From: an uncultured Bacteroidota bacterium
Lineage (GTDB): Bacteria; Bacteroidota; Bacteroidia; Flavobacteriales; Flavobacteriaceae
Assembly: GCA_902509805.1 (NCBI GenBank)
Contig: CABWZL010000001.1
Location: 1 to 64,000, forward strand
DNA: 64,000 nt
Direction: 5' to 3'
Of this stretch, positions 1 to 64,000 are shown piece by piece; position 1 is the stretch's first letter; the number at the start of each line of letters is the position of its first letter. Position numbers and translations under genes: made by a program. The notes under the pieces are model-generated. The model worked only from the letters and a program-made list of their open reading frames with translations. It had not been told where the DNA came from and made no database searches.

Positions 1-2
1 TA

Positions 3-794
3 GAACAAATAAAAAAAATACGAGAAAGTGCACAACTAGTCTCTAAAACTCTTGGGCTTATGGCCAAAGAGATTAAACCAGGTATAACTTCCTTATTTCT
101 TGATAAAATTGCAGAAGAATTTATCTTAGATAATAACGCAATACCAGGATTTAAAGGGTATAATAATTTTCCTAATACATTGTGTGTTAGTGTAAATAAT
201 CAAGTTGTGCATGGAATACCATGTAATAAACCTTTAATTGAAGGAGATATAATTTCTATTGATTGTGGGGTAATAAATGAAGGATATTATGGAGACCATG
301 CATATACATTTAAAGTTGGTGAGGTAAGTAAAGAAATTGATAAGCTACTAAATGCGACAAAAAATTCTCTTTATGCAGGAATGGATGCTATGATAGAAAA
401 TAATAGAATTGGTGATATAGGAAATGCTATTCAAAGCTATATTAAATTACATGGTTATGGAATAGTGAGAGAACTTGTTGGACATGGGCTAGGTGAAAAT
501 TTACATGAAGAACCTGAAGTTCCAAATTATGGCAGAAAAGGTGTTGGAAAAATTATTAAAAATGGTCTAGTTCTAGCTATTGAACCAATGATAAATCTAG
601 GAACACAAAAAATTAATCTCGATGAAGATGGGTGGACAATTGTTACTCTGGATGGTCTACCTAGTGCCCATTTTGAACACAATATTGCATTAATTAATGG
701 AAAGCCTGAAATTCTTTCAACATTTGATTTTATATACGAAGCTTTAGGTATAGAATCAGAGGAAGAAAATAGATTTAAAAACTTTTTTAATTAA
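3..794 (+). CDS. map: Methionine aminopeptidase type I, 5' end cut by the window
   Basis: Removes the initiator methionine from nascent proteins in the cytoplasm, using a dinuclear metal centre. The frame is open to the left edge: 19 codons precede the first internal ATG at 60 and read EQIKKIRESAQLVSKTLGL, the usual N-terminal helix of the family, so ATG 60 is not the real start and the gene begins outside the window. Counting from that internal Met, the five metal ligands are visible as D68 (ISIDCG), D79 (GDHAYTF), H142 (GHGLGE), E175 (AIEPM) and E206 (FEHN). The stop overlaps the next start (TAATG), so translation of the following methyltransferase is probably coupled. Identification is secure. 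Confidence 0.96.
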   Translation, partial: EQIKKIRESAQLVSKTLGLMAKEIKPGITSLFLDKIAEEFILDNNAIPGFKGYNNFPNTLCVSVNNQVVHGIPCNKPLIEGDIISIDCGVINEGYYGDHAYTFKVGEVSKEIDKLLNATKNSLYAGMDAMIENNRIGDIGNAIQSYIKLHGYGIVRELVGHGLGENLHEEPEVPNYGRKGVGKIIKNGLVLAIEPMINLGTQKINLDEDGWTIVTLDGLPSAHFEHNIALINGKPEILSTFDFIYEALGIESEEENRFKNFFN

Positions 795-1558
795 TGAAAT
801 ACATATTGAAGTTTTTGCCTAGAAAATTATTAATTAAATATAGTTTTTACTTAACACCCCTACTAAGAATATTGTTTAAAGGAAATAAGTTTATTGATCC
901 AATAGATGAAAGTAGTTACTCAAAATTTTTATCCTATGGTTATAAATCTATTAGAGAAAATGCTTTATGCCCTGGAACTTTATCCTTAGAGAGGCATAGA
1001 CTCTTATGGCTTTATCTTAATAATGAAACAAATATTTTAAAATCAAATTTAAAAGTTCTTCATGTTGCACCAGAACAAATATTTTATAAAAAATTTAAGA
1101 AGTTTAATAATTGGGATTATTTAACATTTGATATTGATTCACCAATAGCAGATGTAAAAGGAGATCTAAAATCAATGGAGTTTACAGATAACTCTTTTGA
1201 CCTTGTAATATGCAATCATGTTCTCGAACATATAGAAGATGATGTAAAGGCATTAAAAGAAATTTATAGAGTTTTAAATAAAGATGGAATTGCAATACTT
1301 CAAGTTCCTATTAATATAAACAGAAAAAATACATTTGAGGATTCTAGTATAACATCTCAATTTGAAAGAGAAAAATATTTTGGTCAATATGACCATGTAA
1401 GAGAATATGGAATTGATTTTAAAGATCGAGTTGAAGAAGTTGGATTTGAAGTTGATATGATAAACTACACAGACAATTTTGATGAAAAGTTTATCACAAA
1501 ATACGGTCTATTGAAAAATGATTTAATTCCAATTGCAAAAAAATCATTGAGTAACTAA
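794..1558 (+). CDS. Class I SAM-dependent methyltransferase, substrate unknown
   Basis: A 254-residue protein with a Methyltransf_11-like Rossmann core. The glycine-poor motif I is KVLHVAPE (about 87-94), an acidic strand follows at FDID (about 112-115), and the motif DLVICNHVLEHI is at about 136-147. The N-terminal 80 residues are basic and hydrophobic and contain ENALCPGTLSLERHR, which looks like a family-specific cap. Family members in Bacteroidota are annotated only as methyltransferases, and neither the substrate nor the link to map is known. The start overlaps the map stop by one base. The last 15 bases overlap the 3' end of the convergent apbE gene. Confidence 0.85.
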   Translation: MKYILKFLPRKLLIKYSFYLTPLLRILFKGNKFIDPIDESSYSKFLSYGYKSIRENALCPGTLSLERHRLLWLYLNNETNILKSNLKVLHVAPEQIFYKKFKKFNNWDYLTFDIDSPIADVKGDLKSMEFTDNSFDLVICNHVLEHIEDDVKALKEIYRVLNKDGIAILQVPININRKNTFEDSSITSQFEREKYFGQYDHVREYGIDFKDRVEEVGFEVDMINYTDNFDEKFITKYGLLKNDLIPIAKKSLSN

Positions 1559-2545
1559 ATCCCAACCATTAGATTTGATTTCAAAAATTTCATTATTTTT
1601 TGAGGTCAATAATAATATTTCTATACCATCAATTTCATTGATTAAATCTAGAGCATTAATTGGATTCATTACCATTAAGGAAGTTGCCCATGCATCAGCT
1701 TCAATGCAGCTATCTGAAATAACTGAAGCGCTTAGAATATTGTTAGATAAAGGTTCACCATTTAAAGGGTTAATTATATGGTTATATCTTTCTCCAGTTA
1801 TAGAGTCAATTCTAAATTTTCTGTAGTTTCCAGAAGTTGCTAATGACTTATTGGTTAAAAAAATCTCACTATAGAAACTTTTAATTTCAATAGGATTTTG
1901 AATAGCTACTTTCCATCTTCTATTATTTTCAGCATATCCCCTAGAAGTTAATTCACCTCCTACTTCAATTAGAAAATTTTCAAGTAATTTTTCTTCAAAT
2001 AATTCTCTTATTAAATCAACAGAATAGCCTTTAGCTATAGCATTGAAATCAATAAAAATATTTTTATTATTCTTAATAATTTCATTTTCATTGGTTAGAA
2101 AAACCTTATCAAATCCAACAATTTTTTTAACACTATCAATTTTAAATTCATCTACCTTTTCATATACAGTATTTGGACCTAATCCATATAAATTAACAAA
2201 AGAACCAGCTGTAGGATCAAAAGAACCTTCTGTTAAAGACCAAATTTCTTTTGACTTTTTAAAAACTTTTATGAAATGGTTATCTACAACAATAGGTTGA
2301 TCGGATAAATTAACTTTTGAAATTATTGAGGAGTCCATATAAGTAGACATTGAATTATTTACAACCTCGAATAAGGAATCAATTTTTTCTTTAATTAAAT
2401 GCTGTTTAATTTCAGTATCAACAATTATACTATATGAAGTTCCAAGAGCATTTCCACGAATACGCATATATTCATTAGCATTATTATCACAACTTGTTAA
2501 GAAGAAAAATGAAAATAAAAAAATTATTTGTTTAAAAGATAACAT
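1544..2545 (-). CDS. apbE: FAD:protein FMN transferase (lipoprotein)
   Basis: Transfers FMN from FAD to a threonine of target proteins, here presumably NqrB and NqrC encoded just upstream. The N-terminus is a lipoprotein signal ending in LTSC (Cys19), so the enzyme acts outside the inner membrane, where the NqrC FMN domain lies. ApbE features visible include NALGTSYSI, FDPTAGSF, DFNAIAKGYSVD, VGGELTSRG, HIINP and the metal-binding segment DSCIEADAWAT near the C-terminus. Length (333 aa) is normal. It is the last gene of the nqr operon; its start overlaps the nqrF stop by one base. Being cotranscribed with its substrates strongly supports the role. Confidence 0.95.
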   Translation of the reverse strand: MLSFKQIIFLFSFFFLTSCDNNANEYMRIRGNALGTSYSIIVDTEIKQHLIKEKIDSLFEVVNNSMSTYMDSSIISKVNLSDQPIVVDNHFIKVFKKSKEIWSLTEGSFDPTAGSFVNLYGLGPNTVYEKVDEFKIDSVKKIVGFDKVFLTNENEIIKNNKNIFIDFNAIAKGYSVDLIRELFEEKLLENFLIEVGGELTSRGYAENNRRWKVAIQNPIEIKSFYSEIFLTNKSLATSGNYRKFRIDSITGERYNHIINPLNGEPLSNNILSASVISDSCIEADAWATSLMVMNPINALDLINEIDGIEILLLTSKNNEIFEIKSNGWDLVTQ

Positions 2546-3840
2546 TAACCACCGAAGTCATCAAATCTAACGTTCTCTGGAGGCACACCAAAGTCCTCAG
2601 CCATTTTTGCAACAGCTATATTCATCAATGGAGGACCACAAAAATAAACTTCTATATCCTCTGGTGACTCATGTTTTGAAAGATAGTTATCTATAACTAC
2701 TTGATGAATAAATCCTGTAAAACCATCTCCATCAGAATCCAGAGAATCTTTTACTTTCCAATTATCTTCTTCTAGAGGTTCAGATAAAGCTATATAAAAC
2801 TTGAAATTTGGATAATCTTTTTCCAAAGCTCTAAAATGATCAACATAGAATAGCTCTCTTTTGGATCTTCCTCCATACCAAAAAGTAACTTTTCTTCCTG
2901 TTTCTATAGTTCTAAATAACTCGTATAAGTGAGACCTCATTGGAGCCATTCCTGCTCCCCCTCCTACGTATAACATTTCTGCATCAGAATCATTAATAAA
3001 AAACTCACCATAAGGGCCAGAAATTGTAACAGTATCGCCAGGTTTTTTGGAAAAAATATAGGAGGATGCTATACCAGGATTAACTGTCATCCAATTATTT
3101 TTTTTACCATCCCAAGGCGGAGTTGCTATTCTAACATTTAACATAACTTGCTTTCCTTCTGCTGGATATGAGGCCATAGAATATGCCCTCTCAACAGTTT
3201 CGTTGTTTTTCATATTAAGAGGCCAAAGGTTAAACTTATCCCACTCTAGTTTGAATTTTTGAGGATTATCTGGGTGTTCATCTGGATGAGAAGTAATATC
3301 CATTTCATTATAATTAATATCACACTCTGGAATCTCAATTTGAATATATCCTCCTGCTTTATAGTCCATTTCTTCGGGAATTTCAATAACAAACTCTTTT
3401 ATAAATGATGCTACATTATAATTACTTTTTACTTTGGCTTCCCATTTTTTGATACCAAAAACCTCTTCAGGAACTTCAATTTTCATGTCTTGTTTAACTT
3501 TTACTTGACAACCTAGTCTCCAGCCGTCTGAAATTTCTTTTCTTGTAAAATGAGGTTCCTCAGTAGGTAGTATCTCTCCACCACCTTCAACAACTTGACA
3601 CTTACATTGAACACATGTCCCACCACCTCCACATGCAGATGGTAAAAATATTTTATTATTTCCAAGTGTGGTTAAAAGAGTATCACCTGAGTTTACTTCA
3701 ACATTTTTTTCTCCATTTATAATTAGTTTTACTGGACCAGAAGGTAATAGTTTTGATTTTGCAAAAAGCAGCATTGTAACTAATAAAAGTGTTATAACAA
3801 AAAGACCAACAGTACTAGCAATAATTACATTAATATCCAT
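2545..3840 (-). CDS. nqrF: Na+-translocating NADH:quinone reductase subunit F
   Basis: NADH-oxidising entry subunit of the Na+-NQR complex. One N-terminal membrane helix (about 6-27) is followed by a plant-type [2Fe-2S] domain with cysteines C70, C76, C79 and C111 (C-x5-C-x2-C). A ferredoxin reductase-like FAD domain (RAYSMASYP) and an NADH domain ([20 protein letters not shown]) come next. The length of 431 aa is slightly above the roughly 410 typical of proteobacterial NqrF, because of an insertion in the FAD domain ([13 protein letters not shown]). It lies 3 bases after nqrE. Confidence 0.98.
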
Positions 3841-3843
3841 TTC

Positions 3844-4461
3844 TTATAATTTAATTCCCATAAAACTCATAAAACCTAGAGCCATTAGCCCAGTTATAAT
3901 AAAAGTAATTCCAAGTCCTCTTAAAGGATCTGGAATATTAGAATAGGTTATTTTCTCTCTAATTGCTGCTATTGCAACTATTGCAAGGAACCATCCAATT
4001 CCTGATCCAAAGCCATAAACAGCAGATTCTAAAGTATTAATAAAATCTTTTTGTTGCATAAATAAAGACCCACCTAAAATTGCACAATTGACTGCTATAA
4101 GTGGAAGGAATATACCAAGTGATCCATATAAACTTGGAGAAACTTTTTCCACAATCATTTCAACTAATTGAACCATTGAAGCAATTACAGCAATAAACAT
4201 TATAAAAGTTAAAAATGATAGATCAACATTAGCAAATTGAGGTCCAATCCATGTAAGTGCTCCGGGTGCGAGCAAATAAGAGTTGATTAAGTAATTTATT
4301 GGAACTGTAATTGTTAAAACAAAAATTACAGCATAGCCTAATCCAACAGCAGTTTTAACTGTCTTAGACACTGCTAAGTATGAACACATACCCAGAAAAT
4401 AGGCAAAAACCATATTCTCTATAAAAATACTTTTTATAAATAAGTTTGCTAAATCTTCCAT
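3844..4461 (-). CDS. nqrE: Na+-NQR subunit E
   Basis: Integral membrane subunit of 205 aa with six predicted helices. Together with NqrD it forms the pseudo-symmetric membrane core that carries an iron centre. The conserved half-helix cysteines are present: C26 in [10 protein letters not shown] and C126 in VNCAILGG. The conserved endings [15 protein letters not shown] and [11 protein letters not shown] are also present. The gene sits directly against nqrD. Confidence 0.98.
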
Positions 4462-5109
4462 TTAATCTTTTTCAATTAGTTTTCTATTATAAAATCTTTG
4501 AATCCAAATATAAAGTCCAACTACAATTAAAGCCATAGGTGAAAGAAGCATTAAACCATTATCTTGGTATCCTAAGTCATAAATAAATTGAGGAATAACT
4601 GGGATTCCCCATAACTCTCCAGATCCAAACAATTCTCTTATAAAAGCAACAACAATTAAAATCCAACCATAACCAGCAGCATTACCAACACCATCTAGAA
4701 AAGATTTCCAAACACCATTACCAAGAGCAAATGCTTCAAATCTCCCCATTATGATACAATTGGTAATAATTAGTCCAATAAATATTGCTAATTGCTTACT
4801 TACATCATATGCATATGCTTTTAGAAATTGATCAACAAGGGCAACAAGAGTTGCTACTACTAATAATTGAACAATAATTCTAATTCTTGTTGGAATAATA
4901 TTTCTCAAAATAGAAACAATAACATTCCCTGCTGCCATTACAAATATCACTGAAACTGTCATTACTACTGCAGGTTCTAATTTAACTGTAATTGCAAGAG
5001 CAGAACATATTCCCAGCACTTGTACTGTAATTGGATTATCATCATCAAGAGGATCAGTTAATAATGCTCTATTTTTTTTTGAAAATAATGGCTCTATATC
5101 TTTACTCAT
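4462..5109 (-). CDS. nqrD: Na+-NQR subunit D
   Basis: Integral membrane partner of NqrE. An upstream in-frame ATG at 5154 would add 15 residues (MREFRTIF...) that belong inside the nqrC coding region and are not family-like. I place the start at the ATG at 5109, giving MSKDIEPLFSKKNRALLTDP, the standard NqrD N-terminus, and 215 aa. The eight bases ATGAGTAA are shared with the end of nqrC. The membrane cysteines are C35 (GICSALAITVK) and the Cys in TNCIIMGRFEAFA. Confidence 0.96.
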   Translation of the reverse strand: MSKDIEPLFSKKNRALLTDPLDDDNPITVQVLGICSALAITVKLEPAVVMTVSVIFVMAAGNVIVSILRNIIPTRIRIIVQLLVVATLVALVDQFLKAYAYDVSKQLAIFIGLIITNCIIMGRFEAFALGNGVWKSFLDGVGNAAGYGWILIVVAFIRELFGSGELWGIPVIPQFIYDLGYQDNGLMLLSPMALIVVGLYIWIQRFYNRKLIEKD

Positions 5110-5818
5110 TACTAATATTATTAAAATACGGAAGATAGTTCTGAACTCTCTCAATAATCATGTCTGATACACCATCACCTGTTATGGTAGCACCAGAAAT
5201 AGCATCAACTTCATTGTCCATCTTATCCTCATTTCTTGGATCATTATTAGACTTAGTTAAGTAGACCCCAACAAAATTTCCTTGCGAATCATTTATTTTT
5301 TCGTCAGTAAAACTATCAATAAACCAATCTTCTGTTATCTCAGCTCCTAGTCCCGCCGTTTCCGACTTATGATCAAATGATACACCTTTGATAGTATTTA
5401 TATCTTCCTTTAGTGCTATATAGCCCCAAATTTCTGCCCATAATCCAGCACCTCTCAAGGGAATAACATAAAATTTTTCGTTTTCAACATTTGCAATGTA
5501 TAAAGGAAATCTTTGAGTATCAGAATCTTTTTTAACCTCTAAAGCTAAGTTAATATCAAACGCTTTAATAGCTTCATCTATAGTTCCATCTGACTTTAAA
5601 GAAAGTTCTTCAGATATGTAGTCCATATACAAATCCTCTGATTCATCTCTACTGACATTAATACCAACTGAAGAAAGTATATTTTGCATTTTCTCTTTCT
5701 TAACGTTTGCATTTTGTAAATCTTTTAATGATTCTGAGGTGAATGATAAAACAAGTGCAACTGAAAGTACCATCAATACTGCAAAAATATACGTGTGTTT
5801 ATTTGAATCTCTATTCAT
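5102..5818 (-). CDS. nqrC: Na+-NQR subunit C (covalent FMN)
   Basis: Periplasmic FMN-carrying subunit of Na+-NQR, 238 aa. One N-terminal helix (about 10-27) anchors a soluble domain. The flavinylation motif SGATIT lies at about 208-213 with T211 as the expected FMN-bound residue; ApbE, encoded at the end of the same operon, is the enzyme that would attach it. The FMN-binding domain also shows GAGLWAEIWG and SETAGLGAEI, both typical. The start is one base into the nqrB stop. Confidence 0.97.
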   Translation of the reverse strand: MNRDSNKHTYIFAVLMVLSVALVLSFTSESLKDLQNANVKKEKMQNILSSVGINVSRDESEDLYMDYISEELSLKSDGTIDEAIKAFDINLALEVKKDSDTQRFPLYIANVENEKFYVIPLRGAGLWAEIWGYIALKEDINTIKGVSFDHKSETAGLGAEITEDWFIDSFTDEKINDSQGNFVGVYLTKSNNDPRNEDKMDNEVDAISGATITGDGVSDMIIERVQNYLPYFNNISNE

Positions 5819-6975
5819 TATGCAGTTTTTAATTTAATATTTTCCCATCTTTTTCTTCTCGTAGAAACATTTGACTCAATCACATAATGATCAATTAGCG
5901 GAGCAAATACATTCATCAATAGTATAGCCAACATTACTCCCTCAGGATAAGCTGGATTAAAAACCCTAATTAAAATACAGAAAACCCCAACCAAAAATCC
6001 ATATATCCATTTACCTTTTGTTGTCTGAGCAGCTGAGACAGGGTCAGTAGCCATAAAAACAATTCCAAATGCAAAACCACCTACTAAAAGATGATTATAC
6101 CAATCAAAGCTCATCAAGGAATTAGCGCCCCATAAATTAAATAAAATTCCTACTAGTGAAGCACCGAGGACTCCACTTAAAATTATTCTCCAACTTCCAA
6201 CTCCAGTTGAGATTAAGATTAAGGCCCCAATTAGAACAAAAAATACTGAAGTTTCTGCAACAGAACCCGGAATTGCTCCCATAAACATATTAAAAGATGA
6301 ATATGAAATATCTCCGTTAGCTGCAAGAGTTCCAAGTATAGTTTCACCAGATATTGCATCTACATTACTTGCTTCTGAAACCCATACTTTATCACCCGAC
6401 ATAAAAGTAGGATATGCAAAAAAAGCAAAAGCTCTAGCAGTTAAGGCTGGATTAAGTATATTCATTCCTGTACCACCAAAGGCTTCTTTGGCAATTAATA
6501 CAGCAAAAACAACAGAGATTGCTAACATCCATAATGGCATATCTATTGGCATTATCATTGGGATAAGAAGACCTGTTACTAAGTATCCTTCATTTACTGG
6601 ATGATTTCTATATACTGCAAATGCAAACTCAATTGCTAAACCAACTGCATATGAAACTGCAATCATTGGAAAAATTTTATAAGCCCCATGAAGAACTGCA
6701 TCTAAAAATGTAAAATCAAGACCAGTTTGAATAAAATATTGATAACCTGTATTATATATACCGTAAAATAATGCTGGTAAAAGAGCAATTATAACTGTTA
6801 TCATTGTTCTTTTTAAATCAACTCCATCACGAATATGAGATCCTTTTGAAGTAGTATGATCAGGAACAAAAAGCATCGTTTCAAATGCATTAAAAGCGGG
6901 ATAAAGAATTTCTAGTTTCCCCCCTTTAAGGAATGGTTTTTTTAATACATCTACCTGTTTTCTAATAAATTTCAT
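5818..6975 (-). CDS. nqrB: Na+-NQR subunit B (covalent FMN)
   Basis: Large membrane subunit of Na+-NQR, 385 aa, with about ten helices. It carries a covalent FMN and binds riboflavin and quinone. The family signatures KGSHIRDGVDLKR, GGTGMNILNPALTARAFAFFAYP and MATDPVSAAQTTKGKW are visible. The expected FMN site is T212 in DAISGETILG; most family members I know read SGAT here, so the residue before the threonine (E211) is unusual. The gene overlaps nqrA and nqrC by single bases. Confidence 0.97.
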   Translation of the reverse strand: MKFIRKQVDVLKKPFLKGGKLEILYPAFNAFETMLFVPDHTTSKGSHIRDGVDLKRTMITVIIALLPALFYGIYNTGYQYFIQTGLDFTFLDAVLHGAYKIFPMIAVSYAVGLAIEFAFAVYRNHPVNEGYLVTGLLIPMIMPIDMPLWMLAISVVFAVLIAKEAFGGTGMNILNPALTARAFAFFAYPTFMSGDKVWVSEASNVDAISGETILGTLAANGDISYSSFNMFMGAIPGSVAETSVFFVLIGALILISTGVGSWRIILSGVLGASLVGILFNLWGANSLMSFDWYNHLLVGGFAFGIVFMATDPVSAAQTTKGKWIYGFLVGVFCILIRVFNPAYPEGVMLAILLMNVFAPLIDHYVIESNVSTRRKRWENIKLKTA

Positions 6976-8324
6976 TATCCTACTTCTTTTAACATTATTT
7001 CAATTCCATTTTTAATTATTTCTTGAGCTTCAATTTTTGAGGTACAAGAAAAATCAACTAATCCAAAATCTTCCGGGACTACTTCATAAATACCCAAAGA
7101 TTCCATTTTTTCAATATCACCTCTCATACATGCTTTTATCAATTGCATTGGAAATATATCCATTGGGAAATATTTTTCCATTTCCCCTGTGACAACGATA
7201 GCTCTCTCTTCACCATTAAGATTTGTATTAACTTTTTTTGCGCCACCTAACAGCCATGAAAATGAGGTTTTTGAAAAACTAGGAATAGAGTTATACATAA
7301 AAGGGAGCCATCCAAGCATTCTATAATTATTTCCTTCTTCAATTACACTTAAAGAGTTATTGTAAAATCCTAAGAATTCCGAATATTCAACTTTTAATCC
7401 ACTCAAAGGATCACCATTTATAAATCTATAGTTATTAATATCATTTATTTCATCACTATTAATTAATGATGAAATTGAAGCTCCAATAATAGTGCTGTAA
7501 TATTTTGGTGATTTTAATGAGTCCCCTGAAATTGCAATAGTTCTAGATGAAGAAAAAATACCAGTTCTAAAAAAAGCTCCAATATTTGAGAGATCTTCAG
7601 GTTTAATTACCCAAATAGTTTCTCCAAAATTAAGAGGGTCAATTTTATTTATTTGAAAGCTTTCATTTCCAGAAGGATGAACCCCTTTGATATTGTAGAT
7701 TTCTACATTATTTAGGTCTTTAAAACTACTATCTTTTTTATGTGTGATTGAAAAATTGATTGGTTTGTCAATTATAGCACTCATAATATCGATACCAGTT
7801 TGTAAATCATCCAACCTATTACTCATTAAAAAATCATAATCAACATCGTATGGAGCAGTAGAATGAGTTGATACAAAAATTGACTTGGGTAACTTGTTAG
7901 ACCTTGCAATTATGTTATAAGGTCTTTGTTTTATATAAGCTAGAGATCCTGATTCACTAAGAAGTTTTGTTATTTGTTCTTTTGTAATTTTTTGGAGTTC
8001 TGGAATATCAAATTTTATAACATCATTACCTTCGGCCTTTATTATAACAAATAATATCTTTCTCTTAGCACCTCTTCTAATTTCTTTAACTTTTCCACTA
8101 ACAGGAGAAACAATTTTGATTGTTTCATCATTTTTATCATGGAAAATCGGCTGACCTTTAGAAACTTTATCACCTTCTTTAACTAGCATTCGTGGGACAA
8201 GAGAAAAGAAGTCGTCAGGGTTTAGAGCGTAGGTTAAGCTTTTTTTTGCAACTTCAAGTTCTTTTGAAGCTTGCCCTTTTAAATTTAAATTAGCACCGTT
8301 TTTAATGCTTATGTCTTTAGACAT
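6975..8324 (-). CDS. nqrA: Na+-NQR subunit A
   Basis: First gene of the nqr operon; a cytoplasmic, membrane-associated subunit of Na+-NQR, 449 aa. The N-terminal biotinyl/lipoyl-like domain is visible (LVKEGDKVSKGQPIFHDK and VSPVSGKVKEIRRGAKR). The family segments GVHPSGNES, WVIKPEDL and PMDIFPMQLIKACMRGDIEKMESLGIYEVVPEDFGLVDFSC are also visible. The middle part is more divergent than usual. The start is an ATG about 23 bases downstream of a TAAATTTG -7 box. Confidence 0.97.
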   Translation of the reverse strand: MSKDISIKNGANLNLKGQASKELEVAKKSLTYALNPDDFFSLVPRMLVKEGDKVSKGQPIFHDKNDETIKIVSPVSGKVKEIRRGAKRKILFVIIKAEGNDVIKFDIPELQKITKEQITKLLSESGSLAYIKQRPYNIIARSNKLPKSIFVSTHSTAPYDVDYDFLMSNRLDDLQTGIDIMSAIIDKPINFSITHKKDSSFKDLNNVEIYNIKGVHPSGNESFQINKIDPLNFGETIWVIKPEDLSNIGAFFRTGIFSSSRTIAISGDSLKSPKYYSTIIGASISSLINSDEINDINNYRFINGDPLSGLKVEYSEFLGFYNNSLSVIEEGNNYRMLGWLPFMYNSIPSFSKTSFSWLLGGAKKVNTNLNGEERAIVVTGEMEKYFPMDIFPMQLIKACMRGDIEKMESLGIYEVVPEDFGLVDFSCTSKIEAQEIIKNGIEIMLKEVG

Positions 8325-8347
8325 GAAATATTAGTAATTTGTGACTG

Positions 8348-8355
8348 CAAATTTA
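8348..8355 (-). promoter_or_regulatory. Probable -7 box of the nqr operon
   Basis: TAAATTTG on the minus strand fits the Bacteroidota consensus TAnnTTTG and lies 23 bases before the nqrA start in the divergent nqrA/pruA region. I see no good TTTG -33 element at 19-21 bases upstream, so this rests on the -7 box and its position. Confidence 0.45.
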
Positions 8356-8411
8356 CTACAAACACTTTAAGAAAAAAAAGTATTTTTATTAAAATTATTA
8401 TCAATTTAATT

Positions 8412-8419
8412 TAAATTTG
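8412..8419 (+). promoter_or_regulatory. Probable -7 box of pruA
   Basis: TAAATTTG fits TAnnTTTG and is 18 bases before the ATG at 8438. It faces the nqr box above. The TTG at 8417, which could be taken for a start codon of pruA, is part of this box, which argues against that start. No clear -33 element is seen. Confidence 0.45.
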
Positions 8420-8437
8420 ATAACCAAAATTTATGTT

Positions 8438-10063
8438 ATGAATAACTCTATTGTAAATGTTCCAAATCCAGTAAATGAACCCATAAAGGAATATAAGCCA
8501 GGCAGTCCGGAAAAAGAATCAGTTCTTGCTACTTATAAAAGACTTAAAGATTCTAAAACAGATGTTAAAATGTGGATTGGTGGTAAATTTATTGAAAGTT
8601 CTCAAACCTCAAATATGTCTCCTCCTCATGATCATAAACATATTCTTGGTAAATATTATCTAGCTGAAAAAAAACATGTTGAACTAGCAATAAAATCTGC
8701 TTTGGATGCAAAAGATAAATGGGCAAACATGAAGTGGGAAGAAAGAGCAGCCATTTTTTTAAAGGCAGCAGAACTTGTGGCAGGTCCTTACAGAGATAGA
8801 ATTAATGCCGCTACAATGCTAGCTCAATCTAAAACTATTTTCCAAGCTGAAATTGACGCAGCTTGTGAATTGGTTGATTTTTTAAAGTTTAATGTTTACA
8901 GCATGCAACATATCTACAGTCAACAACCAAAATCAGATCCAGGGGTTTGGAATAGACTTGGTTATAGACCTCTAGAGGGCTTTGTATATGCTATTACACC
9001 ATTTAATTTTACTGCAATTTCTGGAAATCTTCCAGGTAGTGCTGCAATGATGGGAAATACTGTTGTTTGGAAACCTAGTGATCATCAAATTTTTTCTGCT
9101 AAAATTGTAATTGATGTATTTAAAGAAGCTGGTCTTCCAGATGGAGTTATTAATGCAGTTTATGGTGACCCTGAAATGATTACTAATACTGTTTTAGATT
9201 CAAAGCACTTTGCAGGAATTCATTTTACCGGATCTACATCAGTTTTTAAAGGACTATGGAAAAAAATTGGAACTAATATTGAAAACTATAATTCTTATCC
9301 TAGAATTGTAGGTGAAACAGGAGGAAAAGACTTTATAATAGCTCACAACTCTGCAGATACTGATGAATTATCTACTGCAGTTATTAGAGGAGCATTTGAA
9401 TTTCAGGGTCAAAAGTGTTCTGCTGCTTCAAGAGTTTATATTCCTAAATCAATCTCAAAAGATTTTTTTGAAAAATTAAAGTCAGAGGTGAAAAAAATAA
9501 AAATGGGTAGTCCTGAAGATTTTAAAAATTTCATGACAGCTGTTATTCACGAAAATTCATTTGATAAACTTGTTAATGCAATAGAAAAAGCTAAAGTTGA
9601 TAAAGATGCAGAAGTTATAATCGGTGGAGGATATGATAAATCTGAGGGGTATTTTATTGAACCTACTGTGATTAAGACTTCAAATCCAAAATATTATTCA
9701 ATGGAAACTGAATTATTTGGACCCGTAGTTACAATTTATGAATATGATGATGCTAAATGGGAAGAAACTCTAAAAATTGTTGATGAAACTTCTGAGTATG
9801 CATTAACTGGTGCAGTTTTCTGTGAAGACAGATTCATACTGAGTGATGCTGTGGATAAACTTCAAAATTGTGCAGGAAATTTTTATATAAACGATAAATG
9901 TACTGGAGCTGTTGTTGGTCAACAACCTTTTGGAGGGGCTAGAGGATCTGGAACAAATGATAAGGCAGGGTCTTACCTTAATCTTTTGAGATGGACATCT
10001 CCAAGGTTAATTAAAGAAACTTTCATCCCGGCTAAAGATTTTAGATACCCATTTATGGGCTAA
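8438..10063 (+). CDS. pruA: L-glutamate gamma-semialdehyde dehydrogenase (P5C dehydrogenase)
   Basis: Oxidises glutamate semialdehyde/1-pyrroline-5-carboxylate to glutamate with NAD+, the second step of proline catabolism. It is the monofunctional form (541 aa) of the aldehyde dehydrogenase fold. General base E293 (VGETGGKD) and catalytic C327 (GQKCSAASR) are visible, with TPFNFTAISGNLP and FTGSTSVFKGLWK for NAD+ binding. The ATG at 8438 gives MNNSIVNVPNPVNEPIKEYKPGSPE, matching Bacteroidota PruA; the in-frame TTG at 8417 is rejected because it lies in the -7 box. No proline dehydrogenase (putA) is in the window. Confidence 0.96.
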   Translation: MNNSIVNVPNPVNEPIKEYKPGSPEKESVLATYKRLKDSKTDVKMWIGGKFIESSQTSNMSPPHDHKHILGKYYLAEKKHVELAIKSALDAKDKWANMKWEERAAIFLKAAELVAGPYRDRINAATMLAQSKTIFQAEIDAACELVDFLKFNVYSMQHIYSQQPKSDPGVWNRLGYRPLEGFVYAITPFNFTAISGNLPGSAAMMGNTVVWKPSDHQIFSAKIVIDVFKEAGLPDGVINAVYGDPEMITNTVLDSKHFAGIHFTGSTSVFKGLWKKIGTNIENYNSYPRIVGETGGKDFIIAHNSADTDELSTAVIRGAFEFQGQKCSAASRVYIPKSISKDFFEKLKSEVKKIKMGSPEDFKNFMTAVIHENSFDKLVNAIEKAKVDKDAEVIIGGGYDKSEGYFIEPTVIKTSNPKYYSMETELFGPVVTIYEYDDAKWEETLKIVDETSEYALTGAVFCEDRFILSDAVDKLQNCAGNFYINDKCTGAVVGQQPFGGARGSGTNDKAGSYLNLLRWTSPRLIKETFIPAKDFRYPFMG

Positions 10064-10067
10064 AGAA

Positions 10068-10787
10068 TTAATTATCATTTACAATTTCAACTTTATTTAT
10101 ATAGACATTATTTAATGGCCAATCTCTATTATCGGTTGGTAAATTAGCTATTATATCTACTGTTTCCATTCCATCTATTACTTCTCCAAAAATTGTGTAG
10201 CTTCCATTTAAATGATGAGCACCGTCTTTTTTTTGCACTATAAAAAATTCAAATGGTGATGCCATTTTATATGGATTATCTATTGAACTACTTGGCATAC
10301 TAACCATTCCTCTTTTATGAGTATGACCTTTATTAAAATCATTAGGTAAAAGGTACTTTCCAATATCTCTTCTTTTTTTTGAAACTTTAATGTTATCACT
10401 ATTTCCTGCTTGTATTACAAAATCATTGATTACTCTGTAAAATTGAGTTCCTTCAAAATATTTCTTTTTTGTCAGATATATAAAATTTGATCTGTGATAA
10501 GGTGTATTATTATAAAGTAAAATCTCAATTTCGCCAAATGGTGTGTAAATTCTTACATGATTTTCTTTATTATTTTTTTCATACTCAAAAAGAAAATCAA
10601 TTACATTTTCATCTGTTAATCTTATATTTTCTTTAACTTCTTCCTTTAATTCAATAATCTGATCCGTAACATTAGTTTTTTTATTCTTTTGAATATTTGA
10701 AGTTTCAATTGAATTATATGAATTGTTTTTGCATCCTAAAAAAAAGATTGTTGCTACAGCTAAAAAAAAACGATTAAATAAGTTCAT
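10068..10787 (-). CDS. Cyclophilin-type peptidyl-prolyl isomerase, lipoprotein
   Basis: A 239-residue protein with a lipoprotein signal ending FLGC (Cys19), a low-complexity linker of about 60 residues and a cyclophilin domain from about 80 (IYTPFGEIEILLYN, GTQFYRVINDFVIQAG, HKRGMVSMPSSSIDNPYKMASPFEFFIVQ, HLNGSYTIFGEVIDGMETVD). It probably assists folding of periplasmic or outer-membrane proteins. The catalytic Arg of the FxRxxxxF motif is present (FYRVINDF). It is the last gene of the Phe/Tyr operon, sharing TAATG with rsmG, and a link to aromatic amino-acid synthesis is not obvious. Confidence 0.9.
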   Translation of the reverse strand: MNLFNRFFLAVATIFFLGCKNNSYNSIETSNIQKNKKTNVTDQIIELKEEVKENIRLTDENVIDFLFEYEKNNKENHVRIYTPFGEIEILLYNNTPYHRSNFIYLTKKKYFEGTQFYRVINDFVIQAGNSDNIKVSKKRRDIGKYLLPNDFNKGHTHKRGMVSMPSSSIDNPYKMASPFEFFIVQKKDGAHHLNGSYTIFGEVIDGMETVDIIANLPTDNRDWPLNNVYINKVEIVNDN

Positions 10788-11413
10788 TAATTATCTAGAT
10801 TAGGGACATATACCACCCTTTTAGTTTTAAAAAAATCATCAGTAAAAAATTCTGAAATATCAAAAATCTTTTTTTCTTTGAAATCTTTTAATTCATCTTT
10901 TAGATCTCCTCCTTTTAGAGAAATTATTCCATTTGGAATTTCATTGATAGATTTAGAATTAAAATTTTTATTTACTAAAGAGTAAAACTTATCCATTTTT
11001 GCTACTGCCCTTGATAATATAAAGTCATAAGTGTCAAAGTGATTTTCTACCCTATCATTTATTGCAGTCACATTAGAGAGGGATAGATCTTTAGATACAG
11101 ATTCTACAACTTTAATTTTTTTACCAATACTGTCTAACAATGTAAATTTTACATTTGGGAAAAATATAGCTAAGGGAATTCCTGGAAAACCTCCACCCGT
11201 TCCAACATCTAAAACACTAGTTGAAGATTCAAACTCTATAATATTTACAATAGAAAGAGAATGAAGAATATGATTTGTAAATAAGTTCTCAATATCTCTC
11301 CTAGATATTAAATTAACTTTTGAATTCCAATCTTTATATATTGGAACTAGCCTAGTAAATTTTTCTAATTGATCTTGTGATAAATCTGGAAAATATTTCT
11401 TTAACTCAATCAA
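10787..11413 (-). CDS. rsmG: 16S rRNA (guanine527-N7) methyltransferase
   Basis: Methylates G527 of 16S rRNA in the small subunit using SAM. The signature VLDVGTGGGFPGIPLAIFFP is clear, followed by LLDSIGKKIKVVE and SRAVAKMDKFY. Length of 208 aa is normal. The start overlaps the aminotransferase stop by four bases (ATGA), so rsmG belongs to the operon controlled from the pheA leader. Confidence 0.96.
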   Translation of the reverse strand: MIELKKYFPDLSQDQLEKFTRLVPIYKDWNSKVNLISRRDIENLFTNHILHSLSIVNIIEFESSTSVLDVGTGGGFPGIPLAIFFPNVKFTLLDSIGKKIKVVESVSKDLSLSNVTAINDRVENHFDTYDFILSRAVAKMDKFYSLVNKNFNSKSINEIPNGIISLKGGDLKDELKDFKEKKIFDISEFFTDDFFKTKRVVYVPNLDN

Positions 11414-12591
11414 GATAAAAGATCTTTAATCCTCCTAATCGCTTCCTCAATTTGTTCTCGTGATGTTGAATATGATATTCTTATACAATTTGGATAACCA
11501 AATGCATCGCCAGGAACAGTAGCTACATGAGCCTTTTCCAAGATAAGCATTGATAAATCATTTGCATCATTTACAGTTTGACCTTTGAATGTTTTACCAA
11601 ATAATTCTGAGACTTCTGGAAAAATATAGAAAGCTCCATCTGGAGGTTGCTTAACTTCAAATCCATTAATCTGATTAACAAGATTAATTATCAAATCTCT
11701 TCTGATTTTGAATTCATCAACCATATATTTTATTCTTTCTGGTGATTCTTCTAATGCTTTAATTGTTGCCCTTTGAGCAATACAATTGGCTCCACTTGTA
11801 ATTTGACCTTGCATTTTGTTACATGCTTTAGCTAATACTTTTGGAGCTGCTAGATAACCTATTCTCCAGCCTGTCATTGCAAATGCTTTAGATATTCCAT
11901 TTACGGTAACAGTTCTTTCATACATGCCAGGTAAGCTTGCAAAACTTACACTTTTTGAACCATAATTAATATGCTCATAAATTTCATCTGAAACAATAAT
12001 AATTTTAGGATACTTTAATAAAACTTTTGAAAATTCAAGATACTCCTGTTCACTAAAGACAGAACCACTTGGATTATTTGGTGAATTAAGCATTATCATC
12101 TTTGTTTTATCTGTAATTGCAGATTCAATCTGTTTGGCAGTTACTTTATAATTTGCATTTTCATCTGGATTAACAAACACTGGAATTCCATCTGCCAGAG
12201 ATACCATAGCACTATAGCTAACCCAATAAGGAGTTGGAATTACGACCTCGTCACCTTTATTTATTAAAGACATACAAACATTAGCTATAGATTGTTTTGC
12301 TCCTGTAGAAACAACAATTTGATCAGTATTATAATCAAGATTATTATCTCTTTTAAACTTTTTACAAATTGCTTTTTTTAAATCAAGAAATCCATCAACT
12401 GGAGAGTATTTGTGGTAATTTTCATTTATTGCATCAATTGCCGCATCTTTAATGTAATCCGGGACATTAAAATCAGGCTCTCCTGCACTTAAAGTTATAA
12501 CATCTAAACCTTGATTTTTTAAATCATGAGCTTTTGCAGTCATTGCAACAGTTTGTGAAATCGGTAATGAATTAATTTTATCTGATAACAT
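11410..12591 (-). CDS. PLP-dependent aminotransferase, aspartate/aromatic type
   Basis: Fold-type I (class I/II) aminotransferase, 393 aa. Visible are SPNNPSG (170-176), SDEIYE (201-206), the PLP lysine K235 in SKAFAMTGWRIGY, and the carboxylate-binding Arg in NCIRISYS. The family is usually called aspartate aminotransferase. Its place between tyrA/DAHPS-CM and the rest of a Phe/Tyr operon suggests that it transaminates phenylpyruvate and hydroxyphenylpyruvate, or prephenate; that is inference, and the sequence alone does not settle the substrate. Confidence 0.92.
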   Translation of the reverse strand: MLSDKINSLPISQTVAMTAKAHDLKNQGLDVITLSAGEPDFNVPDYIKDAAIDAINENYHKYSPVDGFLDLKKAICKKFKRDNNLDYNTDQIVVSTGAKQSIANVCMSLINKGDEVVIPTPYWVSYSAMVSLADGIPVFVNPDENANYKVTAKQIESAITDKTKMIMLNSPNNPSGSVFSEQEYLEFSKVLLKYPKIIIVSDEIYEHINYGSKSVSFASLPGMYERTVTVNGISKAFAMTGWRIGYLAAPKVLAKACNKMQGQITSGANCIAQRATIKALEESPERIKYMVDEFKIRRDLIINLVNQINGFEVKQPPDGAFYIFPEVSELFGKTFKGQTVNDANDLSMLILEKAHVATVPGDAFGYPNCIRISYSTSREQIEEAIRRIKDLLS

Positions 12592-12599
12592 TTTTTAAA

Positions 12600-13682
12600 T
12601 TATTTTTTTAATATTTTTTTTTGATTATTTATAGATTCTTGATGAATGGCTTTAAAAAATCTGAGAATAAATTCTTCACTTAAGCCGTGATCCTCTCCAT
12701 CTAATATCATTTTTCCTAAAATTTCATTCCATCTTTTGTTTTGAAGAATTGCAACATTATTGTCAGATTTCAGTTTACCTATATTTTTTGCAACTTCCAT
12801 TCTCTTTCCTAAAGTTGTTAATAAATTTTGATCTGCAACATCAATTTGAGATCTTAAATTATTTAATTGATTTTGATAATCTTCTCCCTGAAAATTCTTA
12901 TCTCTTATTTTAAGATCTTTCATTATTTGAATTAATCGTTTTGGAGTAACCTGTTGTGCAGCGTCACTCCATGCATTGTCTGGATCCCAATGAGATTCAA
13001 TCATTAAACCATCATAATTAAGATCTAAAGAGGTTTGGCTTAAATCATAAATTAAGTCTCTTTTACCAGCTATATGAGAAGGATCACAAATTAAAGGTAT
13101 ATCTGGAAAATTATTTTGAAATTCAACAGCAATTTGCCATTCTGGATTGTTTCTGTATTTAGATTTATCATATGAAGAAAAACCTCTATGAATAACACCG
13201 ATATTTTTAATATCTGCTGAATATATTCTTTCAACTCCTCCCATCCATAGAGCTAAATCTGGATTAACTGGATTTTTAATTAAAACTGTTTTGTCAGTCC
13301 CCTTTAAAGCATCAGCAATTTCTTGAACAATAAATGGACTTACTGTTGACCTTGCTCCTATCCATAAAATATCTACATTATGTTTTAGTGCTAAATCAAC
13401 ATGAACAGAATTTGCAACCTCTGTTGCAATTAACAAACCTGTTTCTTCTTTGACTTTCTCTAACCAATTTAACCCTATTGCTCCAACTCCTTCAAACATC
13501 CCAGGTCTTGTTCGTGGCTTCCATATTCCAGCTCTATATGCCGTAACATCTGTATCTTTAAGTTGATGTGCAATTTTTAAAACTTGTTCTTCAGTTTCCG
13601 CACTACACGGCCCTGCGATTACCAGAGGATGATCTAAGTTCATCTGTTCAAGCCAATTTCTATATTCTTTTTTATTTTCCAT
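12600..13682 (-). CDS. aroG: Bifunctional DAHP synthase / chorismate mutase
   Basis: Catalyses the first step of the shikimate pathway (PEP + erythrose-4-phosphate to DAHP) and the first committed step to Phe/Tyr (chorismate to prephenate). The N-terminal domain (to about 255) is a type I-beta, KDO8P-synthase-like DAHP synthase: PLVIAGPCSAETEEQ, RAGIWKPRTRPGMFEG, LIKNPVNPDLALWMGG and CDPSHIAG. The C-terminal helical domain (about 265-355) is an AroQ chorismate mutase with SQIDVADQNLLTTLGKRM, NIGKLKSDNN and NKRW. This fusion is common in Bacteroidota. It sits between tyrA (6 bp) and the aminotransferase (8 bp). Confidence 0.95.
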   Translation of the reverse strand: MENKKEYRNWLEQMNLDHPLVIAGPCSAETEEQVLKIAHQLKDTDVTAYRAGIWKPRTRPGMFEGVGAIGLNWLEKVKEETGLLIATEVANSVHVDLALKHNVDILWIGARSTVSPFIVQEIADALKGTDKTVLIKNPVNPDLALWMGGVERIYSADIKNIGVIHRGFSSYDKSKYRNNPEWQIAVEFQNNFPDIPLICDPSHIAGKRDLIYDLSQTSLDLNYDGLMIESHWDPDNAWSDAAQQVTPKRLIQIMKDLKIRDKNFQGEDYQNQLNNLRSQIDVADQNLLTTLGKRMEVAKNIGKLKSDNNVAILQNKRWNEILGKMILDGEDHGLSEEFILRFFKAIHQESINNQKKILKK

Positions 13683-13688
13683 AATTTT

Positions 13689-14537
13689 CTATTTAATTCC
13701 TTTTAAAATTTCTCTTATACCATTAATTTTTTTCATCTCGGTATTAAGGTTTTCTTGATCACCACTTTCTATTAATTTTTTAAAATTATTAATATTTAAT
13801 ATGTATTCCTCAAGAGATTCAATAATATTAGTTTTGTTTTCGATAAAAATTGAAGACCACATTTCAGGAGAACTTTTTGCTAACCTAACAGTTGATTCAA
13901 ATCCACTTCCTGCCATATCATAAATTGTCTGCTCATCATCCTCTTTGTCCATTACTGTTTTACCTAACATGAATGATGAAATATGTGACAAATGCGATAC
14001 ATAGGCAATATGTTTGTCATGTTCTAACGAACCCATTGTCTTAATGTTCATTCCTAATTTTTTAAAAATTTCAATTGCACTTAAAAGTAGAGATGAATTT
14101 GTGTTTTCAGTTTCACATAGAATTACAACTTTATTGTTAAACAAATCTTTCTGAGCAGCTACAGGACCTGAAAACTCAGTACCAGCTATAGGGTGAGCAG
14201 CTAAAAAATTACCTCGTTTATCATGTGTTCTAACTGAATTACAGATTTGATATTTAGTTGATCCTAAATCAATAACTAATGTTTCTTTAGATATTTTATC
14301 TAGAATAATTTTAAGTTGTTTTTTGATTGATTCAACAGGTATAGCAAGAAATAAATAATCAAAATTTATTAATGAATCAGTATTAAATTTCTTATCAATA
14401 ATTTCATTTTTTAAGGAGTAATCAATTGAATCAGTATTCTGATCAAAGCCATAAATAATAATATTATCATCTAATTCTTTTAACTTCAAAGCAATTGATC
14501 CGCCTATTAAACCTAAACCTATTATACCAATTTTCAT
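13689..14537 (-). CDS. tyrA: Prephenate dehydrogenase
   Basis: Oxidatively decarboxylates prephenate to 4-hydroxyphenylpyruvate, the tyrosine branch. The NAD(P) motif is GIIGLGLIGGSIALKL at the N-terminus. FLAAHPIAGTEFSGP holds the substrate-binding histidine, and YVSHLSHISSFML and MAGSGFESTVRLAKSSPEMW are also typical. At 282 aa it has no added chorismate mutase or ACT domain. The start overlaps pheA by four bases. Confidence 0.95.
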   Translation of the reverse strand: MKIGIIGLGLIGGSIALKLKELDDNIIIYGFDQNTDSIDYSLKNEIIDKKFNTDSLINFDYLFLAIPVESIKKQLKIILDKISKETLVIDLGSTKYQICNSVRTHDKRGNFLAAHPIAGTEFSGPVAAQKDLFNNKVVILCETENTNSSLLLSAIEIFKKLGMNIKTMGSLEHDKHIAYVSHLSHISSFMLGKTVMDKEDDEQTIYDMAGSGFESTVRLAKSSPEMWSSIFIENKTNIIESLEEYILNINNFKKLIESGDQENLNTEMKKINGIREILKGIK

Positions 14538-15346
14538 GATTTTTGATATTTGTACTCTCCTAAAATTTTAAACTCTTGAGCCATTAATTCAATTATTTTT
14601 ATTGCTTTTTTATAATTTTCAATTGATTTAAAAGTAATGTCAACAAAAAACGCATATTTACCTGGAGTTTGAATAACAGGCAAAGACTGAATCTTTGTTA
14701 AATTTAGATTACAATCACTCATCATATTCAACACTGTAGCTAAGCTTCCTCTTTTATGGTCAAGAATAAATTTAAGAGCAGCTTTATTATAATCAAGTGC
14801 GTCTTTTTTATTCTTTTCAAGAATTACAAATCGAGTTTTGTTATTTTTTATAGTCTGGATAGATGTTTCTAGGATTTGTAATGTGTATATTTTAGATGCT
14901 TGTAAACTAGCAATTGCTCCTACACCACTAATTTTATTATCTCTAATATTTTTAGCATAAAGCGCTGTATCTTCACTTTCTATTAATTTAATATGAGGAT
15001 AATTACTAAAAAACTTAGAACATTGCAATAGAGCCATTGGATGAGAGTGAACTTCTTTAATTTCAGTAATCTTTTGATTTGGAAGACACATTAAATTATG
15101 ATCTATACTTAAACTGTATTCCCCAATTATTGACAGATTATATTCATCAATAAGAGCATAATTTGGAAGTATAGAACCTGCAATTGAATTTTCAATAGCC
15201 ATTATTCCGTATTCAGAATCTTTATCAACTACAGATTTTACAAGACTCTCAAAAGTTGAGCATTCATTTAATTCAAACGAATCAAAATAATGATTTGCTA
15301 CCATATGGTGAAATGATCCTTTAATTCCTTGAATTGATACTTTCAT
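14534..15346 (-). CDS. pheA: Prephenate dehydratase with ACT domain
   Basis: Converts prephenate to phenylpyruvate, the phenylalanine branch. The catalytic domain reads VSIQGIKGSFHHMVA, GIMAIENSIAGS and NKTRFVILEK, with the T-R-F triad visible. A C-terminal ACT domain follows (HKRGSLATVLNMMSDCNLNLTKIQSLPV). The allosteric ESRP motif of enterobacterial PheA reads QSLP here and GALV reads GSLA, so feedback by Phe may differ. The ATG at 15346 gives the normal N-terminus (270 aa). An in-frame ATG at 15385 would run through the terminator hairpin of the leader and adds residues unlike the family. First structural gene of the attenuated Phe/Tyr operon. Confidence 0.94.
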   Translation of the reverse strand: MKVSIQGIKGSFHHMVANHYFDSFELNECSTFESLVKSVVDKDSEYGIMAIENSIAGSILPNYALIDEYNLSIIGEYSLSIDHNLMCLPNQKITEIKEVHSHPMALLQCSKFFSNYPHIKLIESEDTALYAKNIRDNKISGVGAIASLQASKIYTLQILETSIQTIKNNKTRFVILEKNKKDALDYNKAALKFILDHKRGSLATVLNMMSDCNLNLTKIQSLPVIQTPGKYAFFVDITFKSIENYKKAIKIIELMAQEFKILGEYKYQKS

Positions 15347-15348
15347 AT

Positions 15349-15376
15349 AAAAAAAAAGTCCTGATTTGACAGGACT
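15349..15376 (-). terminator. Attenuator terminator before pheA
   Basis: On the minus strand AGTCCTG - TCAAAT - CAGGACT forms a 7-bp stem with a 6-base loop, followed at once by eight U residues. The U-tract ends two bases before the pheA ATG (15346). A Rho-independent terminator placed between a promoter and the first structural gene is the signature of transcription attenuation. Confidence 0.85.
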
Positions 15377-15434
15377 AGTATTCATAATTTCTTTTAATAG
15401 AATAGTTACCCTGTCTTTTGATTAGAAAAGAAAT
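15368..15434 (-). promoter_or_regulatory. Mutually exclusive antiterminator and anti-antiterminator pairings of the pheA leader
   Basis: GACAGGGT (15415-15408), which covers the last codons and stop of the leader ORF, can pair with GTCCTGTC (15375-15368) over 8 bp (two of them wobble). This would remove most of the terminator's 5' arm. A second, AU-rich pairing joins the Phe codons, ATTTCTTTTCTAAT (15434-15421), with ATTAAAAGAAAT (15398-15387): 12 bp with a 2-base bulge. It would trap the antiterminator strand in its loop and favour termination when no ribosome is present. A ribosome stalled at the Phe/Tyr codons blocks the second pairing and frees the first; one that reaches the stop covers GACAGGG. 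Pairings are read by eye; energies were not computed. Confidence 0.75.
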
Positions 15435-15468
15435 AATAGCTATAATAAAAATTAAAATTGTTTGTCAT
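15406..15468 (-). CDS. Phe/Tyr-rich leader peptide of the pheA operon
   Basis: A 20-codon ORF, ATG at 15468 and TAA at 15408-15406, with core NFNFYYSYYFF: four Phe and four Tyr codons (codons 5, 7, 8, 9, 11, 12, 13, 14). It begins about 7 bases after a consensus -7 box, so its mRNA is probably leaderless or nearly so. It ends 30 bases before the attenuator terminator hairpin (15376). By analogy with the pheA and trp leader peptides of enterobacteria it would sense charged tRNA-Phe and tRNA-Tyr by ribosome stalling. The regulated genes make exactly these two amino acids. Existence of the peptide is inferred from sequence only. Confidence 0.85.
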   Translation of the reverse strand: MTNNFNFYYSYYFFSNQKTG

Positions 15469-15475
15469 TATTCAA

Positions 15476-15506
15476 CAAAAGTATAATAGGTATAGATAAA
15501 AACAAA
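15476..15506 (-). promoter_or_regulatory. Promoter of the pheA leader and operon
   Basis: TTTG (15506-15503), a 19-base spacer and TACTTTTG (15483-15476) match the Bacteroidota consensus TTTG-N19/20-TAnnTTTG. Transcription would start near 15470, next to the leader-peptide ATG at 15468. It lies just downstream of osmC, giving the Phe/Tyr operon its own promoter. Confidence 0.8.
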
Positions 15507-15515
15507 TTTTTTTGT

Positions 15516-15944
15516 CTATTTTTTAATTATAGATCCATTCAGGTAAATAGAATGCTCAATGGTTGTTGACTTCTCTAAATTCTTTGATACTGAACAATAC
15601 TTATCAAAACTTAATGCAGCTGCACGTATTATTTTTTCACCAGGAATATCTCCTTCAACATATAGATTCACATGAATTTTTTTAAAAGGTTCTCCCGGTG
15701 TTGATTCTCTCTCTCCTTCAACTTCCATTTTATATGATACAGGATTTAATTTTTGTTTTTCTAGAATAGAAATAATATCAATGCTACTACATCCCGCAAC
15801 ACCCATTAATAATAATTCCATTGGGCTAACCCCCTTAACATCATAATCAGAAGAATATTTTCTGTCAAGAAAAACTTGATGTCCATTTTTATTAGTTAAC
15901 TCAAATAAATATTTATCATTAACTCTATCTAATTGTACTGCCAT
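15516..15944 (-). CDS. OsmC family protein (peroxiredoxin-like)
   Basis: A 142-residue OsmC/Ohr fold protein. The two family cysteines are C52 in VAGCSSIDI and C117 in KYCSVSKNLE. The conserved PMELLLMGVAGC is also present. Such proteins reduce organic hydroperoxides or act on other thiol substrates; the precise YhfA-like or Ohr role cannot be told from sequence. It is the last gene of the metK-metY-metX operon, two bases after metX, which may tie it to sulfur metabolism. Confidence 0.9.
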   Translation of the reverse strand: MAVQLDRVNDKYLFELTNKNGHQVFLDRKYSSDYDVKGVSPMELLLMGVAGCSSIDIISILEKQKLNPVSYKMEVEGERESTPGEPFKKIHVNLYVEGDIPGEKIIRAAALSFDKYCSVSKNLEKSTTIEHSIYLNGSIIKK

Positions 15945-15946
15945 TT

Positions 15947-16909
15947 TTAAAATATTTTTGTAAAGATATCTGAAATTTGTTTTGTTTCTATTAAAAAAGC
16001 ATCATGACCATGAATAGAGTTTATTGTATGATTTGTAATATCAAGATTATTTTTTTTCGCTACTAAATAAGTTTCATGATCTTCATCAGGCAAAAAGAAT
16101 ATATCTGAATCTACAGATATTAAATGAATTGAAGATTTTATTTTAGAAATTTTATTTATAAAAGTCTTGCCATCACGAGTAATATCAGTAGAACTCAAAA
16201 GTTTATTCAAGAACAAATATGATTTAAGGCTGAATCTTTGACGAAGTTTTTCTCCATGATGACTAAGCCAAGACTCTACGTTATACATATTCTTATCTAA
16301 ATTTTTTGTTCTAGTAAATCTTGTATTTAGAGATTTTGGAGATCTATAAAAAGTCATTGCATGAATTCTAGCATCACTTACAGGGTCTCTAGAGTTTTTT
16401 AAAATTCTATCTTGAAGAAATGTATTAGCAATTAACCAATCAGTAGCTTTCCAATCAGCAGCCACCGGAATTATTATTGATGCTAAATCATTTTTAAGCG
16501 CAATCATTTCCCATGTCAAACATCCACCAATAGAGCCTCCAATAATAGCATGAAGTTTGGCAATCTTGAGTTGGTCAATGGCTTTAATAAAAAGTAAAGC
16601 AATATCACCAAGATTAAGATCTAAATTAAAATCAAAATTATTTTCATTAAAACCATTTCCAGGAATATTAAAGCACAAAACTGAATACTTTTTTGTATCA
16701 ATAGGTTTTTCAAATCCAATAATCTCACTCCACCATCCATTAATTCCTGTAACAAGAGAGTTGCCAGTTAATGCATGATTAACAAGAATCACTGGCGCAC
16801 TCCCTAATTTTTCTCCAAAAACCTGATAACTTATCTGAATTTTTTTAATTTTTAACCCAGATAGTGTCTCAAAATCTTCAAGCAGTATATGTTTTAATTC
16901 CTCTTCCAA
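15947..16909 (-). CDS. metX: Homoserine O-acetyltransferase
   Basis: Alpha/beta-hydrolase enzyme that acetylates homoserine for methionine synthesis. Visible are VILVNHALTGNS (oxyanion region), the nucleophile elbow AIIGGSIGGCLTWE, FYRSPKSLNTRFTR and the C-terminal catalytic HGHDAFLIE. At 320 aa it is at the short end of the family (about 320-380), without a lid extension. An alternative is a related succinyl- or general acyltransferase, but coupling to metY supports acetyl. It follows metY by 3 bases. Confidence 0.93.
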   Translation of the reverse strand: MEEELKHILLEDFETLSGLKIKKIQISYQVFGEKLGSAPVILVNHALTGNSLVTGINGWWSEIIGFEKPIDTKKYSVLCFNIPGNGFNENNFDFNLDLNLGDIALLFIKAIDQLKIAKLHAIIGGSIGGCLTWEMIALKNDLASIIIPVAADWKATDWLIANTFLQDRILKNSRDPVSDARIHAMTFYRSPKSLNTRFTRTKNLDKNMYNVESWLSHHGEKLRQRFSLKSYLFLNKLLSSTDITRDGKTFINKISKIKSSIHLISVDSDIFFLPDEDHETYLVAKKNNLDITNHTINSIHGHDAFLIETKQISDIFTKIF

Positions 16910-16912
16910 TTT

Positions 16913-18184
16913 TTATAATGAGCTTAAAGAATCTTTAAGATCATTAATTAAATCAATCGGATCTTCAAGGCCAATACTAAGTCTAATTAAATCAGATGTT
17001 ACACCTGTTTCGGCTTGTTGATCCTTATTTAATTGCTGATGGGTAGTACTTGACGGGTGTATTATTAAAGATTTTGAATCTCCAAAATTTGCCAGTAATG
17101 AAAATATTTTTGTACTGTCAGTTAATTTCTTTGCAGACTCAAAGCCACCTTTTAGTCCAAAAGTAACAATCCCACTCTGTCCATTTTTTAAATATTTTTT
17201 TGACAGATTGTAATATTTTGAAGACTTTAAACCAGGATAATTAACCCAAGCAATTTCATCCTGACTTTCAAGCCATTCAGCAATTTTTAATGCATTTTCA
17301 GAATGTTTTTTTATTCTTACTGATAAAGTTTCAAGGCCTTGGATTGTCTGGAAACAATTAAATGGACTTGGCGCACTTCCCAGATCTCTCAATCCTTCTA
17401 TTCTAACTTTAGCTATAAATGCAGCTGGACCAAGTGCTTCATGATATACTAATCCATGATATCCAGCAGATGGAGTTGTAAACTCGTCAAATTTTCCGCT
17501 ACTCCAATCAAATTTTCCAGCATCAATTATAACTCCTCCTATTGATGTTCCATTTCCAGTAATATATTTTGTAGTAGAATGAATCACTATATCTGCTCCA
17601 TAATTAATAGGCTTTAACAAATATGGTGTAGCAACTGTATTATCAACAATTAGCGGAAGTTTAGATTTTTTTGCAACTTTTGAAATAGACTCTATATCTA
17701 GAACATCCAATTTAGGATTCCCCATACTCTCTATATAGACTACTCTAGTATTTTCATTAATTGCTTTTGAAAAATTTTCAGTGTTATCAGGATCTACAAA
17801 AGTGGTTGTAATTCCATACCTAGGTAAAGTTACATTAAGTAAATTATAAGTTCCTCCGTATAAACTATTTGAGGCAACTATATGGTCTCCTGTTTTTAAA
17901 AGAGTTAATAAAGTTGTTGCTAGTGCAGCTGATCCTGATGAAGTTGCAACTGCAGCTATACCTCCTTCTAAGGAAGCTAATCTTTGTTCAAGAATATCTG
18001 CTGTTGGGTTATTCAATCTTGTATATATATAACCAGGTTCAGCTAAGGAAAATAAATTAGCTGCATGGTCCGTGTTATCAAAAACATAAGATGTTGTTTG
18101 ATAAATGGGAACTGCTCTAGTCCCCTCTGTTTTAGTTGTATTATGTCCAGCATGTAACGCTAGTGTTTGATCATTATGATTCAT
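16913..18184 (-). CDS. metY: O-acetylhomoserine sulfhydrylase (aminocarboxypropyltransferase)
   Basis: PLP enzyme of the Cys/Met metabolism family, 423 aa, making homocysteine directly from O-acetylhomoserine and sulfide. YIYTRLNNPTADILEQRLASLEGG, the PLP lysine in IHSTTKYITGNG and the C-terminal LIRLSIGLEDPIDLINDL are all visible. The long insertion around ALGPAAFIAKVRIEGLRDLG is typical of MetY as opposed to MetB/MetC. Its ATG overlaps the metK stop by four bases. Confidence 0.95.
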   Translation of the reverse strand: MNHNDQTLALHAGHNTTKTEGTRAVPIYQTTSYVFDNTDHAANLFSLAEPGYIYTRLNNPTADILEQRLASLEGGIAAVATSSGSAALATTLLTLLKTGDHIVASNSLYGGTYNLLNVTLPRYGITTTFVDPDNTENFSKAINENTRVVYIESMGNPKLDVLDIESISKVAKKSKLPLIVDNTVATPYLLKPINYGADIVIHSTTKYITGNGTSIGGVIIDAGKFDWSSGKFDEFTTPSAGYHGLVYHEALGPAAFIAKVRIEGLRDLGSAPSPFNCFQTIQGLETLSVRIKKHSENALKIAEWLESQDEIAWVNYPGLKSSKYYNLSKKYLKNGQSGIVTFGLKGGFESAKKLTDSTKIFSLLANFGDSKSLIIHPSSTTHQQLNKDQQAETGVTSDLIRLSIGLEDPIDLINDLKDSLSSL

Positions 18185-19434
18185 TTTTTAAGTGTTTTAA
18201 TTAATTGTTCAACGTATTCTAACTTTTCCCAAGGAAAAAGCTCAACCTCAATTTTCTTAACTCCAGAATATTTTGAGTTAAATGATTTGGTTTTTTTTTC
18301 AGATTTTCTACCCATATGTCCATATGAAGCTGTTTCAAGATAAATTGGGTCTCTTAATTTAAATCTTGATTCTATCGAATGAGGTTTTAAGTCAAAAATT
18401 TCATTGACTATATCCGATAATTGAGAATCTGAAATACTTAGTTTTGATTTACCACAAGTATTAACATTTAGTGATACTGGTTCAGCAATTCCAATAGCAT
18501 ATCCAACTTGAATTAATATTTCGTCAGAGACTCCAGCCTTTACTAGATTCTTAGATATGTGTCTTGCTGCATATGCAGCACTTCTGTCTACTTTGCTCGG
18601 GTCTTTTCCGCTAAAAGCACCTCCACCATGAGCTCCTCTTCCACCATATGTGTCTATAATTATTTTTCGACCTGTTAACCCAGTGTCACCATGAGGACCT
18701 CCTATAACAAATTTACCAGTAGGATTAATGTGATATTTAATGTCATTATTAAATAATTTTTGAATTTTAGACGAATAACTATTTTTTACTATTGGAATTA
18801 AAATATCAATTAAATCTTTTCTTATTTTATTTAACATTTTTTGATCATCTTGATCAAATTCATCATGTTGTGTTGAAATTACTATTGTATCAATTCTTAA
18901 TGGATTATCATTTTCATCATACTCAACTGTTACTTGAGACTTAGAGTCTGGTCTTAAATATGAAATTATTTTTGATTTTCTAAGATTTGAAAGTTCTAAC
19001 AACAATCTATTGGCTATATCCAATGTTAATGGAATGGCATCATCAGTCTCATTACAAGCATAGCCAAACATTATTCCTTGATCTCCAGCACCTTGTTCTT
19101 CTTTTTTGTTTCTTTCAACTCCCCTTAATATATCTTCTGACTGTTCATGTATTAGAGACATTACAGCACAAGACTCACCTGAAAATTTATATTGGTCATT
19201 ATTATAACCTATATCCTTAATTACATTTCTTGCAATATCTTGAACATCAATATATGTAGAGCTTGTTACTTCTCCTGATAGAATTACTTGACCTGTAGTA
19301 ACAAGAGTTTCACATGCGACTTTACTATTGGAATCAAAAGCCAAGAAATTATCTAATATTCCGTCACTAATTTGATCTGAAACCTTATCTGGGTGTCCTT
19401 CACTAACTGATTCGGACGTAAATAAATACGACAT
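18181..19434 (-). CDS. metK: S-adenosylmethionine synthetase
   Basis: Makes SAM from methionine and ATP. Start set at ATG 19434, giving MSYLFTSESVSEGHPDKVSDQ (417 aa). An upstream in-frame ATG at 19515 would add 27 residues encoded by the riboswitch region and is rejected. Conserved segments: GHPDKVSDQISDGILD, GAGDQGIMFGYA, GGPHGDTGLTGRKIIIDTYGG and GGGAFSGKDPSKVDRSAAY. First gene of metK-metY-metX-osmC, behind a SAM-II riboswitch, so it is expected to be repressed by its own product. Confidence 0.97.
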   Translation of the reverse strand: MSYLFTSESVSEGHPDKVSDQISDGILDNFLAFDSNSKVACETLVTTGQVILSGEVTSSTYIDVQDIARNVIKDIGYNNDQYKFSGESCAVMSLIHEQSEDILRGVERNKKEEQGAGDQGIMFGYACNETDDAIPLTLDIANRLLLELSNLRKSKIISYLRPDSKSQVTVEYDENDNPLRIDTIVISTQHDEFDQDDQKMLNKIRKDLIDILIPIVKNSYSSKIQKLFNNDIKYHINPTGKFVIGGPHGDTGLTGRKIIIDTYGGRGAHGGGAFSGKDPSKVDRSAAYAARHISKNLVKAGVSDEILIQVGYAIGIAEPVSLNVNTCGKSKLSISDSQLSDIVNEIFDLKPHSIESRFKLRDPIYLETASYGHMGRKSEKKTKSFNSKYSGVKKIEVELFPWEKLEYVEQLIKTLKK

Positions 19435-19481
19435 AAAATAGATTTGTGAGAAATAAAAATGAAAGATTGCGAGTAAAAGAA

Positions 19482-19534
19482 TTACTGCTTTAGCAATTTT
19501 TTTAAGAGGTTGCAATCAGTCAAATCCTTCCTCT
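19482..19534 (-). promoter_or_regulatory. SAM-II riboswitch upstream of metK
   Basis: The minus strand shows the SAM-II (SAM_alpha) pattern: stem P1 AGAGG/CCUCU enclosing GGAUUUGACUGAUUGCAA, then an A-rich linker, then UUGCUAAAGCAGU, whose CAGU pairs with ACUG in the P1 loop to make the pseudoknot. The invariant-looking segments AUUU-A/G-AC, AUUGCAA and GCUAAA coincide with the SAM-II crystal-structure aptamer as I remember it. The aptamer starts about 9 bases after the -7 box and ends 47 bases before the metK ATG. An alternative hairpin GCAGUAA-UUCUU-UUACU(C)GC (19488-19469) uses the same CAGU strand and could be the unbound state; the off mechanism is not clear from sequence. Confidence 0.88.
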
Positions 19535-19542
19535 GTTTAGAA

Positions 19543-19572
19543 CAAAAGTATTAAAAAAATTATTATTTCAAA
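19543..19572 (-). promoter_or_regulatory. Promoter of metK
   Basis: TTTG (19572-19569), an 18-base spacer and TACTTTTG (19550-19543) fit the Bacteroidota promoter consensus. Transcription would begin near 19536, directly before stem P1 of the riboswitch. Confidence 0.75.
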
Positions 19573-19620
19573 TTATTCTTCTTTTTTCTTTAAAAAAAAC
19601 CTCCTATTTTGGCTAAAATT

Positions 19621-20223
19621 ATGAGAATAGCAATAGCAGGAAATATTGGAGCCGGAAAAACTAGTTTAACCAAACAACTTTCCAAAAGTTTAAAGTATAA
19701 ATCATATTACGAAGATGTAATTGCAAATCCATATTTAGATGATTTTTATAATCATATGGAAAGATGGTCATTTAATCTTCAAATATATTTTTTAAATAGT
19801 AGGTTTAAACAGTTAGTTGCAATAGATAAAGGAAAAGAAAATGTAATTCAAGATAGAACCATATACGAAGATGCATTTATTTTTGCTCCTAATCTTAATG
19901 CAATGGGGTTAATGACTCAGAGAGATTATGACAATTATTTATCTCTTTTTGATACTATGATAAATTTAGTTAAACCACCAGATCTTTTAGTATATCTGCA
20001 AAGTAGTATTCCTAATTTAGTTAACAAAATTCACAAACGTGGAAGAGATTACGAGAAAACAATTAGTATTGAGTATTTAAGTAGACTTAATGAGAGATAT
20101 GAAGCATGGATTACTAACTATAACAGCGGTAAACTTCTAAAAATTAACGTTGATGATTTAGATTTTGTTGAGAATAAGGCCGATTATGAAACAATCCTAG
20201 AACTTATTAAAAAAGAACTTTAG
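19621..20223 (+). CDS. Deoxynucleoside kinase
   Basis: Salvage enzyme that phosphorylates deoxynucleosides with ATP, 200 aa. The P-loop is IAGNIGAGKTSL at the N-terminus. YYEDVIANPYLDDFY, the catalytic DRTIYEDAFIFA (ERS/DRS motif) and the LID IHKRGRDYEKTI are visible. The ATG at 19621 starts right before the P-loop strand; an in-frame TTG at 19609 lies in a TATTTTGG segment that looks more like part of a promoter. Whether it prefers dA, dG or dC cannot be read from the sequence. Confidence 0.92.
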   Translation: MRIAIAGNIGAGKTSLTKQLSKSLKYKSYYEDVIANPYLDDFYNHMERWSFNLQIYFLNSRFKQLVAIDKGKENVIQDRTIYEDAFIFAPNLNAMGLMTQRDYDNYLSLFDTMINLVKPPDLLVYLQSSIPNLVNKIHKRGRDYEKTISIEYLSRLNERYEAWITNYNSGKLLKINVDDLDFVENKADYETILELIKKEL

Positions 20224-20243
20224 TTATATCTTTCTCAATATTT

Positions 20244-20277
20244 TTTGCCCTCCATTTTTATCATTGTATTATATTTG
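20244..20277 (+). promoter_or_regulatory. Probable promoter of hppA
   Basis: TTTG (20244-20247) and TATATTTG (20270-20277) with a 22-base spacer resemble the Bacteroidota consensus. The spacer is slightly long. The -7 box ends 15 bases before the hppA ATG. Confidence 0.5.
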
Positions 20278-20292
20278 AAAAAAATTTAAAAA

Positions 20293-22416
20293 ATGGACTA
20301 CATATATCTTATCCCCGCAGCTGGAATTATAGCTTTAATTTTTGTTTTTATCAAAAACTTATCAGTTTCTAAAAAAGAGGTTGGTAATGCAAAGATGGCA
20401 GAAATTGCAAAAAATATTGCTGACGGCGCAATGGCATTCCTTAAAGCTGAATATAAAATTTTATCAGTTTTTGTAATTATTACTGCTGTATTATTAGCCT
20501 TTAAAGGAATAAATGAAGGAAGCAGCTGGTTAGTTGCTGTCTCATTTGTTGTAGGAGCACTATGTTCTGGATTAGCTGGATTTATAGGTATGCAAGTTGC
20601 AACTAAAGCTAATGTTAGAACAACTAATGCTGCTCAAGAATCTATTGGGAAAGCACTTGAAATTGCCTTTTCTGGAGGTTCAGTGATGGGTATGGGTGTT
20701 GTAGGTTTAGGTGTTCTTGGGCTTGGAACTTTATTTATTATCTATGAACCAATGTTTACAGATATAAACACTGTAATTCAAGTACTTTCAGGATTTTCAT
20801 TAGGTGCATCTTCAATAGCTTTATTTGCTAGAGTTGGTGGTGGAATTTATACGAAAGCAGCTGATGTTGGTGCAGATCTTGTTGGTAAAGTTGAAGCAGG
20901 TATTCCAGAGGATCATCCTCTTAATCCTGCAACAATTGCAGATAATGTAGGAGATAATGTAGGAGATGTAGCAGGTATGGGCGCAGATTTATTCGAATCA
21001 TTTGTTGGTTCAATAATAGGTGCAATGGTTTTAGGTGCTGCCTTTGTAGGATTAAGCGAATTTTCTGAAATTAAAATCAATGCAGTATTACTTCCTCTTT
21101 ACATAGCTGCTACAGGTATAATAATGTCTATAATTGGTACTTTCTTTGTTAGAGTTAAAGAAGGAGGGAGTCCTCATAAAGCTCTTAATACAGGAGAATT
21201 TCTGTCTGCAGGATTAATGACTATTGCTACATTTTTTTTAATTCAAAATTTATTGCCTGAATCATGGATGTTTAATGGTATAGAGTATTCTTCAATTGGA
21301 GTTTTTTGGGCTACTTTGAGTGGTTTGGTAGCAGGACTTTTAGTTGGAAAGGTTACTGAGTATTATACAGCTACTGGTAAAAAACCTGTTTTATCGATTG
21401 TCAAGCAATCTGAAACTGGAGCTGCTACTACAATTATATCAGGATTAGGTGTTGGTATGATCTCAACAGCTTTACCAATCATCTTTATTTGTGCTGCAAT
21501 TCTTATTTCACATGATCAAGCTGGATTGTATGGTATTGCAATTGCCGCAGTTGGAATGCTTGCAAATACTGGTATACAATTAGCGGTAGATGCTTATGGT
21601 CCAATTTCAGATAATGCTGGAGGTATTGCTGAAATGGCTGATCTTGACCCTATAGTAAGAGAAAGAACTGATAAACTTGATGCAGTAGGAAATACAACAG
21701 CTGCTATTGGTAAAGGTTTTGCAATTGCATCTGCAGCTTTAACTGCATTAGCATTGTTTGCAGCATTCATGCAAACAGCAGAAATAACTTCAATAGATAT
21801 TTCAAAGCCAATTGTGATGGCTGGATTACTTCTAGGAGCTATGCTACCTTTTGTTTTTTCAGCTCTTTCAATGAATGCAGTTGGTAAAGCAGCAATGAGT
21901 ATGATTGAAGAGGTTAGAAGACAATTTAGAGATCTTCCTAAACTTAAGGCAGCTCTTGAAATCATGAGAAAATATGATTCAGATCTTTCGAAAGCTACTA
22001 AAGAAGACTTAAAAATATTTAATGATGCTGATGGTGTTGCTGAATATAGTAAATGTGTTGAAATTTCTACTCAAGCTGCATTAAGAGAAATGGTATTACC
22101 TGGATTAATGGCTATTTCTGTCCCTGTAATAATTGGTTTTACTGGAGGTGCTGAAATGTTAGGGGGTCTTCTAGCTGGTGTTACTTCATGTGGAGTTTTA
22201 ATGGCAATATTTCAATCAAATGCTGGTGGTGCATGGGACAATGCTAAGAAAATGATTGAAGAACAAGGTAGAAAAGGATCTGAAGCTCATAAGGCTGCAG
22301 TTGTTGGTGATACAGTTGGTGATCCATTTAAAGATACCTCTGGACCATCACTTAATATTCTTCTTAAGTTAATTGCTGTTGTTGCTCTAGTTATAGCACC
22401 TTTATTGGTAGGTTAA
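20293..22416 (+). CDS. hppA: Membrane-bound ion-pumping pyrophosphatase, probably K+-dependent and Na+-type
   Basis: Hydrolyses pyrophosphate and pumps cations across the inner membrane; 707 aa with about 16 helices. The catalytic loops are [44 protein letters not shown] and DNAGGIAEM near the middle, and [22 protein letters not shown] near the end. A470 in [10 protein letters not shown] is the residue type of the K+-dependent class (Lys in the K+-independent class). E235 in DLFESF is the glutamate position associated with Na+-transporting members. The subtype is therefore inferred as K+-dependent Na+-PPase (or Na+/H+); direct proof is not in the sequence. It overlaps pdhB by 4 bases at the 3' end. 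Confidence 0.95.
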
Positions 22417-23390
22417 ATGTAAAGGACCTTTTTTACAGCTTTAATTACCTCATCACTATTTGGTAACCATTCTTCTAGTAAAACAGGTGAGTAGGGAGTC
22501 GGAGTATCAGCATTGTTGACCTTTTCTATAGGTGCATCCAAGAAATCAAAAAGTTCATTCTGAACTTTGTGTGAAATGTCAGTAGAAATATTTCCAAATG
22601 GCCAAGCCTCTTCAAGTATAACTAGTCGATTGGTCTTTTTAACAGAGTCAAGAACTGTTTTATAATCAATTGGTCTAAGAGTTCTTAGATCAATAATCTC
22701 ACACTCAATTCCATCTTTTTCTAAAATTTCAGCTGCTTTATAAGCTTCTTTAATAATCTTTCCAAATGATACTACTGTAACATCTTTTCCTTTTCTTTTT
22801 ATATCAGCAACTCCTATTGGAAGAGTATACTCTCCTTCTGGTATTTCTCCTTTATCACCGTACATTTGTTCCGACTCCATGAAAATTACAGGATCATCAT
22901 CTCTAATTGCAGATTTAAGTAATCCTTTTGCGTCATAAGGGTTTGATGGAACAATTACTTTTAAGCCCGGACAGTTAGCAAACCAGCTTTCAAAAGCTTG
23001 AGAGTGAGTTGCGCCAAGTTGACCTGCAGATGCAGTTGGACCTCTAAAGACAATCGGACATGGAAACTGACCACCAGACATTTGTCTGATTTTTGCAGCA
23101 TTATTAATTATTTGATCTATTCCAACTAATGCAAAATTAAAAGTCATGAATTCAATTATTGGTCTAGCTCCAACCATAGTTGATCCAACTCCAACACCAG
23201 AGAATCCTGCTTCTGAAATAGGAGTGTCAATAACTCTCAGATCTCCAAATTCATCTAACATACCTTTTGATGCTTTATAAGCTCCATTATATTCAGCAAC
23301 TTCTTCACCCATTAGATAAATGGTTTCATCTCTTCTCATTTCTTCTGACATTGCTTCACAAATTGCTTGTCTAAACTGAACTGTCTTCAT
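22413..23390 (-). CDS. pdhB: Pyruvate dehydrogenase E1 component, beta subunit
   Basis: Thiamine-diphosphate-dependent alpha2beta2 E1 partner of the pyruvate dehydrogenase complex, 325 aa. [66 protein letters not shown] and [17 protein letters not shown] are as in Bacteroidota PdhB. No E1 alpha or E2 gene lies next to it in the window, which is common in this phylum. A branched-chain 2-oxoacid dehydrogenase beta subunit is the only realistic alternative. Confidence 0.94.
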
Positions 23391-23493
23391 ACTTATTAAT
23401 TTTATGCGAATTTAATCATAAAAAAAATATTTCCTATTCTGCTCTAATGAGATTTAAATTTTATTTAATTAATTTGTGCAATCATATTTTTAG

Positions 23494-24111
23494 ATGGAAT
23501 TAATAGAATTAAAAATTCAAGGAATATCTTACAGCGATAATACTTCTGGAGCCTTTGCTCTAATTCTTGATGAAATAAATGGAAGTAAAAAATTACCAAT
23601 TGTGATTGGAGGATTTGAAGCTCAGGCTATAGCAATAGCACTTGAAAAAAAAATCAAGACGTCTAGACCATTAACTCATGAATTATTTAAAGGATTTGCA
23701 GATAAATTTGATATAAAAATTAATCATATTTTAATCCATAAATTAATTGATGGTGTGTTTTTCTCAAACCTAGTTTGTGAAAAAGATGATGAGATAATTA
23801 AAATTGATTCAAGGACATCAGATGCTATTGCATTATCTCTCAGGTTTGATGCCCCTATTTTTATTGATAAAAGTATTTTAGATGAGGCAGGATTTGATGA
23901 TAATGAAAAATATTCAGATGAAATAAACCTTATTGATGATAGTTTTTTCAAAACTGATACAACTGACAAGACTATCAAAGACTCAAAGGATATAAAAAAA
24001 ATATCTTCTAACAAGATTAAGAAGATGCTTGACAAAAGCATTCAAGATGAAGATTACGAAATGGCAGCAAAATTAAGAGATGAGTTAAATATTAGAAAAA
24101 GTATAAAATGA
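23494..24111 (+). CDS. Bifunctional nuclease family protein (DUF151) with UvrB/UvrC motif
   Basis: The N-terminal domain (1-135) is BFN/DUF151: [52 protein letters not shown] and [20 protein letters not shown]. The C-terminus (about 170-200) is a UVR-type helix pair, [23 protein letters not shown]. Plant members of the family have DNase/RNase activity; the bacterial role is uncharacterised. The end overlaps thyA by four bases (ATGA). Confidence 0.88.
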
Positions 24112-24932
24112 AACAATATTTAGATTTACTAAAACATATAAGTGATAATGGAGTTGAAAAAAAAGATAGAACAGGTACTGGTACTATCAGTGTTTTCGGT
24201 CATCAAATGAGATTCAATCTAAAAAATGGATTCCCCCTTGTAACAACGAAAAAATTGCATTTGAGATCAATAATTCATGAGCTAATTTGGTTTATAAATG
24301 GTGATACAAATATTAAATACTTAAAAGAAAATGGAGTTACAATTTGGGATGAATGGGCAGATAGTAATGGTGATCTTGGTCCTATTTATGGTCACCAATG
24401 GAGAAATTGGAATAGTGATGGAATAGATCAACTCAAAGATGTAATAAATTCTCTTAAAACTAATCCTTCAAGTAGGAGAATGATTGTTACTGCATGGAAT
24501 CCAAATATAATTCCTAACAGCAATAAGTCATTTAGTGATAATGTAAAAGATGGAAAAGCAGCATTACCTCCTTGTCATGCATTTTTTCAATTTTATGTAG
24601 CAGATAACAAATTATCATGTCAAATGTATCAAAGAAGTGCAGATGTATTTCTTGGCGTCCCCTTTAACATTGCATCTTATTCTCTTCTTACTCATATGAT
24701 TGCCCAAGTATGTGGTTACGAAGTTGGTGATTTCATTCATACCTTTGGAGATACACATATTTATCTTAATCATATTGAGCAGGTTAACCTCCAATTATCA
24801 AGACAACCTTTGCCTCTTCCTAAATTAAAACTTAATAAAGCAGTTAAAAATATTGAAGACTTCAAATTTGATGACATAGAAATATTAAATTATAATTCTC
24901 ATCCACCAATTAAAGGAAAAATCTCAGTTTAG
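24108..24932 (+). CDS. thyA: Thymidylate synthase
   Basis: Methylates dUMP to dTMP with methylene-tetrahydrofolate. Catalytic C156 in [12 protein letters not shown] is present, with [12 protein letters not shown], the arginine pair [31 protein letters not shown] and GDTHIYLNH. The length of 274 aa is typical; [16 protein letters not shown] is a short insertion before the active site. Followed 4 bases later by folA, the enzyme that regenerates tetrahydrofolate from its dihydrofolate product. Confidence 0.98.
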
Positions 24933-24936
24933 AAAT

Positions 24937-25431
24937 ATGATAAAAAATGAACTTACTATAATTGCTGCAGCATCAACTAATAATATTATTGGGCTTAATA
25001 ATAAGCTTATATGGGATATTCCTAGAGACTTAAAAAGGTTTAAAGATTTAACCCAGGGTCACTCTGTTATAATGGGCCGAAAGACCTTCGAATCACTTCC
25101 TAATCCTCTTCCAAATAGAACAAATATTGTAGTTACTAGAAATACTGACTATCATTATAATGGAGTAATAGTTTGCAAAAGCATTGAAGAAGCGCTAAAT
25201 CATTGTAAAAGTGATTCTCAACCATTTGTAATTGGAGGGGGTGAAATATACTCTCAAACTATAAATATTGTAGATAAGATTGAATTAACAAGAATTTATA
25301 AAGATTATGAAGGTGATGCATATTTTCCTGATATTCCTCTTGATAAATTTAAATTGGTTGGTGAAGAAACACATGAATTTAAAGATATCGAAGATATTAA
25401 ATATTCATTTTTAACTTTTATAAAGAAATAA
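24937..25431 (+). CDS. folA: Dihydrofolate reductase
   Basis: Reduces dihydrofolate to tetrahydrofolate with NADPH, 164 aa. Visible are IIAAASTNNIIGLNNKLIWDIPRDLKRFKDLT, VIMGRKTFESLPNPLPNRTNIVVTR, PFVIGGGEIYSQTI and the C-terminal YSFLTFIKK. The acidic active-site residue is the Asp in WDIPRDL. Arranged thyA-folA-fabD with short gaps. Confidence 0.97.
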   Translation: MIKNELTIIAAASTNNIIGLNNKLIWDIPRDLKRFKDLTQGHSVIMGRKTFESLPNPLPNRTNIVVTRNTDYHYNGVIVCKSIEEALNHCKSDSQPFVIGGGEIYSQTINIVDKIELTRIYKDYEGDAYFPDIPLDKFKLVGEETHEFKDIEDIKYSFLTFIKK

Positions 25432-25432
25432 T

Positions 25433-26305
25433 ATGAAAGCATATATTTTTCCTGGTCAAGGTTCTCAAAAACCAGGTATGGGTCAAGAAATATATAATGA
25501 GATTTCAGAATCTAGAGATCTTTTTAAAAAAGCTAATGAAATTTTAAATTTTAATATAACAGAGCTAATGTTTGAAGGTTCTAGTGAAGATTTATTACAA
25601 ACAAAAGTAACTCAACCAGCTATTTTTATTCATTCTGTCATATCAGCATTAACATCTAATACATTTAAACCTGATGTATGTGCAGGTCATTCACTTGGTG
25701 AGTTTTCTGCACTTGTTTCATCCAAATCGATAAGCTTTGAAGATGGATTAAAATTGGTGTCTATAAGAGCAAACGCGATGCAAAGAGCATGTCAAGAAAC
25801 CAATGGAACTATGGCAGCAATAATAGGTTTAGAAGATAATGTTGTAGAATCTGTATGTAATGAAATTGAGGGTGTAGTTAACCCCGCAAACTATAACTGT
25901 CCAGGTCAATTAGTTATTTCAGGAGAAGTTAAAGCAGTTAATGAAGCCTGTGAGTTACTTAAGCAAAAAGGTGCAAGAAGAGCATTAGTTCTTGCTGTTG
26001 GTGGTGCCTTTCATTCTGAATTAATGAGCTCTGCAGCAGATGAATTAAAAAAGGGTATCGAAAATACTGAGTTTAAAACTCCTATCTGTCCTATTTATCA
26101 AAATTTTACTGCAAATGCAGTATCGAAACCATCTATTATAAAATCAAATATACTGAGTCAATTAACAGGTGCTGTTCTTTGGACCCAAAGCGTGAATAAA
26201 ATGATAAATGATGGTGTTAAAGAATTTTATGAGGTTGGTCCTGGTAATATTCTTCAGGGTTTAATAAAAAAAATTGACAATAAAGTACTAGTGGGTAAAA
26301 TTTAG
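25433..26305 (+). CDS. fabD: Malonyl-CoA:ACP transacylase
   Basis: Loads malonyl groups on acyl carrier protein for fatty-acid synthesis. The nucleophile S87 in AGHSLGEFSAL, the N-terminal FPGQGSQKPGMG and the catalytic His in GGAFHSELM are visible. The length of 290 aa is normal. It starts one base after the folA stop, so it is cotranscribed with thyA-folA, although the pathways differ. Confidence 0.97.
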   Translation: MKAYIFPGQGSQKPGMGQEIYNEISESRDLFKKANEILNFNITELMFEGSSEDLLQTKVTQPAIFIHSVISALTSNTFKPDVCAGHSLGEFSALVSSKSISFEDGLKLVSIRANAMQRACQETNGTMAAIIGLEDNVVESVCNEIEGVVNPANYNCPGQLVISGEVKAVNEACELLKQKGARRALVLAVGGAFHSELMSSAADELKKGIENTEFKTPICPIYQNFTANAVSKPSIIKSNILSQLTGAVLWTQSVNKMINDGVKEFYEVGPGNILQGLIKKIDNKVLVGKI

Positions 26306-26307
26306 AT

Positions 26308-27582
26308 TTAATTTTTATACACCTTACCATTTTTCATTACAAAAATTACATTTTTTAAAGTAGAAATATCATCAGTAGGACTTTTATCTGTAGCTATAAT
26401 ATCCGCATAAAAGCCTTTCTTTATCTGGCCAAGCATATTTTCCATATTTAAAAGTTTTGCATTTGTAATAGTTGCAGATTTAATTGAGTATTCTGCCGGT
26501 ATTCCTATTTCATCCATATATAAAAACTCACCCGCATTATCTCCATGTGGATAAACTCCCGCATCTGTTCCAAAGGCAATAGGAACACCCATTTGAAAAG
26601 CTCTCTTTGTTGATGCTTTATTTTGAACTCCAATTTCAATAGCTTTTGGAATAATTATCTCCGGATAATAACCTGGTATTCTGGCCATTTTTGCAACATG
26701 TTCACCAGCACTAATTGTTGGTACTAAATAAGCATTTTTTTCTCTCATGAGTTTCATTGTTCTTTCTTTCATAATTGAACCATGCTCAATAGTTTTAACT
26801 CCTGATTTAACTGCCCTGTACATCCCTTCATCACCATGAGCATGAGCTGCAACATGCATTCCATAGTCATTAGCTGTTCTAACAATCTCACTCATAACCT
26901 CTTCTGTAAATTGAGGATTTTGACCATTTTTAGCCATACTCATCACACCACCAGTTGCAGTAATTTTTATTAAATCAGCTCCATTTTTATATCTATATCT
27001 GACAGCTTTTCTAGCATCACTAATAGAGTTGACTACTCCATCCTCTGGTCCTGGATCATCAACTAATTCTTCTTTGTATCCATTAGTTGGATCCCCATGA
27101 CCCCCTGTAGTAGCAATAGTTTTTCCTGAAGTAAATATACGAGGTCCTATAACCACTCCATTATTTATTGCATTTCGAAGTGAAATATTAACTCCTGAAC
27201 CTCCAACATCTCTAACAGTGGTAAAACCTGCTAACAAAGTTTTTTTTGCTACAACAGTTGATTTAAAAGCAACATCTGCTTTATTATCTTGAAATCTATT
27301 AATATACCTATCCTTTCCACCTGACTCACTTTCCATATGAACATGAAAGTCAATTAAACCAGGAAGTATAACCTTAGATCTAAGATCATAAACGGATATA
27401 TTTTCATTTTTAGGTTCTATAAAACCATCCTCTATTGAGCTGATAATATTGTCAGAAATAATAATAGTTTTATTTAATTGATATTTTCCTGATGATGAAT
27501 CAAAGATTTTACCCGCATGAATATACTTGTCTTGAGACACCAGCGTAGTTGTCATCAATAAAAAAATTAATAGGTTTTTCAT
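26308..27582 (-). CDS. Secreted amidohydrolase, prolidase-like
   Basis: A 424-residue metal-dependent hydrolase with a signal peptide (MKNLLIFLLMTTTLVSQ). Metal ligands: HVH in GLIDFHVHME, the likely carboxylated lysine in LIKITATGGVMS, H in AAHAHG, H in TIEHGS and D in FGTDAGVYPHGDN. This arrangement is that of the imidazolonepropionase/Xaa-Pro dipeptidase-like amidohydrolases that cleave peptide-like substrates in the periplasm. The exact substrate is not known. It follows the DegT aminotransferase by 34 bases on the same strand. Confidence 0.88.
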   Translation of the reverse strand: MKNLLIFLLMTTTLVSQDKYIHAGKIFDSSSGKYQLNKTIIISDNIISSIEDGFIEPKNENISVYDLRSKVILPGLIDFHVHMESESGGKDRYINRFQDNKADVAFKSTVVAKKTLLAGFTTVRDVGGSGVNISLRNAINNGVVIGPRIFTSGKTIATTGGHGDPTNGYKEELVDDPGPEDGVVNSISDARKAVRYRYKNGADLIKITATGGVMSMAKNGQNPQFTEEVMSEIVRTANDYGMHVAAHAHGDEGMYRAVKSGVKTIEHGSIMKERTMKLMREKNAYLVPTISAGEHVAKMARIPGYYPEIIIPKAIEIGVQNKASTKRAFQMGVPIAFGTDAGVYPHGDNAGEFLYMDEIGIPAEYSIKSATITNAKLLNMENMLGQIKKGFYADIIATDKSPTDDISTLKNVIFVMKNGKVYKN

Positions 27583-27616
27583 TATTGTTTTTTACTAAAG
27601 TAATTTAAAAGACTAA

Positions 27617-28747
27617 TTATTCAAAAAAACTAATAATTGTATTTGATATAAACTTAATCTGTTTTTTTGTGAGCTCAGTATGCATAGGCAAAGAAATAAC
27701 CTCATCCTTTACTTTATTTGTTTCAGGAAAGTCGTTGTCTGAAATAAATTCTTGTTTGTATGCTTTTTGCTCATGAAAACCAAGAGGATAATAAATTCCA
27801 AATGGAATATTATTTTTTTGTAAATGGTCAGCTAATTTGTCTCTTTGACCATTATTAATTTTTAGTGTGTATTGGTGATAGACATGAGAATCAATATCTG
27901 ATTCAACAAACGGTACTTCAATTTCATCGATTTTATCAAAACTAGCATTATAAAGACTAGCTGCTTCCTGTCTTCTTTTATTATACTTATCTAAATATTT
28001 TAGTTTAACATTTAATATTGCTGCTTGAATTGAATCTAGACGTGAGTTTACACCAATTTCGTCATGATAATATCTTTCATACATTCCGTGATTAACAATA
28101 CCTCTCATTTTGTATGCTAGATTATCTGAATTTGTAAATATCGCACCTCCATCACCATAACATCCAAGATTTTTTGATGGAAAAAAGGATGTTGTTGCAA
28201 TATCTCCAATTGTTCCAGACATTTGCTTTTGAGAATTTGAGAATTTATAAGTAGAACCTAATGCCTGAGCATTATCCTCAATTACTTGAAGGTTATTTTT
28301 ATTGGCGATTTCCAATATTTCTTCCATTTTACATGATTGACCAAATAAATGAACAGGAATTATAGCTCTTGTTTTTTCAGTAATTTTGTCTTCTATTAAA
28401 CTTGGATTTATATTAAAAGTTTTTGGATCAATATCTATAACAACTGGTTTAAGGCCAAGCAAAAGTATCACCTCAATTGTTGAAGCAAAAGAAAAATTTG
28501 TAGTGATAATCTCATCACCTCTTTTTAAATCAAGAGCCATAAGAGCAATTTGAAGAGCATCTGTTCCATTAGCACATGGGATTACATGCCTTACATTTAA
28601 ATATTCCTGCAAATTATTTTGAAAATCCTTTACAATTGGTCCATTTATGAATGACGATGAATTAATTACTTTTTTCATCTCTCTATTAACCTGCCATCTT
28701 ATCTTTCGGTATTGACCATTTAGGTCAACCATATTTATTTTTTTCAT
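27617..28747 (-). CDS. DegT/DnrJ/EryC1 family sugar aminotransferase
   Basis: PLP enzyme of 376 aa that aminates nucleotide-linked keto-sugars for cell-envelope glycans. PCANGTDALQIALMAL, TTNFSFASTIEVILLLGLKPV, IIPVHLFGQ, VIEDNAQALGS and TSFFPSKNLGCYGDGG (the PLP lysine in SKNLG) are visible, plus NSRLDSIQAAIL. The ATG at 28747 is chosen; in-frame TTG codons just upstream belong to the TAATTTTG -7 box. It diverges from waaA; a role in LPS O-antigen or core sugar synthesis is inferred from the family and this neighbour. Confidence 0.92.
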   Translation of the reverse strand: MKKINMVDLNGQYRKIRWQVNREMKKVINSSSFINGPIVKDFQNNLQEYLNVRHVIPCANGTDALQIALMALDLKRGDEIITTNFSFASTIEVILLLGLKPVVIDIDPKTFNINPSLIEDKITEKTRAIIPVHLFGQSCKMEEILEIANKNNLQVIEDNAQALGSTYKFSNSQKQMSGTIGDIATTSFFPSKNLGCYGDGGAIFTNSDNLAYKMRGIVNHGMYERYYHDEIGVNSRLDSIQAAILNVKLKYLDKYNKRRQEAASLYNASFDKIDEIEVPFVESDIDSHVYHQYTLKINNGQRDKLADHLQKNNIPFGIYYPLGFHEQKAYKQEFISDNDFPETNKVKDEVISLPMHTELTKKQIKFISNTIISFFE

Positions 28748-28753
28748 CAAAAA

Positions 28754-28761
28754 CAAAATTA
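28754..28761 (-). promoter_or_regulatory. -7 box of the DegT aminotransferase gene (leaderless start)
   Basis: TAATTTTG on the minus strand fits TAnnTTTG and lies 6 bases before the ATG at 28747, so the mRNA probably starts at or next to the start codon. No clear -33 TTTG is seen. Confidence 0.45.
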
Positions 28762-28767
28762 AAAAAG

Positions 28768-28775
28768 TATTTTTG
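28768..28775 (+). promoter_or_regulatory. -7 box of waaA
   Basis: TATTTTTG fits TAnnTTTG and ends 13 bases before the GTG start of waaA. It lies back to back with the box of the divergent DegT gene. Confidence 0.45.
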
Positions 28776-28788
28776 GAAAAAGTATTTA

Positions 28789-30021
28789 GTGAAATTTATT
28801 TATGAAATATTTATAATACTGGCTTATTTGTTAGCCCAGCCTTTTAGAATTTTCTCATCTAAAACAAATCTGTTCTTTGAAGGAAGAAAAAATTCTTTTA
28901 AAATACTTAAGAAAAAAGTAAATCCAAGAGATAAAAATATCTGGTTTCATGTAGCTTCCCTCGGAGAATTTGAAATTGCAAAACCAATTATTGAGTCCTT
29001 AAAATCAAAAATAGATAATCTTAAAATTATAGTAACATTTTTTTCTCCATCTGGTCTAGAAAACTCAAAAGACTATATAGTTTCTGATGCGATGGTTTAT
29101 CTTCCAATTGATCTTTCAGTGAATGCAAAAAAGTTCATAAAAATTGTAAATCCAAAAGTTGCTGTTTTTATAAAGAATGATATTTGGTCTAATTATATAA
29201 GTTATCTAAAACAAAATAATTCTGTGATTTATTCTGTATCATCTAAGTTTGATAATTCTCAGTTTTATTTCAAATTCTATGGTGCTTGGTTTTTAAAAAA
29301 GTTAAGAAACATAAATTATTTTTATGTACAAGATGATAATTCAAAAAACATACTAGAAAACAACTCTTTAAAAAATATTAGTGTATCAGGAGATTCAAGA
29401 TTTTCAGCAGTTATTAAAACACTTAATGAGAATAAAAAAATTGAAAATATTGAAAAATTTATTGACAATAAAAAATGTCTTATAGCAGGGAGTGTATGGG
29501 AAAAAGATATTGATTTAATTAATAAAATAATTCTTGAAAATGAAATGAAATTTATAATTGCTCCACATGAAGTTTCTTCTAATTTTATAAAAAAATTAGA
29601 GAATTTATATGAAAATAATACTGTTAAATTTTCATGTTTGAATACTAAAGATGACTTCGATAAAAAAATATTAATTATTGATTCTATAGGAAGTTTAAAA
29701 TATATTTATAAATATGGTGACATCTCATATATTGGAGGGGGAATGTCTAATGATGGTCTTCATAATATTTTAGAACCTGCAGTTTTTTCATGTCCTATCA
29801 TAATTGGCAAAAATTATAAAGGTTTTACCGAAGCAGAAGAATTGATAAAACTTGGAGGAGTTTATTCTGTTAAAGATCCTGATGAATTTTCTAAAGTATT
29901 CTCTAAATTAAATGATACAAAATTAAGAATTAGATCTGGAAAAATAAGCTTCGATTATATTTTAAAAAGTGTAGAAAAAAATTCTAAAATTTTAAATTCT
30001 CTTATTAAAAATTTACAATAA
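28789..30021 (+). CDS. waaA: 3-deoxy-D-manno-octulosonic acid (Kdo) transferase
   Basis: Transfers Kdo from CMP-Kdo to lipid IVA at the inner membrane. It is 410 aa with a GT-B fold. The N-terminal hydrophobic segment and FFEGRKNSFKIL are followed by WFHVASLGEFEIAKPIIE, YFVQDDNSKNIL-like segments, AGSVWEKD, IIAPHEV and YIGGGMSNDGLHNILEPAVFSCPIIIG. The start is GTG at 28789; the resulting MKFIYEIFIILAYLLAQP matches Bacteroidota WaaA, and no ATG is available nearby. lpxK, which acts just before it in lipid A synthesis, is at 38 kb. Confidence 0.95.
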   Translation: MKFIYEIFIILAYLLAQPFRIFSSKTNLFFEGRKNSFKILKKKVNPRDKNIWFHVASLGEFEIAKPIIESLKSKIDNLKIIVTFFSPSGLENSKDYIVSDAMVYLPIDLSVNAKKFIKIVNPKVAVFIKNDIWSNYISYLKQNNSVIYSVSSKFDNSQFYFKFYGAWFLKKLRNINYFYVQDDNSKNILENNSLKNISVSGDSRFSAVIKTLNENKKIENIEKFIDNKKCLIAGSVWEKDIDLINKIILENEMKFIIAPHEVSSNFIKKLENLYENNTVKFSCLNTKDDFDKKILIIDSIGSLKYIYKYGDISYIGGGMSNDGLHNILEPAVFSCPIIIGKNYKGFTEAEELIKLGGVYSVKDPDEFSKVFSKLNDTKLRIRSGKISFDYILKSVEKNSKILNSLIKNLQ

Positions 30022-30047
30022 TTAATTTATAGATTTAAATTTATAAT

Positions 30048-31100
30048 ATGTTTAGAAAACTTACAATCATTTTAATTTTATGTTCATCCATTAATATTTT
30101 TGGACAAGACTCAAAACCTCCTAATATTATAATGATGATAGGAGATGGAATGGGTCTTTCAGCTATATCTTCTGGTATGTACTCAAATAATAATTATACT
30201 TCACTTGAAAGATCTGAGTATATAGGTCTATTAAAAACTCATTCATTGGATGATCTAGTTACTGACTCTGCTGCATCTGGAACAGCAATGTCTTCAGGTG
30301 TAAAAACTTATAACAGAACGGTTGGTTTAGATGGAAACTTAAGTTCAGTAAAGTCTATTCTTGAAATTTGCAGAGATAGAGGATATACGACAGCTATTGT
30401 TGCTACATCTACAATTGTTCATGCTACCCCTGCATCATATTATTCAAAAGTAAAAAGCAGATATCAATATGATGAAATTGCAAGTCAACTATCTAAAAGC
30501 AATATTAATTTTTTTGTTGGTGGAGGTGAAAAATATTTTAATGATAGGGTTGATGGAAGAAATTTAATCAATGAAATGGATGATTATTTTTTTGCAAATA
30601 GTTTAGAAAGTTTTAAAAATATCAATTCAAACAAAATTGGATATTTAACTTATTATGATGAACCTGTTGGGAAACATGAAGGAAGAGAACCATCTCTTGA
30701 AGATATAGCTCAAATAACTATCCAAAAGCTAAAGAGCTTCGATAATCCATTTTTTCTCCTTGTTGAAGGTTCACAGATTGATTGGGGTGGTCACGATAAT
30801 GACTCAGAACATCTAATTAGCGAAATGTTAGAATTTGATAAAACAATTGAGACAGTTTTTAATTTTGCTGATAAAGATAAAAATACTCTAGTAGTAATAA
30901 CTGCAGATCATGAAACGGGTGGTGCTGCTATTGTTGATGGTAATCTTGAAGAGTCATTTGTAAAAATTAAATATGTATCAGGAGATCATACAGCTACAAT
31001 GGTTCCAATATTTAGTCTAGGCCCTTACTCATCCCTTTTCAAAGGAGTTTATGATAATACTGAAATTTTTGATAAATTAGAAGCAATCATAAAAAAATGA
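30048..31100 (+). CDS. Alkaline phosphatase, secreted
   Basis: PhoA-type phosphomonoesterase of 350 aa with a Sec signal (about 1-20). The nucleophile S74 is in VTDSAASGTAMSSG. Metal ligands are seen in MIGDGMG (D33), HATPASYY, EGSQIDWGGHDND, TADHETGG and GDHTA. It is shorter than E. coli PhoA because the crown insertions are reduced. It probably releases phosphate from organic esters in the periplasm. Its stop overlaps the start of the D-aminoacylase-like gene by four bases. Confidence 0.92.
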   Translation: MFRKLTIILILCSSINIFGQDSKPPNIIMMIGDGMGLSAISSGMYSNNNYTSLERSEYIGLLKTHSLDDLVTDSAASGTAMSSGVKTYNRTVGLDGNLSSVKSILEICRDRGYTTAIVATSTIVHATPASYYSKVKSRYQYDEIASQLSKSNINFFVGGGEKYFNDRVDGRNLINEMDDYFFANSLESFKNINSNKIGYLTYYDEPVGKHEGREPSLEDIAQITIQKLKSFDNPFFLLVEGSQIDWGGHDNDSEHLISEMLEFDKTIETVFNFADKDKNTLVVITADHETGGAAIVDGNLEESFVKIKYVSGDHTATMVPIFSLGPYSSLFKGVYDNTEIFDKLEAIIKK

Positions 31101-32707
31101 AAAAATTACTTTTAGCATTTCTAGTATTTACTTTGTCATGTGATAGTGAACCAATTGCTGTTGATGTTTTAATCTCTGGAGGATCTATTCATGATGGTAG
31201 TGGAATGAATGGATATATTGGGAATGTTGCTATAAAAAATGATACAATTTTTTATGTAGGAAAAAAAAGGAATTTTATAGCTAATCAAACAATTGATGCT
31301 ACAGGTAAAGTAGTTTCTCCAGGGTTTATCAATATGCTTAGTTGGGGTTATAATACTTTGATGCAAGATGGTAGATCATTAAGTGACTTGAAACAAGGAG
31401 TTACTTTAGAAGTATTTGGTGAAGGTACTTCTCCTGGACCTCGAGGTTCAATAGGAAGTAATAATTATGTTTCTTTTGGAGAAGCAATGGAAAAATTGGA
31501 ATCTAGTGGTGTTTCAACAAATATTGCATCATACCTAGGCGCTGCAACTGTTAGGATTCAAGAAATTGGATATGCTAACAGAAAGGCCTCTTCTAGTGAG
31601 ATGGAATCAATGAGAAATATTGTTAAACTTGCTATGATGCAAGGTGCAATTGGAATTGGTTCTTCACTAATTTATGCACCTGGTGATTATGCAGATACAG
31701 ATGAACTTGTTGAGTTATCTAAGATTGCATCATCTTACGGTGGAAGGTATATTTCTCACATGAGAAATGAAGACTTCAGAGTTTTAGAAGCCGTTGATGA
31801 ATTACTTGAAATTGCTGAAAGGGCTGATATCCCTGCTGAAATATATCATCTTAAATCATCTAGAAAACCCAATTGGCATTTATTAGATTCTGTTATTAAT
31901 AAAGTTGAAAAAGCTAGAGATAAAGGTTTAAAAATAACTGCTGATATGTATACATATCCTGCTTCATCAACAGGGTTAACAGGTGTTATACCTACTTGGG
32001 TTCAGGAAGGTGGAACACAAGCTTGGATTAATCGTATGAAGAAACCCGAGATAAGGGAAAGACTTTTTAAAGATATACGAAAGGAACTTTCTGAACAGCC
32101 ACCAGAAGATATTTTAATGGTTGGATTCAATAAGCAATCTATGTCAAATAAATATCGAGGTATGAATATTGCTGAAGCAGCGGAATTAAGAGGTGAATCT
32201 CCAGAGGAAGCTATAGTGAATTTAATAATTGAAGATGGTAGTAGAATTCAATGTATATACTTTAGTATGTCTGAAGAAAATATTAGAAAAAAAATTATGT
32301 TACCGTGGGTTTCTTTTGACTCTGATGCTGGATCTTATTCTGATATTTCAAAAGATTTCATAACACATCCGCGAGCTTTTGGAAGCTTTGCTAGAGTTCT
32401 TGGTAAATATGTAAGAGATGAAAAATTAATTTCAATGGAAGAGGCTATTAGAAGACTTTCTGGTTTTCCAGCAGATAATCTGGGTATTAATAATAGAGGT
32501 TATTTAAAGCCTGGTTACTTTGCAGATATTGTAATTTTTGATCCAAAATTAATCAATGATAAAGCAACTTTTGAAGAACCTCTCCAATTTGCTGTTGGAG
32601 TTGAGCAGGTTTTTGTTAATGGAATTCAAGTAATTTCTGATAGTGACCATACTGGAAAATTTCCTGGAAGATTTATTAAAGGACCTGGTTTTAAGATCAC
32701 TGATTAA
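31097..32707 (+). CDS. D-aminoacylase-like amidohydrolase lacking the HxH motif, lipoprotein
   Basis: Amidohydrolase_3 family protein of 536 aa with lipobox LSC (Cys15). The fold is clear: ISGGSIHDGSG, GGRYISHMRNED (H220), AEIYHLKSS (H250), and the Asp region FDSDAGS (about 405-411), ending in LKPGYFADIVIFDP. The normal GFIDxHxH is GFINMLSW here (L81 and W83 where histidines are expected), and the bridging Cys of GNCG reads GEG (E109). H220 and H250, the tight metal site of D-aminoacylase, are kept. It may be a one-metal hydrolase for N-acyl-D-amino acids or peptidoglycan-derived peptides, or something different; activity cannot be assumed. Confidence 0.85.
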   Translation: MKKLLLAFLVFTLSCDSEPIAVDVLISGGSIHDGSGMNGYIGNVAIKNDTIFYVGKKRNFIANQTIDATGKVVSPGFINMLSWGYNTLMQDGRSLSDLKQGVTLEVFGEGTSPGPRGSIGSNNYVSFGEAMEKLESSGVSTNIASYLGAATVRIQEIGYANRKASSSEMESMRNIVKLAMMQGAIGIGSSLIYAPGDYADTDELVELSKIASSYGGRYISHMRNEDFRVLEAVDELLEIAERADIPAEIYHLKSSRKPNWHLLDSVINKVEKARDKGLKITADMYTYPASSTGLTGVIPTWVQEGGTQAWINRMKKPEIRERLFKDIRKELSEQPPEDILMVGFNKQSMSNKYRGMNIAEAAELRGESPEEAIVNLIIEDGSRIQCIYFSMSEENIRKKIMLPWVSFDSDAGSYSDISKDFITHPRAFGSFARVLGKYVRDEKLISMEEAIRRLSGFPADNLGINNRGYLKPGYFADIVIFDPKLINDKATFEEPLQFAVGVEQVFVNGIQVISDSDHTGKFPGRFIKGPGFKITD

Positions 32708-32772
32708 TAATAAACAAAGCTTTAAATTTTAATAAATTGATTAGAAATAGACAGAAATTAGATGAAAAAAAG

Positions 32773-32854
32773 TGCGGGTGAAGGGACTCGAACCCCCAAG
32801 CTGTTAGGCACTAGATCCTAAGTCTAGCGTGTCTACCAATTTCACCACACCCGC
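32773..32854 (-). tRNA. tRNA-Leu (UAG)
   Basis: Minus-strand cloverleaf: acceptor GCGGGTG/CACCCGC, discriminator A, D arm GTGAAATTGGTAGACAC, anticodon stem CTAGA/TCTAG around CTTAGGA (anticodon TAG), a class II long variable arm TGCCTAACAGCTT and T loop TTCGAGT. The 82 bases exclude CCA, which is not encoded. The variable arm and D loop identify it as a leucine tRNA reading CUN codons. Confidence 0.97.
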
Positions 32855-32864
32855 AAAAGGTGAA

Positions 32865-32896
32865 CAAATATAAATAAGTTTTTAAAAATAAATCAA
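32865..32896 (-). promoter_or_regulatory. Promoter of tRNA-Leu
   Basis: TTG (32896-32894), a 21-base spacer and TATATTTG (32872-32865) match the Bacteroidota consensus. The expected start of transcription is only a few bases before the mature tRNA 5' end at 32854. Confidence 0.7.
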
Positions 32897-32898
32897 CT

Positions 32899-34272
32899 AT
32901 GAGTACATTATCTGAAAATGAGAAAGAAAAATACTTAAGCGAGCTATTTGAGTTCTTAAAACTACCATCTATTAGTGCTGATACAAGATATAAGGATACA
33001 ATGAATAAAACAGCTGAATGGGTTTCTAAAGAACTTTTAAAATCAGGATGTGATTCATCAAACGTATATGAGACTAATGGCCATCCTATAGTTTATGGAG
33101 AGAAATTTGTAAATGAATCATTTCCAACAGTTTTAGTATATGGTCACTATGATGTACAACCTCCTGATCCAATTGAACTTTGGACTAATCCACCTTTTGA
33201 GCCAGTAATCAAAAATACAGACGTTCATCCAGAGGGTGCTATTTTTGCTAGAGGATCTTGTGATGACAAAGGTCAAGTCTTTATGCATGTTAAGGCATTC
33301 GAGCAACTTATAAAAAAGAACAAATTAAATTGTAATGTAAAATTTATGATTGAAGGAGAAGAAGAGGTTGGAAGTAATAATCTTGAAAAATTCCTTTTAG
33401 AAAATAAAGCTAAACTTAATGCTGATGTTATATTAATATCAGATACTGGCTTAAGCAATCTTAACAAGCCCACCTTTACAGTTGGACTTAGGGGTTTATC
33501 ATATATGGAAATTAAGATAACCGGACCCAATAGAGATCTTCACTCTGGGATTTATGGAGGAGCTTTAGCTAATCCTATAAATATTTTATCCGACATGATA
33601 AGTTCACTTATAGATAGTGAAGGGAGAATAACAATACCTGGGTTTTACGATGAAGTTTTAGAGATAGAAAAATCCAAAAGAGAGTTAATAGAGGAGATGT
33701 CAAAATTTGATAATGATCATTTTAAAAACTCTATTGGTCTTAAAGAAACAAAAGGAGAGAAAGGTTATTCAACATTAGAAAGATTATCAATCCGTCCTAC
33801 CCTTGATGTAAATGGTATTTGGGGTGGATATATTGGAGAGGGATCTAAAACTGTAATACCAAGTGAAGCAAATGCAAAAATTTCTATGAGATTGGTTCCA
33901 AATCAAAATTGGGAAAAAATAAGTGAATTATTTACAAATCATATTAGGAGTATTACTCCTGAATATGTTTCAATAGAAGTAACTACTCATCATGGAGGTA
34001 ACCCTTATATAACTCCAGAAGGTTTTAAAGGTTATGAATCTGCTATGAAAGCTTATAAAGATAGTTTTGGAATAGACCCGATACCACAAAAAGATGGAGG
34101 AAGCATTCCTATAGTTCCTATGTTTGAAAGTATTCTCGGAATAAAAACAGTTTTAATGGGATTTGGACTTGATAGTGATGCTATTCATTCACCTGATGAA
34201 AACTATGGAGTAAAGAACTTTTTTATTGGGATTGAAACTATTCAAAACTTTTATAAGCATTTTGGTAACTAA
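32899..34272 (+). CDS. M20 family metallodipeptidase
   Basis: Dizinc peptidase of 457 aa in the carnosinase-like (CNDP) branch of M20. Catalytic and metal residues are in VYGHYDVQPPDPIELW, ARGSCDDKGQ, EGEEEVGSNN, ISDTGLSN and the C-terminal DAIHSPDENYG. The dimerisation domain holds GPNRDLHSGIYGG. No signal peptide, so it acts in the cytoplasm on dipeptides. The 3' end overlaps convergent ruvC by four bases. Confidence 0.94.
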   Translation: MSTLSENEKEKYLSELFEFLKLPSISADTRYKDTMNKTAEWVSKELLKSGCDSSNVYETNGHPIVYGEKFVNESFPTVLVYGHYDVQPPDPIELWTNPPFEPVIKNTDVHPEGAIFARGSCDDKGQVFMHVKAFEQLIKKNKLNCNVKFMIEGEEEVGSNNLEKFLLENKAKLNADVILISDTGLSNLNKPTFTVGLRGLSYMEIKITGPNRDLHSGIYGGALANPINILSDMISSLIDSEGRITIPGFYDEVLEIEKSKRELIEEMSKFDNDHFKNSIGLKETKGEKGYSTLERLSIRPTLDVNGIWGGYIGEGSKTVIPSEANAKISMRLVPNQNWEKISELFTNHIRSITPEYVSIEVTTHHGGNPYITPEGFKGYESAMKAYKDSFGIDPIPQKDGGSIPIVPMFESILGIKTVLMGFGLDSDAIHSPDENYGVKNFFIGIETIQNFYKHFGN

Positions 34273-34835
34273 AGGAGTTTATCGGGGTTTTTATTAATAA
34301 AGCTTGACCAATTAGAATATTTTTTTTTCTGTTTATTATCATTATCAAAATTAAAGAAATGACATACAGCTGCTGCTAATCCATCCGTTGAATCTAGGTT
34401 TTTAGGAAGCTCTTTAATTTTAAGCATACTCTTAAGCATTTTTGCAACTTGTTCTTTGCTAGAATTTCCATTTCCAGTAATGGCCATTTTAATTTTTTTT
34501 GGGGAATATTCTGTAATTGGAATATTAAAATTTAATGCTGCAGCAATTGAAACACCTTGCGCTCTTCCTAACTTTAACATTGACTGAACATTTTTACCGA
34601 AAAAAGGAGCTTCAATAGCAATTAAATCCGGACTATAAGATTTAATTAATTCAGATGTTTTTTTAAATATTTTTGACAACTTAACACTGTGATCATCTTT
34701 AGAAGGAAGTTTATATTCAACTAAATCTAAAAGTTCCATATTTTTTCCAGTAATTTTAATTATTCCAAATCCCATTATATTTGTTCCAGGGTCAATACCC
34801 ATTATTATTGAATTATCAGGTAGATTTTTACTCAT
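34269..34835 (-). CDS. ruvC: Holliday junction resolvase
   Basis: Endonuclease that cuts Holliday junctions with RuvAB in recombination repair; 188 aa. The acidic active site is visible as D15 in MGIDPGT, Glu in IAIEAPFF and the C-terminal DSTDGLAAAVCHFF. The usual GKNVQSMLKLGRAQG follows the Glu. The start overlaps the upstream lipoprotein gene by eight bases. Confidence 0.96.
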   Translation of the reverse strand: MSKNLPDNSIIMGIDPGTNIMGFGIIKITGKNMELLDLVEYKLPSKDDHSVKLSKIFKKTSELIKSYSPDLIAIEAPFFGKNVQSMLKLGRAQGVSIAAALNFNIPITEYSPKKIKMAITGNGNSSKEQVAKMLKSMLKIKELPKNLDSTDGLAAAVCHFFNFDNDNKQKKKYSNWSSFINKNPDKLL

Positions 34836-35304
34836 AATTAAGTTTAAATGGAATACTAAATTTCACTTCAACGAATTCTCCAACATTTGTTTTGATAGCA
34901 GGTAACGCATTGGGCAATTGTTCAACTGCTTCATGAATTATTAAAAGTAATTTCTCATCTAATTTGTTTAAGGGTGAAAGTTTATCCAAACTAAATCTTC
35001 CATTTGTATCAATTTTTAATGTAAGCCTATATTCTGTAGAGTCAAGTGGAAAGACTTTATTGTCCAGAAAATTACTCATTTCAGTTTCAATTATATCTCT
35101 AAAACAGCTTAATTGATCTTCAATTTTTAAATTATCACATTCAGGAAATGATGGGGGTTGATCATTGATTGACCATTTAGATGCAGATTGAATTTCAGAA
35201 TCTGGGACTTTAAGAGAATTAGAGTCACAGGAAACTAAAGTAATTACAAATAGTAACCACTTTGAATAAAACTTAATGTTGAAATTCTTAATTAAGTTAA
35301 GCAC
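34828..35304 (-). CDS. Lipoprotein with TonB C-terminal-like domain
   Basis: A 158-residue protein with a lipoprotein signal ending LVSC (about residue 26). The body FPECDNL...LSCFRDIIETEMSNFL followed by LTLKIDTNGRFSLDKLSP, EAVEQLPNALPAIKTNVGEFVEVKFSIPFKL is the beta-alpha-beta pattern of the TonB C-terminal domain common in Bacteroidota, but no TonB-type transmembrane helix and Pro-rich linker are present. The start is GTG at 35304, the only one available. Function unknown; coupled by overlap to ruvC. Confidence 0.7.
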   Translation of the reverse strand: MLNLIKNFNIKFYSKWLLFVITLVSCDSNSLKVPDSEIQSASKWSINDQPPSFPECDNLKIEDQLSCFRDIIETEMSNFLDNKVFPLDSTEYRLTLKIDTNGRFSLDKLSPLNKLDEKLLLIIHEAVEQLPNALPAIKTNVGEFVEVKFSIPFKLNYE

Positions 35305-35326
35305 AACTAAAATTACGATTTTTTTA

Positions 35327-35334
35327 TAGCTTTG
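35327..35334 (+). promoter_or_regulatory. -7 box before the small Cys-rich membrane protein
   Basis: TAGCTTTG fits TAnnTTTG and ends four bases before the ATG at 35339, so the mRNA is probably leaderless. No good -33 element is visible. Confidence 0.45.
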
Positions 35335-35338
35335 TCCA

Positions 35339-35536
35339 ATGGAGATATTTCTAATCTCAGTCTTTTTGATTGGTATTGCATTTTCAGGTATTGCAATTAA
35401 ACTGATTTTTAAAAAGAATGGTGAATTTTCGGGTACTTGTGCTAGTCAAAGTCCCTTCTTAAATAAGTCTGATGAGCCATGTGGTATTTGTGGAAAAATT
35501 CCAACCAGTTCAGAATGTGCTAATGATATAAAATGA
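35339..35536 (+). CDS. Small membrane-anchored protein with four cysteines, function unknown
   Basis: 65 aa: one helix (about 3-23), a KKNGEFSGTCASQSPFLNK segment and a Cys cluster C34, C48, C51 and C60 (C-x13-C-x2-C-x8-C). I recognise similar short proteins in other Flavobacteriia but know of no assigned function. The cysteines could bind a metal or form disulfides. Its stop overlaps the start of the Nramp-like transporter by four bases, so the two are probably made together; a role as metal-binding partner is a guess. Its own promoter and good overlap make it a real gene. Confidence 0.8.
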   Translation: MEIFLISVFLIGIAFSGIAIKLIFKKNGEFSGTCASQSPFLNKSDEPCGICGKIPTSSECANDIK

Positions 35537-36747
35537 TCAAAATAATTTCTAAACTTGGACCAGGTTTACTTTTTGCTGGAGCTGCAATTGGAGTTTCTCA
35601 CCTTGTTCAATCAACACGAGCAGGAGCTGATTTTGGGTGGGGATTAATTTGGGCTTTAATACTAGTTAATATTTTTAAATATCCTTTTTTTCAATATGGA
35701 CCTAGATATGCTATGGCTACGGGAGAAAGTCTACTAGATGGATATTACAAGATTGGCAAAGTATTTTTGATTACTTATTTCATATTAAACTTAGCGACAA
35801 TGTTTACAATTCAAACAGCTGTTACTATTGTCACTGCTGGACTAGCTTCTACTCTTTTTGGATTGACAGATAATATGGTTATTTGGAGTCTAATAATTAC
35901 CCTTATTTGTTATGTAATTTTATTATTGGGTAAATATCAGATTTTAGATAAAATGATAAAAATCATAATATTAATTTTAGCTATTAGTACCTTATTTTCA
36001 ACTGGAGTTGCTTCAATAAATACTGAAGAAGCTTACAACTTTAAACAAATATTTCCAACAGGTAGTGGCTTAGTATTTTTAGTTGCGTTTATGGGGTGGA
36101 TGCCTGCTCCATTAGATATATCTATTTGGCATTCTATATGGACTCTTGAGAAAAAAAAGAATCAAAAAATAACTCCAAAAGAAAGTTTATTTGACTTCAA
36201 TGTAGGGTATTTTGCAACTGTTATTTTGGGAATTTGTTTTGTTAGTTTAGGTGCTCTGGTAATGTTCAAATCTGGAATAAGCTTTTCAAACAGTGGAAGT
36301 GTTTTTGCTAATCAACTTATTGAATTATATACATCTAATTTAGGTGATAGTTTTTATTTGATAATTTCAATCTGTGCATTTACTACTATGTTTAGTACAA
36401 CAATTACATGCCTAGATGCATCTCCAAGAACAATGTCTAGAGCTACACAATTATTAACAAAGAATAATAATAAGAGTTATTATTTTCAGTGGATATCTGC
36501 ATTAGCAGTAGGCACAATGTTAATATTTTATTTTTTACTCTCCGAAATGGGAGCACTAGTTGAAGTAGCTACTATATTATCTTTTATAACCGCACCTTTT
36601 TATGCAATTTTAAATTATAAATTGATAATTAGTAAAAATATGCCTGAATCACATAAACCCTCTAAACCACTTAGAATTCTTAGTATAATTGGTATTTTAT
36701 TTCTAAGTCTTTTTGCTCTTGGGTATATTTTGACTAGGTTTATTTAG
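35533..36747 (+). CDS. Nramp-like metal transporter lacking the DPGN motif
   Basis: A 404-residue membrane protein with about 11 helices. The start GPGLLFAGAAIGVSHLVQSTRAGADFGWGL aligns with Nramp helix 1, but the metal-binding DPGN is replaced by GVSH. Helix 6 reads GWMPAPLDIS where canonical proteins have MPHNLYLHS, so the Met is kept and the His is not. LDASPRTMSRA and EMGALVEVATILSFITAPFYAILNYKL are family-like. A divalent metal, or even Mg2+ or another substrate, is possible. It lies directly behind the Cys-rich small protein and 18 bases before lipA. Confidence 0.82.
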   Translation: MIKIISKLGPGLLFAGAAIGVSHLVQSTRAGADFGWGLIWALILVNIFKYPFFQYGPRYAMATGESLLDGYYKIGKVFLITYFILNLATMFTIQTAVTIVTAGLASTLFGLTDNMVIWSLIITLICYVILLLGKYQILDKMIKIIILILAISTLFSTGVASINTEEAYNFKQIFPTGSGLVFLVAFMGWMPAPLDISIWHSIWTLEKKKNQKITPKESLFDFNVGYFATVILGICFVSLGALVMFKSGISFSNSGSVFANQLIELYTSNLGDSFYLIISICAFTTMFSTTITCLDASPRTMSRATQLLTKNNNKSYYFQWISALAVGTMLIFYFLLSEMGALVEVATILSFITAPFYAILNYKLIISKNMPESHKPSKPLRILSIIGILFLSLFALGYILTRFI

Positions 36748-36751
36748 TTTG

Positions 36752-36759
36752 TATCTTTG
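36752..36759 (+). promoter_or_regulatory. -7 box of lipA (leaderless start)
   Basis: TATCTTTG fits TAnnTTTG and ends six bases before the ATG at 36766. The TTG at 36757, in frame with lipA, is part of the box and should not be used as a start codon. Confidence 0.5.
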
Positions 36760-36765
36760 CTAAAT

Positions 36766-37683
36766 ATGGCTGAAATTAAAACAGTTAATCAGGGTTGGGT
36801 TAAACTAAATCTGCCCAAAAAAGAATCTAATTCTAAAATTAGAACTAAGAAACCTGATTGGATAAGAGTTAAACTTCCTATTGGAAAAAAATACACTCAA
36901 CTTAGATCTACTGTAGAGAAAAATAATCTTCACACAATATGTGTTTCCGGAAATTGTCCCAATATGGGGGAATGTTGGACCGAAGGAACTGCAACATTTA
37001 TGATACTTGGAAATATTTGTACAAGATCATGTGGTTTTTGTAATGTTCAAACTGGCAGCCCTTTACCAGCTGATACCTTGGAACCATTTAAAGTAGCTAG
37101 GTCAATAAATATTATGGGAGTTAAACATGCTGTTATAACTTCAGTTGACAGAGATGATCTTAAGGATGGAGGATCTATTATTTGGGCAGAGACAGTTAAT
37201 GCTGTCAGAGATTTAAATCCTAAAACTACAATTGAAACTTTAATTCCAGATTTTAAAGGTGAAACAGAAAATATAGATAGAATTATAGAAGTTGGTCCTG
37301 AAGTAGTTTCTCATAATCTTGAAACTGTCAGAAGGCTTACACGAGAAGTTAGAATTCAAGCTAAATATGACAGAAGTTTAGAGGTGTTAAAATATTTGAA
37401 GGAAAATGGTATTAATAGAACTAAATCTGGTTTGATGCTTGGTCTTGGTGAAACAAAAGAAGAGGTAATAGAAACAATGAGAGATCTTCGTAATGTTGGA
37501 GTTGATATTATAACTTTAGGCCAATATCTTCAACCAACAAAAAAACACTTAACTGTCAAGGATTTTATAACGCCTGAAGATTTTAAAGAATATGAAGTCA
37601 TTGGAAAAGAAATGGGCTTTAAACATGTAGAAAGTGGACCTTTAGTCAGGTCTTCTTACAAAGCGCATAAACATATTCATTAA
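36766..37683 (+). CDS. lipA: Lipoyl synthase
   Basis: Radical SAM enzyme that inserts two sulfurs into octanoyl-lipoyl domains, including those of the pyruvate dehydrogenase complex. With the ATG at 36766 it is 305 aa. The auxiliary cluster cysteines are C59, C64 and C70 ([12 protein letters not shown]), the radical SAM cysteines C85, C89 and C92 (CTRSCGFC), and the C-terminal RSSYKAHKH supplies the cluster-ligating serine. [12 protein letters not shown] and [11 protein letters not shown] are conserved. It overlaps convergent lpxK by four bases. Confidence 0.97.
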
Positions 37684-38705
37684 TCTTTATTTATATATTC
37701 CTCTATATAATTATCAAAATCCAAATCATTTATTTCATCAGGAAACCTTAGTCCTACTTCAATATAAAATATATCTCGATTTTTAACTTTTGGAATAAGT
37801 CTACCAAAATCTTTTTCAGTAGTTAGAATTTTTTTATTTATTGATAATTCCGATATTTTATCTATTGAAGGCTTGTTAAAATTATAGTGATCTGAATATT
37901 TAAGATGTTTGAAATCTAATCCTTTAAGTTTTAAAAAGTTTACAAGATATGAAGAGTCAGCTATTCCTGTTACTAATATAAAATTGTCATCTTTTAGAAT
38001 ATCTATATCAATTTCTTCAGATTCTGATTTAATTTTTTGCAAATAAGTCAAAGAGCTAAAGAATACTTTTTGCTTTTCTAGAGGATTTAATGATTTTATA
38101 AATAAACGTTTATCCTTTTGGGATAGATTATCAGGGCATTTAGTAACAACAATTAAGTCTGCTCTTTTTGCGGAGCTTTTATCTTCTCTTAAATTTCCAA
38201 TTGGAAGAATCTCGTCTTTATAAAAAGGATAATGAAAAGTTGTAGTTAGAATCATTAAACCAGGTTTTACAAATCTATGTTGAAAGACATCATCCCATAT
38301 ACAAAGATCAGTATTGGGTAAATTTTTTAATATAATATTCATTCCTTTCCTTCTATCTTCACAAACAACTACATTAATTTCAGGATGCTTAGAATAAAAT
38401 TGAAAAGGTTCATCACCTATATCATAAGCAGATGAGTTTTTAGATGCTTGAATAAAACCTTTAGTGTTTCGATTATAACCCCTACTCAAAGTGGTAATCT
38501 TATTTTTATATTTATGTTTTTCAATAATATGGTCTACTACAATTGACTTCCCAGTCCCACCTGTTGAAAGATTTCCAATTCCTATTGTTGGTGTTTTATA
38601 TACAATTGAATCAATTACACCAAGATCGAAAAGAAAGTTTCTAAAAGATGTGTAAAGCCAATATAATAGTGATAAAGGGTATAATAAAAAATTCAATGTT
38701 TTCAC
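37680..38705 (-). CDS. lpxK: Tetraacyldisaccharide 4'-kinase
   Basis: Phosphorylates the lipid A precursor at the 4' position on the inner membrane; 341 aa. The N-terminal amphipathic/hydrophobic helix precedes the P-loop [18 protein letters not shown], then [52 protein letters not shown] and [19 protein letters not shown] segments. The start is GTG at 38705, giving [16 protein letters not shown], family-like. The gene diverges from the Nif3-like gene. Confidence 0.95.
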
Positions 38706-38722
38706 TAGAGGAAAGATAATAT

Positions 38723-38730
38723 TATATTTG
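38723..38730 (+). promoter_or_regulatory. -7 box of the Nif3-like gene
   Basis: TATATTTG fits TAnnTTTG and ends 18 bases before the ATG at 38749. No clear -33 element was seen. Confidence 0.45.
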
Positions 38731-38748
38731 CTATGAATCTATACTTAT

Positions 38749-39543
38749 ATGAAAGTTAGTGAAATTACAGAAATTATAAACAAGTGGATGCCAATATCAA
38801 TTGCAGAAGATTTTGATAATGTTGGGTTACTTATAGGTTGCCCTGATTCAATTGTAAAAAATATTTTGGTGACTCTTGATACAACTTCAAAAGTTATTGA
38901 TGAAGCTATCGATAACAATTGTAATTTAATTATAAGCTACCATCCAATAATTTTTAATGATTTAAAAAAAGTTACTTCAGACTCTGGGTATGTTCAAAAA
39001 TCTGTAATTAAGGCAGTAAAAAACAATATTTCAGTTTACGCTATTCATACGTCTTTAGATAACCATGCAGATGGTATTAGTTATTTTTTATCTAAAAAAA
39101 TAGGTTTAAAAAATACATCTATACTAATTCCAAAAAAAAATCCTGATAGTAATCTTAAACTAGGAATGGGCGTTAAGGGAGAGCTTGAGAAACCTCTAGA
39201 AGAAAGTGATTTTTTCAATTTACTTAAAGAAAAATTAAATTTAAAATATCTAAGACACTCTGTTAAACTTAATAAAAAAGTATCTAAAGTTTCGATTGTT
39301 GTCGGATCAGGAAGTTTTGCTATTAAGAATTCTTTAGATTCCAATGTAGATGCATTTATTACTTCCGATTTAAAGTATCATAATTTTTTTGAGGCTGATG
39401 ATAAGGCTCTATTGATAGATATAGGTCATTATGAGAGTGAAAACCATATAAAATTAATAATTAAGGAATTTCTTATAAAAAATTTACCTAATTTTACCAT
39501 CCTTTTATCCAAGGAAAATATTAACCCTGTAAACTATTACTAA
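38749..39543 (+). CDS. Nif3-like dinuclear metal centre protein, short form
   Basis: NIF3/YbgI family, 264 aa. Metal ligands are in ISYHPIIF, IHTSLDNHADGI and DIGHYESE. Family members form hexamers with a dimetal site, and their cellular role is unresolved. Many Bacteroidota relatives are about 365 aa because of an inserted CutA/PII-like domain; it is absent here (the region after KLGMGVKGELEKPL continues directly). The stop is one base before the next gene. Confidence 0.9.
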   Translation: MKVSEITEIINKWMPISIAEDFDNVGLLIGCPDSIVKNILVTLDTTSKVIDEAIDNNCNLIISYHPIIFNDLKKVTSDSGYVQKSVIKAVKNNISVYAIHTSLDNHADGISYFLSKKIGLKNTSILIPKKNPDSNLKLGMGVKGELEKPLEESDFFNLLKEKLNLKYLRHSVKLNKKVSKVSIVVGSGSFAIKNSLDSNVDAFITSDLKYHNFFEADDKALLIDIGHYESENHIKLIIKEFLIKNLPNFTILLSKENINPVNYY

Positions 39544-39544
39544 A

Positions 39545-40318
39545 ATGGCAAAAAAAGTTGAAATATCAGTTGAAGAAAAACTACGAGCTCTATTTGATCT
39601 TCAGTTAATTGACTCAAGAATCGATCAAATCAGAAGTATTAGAGGTGAGCTTCCTCTTGAAGTTGAAGATCTTGAAAACGAAATAGAGGGTTTAAATAAT
39701 AGATTAGAGAGCTTTGAAAACGAAATTAAAGAAAGTGAAGATGGTATCAAATTTGAAGAAAATTCAATTTCTACATCTAAGGAAAGCCATAAAAAATATG
39801 AAGGTGATTTAAAAAAGGTTCGAAACAATAGAGAATATAATGCAATTGTTAAAGAACAAGAATTTCAAGAATTAGAAATTAAGCTTTCTGAAAAAAAAAT
39901 AGCTCAGTACAAAGAGATAATTGAAAACAAAACTGTTGTTCTAGACGAATTAAAAGATAAAATTAAAGATAGAAAATCACATCTTAAAGCTAAAAATTCT
40001 GAATTAGGAGAGATTCTTAAGGAAACTGAAAAAGAAGAGAAAACTCTTTTAACTAAGTCTAAAGAGTTTGAAAAAAAGATAGAGGATACATTGATAGCTG
40101 CCTACAAAAGGATTAGATCTAATGTTAGAAATGGTCTTGCAATTGTTCCTATTGAAAGAAATGCTTCTGGTGGTTCATATTTTACCATTCCTCCACAAGT
40201 GCAAATGGAAATAGCATCAAGACAAAAAATAATTACCGATGAGTATAGCGGAAGAATTTTAGTTGATCCGCAATTAGCTGAGGAAGAAATGGATAAAATG
40301 AAATCTATTTTCTCTTAA
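39545..40318 (+). CDS. Coiled-coil protein with a degenerate C4-type zinc ribbon
   Basis: 257 aa. Residues 10-185 are almost entirely charged coiled coil with the conserved KVRNNREYNAIVKEQEFQELEI. The C-terminus aligns with the zf-RING_7 ribbon, but the four Cys positions read S208, S211, D232 and S235 (NASGGSYFTIPPQVQ and IITDEYSGRILVD), so zinc cannot be bound in the usual way. Similar degenerate forms seem usual in Flavobacteriia, from memory. Cotranscribed with the Nif3-like gene, a pairing seen elsewhere. Function unknown. Confidence 0.88.
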   Translation: MAKKVEISVEEKLRALFDLQLIDSRIDQIRSIRGELPLEVEDLENEIEGLNNRLESFENEIKESEDGIKFEENSISTSKESHKKYEGDLKKVRNNREYNAIVKEQEFQELEIKLSEKKIAQYKEIIENKTVVLDELKDKIKDRKSHLKAKNSELGEILKETEKEEKTLLTKSKEFEKKIEDTLIAAYKRIRSNVRNGLAIVPIERNASGGSYFTIPPQVQMEIASRQKIITDEYSGRILVDPQLAEEEMDKMKSIFS

Positions 40319-41275
40319 TCAAAAAGCAGACTCTGTAATAATCTCTTTATTTTTTCCATTTACATAATCCATGTATGAAAAACCTGGCTCTATACTATAG
40401 GAGCCTACCTCACCATTTTTATTCATGGCTATATATGCTACCTGAAATTTATTTTTTTGGGAATTAGAAGAAACAATTCTTTTAACAGCAATTTCACAAG
40501 CATCCTGTGGAGAATTACCTTGTCTCATTAATTCAACAACTAAAAATGATCCAACTGTTTTTACAACTTCTTCTCCTAATCCAGTTGCTACAGCACCACC
40601 AATTTTATTATCTATAAATAATCCTGATCCAATTATTGGAGAATCACCTACTCTACCTTTCATTTTATACGCAAGCCCACTTGTAGTACATGCCCCTGAA
40701 ATATTATTATTCTTATCAAGACAAAGCATTCCAATGGTATCATGATTTTCAATATTGATTAAAGGTTTATACTCTTCATTTTCAAGCCACTTCTCCCACT
40801 CTTTTTTTGATGATTCAGTCAATAGGTTTATTTTTTTGTAACCTTCAGAAATAGCAAATTCTTCAGCTCCTTTTCCAGCAAGCATAACATGTGGTGTTTT
40901 CTCCATTACATCTTTAGCAAGTTTTGCAACATTCACAATATTTTCAACAGCTACTACTGAACCACAGTCTCCTAAGTGGTTCATTACGCAGGCATCTAAA
41001 GTAACTTTTCCTGTTCTATCAGGCGCTCCACCAAAACCCACTGTAGTGTTTTTTGGGTTTTCTTCTTCTATTGCTACTCCTGTAACTGCAGCCTCTAAAG
41101 CATCAATACCTTTGTCTAACATTGAACCAGCTATAAAATTTGCTTCTGTTGTTTTCCAGGTGGATATGGATCGTACCATAGGAGAAAAATTTAAATTATT
41201 TGCTTTAAGTCTTGTTGTTATTGAAGACATTAAACCAACACTAAATATATCAAAAATAAAGTTTCTTCTTTTCAT
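40319..41275 (-). CDS. Exported N4-(beta-N-acetylglucosaminyl)-L-asparaginase family hydrolase
   Basis: N-terminal nucleophile hydrolase of 318 aa that self-cleaves before T180 (ENHDTIGML). The family includes glycosylasparaginase, which splits GlcNAc-Asn, and isoaspartyl aminopeptidases. TTVGFGGAPDRTGKVTLDACVM, the RVGDSPIIGSGLFIDNKIGGAVATGLGEE block and the C-terminal beta segment are typical. The N-terminus MKRRNFIFDIFSVGLMSS looks like a weak Tat-type signal (RRNF), so it is probably periplasmic. It follows the M48 peptidase by one base. Confidence 0.92.
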   Translation of the reverse strand: MKRRNFIFDIFSVGLMSSITTRLKANNLNFSPMVRSISTWKTTEANFIAGSMLDKGIDALEAAVTGVAIEEENPKNTTVGFGGAPDRTGKVTLDACVMNHLGDCGSVVAVENIVNVAKLAKDVMEKTPHVMLAGKGAEEFAISEGYKKINLLTESSKKEWEKWLENEEYKPLINIENHDTIGMLCLDKNNNISGACTTSGLAYKMKGRVGDSPIIGSGLFIDNKIGGAVATGLGEEVVKTVGSFLVVELMRQGNSPQDACEIAVKRIVSSNSQKNKFQVAYIAMNKNGEVGSYSIEPGFSYMDYVNGKNKEIITESAF

Positions 41276-41276
41276 A

Positions 41277-42536
41277 TTATTTATTAAGAGCTCTTAATCT
41301 TTTAATTAATGGTGGATGAGAGTAGTGAAAAAATACATACAAAGGGTGAGGATATATATTTGAAAGACTATCGACAGACAATTTTTTTAAAGCTAATGAT
41401 AAGTCATCTCCATTATATGTTTCTTTTGCATAGGAATCTGCCTCAAACTCGTTTTTTCTACTTATATAATTCATCAAAATACCAGACATCATTGAAATAG
41501 GTGAAAAAATTATACTGAATCCTATTAAACCTAAATGAAAACTAACATCTGACCCTCCTAATGCAAGAGAGATTTCAGGTAGTTTTAAACATAATTCAAA
41601 GAAAAAAGTCATTACACCAATTTGGATAACTGACATTAATAGACCTGAAAAAACATGTTTTTTCTTGAAATGACCAACTTCATGTGCCAAAACTGCAACT
41701 AGTTCATTTTCAGTATGTTTTTCTATCAAAGTGTCATATAAAGCAATAGTTTTTCTTGGTCCCAATCCACTAAAGAAAGCATTAGCCTTAGTTGATCTTT
41801 TTGAGCCATCGATCACGTAGATGTTCTTTAAAAGATATCCAACCTCTTTAGAATAACTTTCAATTTTTTTTCTTAACTCGCCGTTTTCAAGTGGGGTAAG
41901 TTTATTAAATATTGGTACAATTAAATCTGCATAAAACATATTAATAAAAACCATTAATAATGAAAGTCCAATCCATAGATATAGCCAGAACCCGTCATTT
42001 AAAGTGTCATATAGATACAAGGCTAAAAATAGAAGAACCCCTCCAATTAAAATCGAAAGCAAAGAAGATTTAATTATATCAAAAAAGAATGTATACTTTG
42101 ATGTCTTATTAAAACCAAAATTTTCTTCAATCACAAATGTATTATAATATGAAAAAGGTGTTGATATAATTAAGTTTAAAGTAAATAGTATTAGAAAAAA
42201 AAATCCTGATTTTGTAAAACTAGTACTAATTTCAAAGGGTAAAAATAAGTTAAGGTTAGAAGAATTGACTAGTTGGTCAATATATCCATATCCGTTAAAT
42301 ACTAAAAGTGAAACAACTAACAAAAAACTTGTTGTACTAGATAGTAATCCTATTTTATTTTTACTTATCGCGTATAGTTTTGCTTGTTTATATTTCTTTT
42401 TATTATAGAAATCTTTTAACTCTGAAGGTATTTCATCTTTCCAGTTTTTATGATTTAAATAATCTAAAATATTTGAGAACAAATAATTAAAAATTACTAA
42501 CGCTACAATTATTAAAAACCAGACTTCAGGTGCCAT
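41277..42536 (-). CDS. M48 family (Ste24-type) integral membrane metalloprotease
   Basis: A 419-residue protein with about seven helices and a zinc site HEVGH in VLAHEVGHFKKKH, plus the third ligand region NEFEADSYA. TPFSYYNTFVIEENFGFNKTS is the typical Ste24/CAAX-protease N-terminal domain. Bacterial members degrade or process membrane proteins; no prenylated substrate is expected. Cotranscribed with the asparaginase-like gene. Confidence 0.92.
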   Translation of the reverse strand: MAPEVWFLIIVALVIFNYLFSNILDYLNHKNWKDEIPSELKDFYNKKKYKQAKLYAISKNKIGLLSSTTSFLLVVSLLVFNGYGYIDQLVNSSNLNLFLPFEISTSFTKSGFFFLILFTLNLIISTPFSYYNTFVIEENFGFNKTSKYTFFFDIIKSSLLSILIGGVLLFLALYLYDTLNDGFWLYLWIGLSLLMVFINMFYADLIVPIFNKLTPLENGELRKKIESYSKEVGYLLKNIYVIDGSKRSTKANAFFSGLGPRKTIALYDTLIEKHTENELVAVLAHEVGHFKKKHVFSGLLMSVIQIGVMTFFFELCLKLPEISLALGGSDVSFHLGLIGFSIIFSPISMMSGILMNYISRKNEFEADSYAKETYNGDDLSLALKKLSVDSLSNIYPHPLYVFFHYSHPPLIKRLRALNK

Positions 42537-42577
42537 AAATTTGAATTTAATTAATTTAGATTTAAATGTAATAAAAG

Positions 42578-42766
42578 ATGATTAATAAGTATACTATTAT
42601 AGGAACTTTAGGAATTTTAATTTTTAGCTCAGGGTTATGTATGTTTGGAGAAGCCTTAATAAGAAAATATCAAGAATTAGATTTTTTCTTAATTGGAACC
42701 CTTTCACTTATGTTAATAAACGCTGGAGTTTGTATTATGATAAATTCAAAAGAACTATCTAATTAG
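42578..42766 (+). CDS. Small two-helix membrane protein, unknown
   Basis: 62 aa with two predicted helices (about 5-25 and 34-54) linked by RKYQELDFF. No family recognised. ATG start is preceded by a TAGATTTA element 13-14 bases upstream resembling a -7 box with A in place of G. The last eight bases overlap the convergent DUF2834 gene. Size and position make it plausible but homology is needed to confirm. Confidence 0.55.
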   Translation: MINKYTIIGTLGILIFSSGLCMFGEALIRKYQELDFFLIGTLSLMLINAGVCIMINSKELSN

Positions 42767-43061
42767 ATTTATGATTATCATAAAGATAAAGAGGCAGTGC
42801 AAGTGAGAATCCAACAAGAAACATAGGAATTAAATATCTAATAATTTTTATTGGAGATTTTCGATAACTATAGATTAAAAAAATTAAAAAAGAAGAGGCT
42901 GCTACAGTTAAATCCATTGATAACATTGAAACAGCATAATTTTCATATAAAAGGCTAAAGAATCCATCCATTGACCAGTTATTGATTTTTAAAAAATTAA
43001 ATAAGTTATAATAAGGGAGTGCAATACCAAGTAAACACAATATCAGATATATTTTTTTCAT
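42759..43061 (-). CDS. DUF2834 family membrane protein
   Basis: 100 aa with three predicted helices: IYLILCLLGIALPYY, LTVAASSFLIFLIYSY and YLIPMFLVGFSLALPLYLY. The pattern LPYYNLF...DLTVAASSFLIFLI...GFSLALPLYL is DUF2834-like; function unknown. It lies three bases after the metal-dependent hydrolase on the same strand. Confidence 0.75.
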   Translation of the reverse strand: MKKIYLILCLLGIALPYYNLFNFLKINNWSMDGFFSLLYENYAVSMLSMDLTVAASSFLIFLIYSYRKSPIKIIRYLIPMFLVGFSLALPLYLYDNHKSN

Positions 43062-43063
43062 AA

Positions 43064-43741
43064 TTAAATAGTTATAAATTCATTAGGTTTAATAATTATT
43101 AATTCTTTGTTTACTTTTTTGAACTCTTCTACGGCTTTAGATTGATCAATTTCAATTAAACCAAATGTATCAAAATGGTATCCAAGAATTTTATCACATT
43201 TAATAAAGTCAGAAGCTAAAATTGCATCTTCATAACCCATTGTAAAATTATCTCCAATCGGAAGAACTGCAACATCTAGATTATATTTAAGAGGTATAAG
43301 TTTCATGTCAAATGTTAAAGCAGTATCTCCTGCAATATAAATCGATTTATTATTTGCTGAAATTATAAAACCTCCAGGTTGTCCTCCATTTGCTCCATCG
43401 GGAAATGTTGAAGTATGAATAGCATTAACATACTTTAATTCTCCAAAATCAAAATTCCATTTACCTCCGTGATTCATAGGATGACCCTTTAATCCTTTAT
43501 TTTGAAAATGATTGACAATTTCGAAATTCGAAATAATGATAGAGTCATTTTCTTTAGCTAGTTTTTCAACATCTAGTATATGATCTTGATGAGCATGAGT
43601 AATAAGAATAAAATCGGGTTTCAAATTCTCAATATCAACCTCAGACGCAAAGGGGTTTCCAGAAATAAATGGATCAACAACTAAACTAAACTCATTAATT
43701 TTGATTTCTAATGTGGCATGACCTAAGAATGTAATTTTCAC
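43064..43741 (-). CDS. Metallo-beta-lactamase fold hydrolase (UPF0173)
   Basis: 225 aa beginning with GHATLEI typical of the UPF0173 group. The metal motif is ITHAHQDH, and further ligands lie in YIAGDTALTFDM and the C-terminal LGYHFDTFGLIEID. Such proteins are annotated only as metal-dependent hydrolases. The start is GTG at 43741, the only one that gives the conserved first strand MKITFLGHATLEI. Confidence 0.9.
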   Translation of the reverse strand: MKITFLGHATLEIKINEFSLVVDPFISGNPFASEVDIENLKPDFILITHAHQDHILDVEKLAKENDSIIISNFEIVNHFQNKGLKGHPMNHGGKWNFDFGELKYVNAIHTSTFPDGANGGQPGGFIISANNKSIYIAGDTALTFDMKLIPLKYNLDVAVLPIGDNFTMGYEDAILASDFIKCDKILGYHFDTFGLIEIDQSKAVEEFKKVNKELIIIKPNEFITI

Positions 43742-43806
43742 TTTTTTTAATTAATTTAAAGAAATCATTTGTATAAAAGCAATTAAAAAAGTAATTAATA
43801 TAAACA

Positions 43807-44715
43807 ATGAGCAACTCAATATTTAGAAAAGATGGAACTGCTCAAGGAGTTGCAAAACAGAGATTGATTGAATCACTAGCTAAACCTGATAAACGTGTTA
43901 TTTATGACCCTTATGCCAAACATTTTGTTCTTGGAGCAAGTATACTAAAACTTATAGGACATAAATTTAGTGTCTGGTTAGGAGATAAAATTGTACCTGG
44001 AATGCATGAACACCTAATCTCTCGAACAAGATTTATAGATGATCTAATTGAGAAAAGTACCTCTGTTGATATAGTGCAATATGTAATACTAGGAGCAGGT
44101 TATGATTCAAGAGCTCATCGTCTAAAGCTTCCATCCAAACTAAAAATATTTGAAGTTGATCAGCCTGAAGTTCAGGAAAGAAAACGTTCAAGGCTTCCAA
44201 ATAAGATAACTAATAAAGAAAATGTGACCTATATCAGTATTGATTTTAATAACCAATCTCTTAAAGAACAACTTTTAAATGCAGGATTTGATCAAAGTAA
44301 ATCAACTATTTATACGCTTGAAGGTGTATCTCAGTATATTACAAAAGAGGCGTTTAACTCAACTTTAAAAGAACTGGATGTATTAAACCAAAATTCTAAT
44401 TCAAAAATTTTTTTATCATATGTAAATAAACTTATAAAAGATGATCCAAAAGCCTGTTTTGGTATGGGTTATTCAAACCCTAAAAAAACAGTCAATCTTA
44501 TAACAAATGGATCAGCTAAGGTAGGTGAACCATGGATATCATTTTACTCTGCTAAAGAAATTGATGATTTACTATCTCAAAATAATTTTACTGTTATTGA
44601 AAATAAAACTTTAGCTGATCTTAATTCTAAATATTTCACACCTGTTGGCAGAACTATCCCTGAAAACCATGTTTTCAAGCTTGAACATTTTGTAATCGCT
44701 GAAAGCAGAATATAA
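43807..44715 (+). CDS. SAM-dependent methyltransferase, leucine carboxyl methyltransferase-like (TIGR00027 type)
   Basis: 302 aa. GTAQGVAKQRLIESLAKP, SRTRFIDDLI, YVILGAGYDSRAHRLKLPSKLKIFEVDQPEVQERKRSRL and IYTLEGVSQYITKEA define the PPM/LCMT family used for O-methylation of carboxylates or polyketides. The bacterial substrate is unknown. Single gene between divergent and convergent neighbours. Confidence 0.9.
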   Translation: MSNSIFRKDGTAQGVAKQRLIESLAKPDKRVIYDPYAKHFVLGASILKLIGHKFSVWLGDKIVPGMHEHLISRTRFIDDLIEKSTSVDIVQYVILGAGYDSRAHRLKLPSKLKIFEVDQPEVQERKRSRLPNKITNKENVTYISIDFNNQSLKEQLLNAGFDQSKSTIYTLEGVSQYITKEAFNSTLKELDVLNQNSNSKIFLSYVNKLIKDDPKACFGMGYSNPKKTVNLITNGSAKVGEPWISFYSAKEIDDLLSQNNFTVIENKTLADLNSKYFTPVGRTIPENHVFKLEHFVIAESRI

Positions 44716-44727
44716 ATACACACTTTT

Positions 44728-45486
44728 TTATTTATTAATTCTTTCTGGAAAATCAGTTATAATTGCGTCAACTCCCATTAATTTCATTCTTTTTATATTC
44801 ATAGGAGTATTAATTGTGTAGGGATAAACTTTAATATTATTAGACTGTATTTTTTTAACTATTTGATTTGTGATAAACTTATTATTAGGATTTAGAGCAA
44901 CAGCATTAATTTCCTTAGCTAATTTAATTGCGTTATCAATTTTATATAATGAGTCTACAAGGATTGCAATTGGAATATCTTTATTAATATTTCTAAACTT
45001 TTTTAACTCATCCCATCTAAAGCTTGATATAATAAATTTTGAAGGAGTAAGGTTAGATTCAGTTAAATATTTGATGATGATTTTATTGGTTTCGTAGGCA
45101 GTATTCTCACCTTTTAGCTCAATATTTAAAAAAATTTTTTCTGGAATTATATCTAATACCTCATTTAGAGTAGGAATAGTTAAACCTCCAATTAATTCTA
45201 CTTTTTTAATAGAATCTAAAGAAATTTGCTCAATGAATGCCGTTGAATTAGATAGTCTACCTAAAGATGGATCATGATAAACTATTAGCTCACCTGATTT
45301 AGATTTAAATACATCAATCTCAATTCCATCAACTTTTAAATTAATAGCCTTTTCAACTGATTCAATAGTATTTTCAAGTGCATGACCCATTGCACCTCTA
45401 TGACCAATAACAATTATATCTGAAGTTTTATTACAACTTGAAAAAAGAAAAATAAATAATAAAAATGATGATAATAATTTTTTCAT
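44728..45486 (-). CDS. Glycerophosphodiester phosphodiesterase, lipoprotein
   Basis: 252 aa from ATG 45486 (an in-frame TTG at 45495 is less likely). Lipoprotein signal ends LFSSC. GDPD signatures are IGHRGAMGHALENTIESVEKAI, VDGIEIDVFKSKSGELIVYHDPSLGR and, near the end, VYPYTINTPMNIKRMKLMGVDAIITDFPE. It probably hydrolyses glycerophosphodiesters in the periplasm to glycerol-3-phosphate, which could feed the glpD gene a few kilobases away. Confidence 0.93.
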   Translation of the reverse strand: MKKLLSSFLLFIFLFSSCNKTSDIIVIGHRGAMGHALENTIESVEKAINLKVDGIEIDVFKSKSGELIVYHDPSLGRLSNSTAFIEQISLDSIKKVELIGGLTIPTLNEVLDIIPEKIFLNIELKGENTAYETNKIIIKYLTESNLTPSKFIISSFRWDELKKFRNINKDIPIAILVDSLYKIDNAIKLAKEINAVALNPNNKFITNQIVKKIQSNNIKVYPYTINTPMNIKRMKLMGVDAIITDFPERINK

Positions 45487-45558
45487 ATATTTCAAACAAG
45501 GTAATTAAACATCTAGTATTAAAAATACTATATTTTAAAATTCTTTAATAAAATAGGT

Positions 45559-46110
45559 ATGAAAGAAAATATAAAACTTTATGCAGTCTATCTTGGTGGA
45601 AGAGCAGATGGATGTAATACTGAACTTCATGATGTTGTTTTTACTTGTGGTAATAAAATTGAAGATACTTATATGGATTTACTTGATAAGTGGTTTGGAA
45701 ATGCCGATAGACTTCATATAGATTCTTGGGTTGAGATAAATCATGTAGATGGTTATAGAATTTCTCTTTCATCAAAAAAAAATATCTCAAAAAATAAATT
45801 ATTTTTTATAAATCTAGGAGGTTACGATAAAAATAAATTTGAAGAGCTACATGAAAGTGAGTTTCTGGTTGGCGAAAAAAAAATATCAATAAAAAAGAGA
45901 GCAAAAGAAACTTTAATGAAAGGATTAGATCAAGTTCATACAGATGATCTATATGATGTTGATGATTGTATTGAAATTAATAAGGTTTCTGATTACTTCA
46001 TTAACCTAAACAAGGATGATAATAAAACTAAAACTTTGAAATATAATAATGGATACCACCCTATACCTAAGAAGGTTATAGAAACATATAAGTCATTGAC
46101 TAATGATTAA
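45559..46110 (+). CDS. DUF1543 domain protein
   Basis: 183 aa. It begins LYAVYLGGRADGCNTELHDVVFTCG, the hallmark of DUF1543, and contains a second related half (FFINLGGYDKNKFEELHESEFLVG ... VHTDDLYDVDDCIEINKVSDYFINL), so it looks like an internal duplication. No function is known for the family. It overlaps the convergent SDR by four bases. Confidence 0.88.
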   Translation: MKENIKLYAVYLGGRADGCNTELHDVVFTCGNKIEDTYMDLLDKWFGNADRLHIDSWVEINHVDGYRISLSSKKNISKNKLFFINLGGYDKNKFEELHESEFLVGEKKISIKKRAKETLMKGLDQVHTDDLYDVDDCIEINKVSDYFINLNKDDNKTKTLKYNNGYHPIPKKVIETYKSLTND

Positions 46111-46865
46111 CCTCTATTAACTACCGTAGAAGAAGCTTGTGATTTTGCAAGAACTGTAATATCACTAATATTTACATTCTCTGGACAATTTATTACATAG
46201 GATATTACTTTAGCAACATCGTCTCCGACTAATGGATCAACTCCATGATAAACTGACTTAGATTTATCTTCATCATCTTTAAACCTAACCATTGAAAAAT
46301 TAGTCTCTACAAGCCCTGGATTAATTTGTGAAACCTTAATATTAAACTTATTTAAATCAATTCTCATACCTTGGGAGATAGCATCAACAGCAAATTTGGA
46401 GGCACAGTAAATATTACCCTTAGGATATAATTCTTTACCTGCAATCGATCCAATATTAATAATATGTCCATTGTTGTTTTTTGTCATAATATCTAATACA
46501 GGTTTGCTTACATACAGTAATCCCTTAACATTAGTATCTATCATCATATCCCAATCTTCAATTTTACCTTCATGAATAAAATCTAGACCATGAGCGTTAC
46601 CTGCATTGTTAATCAATACATCTATATTCTTCCAATAATTATTTAAACTAGAAATTTTTTCATAAACATCTTCTTGGTTTCTTACATCGAATTGTAAAGT
46701 TTTAACTTTAGTCTTTGCAGAAAGCGAAGCTTCTAATTCTTTTAGTTTATCGGTATTTCTTCCACATAGTATTAGTGAAAATTGATTAGCTAACTCATAA
46801 GATGTTGATTCTCCAATACCTGAAGTAGCTCCTGTAATTAGAGCGATTTTTTTAGTTTTTTCCAT
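46107..46865 (-). CDS. Short-chain dehydrogenase/reductase, YdfG-like
   Basis: 252 aa. NAD(P) motif ITGATSGIGESTS, NNAGNAHG, the catalytic Ser in INIGSIAGKE and YCASKFAVDAIS. The C-terminal NPGLVETNFSMVRFKDDEDKSKSVYHGVDPLVGDDVAKVI resembles NADP-dependent 3-hydroxy acid (serine) dehydrogenases. It follows glpF directly, so it may be expressed with the glycerol genes; a matching substrate is not evident. Confidence 0.88.
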   Translation of the reverse strand: MEKTKKIALITGATSGIGESTSYELANQFSLILCGRNTDKLKELEASLSAKTKVKTLQFDVRNQEDVYEKISSLNNYWKNIDVLINNAGNAHGLDFIHEGKIEDWDMMIDTNVKGLLYVSKPVLDIMTKNNNGHIINIGSIAGKELYPKGNIYCASKFAVDAISQGMRIDLNKFNIKVSQINPGLVETNFSMVRFKDDEDKSKSVYHGVDPLVGDDVAKVISYVINCPENVNISDITVLAKSQASSTVVNRG

Positions 46866-47603
46866 TTAGTTAAAATATAAAAATAAGAGCCCTGCAGCAA
46901 CTGCTCCAAGTGATGGGCCAAAAATTGGAATCCAACTATATGCCCAATCTGAAAGTTTATTTTTTCTAGGGATTAATTGATAAACAATTCTTGGTCCAAG
47001 ATCCCTAGCTGGATTTATTGCATAGCCTGTTGTTCCTCCTAAACTAAGTCCTATTACCCAAACTAAAATTCCAACTGGAAGTGCATCTAATGAACCTATT
47101 CCAAAGTTTACATCCATTCCTTCAATTAAAATATTAGGTTTAACAATATAAAGGATACCAAAAATTAATATAAATGTTGCAAGAAACTCACTAAAAAAAT
47201 TGTTCTTAAAATTTCTGATTGCAGGTGAGGTACAAAATGAACCCATCACAGCATTTTCATCAGTCGTTGACCTGTAATGGTCTATATAAAAAACATAGGT
47301 TAACCAGCTACCTAGCATAGCTCCAAGAACTTGTGCAATTATATATCCAAGCATCAGATCAATTGAGAATTTTCCTGCAACAACTAACCCAATTGTAACT
47401 GCAGGATTTAAGTGTGCACCACTAAACTCACCAGTAACATAAGCAGCAACAAATACTGCAAAACCCCAAGCAGTTGTTATAGTTATTAAAGGTGTTTCTT
47501 TTGATCCTTTTGTTTTACTTAGGCTAACATTAGCAACAATTCCTGAACCTAGAAGTAAAAGAATTGTTGTGCCTACAAATTCAGCAATATATGGACTTAT
47601 CAT
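46866..47603 (-). CDS. glpF: Glycerol uptake facilitator (aquaglyceroporin)
   Basis: MIP family channel of 245 aa with six helices and two half helices. The NPA motifs are SGAHLNPAVTIG and YAINPARDLGPR; the Asp after the second NPA-R is the glycerol-facilitator type. Third gene of the glpK-glpD-glpF operon; its start overlaps the glpD stop by four bases. Confidence 0.95.
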   Translation of the reverse strand: MISPYIAEFVGTTILLLLGSGIVANVSLSKTKGSKETPLITITTAWGFAVFVAAYVTGEFSGAHLNPAVTIGLVVAGKFSIDLMLGYIIAQVLGAMLGSWLTYVFYIDHYRSTTDENAVMGSFCTSPAIRNFKNNFFSEFLATFILIFGILYIVKPNILIEGMDVNFGIGSLDALPVGILVWVIGLSLGGTTGYAINPARDLGPRIVYQLIPRKNKLSDWAYSWIPIFGPSLGAVAAGLLFLYFN

Positions 47604-49147
47604 ACTATATAGTTTTTGATTAATTTATTAAATTTTTTTAATTCAGCATCTATCCATTTATCATCTTTTCCTAAAACATCAGCCATTTTTTTAACAACAA
47701 TTGGTGCAATTCTCTTTGATTCTTTAGAGTCTAAAAAAACACATCTTGTTCTACGAGCCAAAATATCTTCAACAGTAAGAGCCATTTCATGGATTATAGA
47801 CCATTCTATAATATTATTTGAAATATAGAATTTATTTGACAAAGATTTATTATCACTCTCATTTCCAAGAGATTTTACTTTTTTCTTCATTGAACCATAT
47901 ACATGCATTGGGTCAGACCAATCAACATTTTTTTTGAAACCATAAAGTTTTTTTCGTTCAGTTTTACACTTTTTCTTCTTAAGTTTCTTTATAGAGATAG
48001 CAGTATTTAATGCATCCTCAGCAATTTTTCTATAAGTTGTCCATTTGCCACCTAAAACACTTATTAAACCAGAGGGAGAAATATCTATCTTATGACTTCT
48101 TGAAACTTCTTTAGTAGATTGTTTATTAGATGTTGCTGCTAAGGGTCTTAGGCCAGCAAAAACACTTGTAATGTCTTCTCTCTTTGGTTTAATTGTCATA
48201 TACTTACTTGCATTTTTTAAGATAAAATCAATTTCTTCCTTAAGAGGAGCTGGTTCTTCACTTGCATTTTTAACATGTGTATCTGTTGTTCCGACAACCA
48301 CATAATCTTTCCACGGAACAGCAAATAATACTCTACCATCAGAAGTTTGAGGAATTAAAATTGCATGTTTACTGTTTAAAAACTTTCGATCAAGGACAAT
48401 ATGAACACCTTGACTTGGTTGAATCATTTTTTCGATTTTAGGCTGATCCATTCTTATTATTTCCTCTGCAAAAACTCCAGTAGCATTTATTACTACTTTA
48501 CTGTTAATTTGATACTTTTTTGAGTTAATTGAATCAGTAAAGTTAAGACCAGTTATTTCATTGTCTTTTTTTATTAATCCATCTACATTACAATAATTTA
48601 TTAAGGCTGTTTTTTTTGAATTTGCTGACAATGCAAGTGTAATTGCCATTCTTGAATCATCAAATTGTCCATCATGATATATAACACCACCCCTTAATCC
48701 CTCTTTGTTAACATTAGGGATTAATTTTTTAGTTTCGTCTTTTGATATAATAATTGATTTACCCAAACCAAGCTTACCTGCCATCATATCATAAATTTTC
48801 ATTCCAATTCCATAAAATGGACTAGCCCACCAATCATATGTTGGAATAACAAAGCTCAGATCTTTGACTAAATGAGGAGCATTTCTTTTTAAAATTCCTC
48901 TTTCTTTAAGTGACTCTATTACTAATGTTATGTCACCATTTTGTAGATATCTAACTCCACCATGAATCAATTTAGTACTTCTGGAGGATGTACCTTTACC
49001 AAAATCATATTTTTCTAGAAGTAATGTTTTGTAACCTCTTCTTGAAGCATCAACTGCAATACCAAGACCAGAAGCACCACCACCAATAATTACAACATCC
49101 CATTGATTTACTTTATTCAATTTAATAATTGAGTCTGTTCTATTCAT
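47600..49147 (-). CDS. glpD: Aerobic glycerol-3-phosphate dehydrogenase
   Basis: FAD-dependent membrane-associated enzyme that passes electrons from glycerol-3-phosphate to quinone. It is 515 aa. The FAD motif is VVIGGGASGLGIAVDASRRGY, followed by GTSSRSTKLIHGGVRYLQNGD, YHDGQFDDSRM, NATGVFAEEI and LRPLAA...SRSHKIDISPSGLISVLGGKWTTYRKIAED. Its start shares ATGAATAG with the end of glpK. Confidence 0.97.
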   Translation of the reverse strand: MNRTDSIIKLNKVNQWDVVIIGGGASGLGIAVDASRRGYKTLLLEKYDFGKGTSSRSTKLIHGGVRYLQNGDITLVIESLKERGILKRNAPHLVKDLSFVIPTYDWWASPFYGIGMKIYDMMAGKLGLGKSIIISKDETKKLIPNVNKEGLRGGVIYHDGQFDDSRMAITLALSANSKKTALINYCNVDGLIKKDNEITGLNFTDSINSKKYQINSKVVINATGVFAEEIIRMDQPKIEKMIQPSQGVHIVLDRKFLNSKHAILIPQTSDGRVLFAVPWKDYVVVGTTDTHVKNASEEPAPLKEEIDFILKNASKYMTIKPKREDITSVFAGLRPLAATSNKQSTKEVSRSHKIDISPSGLISVLGGKWTTYRKIAEDALNTAISIKKLKKKKCKTERKKLYGFKKNVDWSDPMHVYGSMKKKVKSLGNESDNKSLSNKFYISNNIIEWSIIHEMALTVEDILARRTRCVFLDSKESKRIAPIVVKKMADVLGKDDKWIDAELKKFNKLIKNYIV

Positions 49148-50627
49148 TTATTCTAAGAATCTTTTTAATCCTTTTATTCCAAAGTTCAACTAATTGTTCA
49201 GAGTCATTTTTAAGATTAGGTTTAAAAGATTTATCTTCAACCCAAAGGTTTTTTAAGCTAGGAATGTCTTTCCAAAAACCAGTTGCTAACCCTGCTAGGA
49301 AAGCAACTCCAAGAGCTGTAGTTTCGGTTGTTTTTGGTCTAACAACCACAGTATTTAATAGATCTGATTGAATTTGCATTAAAAGATTATTATTGCTGGC
49401 ACCTCCATCAACTTTTAGACTAGAAAAATTTATACCTGCATCTTTCTCCATTTCAATAATTATATCTCTTGTCCTAAGAGCTATTGATTCAAGCGCTGCT
49501 CTAGCAATATGTCCATTTTCAGTTCCTCTTGAAATTCCAAAAATTGTTCCCTGAGCATAAGGATCCCAGTAAGGAGCTGCAAGACCAGATAATGCAGGAA
49601 TAAATGTTATACCTCCGTTATCGTTAACTGTATTTGCAAGGGCTTCAACTTCAGGCGCATCCTTAATAATACCTAGTTTATCTCTTAACCATTGAATAAG
49701 AGCTCCTGCAACAAAAACACTCCCTTCTAGTGCATATGTAACTTCACCGTTTATTCGCCAAGCTATCGTAGAAAGCATTTTATTATTTGACTTAACAAAT
49801 GTTTTTCCAGTATTCATCATGCAAAAACAACCTGTTCCATATGTGTTTTTAATATCTCCTTCATCAATACATAACTGCCCAAATAAAGCTGCTTGTTGAT
49901 CACCAGCTATTCCAGATATTGGAATCTTTACACCAAAGATTTTAGCATCAACATGTGCTGAAATTGAGGATGAATCAACAACATCTGGTAAAATATTTTT
50001 TGGAATATCAAAAAGTGAGAGGAGTTCATCATCCCAACTATCTTTTTTTATATTATATAAAAGTGTTCGGCTTGCATTGGATGGATCTGTTATATGAGAT
50101 TGCCCATTAGTTAAATTCCAAATTAGCCAAGTATCTATTGTTCCAAAAAGAAGTTCTCCGGCGTTTGCTTGACTTCTAATTTTAGGATCACTATCTAGAA
50201 TCCATTTTATTTTAGTTCCAGAAAAATATGCATCAATTACAAGTCCCGTTTTATTTTGAATTAATTCTGTTTTATTATTCTTTATAAGATCATCACAAAA
50301 ACTAGCTGTTCTTCTATCTTGCCAGACAATTGCATTGTATACAGGTATACCTGTTTTTTTATTCCAGATTACCGTAGTCTCTCTTTGATTTGTAATACCG
50401 ATTGAATCAATTTGATTTGGTTCAATTTTAGAATTATTTATTACATCTTTAACTGCTTTTAACTGAGTATTCCATATTTCCAATGCATCATGCTCTACCC
50501 AGCCTTCTTTAGGAAAAATTTGATTAAACTCATATTGAGCAATTTCAATAGGTTCTGCATTTTTATCAAACAGTATTGCTCTTGAACTAGTAGTACCTGC
50601 ATCAATAGCTAGAATATATTTATCCAT
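49140..50627 (-). CDS. glpK: Glycerol kinase
   Basis: FGGY-family kinase of 495 aa that makes glycerol-3-phosphate from glycerol and ATP. LAIDAGTTSSRAILFD, IGITNQRETTVIWNKKTGIPVYNAIVWQDRRT, FGTIDTWLIWNLT, GIAGDQQAALFGQ, YGTGCFCMMNTG and LKVDGGASNNNLLMQ are all present. First gene of the glycerol operon. A strong terminator ends only 26 bases upstream of its start, so its promoter must be very close or transcription must pass the terminator. Confidence 0.97.
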   Translation of the reverse strand: MDKYILAIDAGTTSSRAILFDKNAEPIEIAQYEFNQIFPKEGWVEHDALEIWNTQLKAVKDVINNSKIEPNQIDSIGITNQRETTVIWNKKTGIPVYNAIVWQDRRTASFCDDLIKNNKTELIQNKTGLVIDAYFSGTKIKWILDSDPKIRSQANAGELLFGTIDTWLIWNLTNGQSHITDPSNASRTLLYNIKKDSWDDELLSLFDIPKNILPDVVDSSSISAHVDAKIFGVKIPISGIAGDQQAALFGQLCIDEGDIKNTYGTGCFCMMNTGKTFVKSNNKMLSTIAWRINGEVTYALEGSVFVAGALIQWLRDKLGIIKDAPEVEALANTVNDNGGITFIPALSGLAAPYWDPYAQGTIFGISRGTENGHIARAALESIALRTRDIIIEMEKDAGINFSSLKVDGGASNNNLLMQIQSDLLNTVVVRPKTTETTALGVAFLAGLATGFWKDIPSLKNLWVEDKSFKPNLKNDSEQLVELWNKRIKKILRINE

Positions 50628-50653
50628 GATTTTCTTTAATGCAATTTAATAAA

Positions 50654-50676
50654 AAAACCCTCCAGTAGAGGGTTTT
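50654..50676 (-). terminator. Intrinsic terminator between the secreted orphan gene and glpK
   Basis: The minus strand reads AAAACCCTC - TACTG - GAGGGTTTT followed by further T residues: a 9-bp stem with five G/C pairs and a U-tract. It lies 24 bases after the stop of the upstream gene and 26 bases before the glpK ATG. The stem is symmetric enough to act weakly on the other strand also. Confidence 0.9.
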
Positions 50677-50699
50677 ATTTATATACTAAAATTTCTCAA

Positions 50700-51389
50700 C
50701 TAGTTCCAGGTTCCTAATACAGTTGATATTATTGAACCTTTAAATTGTGAAATGGGAGAAACAGATGATTGGAACTTTGAAAATGCTTTTTGTTCTTTTT
50801 CATTATCTGGGAAAAATGTAAATTGATTTTTTGCATCAGAATGTGTTGTGTATATATAATGAGTTTCATTTCTCTCTCCTCCAGTATACATACCTAAAGA
50901 AATATAGTTTCCATTAGAAAAGCCTTTATTTAATTCTACGAATGCTTCAGCAAATACTCCTGGATTTTCAACAAAGAAAGACCACATTTGCTCAGAGTAT
51001 GTTCCATTTTCTCCTGGGATACGAACAAGAGATTGACCTTGTTTCATAGCTACTATTTTAGCTAATCCTTGAAGATTGTTAACATACGTGTCATATTCAT
51101 CACCTGATCTCAAATCTCTTAATTGAGCAAGTGCATCTGCAGATCCTGCGAAATTTAAAAAATGAGTTGCATTAGTCCATTCAGACTTATTTTGAATAGC
51201 ATTTAAAGTAAGTGATGAGCCTTCAGGAAACTCAAAACTAGAATAGAAATCGTCAACGAGTTTGTAAACAAGAGGTGCTTTACCTGGAGTAACTTCCATT
51301 GAAACTTCCGTCCAATAAATTTGATCTTGAGCCTGAGCTAAATTTAATGAAGCAACTAAGGCTAAAGAAACTAAAAATAATTTTTTCAT
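50700..51389 (-). CDS. Secreted protein of unknown function
   Basis: 229 aa with a clear Sec signal (MKKLFLVSLALVASLNLAQAQ). The mature part is rich in aromatic residues and Asn/Ser/Gly, with no cysteine and no motif I recognise; segments such as YWTEVSMEVTPGKAPLVYKLVDDFYSS and MWSFFVENPGVFAEAFVELNKGF suggest a repeated ferredoxin-like alpha/beta fold as in dimeric alpha-beta barrel proteins, which is a guess. It is monocistronic: a terminator follows the stop. Predicted to be periplasmic or outer-surface. Confidence 0.8.
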   Translation of the reverse strand: MKKLFLVSLALVASLNLAQAQDQIYWTEVSMEVTPGKAPLVYKLVDDFYSSFEFPEGSSLTLNAIQNKSEWTNATHFLNFAGSADALAQLRDLRSGDEYDTYVNNLQGLAKIVAMKQGQSLVRIPGENGTYSEQMWSFFVENPGVFAEAFVELNKGFSNGNYISLGMYTGGERNETHYIYTTHSDAKNQFTFFPDNEKEQKAFSKFQSSVSPISQFKGSIISTVLGTWN

Positions 51390-51454
51390 TTTGTTTGATT
51401 TATGATTAAGACTAAATATAGTGAATGAAATATTAAATTAAAATTAATTACTAT

Positions 51455-52204
51455 TTATCTTAAGAAACTTCCACCATTTACATCAATTGTAGATCCAGTA
51501 GAATGATCAAGTTTACCAGCTACTATTAGAGAAACTATAGGGGATATATCTTTTGGCTCAGTTAGCCTATCTAATGTGATTCCTTTTTTAATAACATCTT
51601 CGCCATGTTTATCAATAAAGCTCTGAGCCATCTCAGTTTTTACAAATCCAGGAGCTATACTAATTGCAACAATATTATCTGTTTCTCCAAATGATCTTGA
51701 GATGGTTTTTGTAAGAGAGATTAGACCACCTTTTGAACAAGCGTAAGAAATGTAATCTTGTTGCTCTCCTCTGAATGCAGCTCTGGAAGAGATATTAATA
51801 AATCTTAATCTAGATTTTATATTATTTTCCCTTTTGTACTTTAAAAATTCTTTGAAAATTAAAACAGGTGCTTTTAAATTAACATCTAAAGTTCTATTAT
51901 ACAGTTCATCCCATTGATCAATATCTAATGATATTTCAGCAGATTCTGCAATCCCAGCATTATTTATTATACAATCCGGAAATGAAAATTTTTTTATTGT
52001 ATCCTCTACAAGTTTTTTAATCTGACCCTTTGAGGAAAGATCTGCTTGAACAGAGAATGATTTTGACTTTTTTTCTTTCAATAAAGGTTCTATTGAAGAT
52101 TTATTTTTATTATAATGAAGTGCTATATCATGTCCCTCGATTATGAGATCTTGAGCAATTTTAAATCCAATCCCCTTTGAGGATCCTGTTAAAAGAACTT
52201 TCAT
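51455..52204 (-). CDS. Short-chain dehydrogenase/reductase, FabG-like
   Basis: 249 aa classical SDR: LLTGSSKGIGFKIAQ, NNAGIAESAEI, the catalytic Ser in INISSRAAFRG, YACSKGGLISLTK and the C-terminal GSTIDVNGGSFLR. FabG-like architecture; a carbonyl reductase of unknown substrate, since fatty-acid genes are not adjacent. The start overlaps the stop of the S9 peptidase by four bases. Confidence 0.9.
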   Translation of the reverse strand: MKVLLTGSSKGIGFKIAQDLIIEGHDIALHYNKNKSSIEPLLKEKKSKSFSVQADLSSKGQIKKLVEDTIKKFSFPDCIINNAGIAESAEISLDIDQWDELYNRTLDVNLKAPVLIFKEFLKYKRENNIKSRLRFINISSRAAFRGEQQDYISYACSKGGLISLTKTISRSFGETDNIVAISIAPGFVKTEMAQSFIDKHGEDVIKKGITLDRLTEPKDISPIVSLIVAGKLDHSTGSTIDVNGGSFLR

Positions 52205-54213
52205 TTTTTATATTTTTCAAACCAAGATACTATAGCATTTACCTTTGCAATTAAATTACTTGGTTTTGATGCTATTCCATGATTAGCGTTGGGGATTCTT
52301 ACAAGCATTGTCTCAACCTTATTAAGTTTTAAACCAGCATAAAATTGCTCACTTTCTGCCATTGGAGTTCTAAAATCTTTTTCACCAGTAAGAACCATAG
52401 TAGGAGTCTTAACATTTCCAACATAGCTAATAGGGGATCTTTTTAAATAACTCTCAGGATCATTCCAAGGCAAGTCTTTAAACCAGTATTTATAAAAATA
52501 TCCGATATTGTCAGCATATAAAACAAAACTATACCAATTAATAACTGGTTTTGCTACTACTGCAGCAGTAAATCTATCTGTTTTTCCAACTATCCAAGCT
52601 GTTAACACTCCACCTCCACTCCCTCCGGTTACAAAAAGATTAGTTTCATCTATATATCCTTTATCAATAACAAAATCGACTCCTGATATTAAATCATCAT
52701 AATCTTGACTAGGATAATTATGATGAATTAAATTTGCAAAGTCTTTTCCATAACTAGTACTCCCCCTTGGATTTGTATATAAAACAACATAACCTTTAGA
52801 TGCAAAAAGCTGAACCTCCGATGAAAAATGAAATCCATAGTTTGTATGAGGCCCTCCGTGAATTTCTAAAATTAAAGGATATTTTTTAGAACTATCAAAG
52901 TTTGGAGGTTTAACAATCCATCCATGAATCATCTTACCATCAAAAGATGACTCGTACCATATTTCTTCAACATTACCCAATTTTTTATAATCAAATAGGT
53001 CCTTGTTTAAATTTGTTAATCTTTTTTTTGATCCTTTATAACCAACAGCAAGGTCAGCAGGATTATATGATGTTCCGAATGTAAATGAGTATCTGTTGTT
53101 TTTAGATAAACTAAAAAAACCACCGCTGTAAGGTCTTGAAAATGATAATCCGCCAATTTGATCTACTTCAGTTCGGAATTTTCCTTCTAACGTAGTTGAT
53201 CCAATTTTGGTTATTCCTTTATCATCAAACTGAAAATATATCCTCTTATCATCTCCAGACCAATAAATATTTGAAATATTTCTATCAAGATTTAATTGAA
53301 TTTTAAATTTACTTGAACCATCTGACTTCATTACATATATCGAATTTTGTTGATATCCTAGGTACTTATCATCATAACCTAAATATGCAATCATAGAATT
53401 ATCATTTGAAACTTTTGGACTTGAATCAGGACCATCACGAGAAGTAAGTGCTTCATGCTTTGCAGATTCTAAACTTAGAATGTAGATTTCAGAATTATTG
53501 GTATTATAGTCAGAATCATCATTCAAGTTTGCAGAAAAAATAATTTTATCATTACCAAGCCACTCAGCCTGACCAGCTCTTTTTTCGGGTTTAATATTAC
53601 TAATTTGTCTAGGTGTTCCTCCGCTAACTGGAATAGTAAAAAATTGAACCTCACCAGGTTTTCTATATCCTGAATTGTCATATCTGTAGTTTAGATCAGA
53701 TATCTCAACAGGAGGATCATTCCATTTTGCACCCTTAGGTTTCTCAGGCATCTTAATTAAAGTCTCCCTTTTACTATCTATAAATGATGAAAATAGGATA
53801 TAATTGTCATCAGGTGACCATTTAATTGATTGAATTGAATATTGAAAGTTTGTTAACTTTTGAATTGAATTATTTTTTAAGTCAAAAAGAAATATTTGTG
53901 ATTTACTATCTCTATTTGATTGAAAAATAAATTTGTCTCCTTGATTTGACCATTTTGGAGAGTTATCCTTATAGTTACCTGTTGTAATTGGCCTGTTATT
54001 TGTTCCATCATAATTTATTAACCAAATGTTTGAAAAACTTTGATCTGTCATTATATCATTATAATTTCTTTGATATAAAACTTTATCTCCACTTGGAGAA
54101 ATTTCAGTATTAGATACATACTCTAGGTCAAATAAATCAATAGGCTCAAAAATATTTGAAGTTTGAGAAAATACACTTGAAGTGATTAGAGATATAAGTA
54201 AGATTTTTTTCAT
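52201..54213 (-). CDS. Exported S9 family peptidase (acylaminoacyl/dipeptidyl peptidase type)
   Basis: 670 aa with a signal peptide (MKKILLISLITSSVFSQ). Residues about 30-400 form a WD40-like beta propeller (repeats of NIWLIN, PKWSNQGDKFIFQSN, IKWSPDDNYILFSS). The C-terminal alpha/beta hydrolase has the oxyanion HGGPHTNYG, nucleophile GGSGGGVLTAW, Asp in GEKDFRTPMAES and His in NANHGI. It probably degrades peptides in the periplasm. Divergent from the sulfatase. Confidence 0.93.
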   Translation of the reverse strand: MKKILLISLITSSVFSQTSNIFEPIDLFDLEYVSNTEISPSGDKVLYQRNYNDIMTDQSFSNIWLINYDGTNNRPITTGNYKDNSPKWSNQGDKFIFQSNRDSKSQIFLFDLKNNSIQKLTNFQYSIQSIKWSPDDNYILFSSFIDSKRETLIKMPEKPKGAKWNDPPVEISDLNYRYDNSGYRKPGEVQFFTIPVSGGTPRQISNIKPEKRAGQAEWLGNDKIIFSANLNDDSDYNTNNSEIYILSLESAKHEALTSRDGPDSSPKVSNDNSMIAYLGYDDKYLGYQQNSIYVMKSDGSSKFKIQLNLDRNISNIYWSGDDKRIYFQFDDKGITKIGSTTLEGKFRTEVDQIGGLSFSRPYSGGFFSLSKNNRYSFTFGTSYNPADLAVGYKGSKKRLTNLNKDLFDYKKLGNVEEIWYESSFDGKMIHGWIVKPPNFDSSKKYPLILEIHGGPHTNYGFHFSSEVQLFASKGYVVLYTNPRGSTSYGKDFANLIHHNYPSQDYDDLISGVDFVIDKGYIDETNLFVTGGSGGGVLTAWIVGKTDRFTAAVVAKPVINWYSFVLYADNIGYFYKYWFKDLPWNDPESYLKRSPISYVGNVKTPTMVLTGEKDFRTPMAESEQFYAGLKLNKVETMLVRIPNANHGIASKPSNLIAKVNAIVSWFEKYKK

Positions 54214-54260
54214 AAATTAAATTAATTAGTAAAATTTGATTTAAAGTTATTAAAATTAGA

Positions 54261-55658
54261 ATGTTAAAAAGAATTATAAACTTAATAATATTATTGCTTG
54301 TTTTTTCTTGCAATAGAAATAATAATAGTCCAAATATTGTTTTCATTTTAACTGATGATCTTGGATATGGAGACCTATCTTCCTATGGTTCAGAAATCAT
54401 AGAAACTACTAATATTGACAAACTAGCAAGAGATGGGGTAAAATTAACATCTTATTATGCAGCTCAACCAGTTTGCTCTGCTTCAAGGGCAGCTATCCTT
54501 ACAGGTAGTTATCCTAATAGAATTGGAATTTATAATGCTTTTGGACCCAATTCAAATTCAGGTATTAATCATAAGGAGTACACTATTGCAGAGATGCTAA
54601 AAGAAAATGGTTACGCTACAGGAATCTTTGGTAAATGGCATCTTGGAAGTAGAAAGGAGTTTTTTCCTACTAATCATGGTTTTGATCAGTTCTACGGAAT
54701 ATTATATTCAAATGATATGTGGAGATGGCATCCTGAATATCCAGAGGGATATCCAGAAGATCTTCTACTTTATAAAAATGAAAATCCAATAAAAGAGATA
54801 ACTGATCAATCTGATTTAACGAAGGATATAACTTCTGAAAGTATTCGTTTTATAGAAGAAAATAAGGATGGTCCGTTCTTTCTTTACATTGCACATCCTC
54901 AACCTCATGTTCCACTTTTTGTATCTAAAGATTTTGAAGATATAACTGGAAATGGACTCTATGCAGATGTTATAACAGAAATAGATTATTCAGTAGGTAG
55001 AGTGTTAAAAAGTTTAGAAAAAAATGGGTTGTCTGAAGACACTATAGTTGTCTTTACCTCAGACAATGGACCTTGGTTATCTTATGGAAATCATTCTGGA
55101 TCTTCGGGAATATATAGAGAGGGAAAGGGCACAACCTGGGAGGGGGGAGTAAGAGTGCCAAGTATTATTAAGTATCCTAAAAAATTAAAATCAAATGTAA
55201 TTAATGAGCCTGTTATGGGAATTGACTGGTTACCAACTTTTGCTCATATCACAAATTCAAATCTTTCAGAAAATAAAATAGATGGAAAAAATATTTGGCC
55301 ATTACTATCTGGTAAAACTGATAAATCTCCTCATGAAAAGTTATATTTTTACTACAGAGTAAACGAATTACACTCAATAAGAATGAATAATTGGAAAATA
55401 CATTTTTCTAGAACATACAGATCACTTAATGGTAAAAATGGTGGTATAGATGGTATGCCTGTCAAATACGAAATGAATCTAATAGACAAAAATGAGCTTT
55501 ATAATTTAAATGATGATCCTGAGGAAAGAAATAATGTTTATGATAAATTTCCAGAGATTGCATCGAAAATGGAAAAGCTAGGGGAAAAAGCAAGAGAAGA
55601 ATTAGGAGATAATTTAACTGGTTTTAAGGGAAAAGAAAACAGAAAAGCTTGGAAATAA
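54261..55658 (+). CDS. Type I sulfatase, lipoprotein
   Basis: 465 aa with lipobox FSC (about residue 17). Alkaline-phosphatase-like fold with metal ligands in ILTDDLGYGDLS, the formylglycine site CSASRAAILTG, GKWHLGSRKEFFPTNHGFD, HPQPHVP and FTSDNGPWLSYGNHSGSS. The signature is C-S-A-S-R rather than C-x-P-S-R, a known tolerated variant, and needs conversion of Cys to formylglycine. It may desulfate algal polysaccharides or other sulfate esters; no adjacent glycoside hydrolases or SusCD genes are present, so no polysaccharide locus is seen. Confidence 0.93.
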   Translation: MLKRIINLIILLLVFSCNRNNNSPNIVFILTDDLGYGDLSSYGSEIIETTNIDKLARDGVKLTSYYAAQPVCSASRAAILTGSYPNRIGIYNAFGPNSNSGINHKEYTIAEMLKENGYATGIFGKWHLGSRKEFFPTNHGFDQFYGILYSNDMWRWHPEYPEGYPEDLLLYKNENPIKEITDQSDLTKDITSESIRFIEENKDGPFFLYIAHPQPHVPLFVSKDFEDITGNGLYADVITEIDYSVGRVLKSLEKNGLSEDTIVVFTSDNGPWLSYGNHSGSSGIYREGKGTTWEGGVRVPSIIKYPKKLKSNVINEPVMGIDWLPTFAHITNSNLSENKIDGKNIWPLLSGKTDKSPHEKLYFYYRVNELHSIRMNNWKIHFSRTYRSLNGKNGGIDGMPVKYEMNLIDKNELYNLNDDPEERNNVYDKFPEIASKMEKLGEKAREELGDNLTGFKGKENRKAWK

Positions 55659-55660
55659 AA

Positions 55661-55697
55661 AACCCCGACAAAAGAGCTCAAATCAAATGTCGAGGTT
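55661..55697 (-). terminator. Terminator downstream of tRNA-Val
   Basis: On the minus strand AACCTCGACA and TGTCGGGGTT pair over 10 positions with one mismatch, separated by a 17-base loop that contains GAGCTC, and the second arm is followed by a run of T. It lies 7 bases after the tRNA. On the plus strand no U-tract follows, so it serves the tRNA rather than the sulfatase. Confidence 0.75.
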
Positions 55698-55704
55698 AAA
55701 AAAG

Positions 55705-55779
55705 TGGGCGCTGAGGGATTCGAACCCCCGACCCCCTCGGTGTAAACGAGGTGCTCTAAACCAACTGAGCTAAGCGCCC
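55705..55779 (-). tRNA. tRNA-Val (UAC)
   Basis: Minus-strand cloverleaf: acceptor GGGCGCT/AGCGCCC, discriminator A, D arm GCTCAGTTGGTTTAGAGC, anticodon arm CCTCG-TTTACAC-CGAGG with anticodon TAC, and T arm GGGGG-TTCGAAT-CCCTC. The length is 75 bases, without an encoded CCA. Confidence 0.97.
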
Positions 55780-55848
55780 TAAAAATTTCAAGCTGTAAAT
55801 ATAATCTATTTTTAATGATCTTTTACCAGACTTTTTTAATTTAGTTTT

Positions 55849-56733
55849 ATGATTAATAAAATTAAACTTCTCGATGGAAGCATGTCATTTCCAATGGAAC
55901 AACAAGGATATGATTTAAAGAATAAATTATGGACTGGAAGTGCCTTAATAAATGATCCTGAAGTAATTAAAAATATACACAAAGGTTATATTTCTTCTGG
56001 AGCAGATTATGTCTCAACATCGACTTATCAAGTTAGTTTTGATAGACTTAAAAATATGGGATATCAATCTTTAGAGATTAAAAATATATTTCAAAAATCA
56101 GTAGATCTTGTAAAAGAAGCAATTTTAGAATCAAAATCTGAACGAAAGATTGAAATCATTGGAAGTTTTGGACCTTATGCTTCATTTGAGCCTAAAGCAT
56201 CGGAATATATTGGTCAATACGAATCAACTGACGAAGAAATACTTAAATTCCATCTTAATAATATTAACATGATAGAAGAAACAGATCTTGATATTATCCT
56301 ATATGAAACAATACCATGCTTAAGAGAAATTAAAATTCTTTCAGAAGCTTTATCTCATTCAAAAAAAGAAATTTGGATCTCAGTAACGTGTAATGAAGAT
56401 ATTGAATTTAGAGATGGATCTTCTTTTAAAGAAGGGTGTAAAATAATATCAGATATTAAAAAAATAACAACAATGGGTGTAAATTGTTTTTCTCCTTTAT
56501 TAGTTGAAAAAGCTCTTAAAAAATTAAAAAAATATTCAACAAAAAAGACACTTGTGTATCCAAACTCAGGAGAAATATATAATCCAAAAGATAAATACTG
56601 GAGTGGAAAAAATGAATTTAATGATGAAATGATTAAAAATTGGCTAAGTTTATCTCCAGATATCATAGGAGGATGCTGTAGGGTTGGTTATGATAGTATC
56701 AAAAAAATGAGAGAAGAAATTGACAGCTTATAA
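55849..56733 (+). CDS. Homocysteine S-methyltransferase family protein
   Basis: 294 aa barrel enzyme that methylates homocysteine to methionine, typically with S-methylmethionine or SAM as donor (MmuM-like). LLDGSMSFPMEQQGYDLKNKLWTG, AGADYVSTSTYQ (here SGADYVSTSTYQ), GSFGPYASFEPKASEY and the zinc ligands Cys in MGVNCFSP and CC in GGCCRVG are visible. Family alternatives include other thiol methylations. It is not next to the met operon. Confidence 0.92.
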   Translation: MINKIKLLDGSMSFPMEQQGYDLKNKLWTGSALINDPEVIKNIHKGYISSGADYVSTSTYQVSFDRLKNMGYQSLEIKNIFQKSVDLVKEAILESKSERKIEIIGSFGPYASFEPKASEYIGQYESTDEEILKFHLNNINMIEETDLDIILYETIPCLREIKILSEALSHSKKEIWISVTCNEDIEFRDGSSFKEGCKIISDIKKITTMGVNCFSPLLVEKALKKLKKYSTKKTLVYPNSGEIYNPKDKYWSGKNEFNDEMIKNWLSLSPDIIGGCCRVGYDSIKKMREEIDSL

Positions 56734-56742
56734 TCTAATAAA

Positions 56743-57585
56743 ATGAAGACTAGTTTAAAAGAATTACTTTTTGCATTTTTTGCATTTACCTTATCCTTTT
56801 CAGTTGCATATATTACTGAAATCAAAATTGTAAAGGATGCTGTTTTAATCGCATTCTTGATTCAATGGGCATTATTTATACCTGCTTATATTTTTCAAAC
56901 TGAAAAATTTTATGATTTATCTGGAAGTTTAACTTATATATCTGTTGTATCATTTTGCTTTTATAGCAATTACGAGTCAAGTAGAATAAATCTAGGGAAT
57001 ATCATTATATCTTCATTAATAATTATGTGGGCAGTCAGACTTGGAAGTTTTCTTTTTATCAGAATTAAAAAAGCTGGAGAAGATATACGATTTAGAGAAA
57101 TCAAGAAATCCCCATCACGATTTTTTATGACTTGGACTCTCCAAGGTATGTGGGTTTCTCTTTGTTCTGCTTGTGCATTAGCAGGTATTGCAAATGGCAT
57201 AGAAATTAACTCTTATTTCTATATAGGGATTATAGTTTTTATAATAGGTTTTACTGCAGAGATTATTGCAGATAATCAAAAAAGTAAATTTAGAAAAGAT
57301 CCTAACAACAGGGATAAATTTATAAGTTCTGGACTTTGGAAACATTCAAGACATCCCAATTATTTAGGTGAAATTACCTTATGGTTAGGCATATCAATTA
57401 TTTCATTTTCATCTCTAGCAGGATGGCAACTAATTACACTTATATCTCCAATATTTACATATTTATTGTTGGTATATGTAAGTGGAATCAGAATTCTTGA
57501 TTATAATGGAAATAAAAAATGGGGTCATCTTGATAGTTACAAAGATTACAGGAAAAACACTCCAAGATTAATAGGTTTTCTTTAA
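56743..57585 (+). CDS. DUF1295/steroid 5-alpha-reductase family membrane protein
   Basis: 280 aa with about seven helices. AVRLGSFLFIRI, WTLQGMWVSLCSACAL, and the C-terminal signature SGLWKHSRHPNYLGEITLWLGI followed by RILDYNGNKKWGHLDSYKDYRKNTP are those of DUF1295 and the isoprenylcysteine methyltransferase/steroid reductase superfamily. Substrate unknown; probably a lipid-modifying NADPH-dependent reductase. It starts nine bases after the methyltransferase and overlaps the next convergent gene by four bases. Confidence 0.85.
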   Translation: MKTSLKELLFAFFAFTLSFSVAYITEIKIVKDAVLIAFLIQWALFIPAYIFQTEKFYDLSGSLTYISVVSFCFYSNYESSRINLGNIIISSLIIMWAVRLGSFLFIRIKKAGEDIRFREIKKSPSRFFMTWTLQGMWVSLCSACALAGIANGIEINSYFYIGIIVFIIGFTAEIIADNQKSKFRKDPNNRDKFISSGLWKHSRHPNYLGEITLWLGISIISFSSLAGWQLITLISPIFTYLLLVYVSGIRILDYNGNKKWGHLDSYKDYRKNTPRLIGFL

Positions 57586-58292
57586 TATATATCAATACTA
57601 AAACCCGCTGATATATAAAACATATCACTATTCAAACCCCTTCCAATAGACAAGTCTAATTGTTTATCATTATCAACTAAATAAGTGATACCTGAGTCAA
57701 AATTTAAATTAGAATTATTTGAAGACTCTTCTCCAAATATCTCAAAGAAAACTCCAAAAGATCCTAGACTCTTGCCATATACTAGAGTGTAAATAAATTG
57801 TCCATCATAATTATTATACTTATTATATCCAATATTATAAGCAATTTGAGAATCATTTTTTATATCATGCGATACAAGTAGTCTACTTAATAAACCATAT
57901 TCATTATATGAAAATATTTCAGGAGCAGTAGGCACCGAAAGGTGTGTTAGAAATCCTATTTTAATTCTGTTATTATCCTCATCTAAAATTTTAAACTTAG
58001 CTCCTATTTCAAAATCACTAAAAGAAGATTTTTTTAAATTAGAAATATCATCATTTATTAAATAATTACTATTTAATCTCATTTCAATACCATCAATAAT
58101 TCCAATTCTAAATAGAGTATTAATATTTGATTCGTAATCTTCTATTGATATTCCTGTTTCAATTTGTACATGTCCTTTTGAAAGAACTAAAGATGACTCC
58201 GTTTGATCAGGTCTTTCAGAAGTAAGCTGAGAATAAAGGCTGGAAAAGCATATAGAGAAAAAAATAAATGTAAGTAATAGTTTAGTTTTCAT
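57582..58292 (-). CDS. Outer-membrane beta-barrel protein, phenol MetA/transporter-like
   Basis: 236 aa with a signal peptide (to about residue 21). The mature start LTSERPDQTESSLVLSKGHVQIETGI is typical of the Bacteroidota proteins annotated as transporter or MetA-pathway of phenol degradation. Alternating strands end in the aromatic C-terminus. A function in phenol breakdown is not supported by neighbours. It overlaps the end of folC by 11 bases. Confidence 0.75.
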   Translation of the reverse strand: MKTKLLLTFIFFSICFSSLYSQLTSERPDQTESSLVLSKGHVQIETGISIEDYESNINTLFRIGIIDGIEMRLNSNYLINDDISNLKKSSFSDFEIGAKFKILDEDNNRIKIGFLTHLSVPTAPEIFSYNEYGLLSRLLVSHDIKNDSQIAYNIGYNKYNNYDGQFIYTLVYGKSLGSFGVFFEIFGEESSNNSNLNFDSGITYLVDNDKQLDLSIGRGLNSDMFYISAGFSIDIY

Positions 58293-59487
58293 TGAATATT
58301 TCTTTTGCTATGTAATTACTTCCTGTTATCAGAATTAAATCATCTTTGGAAGCTTCTGTTTTTATTTTATTAAATATTCTTTTAGAATTTACATCAAATT
58401 TAATACTTTCTGTAAAATTTAAATTTATCTCTTCTAGATCCATAGATCTTTCTATTTTTAAGGAGGTAAAATAAATATTTGAGTCATCAGGAAGGTGCCT
58501 TATTAGATCCTTAATTTTTTTTCCTCTGACAAAACTTAATAAAACATATATTTTATTGTAAGTCATTTTTGAAATTTGATTTGCCAAACTTTTAAATCCT
58601 GATTCGTTATGAGCAGAATCAAATATTATCATGGGATTATCTTCGATTAAAGACCATCTACCAAATAAACATGTATTTATCTTTACATTATCTATTCCTC
58701 TTTGAATTACTTTGTCATTTAAGGCATTTAAATTAAGTGATTTACATGCCTGAATACTTGTGTGTATATTTTTATTTAAATATTCTATATCGGAATATAT
58801 TATATCTTTAGATATATCAGGAACAAAGGTTATTTCTGTTAATTTTTCTTTACATACATTGATAAAAATTTCATTTGTTATTTCATTTTTTTCACCAACA
58901 ACAAGTTTAGATTTTTCTTTAATAATTCCTGCTTTCTCTGTTGCGATTAACTCAAGAGTATCACCTAAAATTTCTGTATGATCATAAGATATATTTGTTA
59001 TTACTGAAACCAAAGGATTAATGATATTAGTAGCATCTAATCTGCCACCTAAACCAACTTCAATTATAGCATAATCAACTTTATTTTTTTCAAAATAGCT
59101 TAAACACAAACCAAAAGAAACTTCAAAAAAACTTAATCCAAGATTCTCTATAAGTATCTTATTTTTTATAATAAAGGAAGATATGTATGACTTTTCAATT
59201 CTATTATTATTGATTTTTATTCTTTCTCTGTAGTCAAAATAATGAGGAGAAGTAAATGTCCCTACTTTAAAATTAGATTCTTGAAGAATTGATGATATAT
59301 AAGAGCACGTACTCCCTTTTCCATTTGTTCCTCCTACATGAATGAATTTTAATTGATTATTGGATAAGTTTAGTTCATTAATAAACTTATTTATATTATC
59401 AAGTCCAGGTTTATAAGCAACAGATCCACTGTTCTGATAAAATGGCAATCTATTTAATATCCAATTCTCAATATTTTTATACTCCAA
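58282..59487 (-). CDS. folC: Bifunctional folylpolyglutamate/dihydrofolate synthase
   Basis: Mur-ligase fold, 401 aa, adding glutamate to dihydropteroate and tetrahydrofolates. P-loop HVGGTNGKGSTCSYISSIL, TFTSPHYFDYRERI, GLGGRLDATNII, NISYDHTEILGDTLELIATEKAGIIK and FDSAHNESGF are visible. The start is TTG at 59487, which gives the family N-terminus MEYKNIENWILNRLPFYQNSG; no ATG is available. It lies four bases after nhaD. Confidence 0.95.
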   Translation of the reverse strand: MEYKNIENWILNRLPFYQNSGSVAYKPGLDNINKFINELNLSNNQLKFIHVGGTNGKGSTCSYISSILQESNFKVGTFTSPHYFDYRERIKINNNRIEKSYISSFIIKNKILIENLGLSFFEVSFGLCLSYFEKNKVDYAIIEVGLGGRLDATNIINPLVSVITNISYDHTEILGDTLELIATEKAGIIKEKSKLVVGEKNEITNEIFINVCKEKLTEITFVPDISKDIIYSDIEYLNKNIHTSIQACKSLNLNALNDKVIQRGIDNVKINTCLFGRWSLIEDNPMIIFDSAHNESGFKSLANQISKMTYNKIYVLLSFVRGKKIKDLIRHLPDDSNIYFTSLKIERSMDLEEINLNFTESIKFDVNSKRIFNKIKTEASKDDLILITGSNYIAKEIFNEN

Positions 59488-59491
59488 TCTT

Positions 59492-60817
59492 TTAAGTTAA
59501 GATAAATGCTTCCATAAGTACAAAAGTTATAAATCCTGCAGCAAAACCAATAAATGCTAGCCAGCCTATCTTTTTTAAATACCAAAAAAATTCAATTTTT
59601 TCCATTCCCATAGCAACAACACCAGCAGCAGAACCAATAACCAAGACACTTCCTCCTGTACCTGCTGAATAAGCGATTAAGTGCCATAAAGAATCATCCA
59701 ATGGTTGAGAAAACATTCCAATAGAAGCTGCTACTAAAGGAACATTATCAATAACTGCAGATCCTAGACCTAATAACCCTGCTACAATTCTAATATCTGG
59801 TATAGCAGTTTCTAGATATTGAGCAAATTCAAATAAATATCCAATAGATTCTAGGGCTGCTACAGCCATTAATATTCCTAAGAAGAATAAAATACTTGGT
59901 AATTCTATTTGAGTTAAAGCTTTATGAACTGGACTCTGACTGTGCATAACACCATCATTATTAGGGGTAGTAATATTAAACTTAGTTCCACTAAATATTT
60001 CAGCAAAAGTTGCAACAACTGCCAGAGATAACATCATACCAACATATGGTGGAAGCCCTGTTAAAACTTTAAAAACTGGAACAAAGATTATTCCACCTAA
60101 GCCTAACCATAGCATTGTAGTACCAATTTTAGTTATGTTACTTTCATCATTATCAACCCCACTAACATTACCTTTAAAAGGTTTTAAAAAAGTAGCAATA
60201 TAAACTGGGACTACCATACACACAACTGAAGGAATAAAAACATACACAAATAGCTTAGGAACTGTAACCTTATCGGCAATCCAAAGCATAGTAGTAGTAA
60301 CATCTCCAATTGGTGACCAAGCACCACCAGCATTTGCAGCAATTACTATTAAACCCGCAAACCACAATCTTAAATTTTTATCTTTTATTATTTTCTGTAG
60401 TATAGTAATTAATACTATAGTAGCAGTTAAATTATCAATTATAGCTGACAAGATAAATGCTAAAATTGCAAAAATCCATAAAAGTTTTTGCCTTGACTTA
60501 GTTCGAACAAATGACTTGATTTTTTCAAATCCATTATAATAATCTATTATTTCAACTATTGTCATAGCTCCCAATAAAAAGATCAAAATTTCTGAAGTAT
60601 GAGCTAAATGATATGCCATTATCTTTTTAACTTTTACTGGAATTAGCTCTCGAAGTGCAGTATCTACTTCAAATACAGGGATATTGAAGATTGCAATTAT
60701 AGCCCATAAAATAGCCATCATTCCAAGAGCTGGTATTAACTTATCAATTTTAAGACTATGTTCAAGAGTAATTAGAAGATACCCTGCAATAAATATTCCT
60801 AATAATATTGTTTCCAT
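59492..60817 (-). CDS. nhaD: NhaD-type Na+/H+ antiporter
   Basis: 441 aa with about 12 helices in the ion transporter (arsenite/NhaD) superfamily. HTSEILIFLLGAMTIVEIIDYYNGFE, DNLTATIVLITIL, ANAGGAWSPIGDVTTTMLWI, LGSAVIDNVPLVAASIGM and GTGGSVLVIGSAAGVVAMGME match NhaD of marine bacteria. It exports Na+ in exchange for protons and fits the Na+-NQR and Na+-PPase of the same window. Confidence 0.95.
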   Translation of the reverse strand: METILLGIFIAGYLLITLEHSLKIDKLIPALGMMAILWAIIAIFNIPVFEVDTALRELIPVKVKKIMAYHLAHTSEILIFLLGAMTIVEIIDYYNGFEKIKSFVRTKSRQKLLWIFAILAFILSAIIDNLTATIVLITILQKIIKDKNLRLWFAGLIVIAANAGGAWSPIGDVTTTMLWIADKVTVPKLFVYVFIPSVVCMVVPVYIATFLKPFKGNVSGVDNDESNITKIGTTMLWLGLGGIIFVPVFKVLTGLPPYVGMMLSLAVVATFAEIFSGTKFNITTPNNDGVMHSQSPVHKALTQIELPSILFFLGILMAVAALESIGYLFEFAQYLETAIPDIRIVAGLLGLGSAVIDNVPLVAASIGMFSQPLDDSLWHLIAYSAGTGGSVLVIGSAAGVVAMGMEKIEFFWYLKKIGWLAFIGFAAGFITFVLMEAFILT

Positions 60818-60913
60818 TTATTTTAAGTTTATTTCCACTATTGAAGTATGACTTTATCAGTCTTTATTCAAATAGTATGATTTATGGTAAACATCTAATT
60901 TATTAAAAAAAAA

Positions 60914-61975
60914 TTAAATTTTAGGAATAAAAATATTTCCTGAACTATGGTCTTTAATTGCACCAGTAACAGAAGAATAACAGTTATTAATGTTTAGATC
61001 TTTTAGAACTCCTAAAAAGCCAAAAATCAATGCTTCTTTATATTCAATTATTTCTGAATTAGGAATAATTATTTCAGAATCTGTTAAGTCTTTAATATTT
61101 TGAATTAAATAATCATTATATGCTCCACCACCAGTTATTAGAATTTTGTCAGCGCTTTTAATGTTATTTGCAATTTGACTTGCAAAATGTTTTGAGAAAG
61201 TGTTAAGTAAATCTTCTATCGGAATTTCTATAAAACTATTTATAATTGGAAGAATAATTTGAGTAACCCATTCTGCTCCTAGAGATTTTGGTGAAACTTG
61301 TTTATAATAATCTAAAGACTCAAGACAATTATATAATTCATTATTAATTTTTCCTGATAATGCAATCTTTCCTTTATCATCATATTTTAAATCTATTAAG
61401 TTAGATAAATGATTAAAAACAATATTAACTGGACAAATATCATAAGCAATTAAGCTATTATTTGATCTAATAGTAATATTTGCAAACCCTCCTATATTGA
61501 TTAAGGTATCATATTCTGGGAATAAAAATTTTTCACCTACAGGAACAAGAGGTGCACCTTGCCCTCCTAGTTTGATATCCTGTACTCTGAAATCACAAAT
61601 AATTTTCAATCCAAGATAAGATGAAAGGTCTTTTAGGTTACCTATTTGATAAGTTAAAGAATTTGATGGATTATGAAGAGTAGTATGACCATGTGAGCTA
61701 ATGAAATCAATTTTTTTAATTGAAAATTCTTTAATAAACTTTTGAATATAAATAGATAAAAGTTTTGTGTATTTTTTGTCAATTTGTTTAATTGAGTCAA
61801 GATTTTTATCTGATATATTTTTTAAAATATTCTGCCAATCCTTATCATATTTATATGTTTTTGAACTTAATATTTTAAAAGTCCAAGATTTACTATAATA
61901 AAAATTTACATGTACTAAATCTATCCCATCAATTGATGTCCCAGACATAACTCCAATAACAAAGTAATTTTTCAT
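60914..61975 (-). CDS. anmK: Anhydro-N-acetylmuramic acid kinase
   Basis: Phosphorylates and opens 1,6-anhydro-MurNAc from recycled peptidoglycan; 353 aa. GVMSGTSIDGIDLVHV, SSHGHTTLHNPSNSLTYQIGN, CDFRVQDIKLGGQGAPLVP and ILITGGGAYNDYLI mark the ASKHA-fold kinase. It follows the porin by six bases on the same strand. Confidence 0.94.
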   Translation of the reverse strand: MKNYFVIGVMSGTSIDGIDLVHVNFYYSKSWTFKILSSKTYKYDKDWQNILKNISDKNLDSIKQIDKKYTKLLSIYIQKFIKEFSIKKIDFISSHGHTTLHNPSNSLTYQIGNLKDLSSYLGLKIICDFRVQDIKLGGQGAPLVPVGEKFLFPEYDTLINIGGFANITIRSNNSLIAYDICPVNIVFNHLSNLIDLKYDDKGKIALSGKINNELYNCLESLDYYKQVSPKSLGAEWVTQIILPIINSFIEIPIEDLLNTFSKHFASQIANNIKSADKILITGGGAYNDYLIQNIKDLTDSEIIIPNSEIIEYKEALIFGFLGVLKDLNINNCYSSVTGAIKDHSSGNIFIPKI

Positions 61976-61981
61976 ATTAAA

Positions 61982-64000
61982 TTATTGGAAAAAATTCCAA
62001 ACTAATCCAAATCTAACAGATAAATCTCTATAAGGATTAAATGGGTCAGAATAATAATCGTAGCCCGAAAAAGAGCTATTTAAATGTTCAACTTTTACAA
62101 ATACTCTTGTCTGCTGAATTTTAGCATTAAAAAAGAAATCTACTCTTGGATAATTTCCTATTTCTTTATAATTCTGAGTTACAAATTCAGACAATAATGG
62201 ATTATAATAATCTGCATAAAACTTTGTGAAATAATTAAATGTAAATCCAGTTTGAAAAAATAAAGAGTTATTAAAAACATTAGTTGAAAACATTATTGTA
62301 TTTCTTGTTATCCATTCAGGAACATTAAGAGTCAATAATCCATCTAGAACTAATTCTTGATCTTTTTTCTGAAATTGACCTGTGTTTATAAAGCTAAACT
62401 TACCAAAATCAACTTTACTAAATAATTTAATCTTGAAGTATTTAATTTGACTATTTATTTGGTTTACTTCAGCTTTTCTAAAATTATCTATCTCTCCAGT
62501 TAATGCATTTGTAGATTCACGAAAAAATGTATAGTTATCAATTAAGCTATACTCTCCAGAGATTTTTATTAATTCTTTGAAAGATAATTGAGCTGATAAA
62601 GTTGATGATTTTTGATTTTCTAAATTAGAATTATACCAGTTGTAATTTTTGTAGGCACTTCTAAAAAAAATATGATTCAAATTAGGGGATTTTTCTGCAC
62701 TTAACGCGTTTAATTTAATTCCAACATTTTTAATCTTGTCTATTGTCAATATAATAGATGTGGAATTTGAAACCATCTCTTCCTCCAGAGATTTATTAAT
62801 GCTGAGTGCAATTTTAAGAAAGTTAAAATCCTTAATCCATTCACTCGAAAAGTTTGACTGTTTATTGTCTAGATTAAAAATTAAGCCACTTAAAATTCCA
62901 TCATAATCTTTATAATTATTATTAGAATTAATTAGAGAATAATCCATTTTTAATTTTCCAAATTTATTAAAATCAGAAACAAGATAAATAACACTTTTTT
63001 GTAATACATATCTAGATTGATCCGATACTAATATTCCTTCTTCAACTTCTCCAAATAAAGCAGAAGTATATGGGTCATTGTATTCTAACTTTTTATATTC
63101 ATGTTTAAATTGAAGTCCAAGTGATAATACTGAGGCTTCTTTTTCATTATTATAAATTAATGATCTGTTAAAATCAGCAAATACTCTTTTTGAGTATAAT
63201 GAGCCTTCTGATAGCAATCTGGCGGGTAATCTTGATCTATCAAGGTATCCATCGTACTCTATCATTTCAAATGATCCATCATCATTTTCAATTTGATTGC
63301 CAAAATTATCAAGAACAAAATAATTTGGTGCTTGTTCAAAAAAATATATTCCATCAGAAGTTAACCCCCCACTTTCTTGATTAAAAATGTTTTGGGATGT
63401 TAAATGAAATTTAAACTTTGACTTTTTATTTTTTGAATTAAAATTAGTTGAGAATCTGAACTGGTTTCCTCTTGATCTTGTATTTACGTATTTGCCAAGG
63501 GATTTATAGCCTTTATGAGCTAGTGTGAAATTAAATTCTGGCGATAGATTGATAGATATAACAGCATCTAGATTCTGTCCTTGCTCAAATGATGACTTAG
63601 CAAAGATTTCAGTAAATGGAGTTGGTACTTCATAATACCCTATATCTTCTACTTCATAGTACTGAAAATGTTTTCCACTGGCTCCAAGTTTTGGATAATC
63701 AATTCTATTATTAAAGGTGTATCCTAGTTTATTATATGAACTACCCACATTTGGCATTTCTAGTAATTCAAATGAATCTTGTCTTAAAAAATTGAATTTA
63801 TAATCTTTATAGATATTTAATGATGTATCAACAGATTCAACCCTTCCATCCAAGTAAAAAATTTTATAATAATCTGTTGTTAATGTGTCTTTTTTATTTT
63901 CTGATTCTTTTTCAAGTTTTTCTTGTTCCAGCTGAGCTTTAAGTTTGAGGTCTATATCTGAAGTTTGACCAAATAAAATAATATGAACGAAAAAAAAGAT
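61982..64000 (-). CDS. Porin_10-like outer-membrane beta-barrel protein, 5' end cut by the window
   Basis: A large Tyr/Asn-rich beta-barrel protein of the Bacteroidota putative-porin type, at least 670 aa, with many alternating amphipathic strands. The in-frame TTG at 63853 is not the start: the frame stays open through 64000 and encodes IFFFVHIILFGQTSDIDLKL, a signal-peptide core ending at about FGQ, followed by a charged linker (LEQEKLEKESENKK). The Met is just outside the window. The C-terminus ends in an aromatic residue (VWNFFQ), as in outer-membrane barrels. Function (porin or export substrate) is only inferred. Confidence 0.78.
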   Translation of the reverse strand: MFFFVHIILFGQTSDIDLKLKAQLEQEKLEKESENKKDTLTTDYYKIFYLDGRVESVDTSLNIYKDYKFNFLRQDSFELLEMPNVGSSYNKLGYTFNNRIDYPKLGASGKHFQYYEVEDIGYYEVPTPFTEIFAKSSFEQGQNLDAVISINLSPEFNFTLAHKGYKSLGKYVNTRSRGNQFRFSTNFNSKNKKSKFKFHLTSQNIFNQESGGLTSDGIYFFEQAPNYFVLDNFGNQIENDDGSFEMIEYDGYLDRSRLPARLLSEGSLYSKRVFADFNRSLIYNNEKEASVLSLGLQFKHEYKKLEYNDPYTSALFGEVEEGILVSDQSRYVLQKSVIYLVSDFNKFGKLKMDYSLINSNNNYKDYDGILSGLIFNLDNKQSNFSSEWIKDFNFLKIALSINKSLEEEMVSNSTSIILTIDKIKNVGIKLNALSAEKSPNLNHIFFRSAYKNYNWYNSNLENQKSSTLSAQLSFKELIKISGEYSLIDNYTFFRESTNALTGEIDNFRKAEVNQINSQIKYFKIKLFSKVDFGKFSFINTGQFQKKDQELVLDGLLTLNVPEWITRNTIMFSTNVFNNSLFFQTGFTFNYFTKFYADYYNPLLSEFVTQNYKEIGNYPRVDFFFNAKIQQTRVFVKVEHLNSSFSGYDYYSDPFNPYRDLSVRFGLVWNFFQ

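Follow-up and report, generated by a model that had tools for sequence, protein, structure and literature searches.

A predicted aromatic leader-peptide attenuator upstream of the pheA operon in Flavobacteriaceae and other Bacteroidota

Leader-peptide attenuation is best known from Proteobacteria, and one leader can read several related amino acids, as do the ilv and thr leaders of enterobacteria. Work on attenuation in bacteria by Lopatovskaya and co-workers from 2010 may contain related predictions. Among described systems, E. coli pheL-pheA (Rfam RF01859, Phe_leader) has a Phe-rich leader before the prephenate dehydratase gene and a terminator adjoining that gene. E. coli trpL works by a three-strand logic, in which strand 2, in or near the end of the ORF, pairs with strand 3 unless it is covered. 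A 2010 survey, in its accessible part, adds Firmicutes to Proteobacteria and Actinobacteria, until then the only groups in which its authors knew of demonstrated leader peptides (PMC2965389). In Bacteroides thetaiotaomicron, short ORFs in long 5' UTRs were reported to resemble attenuation leaders, and the available sections of that paper do not name pheA in this context (PMC7366714). A transcriptome study of F. psychrophilum, as far as its accessible text goes, describes 5' elements before pheA and hisG that also occur in other Flavobacteriaceae genera and lack Rfam hits, together with strong hints of attenuation by leader peptides ahead of amino-acid operons (PMC9723704).

Here we analysed the stretch between osmC and pheA in 64 kb of flavobacterial DNA (the window, meaning the whole stretch analysed). 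Judging from its sequence and from comparison with relatives, this locus very probably controls the pheA-tyrA-DAHPS/CM operon by ribosome-mediated transcription attenuation. Three features of such attenuators were found: a leader ORF rich in codons for the products, a predicted terminator before the first gene, and an exclusive antiterminator, the last from sequence and a model in which the strand concerned was left uncovered at the stop codon in 3 of 98 loci. The locus resembles pheL-pheA in the placing of leader, terminator and prephenate dehydratase gene and trpL in its strand logic, and it differs from pheL in that it would also read Tyr, and Trp in many relatives. The amino acids read by the ilv and thr leaders are a different set; here the set is aromatic. 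The F. psychrophilum element shares the gene and the class of bacteria, whereas codon content, antiterminator and wider distribution come from the present analysis rather than from the part of PMC9723704 available. Our literature search, which covered openly accessible main texts, found no description of the codons, covariation or phylum-wide range of a Bacteroidota aromatic leader. The original prediction called such a leader notable for a member of the Bacteroidota; given the element and the attenuation clues in the accessible text of PMC9723704 it is less new than supposed, but it does have unusual features and a wide range. The kind of switch is already known; of interest are its breadth, the Trp codons in relatives, a predicted 5' leader that is very short, and a protector that seems to be missing.

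The operon lies on the minus strand and comprises pheA (prephenate dehydratase, PF00800, 14534..15346) as its first gene, tyrA (prephenate dehydrogenase, PF02153 and PF20463, 13689..14537), a DAHP synthase/chorismate mutase fusion (DAHPS/CM, PF00793 and PF01817, 12600..13682) and, probably, a class I/II aminotransferase (PF00155, 11410..12591). These Pfam domains bear out the predicted identity of the three controlled genes. Downstream of pheA, tyrA and DAHPS/CM are encoded on the same strand in 74 of the 75 loci that extend far enough, and the sensed amino acids would thus match the enzymes. Other genes identified by their domains are rsmG (PF02527) and osmC (PF02566). Placing the pheA start at 15346 agrees with the lengths of its homologues, 265-277 aa for most of the 120 listed. 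An in-frame ATG at 15385 (15385-15347, minus strand), upstream of the terminator, would extend pheA across the hairpin and is absent in locus L001; a listed homologue of 283 aa suggests that some gene callers pick an upstream start. In five genomes (G281, G289, G347, G139 and G396) the open frame that contains pheA is 691-734 codons long, which suggests a fusion of prephenate dehydratase with another enzyme.

The attenuator is flanked by the end of osmC (15516) and the start of pheA (15346), and all its elements, on the minus strand, were re-read at their own coordinates. A predicted promoter consists of a -33 element TTTG (15503..15506) and a -7 element TACTTTTG (15476..15483; form TAnnTTTG) in the arrangement TTTG-N19-TACTTTTG, following the consensus given in the accessible text of PMC9723704. 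The same 19-nt spacing occurs in loci L001-L006. The predicted transcription start is 15471, taken as 5 nt past the -7 box. The leader ORF (15406..15468) has 20 codons and encodes MTNNFNFYYSYYFFSNQKTG*, with four Phe and four Tyr control codons within ten codons (15427..15456). The 5' strand of the putative antiterminator, segment 2 (GACAGGGT, 15408..15415), overlaps the last codons and the first stop base, and the 3' strand, segment 3 (GTCCTGTC, 15368..15375), is shared with the 5' arm of the predicted intrinsic terminator. This terminator, AGTCCTG-TCAAAT-CAGGACT (15349..15376), is recognised by its sequence pattern as a 7-bp stem with a T-run (15357-15349), in which eight T past the stem end two bases before the pheA ATG. 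Promoter, 20-codon ORF, strand over the last codons and stop, and terminator were thus all read back as the original prediction had described them. The fold energy of the region (z -1.84; 10 of 200 shuffles fold equally well) is, by itself, weak evidence for structure.

These elements suggest the following course of events. RNA polymerase would start just before the leader ORF, with a ribosome following. A shortage of charged tRNA-Phe or tRNA-Tyr would stall this ribosome in the Phe/Tyr run with its leading edge just before GACAGGGU. In this stalled state GACAGGGU would pair with the emerging GUCCUGUC, no terminator would form and pheA would be transcribed. When both charged tRNAs are plentiful, a ribosome at the stop codon would cover GACAGGGU, allowing the terminator to form and transcription to end before pheA.

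The promoter box is also found in relatives. In 74 of 98 loci a TAnnTT[TA]G box lies no more than 75 nt before the leader start codon; shuffled sequences gave 10.0. In the available text of PMC9723704 the box occupies positions -12 to -5, and from that placement the implied 5' leader is 1-19 nt in 69 of the 74 box-bearing loci. The window's leader ATG lies about 3 nt from the predicted RNA 5' end. In F. johnsoniae, 87% of transcripts with a probable promoter have leaders longer than 10 nt, according to the accessible part of PMC6847099, so a 3-nt leader would be unusual. In none of the 98 loci do the 25 nt preceding the leader ATG contain a Shine-Dalgarno-like motif, another point in which the locus differs from E. 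coli pheL.

To map the distribution, GTDB genomes were scanned with a pheA alignment, and the best 80 of 587 confirmed loci were taken. By title these are all Bacteroidota, mostly Flavobacteriaceae, and the closest named pheA relatives belong to the marine 'Cryomorphaceae' MED-G11 clade of Flavobacteriales. An aromatic leader ORF lies upstream of pheA in all 80 nearest loci (79 by script, L034 by eye). Where the anatomy is complete (78 loci), the leader starts 117-249 nt from the aligned pheA start. Locus L034 carries a MRTAVYTYQTWNYFFFSKRNETSYV leader and an intact terminator some 400 nt from pheA, behind inserted palindromic repeats. In this Gelidibacter genome about four copies of the repeat (TTCGAAGAACGAAATAAAATGAACTAG...) lie between attenuator terminator and pheA (L034:3590-3990). 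Locus L045 has the ORF but contains runs of N, and no terminator was scored.

A phylum-wide sample held 395 Bacteroidota genomes, of which 340 had a pheA match and 89 were listed at at least 40% identity. All 89 were inspected (22 + 59 + 7 + G001, which is L001), and 81 have an aromatic leader ORF. The ORF was not found in the other eight (L152, L153, L158, L202, L208, L209, L215 and L243). In L239 and L241 the ORF is present, and a terminator was looked for and not found. The leader-bearing genomes include a Mucilaginibacter-like one (labelled Inquilinus sp. KBS0705, with its other nearest proteins from Mucilaginibacter) and Hymenobacter jejuensis, and the trait is therefore not restricted to Flavobacteriia. 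Among the divergent pheA loci (88 of 110 fetched, among the matches listed, plus L244), none was judged by eye to have a leader. A 'YDNRFIFFK'-like reading in divergent loci with less than 42% identity (e.g. L136, L146 and L147) was examined by eye and rejected as a leader, having neither a dense Phe/Tyr cluster nor a visible terminator. Six divergent loci (L121, L131, L136, L146, L147 and L151) have a conserved stretch like tatgataatagatttattttctttaaataaaa before pheA and no evident terminator.

A terminator was recognised by sequence pattern in 98 of 100 given loci and in 52 of 60 phylum loci; the 98 were scored further, with L034 and L045 left out. Segment 2 matches its own segment 3 with a mean score of 16.9, against 13.4 when the pairs are permuted (sd.27, max 14.3; 0 of 2000 permutations), although the permutations ignore kinship and the arm type changes just 7 times per arm by parsimony on the pheA tree. 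The 52 phylum loci give 20.3 for own pairs against 14.0 permuted (sd.41, max 15.4; 0 of 2000). By type, the arms of 95 loci are Watson-Crick matched in 80 and G-U compatible in 7, with 8 unclassified and none incompatible. The match is poor (10.5-12) in L005, L028, L071, L047, L051 and L178, among others. A tree-based sign test had 2-3 independent pairs, too few for power (median p 1), and a per-locus rank test placed the own arm in the top 5% for 17 of 98 loci only, because many loci share a near-identical arm. With segment 3 being shared with the 5' arm of the terminator, terminator and antiterminator exclude each other, as had been proposed, and their arms covary across loci. The original prediction had looked to relatives for a conserved short Phe/Tyr ORF with covarying arms, and both are there, the ORF in the 80 nearest loci and in 81 of the 89 phylum genomes.

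Because the window's T-run stops only two bases short of the pheA ATG, it could also affect initiation, and the structure might then control pheA translation, by start-site sequestration or coupling, with no working terminator. We consider this very improbable. A stem followed by 5-10 T stands behind the leader in 98 loci despite a distance of 10-123 nt to the aligned pheA start, and in L034 the terminator has stayed intact even though pheA is so far away. Both observations argue against translational control.

The spacing between codons and strand is near-constant. In 75 of 98 loci segment 2 starts 9-12 nt past the last aromatic codon, with a mode of 11 nt, as in the window; the full range is -2 to 18 nt, and the negative values reflect cluster ends or helices that were called in the wrong place. 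The stop codon is less constant, ending 6-39 nt past the last aromatic codon in the 98 loci. Spacing is looser in the phylum set (2-16 nt; 6-12 nt in 46 of 52 loci). Segment 2 would thus usually start near the leading edge of a stalled ribosome, about 11 nt past the last aromatic codon. With an assumed footprint of 16 nt before to 10 nt after the A-site codon, a ribosome at the stop covers segment 2 fully in 67 of the 98 loci, partly in 28 and not at all in 3 (L011, L132 and L178). With the last aromatic codon in the A site, segment 2 is free in 70 of 98, covered by less than about a third in 23 and by more in 5.

A partition-function model of 148 loci, which assumes a 10-nt ribosome edge and leaves out the RNA behind the ribosome, gave antiterminator probabilities of.94-.96 before the last aromatic codon,.86 at that codon, then.49 and.09 over the following two and about 0 from there on, with.001 at the stop, a near-zero value that is partly built in by these two choices. 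For the window, with the terminator 3' arm included, the antiterminator is still favoured with the ribosome stalled at Phe14, at -12.2 kcal/mol against -10.4 kcal/mol for the terminator with the ribosome at the stop. The same model gives the same switch for E. coli pheL, with sequestration of segment 3 at 0.64-0.83 when stalled and 0.00 at the stop.

Aromatic codons in the leaders are specific to the reading frame: from start codon to cluster end the aromatic fraction is.572 in the ORF's own frame but.169 and.224 in the two alternative ones (98 loci). Codon counts agree, with 716 TTY against 36 TTR, 514 TAY, and 66 TGG against 7 TGY in 150 leaders. Phe and Tyr both occur in all 150. The designation as a Phe/Tyr leader holds for the window, whose own leader has no Trp, but relatives are more broadly aromatic, with Trp codons in 66 of the 150 leaders. 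Trp state changes 13 times on the pheA tree (98 rows), so Trp is easily gained and lost. We infer that Trp may be sensed by the leaders that carry it; this would make sense because DAHP synthase, encoded in the same operon, also feeds Trp.

The residue preferences bear on a reading in which the leader peptide itself arrests the ribosome, as a TnaC-type nascent chain responding to free amino acid rather than to uncharged tRNA. Such a peptide could account for positions that prefer one residue, Tyr at -3 and Phe at 0 being favoured in 109 of 150 leaders each. Aromatic residues occupy each of the final five positions of the cluster (-4 to 0) in 87-100% of the 150 loci, position 0 by construction, and at every cluster position Phe, Tyr and sometimes Trp interchange. 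Leader lengths vary widely, and what is conserved is the aromatic class and a rough spacing to segment 2. An arrest peptide is therefore very unlikely, slightly more so than translational control, and stalling on uncharged tRNA is the reading we retain.

The original prediction also included a strand pairing back to the Phe codons. This strand is present in the window, where the spacer AAAAGAAAT (15387..15395, minus strand) is complementary to the Phe codons ATTTCTTTT (15434-15426; shuffle P.026), but it is not kept in place in the six nearest relatives. Loci L001, L004 and L005 have spacer-to-codon pairings elsewhere (P.002,.016 and.016), and L002, L003 and L006 have no standout pairing (P.33,.98 and.08). 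Across 150 loci the spacer-to-codon score shows a small excess, 14.5 against 13.5 permuted (sd.18; 0 of 2000) and against 13.8 with shuffled spacers (sd.20), with P.019 in the 52 phylum loci alone. A third, 'protector' strand is thus not well supported, and the role of the spacer strand is unsupported. Better placed than AAAAGAAAT is a short hairpin within the ORF, TCTTTT/AAAAGA (15414..15431, minus strand), which was seen in the fold and is a possible pause hairpin. Its complementarity is modestly above chance in 98 loci (12.5 against 11.6 permuted; sd.17, max 12.2 of 2000), and it is weak, with a two-base overlap with strand 2.

In the model, segment 3 of an untranslated leader is sequestered at 0.55 in the window and 0.61 on average over 150 loci, against 0.03 in trpL, where the protector is strong, and 0.19 in pheL; no effective protector is therefore predicted here. 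The stalled values are alike, 0.73 for the window, 0.71 for trpL and 0.64-0.83 for pheL, in a model that is a rough guide only, since it handled the hisL control poorly (0.55 untranslated, 0.11-0.20 stalled). If these values are taken literally, a leader left untranslated would lead to readthrough at this locus but to termination in E. coli trp and phe.

Terminator/antiterminator architecture is common to T-box, riboswitch and TRAP-like systems, and a leader that senses a ligand or protein, with the ORF incidental, would share it with the present locus. The codons are conserved, and no Rfam family reaches its gathering score here. Neither T-box nor known riboswitch models match at gathering score at this site, permissive thresholds gave only ten sub-threshold matches (E 0.69-9.8), RF01859 scored 14.4 bits against a gathering threshold of 55, and nothing exceeded threshold in the loci of eight relatives. 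Such sensing is hence a remote prospect, more so than an arrest peptide. Elsewhere in the window a SAM-II riboswitch aptamer (19480-19539, minus strand) scored 80.8 bits with a cut-off of 44.

The weakest reading, that the hairpin merely terminates osmC, which ends just upstream, and that the Phe/Tyr ORF arose by chance in very A+T-rich DNA, is next to impossible: among the window's 693 ATG-initiated ORFs with 12-42 codons, both strands counted, the MTNNFNFYYSYYFFSNQKTG ORF has the top Phe/Tyr density (8 in 10 codons; runner-up 6), dinucleotide shuffling of the 169-nt intergenic stretch reached that density in 6 of 20000 trials, the codons are frame-specific, and the ORF is conserved, also where no osmC is found (osmC matched in 11 of 80 loci).

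For amino-acid genes other than pheA we made two side observations with a loose scan that lets some chance ORFs through. In part of the Bacteroidota sampled, short ORFs with His runs occur some 300 nt before the HisG domain (hisG loci L267-L296), e.g. MFLNQLHHHHFSHARAR in L273, and 11 of 30 loci pass. ORFs containing WWW lie about 200-300 nt upstream of the TrpE domain (trpE loci L297-L326), e.g. MNNTWWWKNLRQTS in L320, and 12 of 30 pass.

We tentatively propose, as a reading that falls somewhat short of an even chance, that one aromatic attenuator, reading Phe and Tyr and in many lineages Trp, goes far back and is shared by most Bacteroidota lineages other than those whose pheA is divergent. 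It would need neither a Shine-Dalgarno site nor a protector, and in the window's clade it would act on an RNA with almost no 5' leader; the operon would then be turned on, not off, whenever the leader is not translated. The loci suggest that much of the Bacteroidota, without Shine-Dalgarno initiation, relies on leader-peptide attenuation for aromatic amino acids. Such loci open transcription-translation coupling, codon sensing and the use of very short 5' leaders to study in Bacteroidota, and make regulation of the operon predictable from sequence in the lineages examined.
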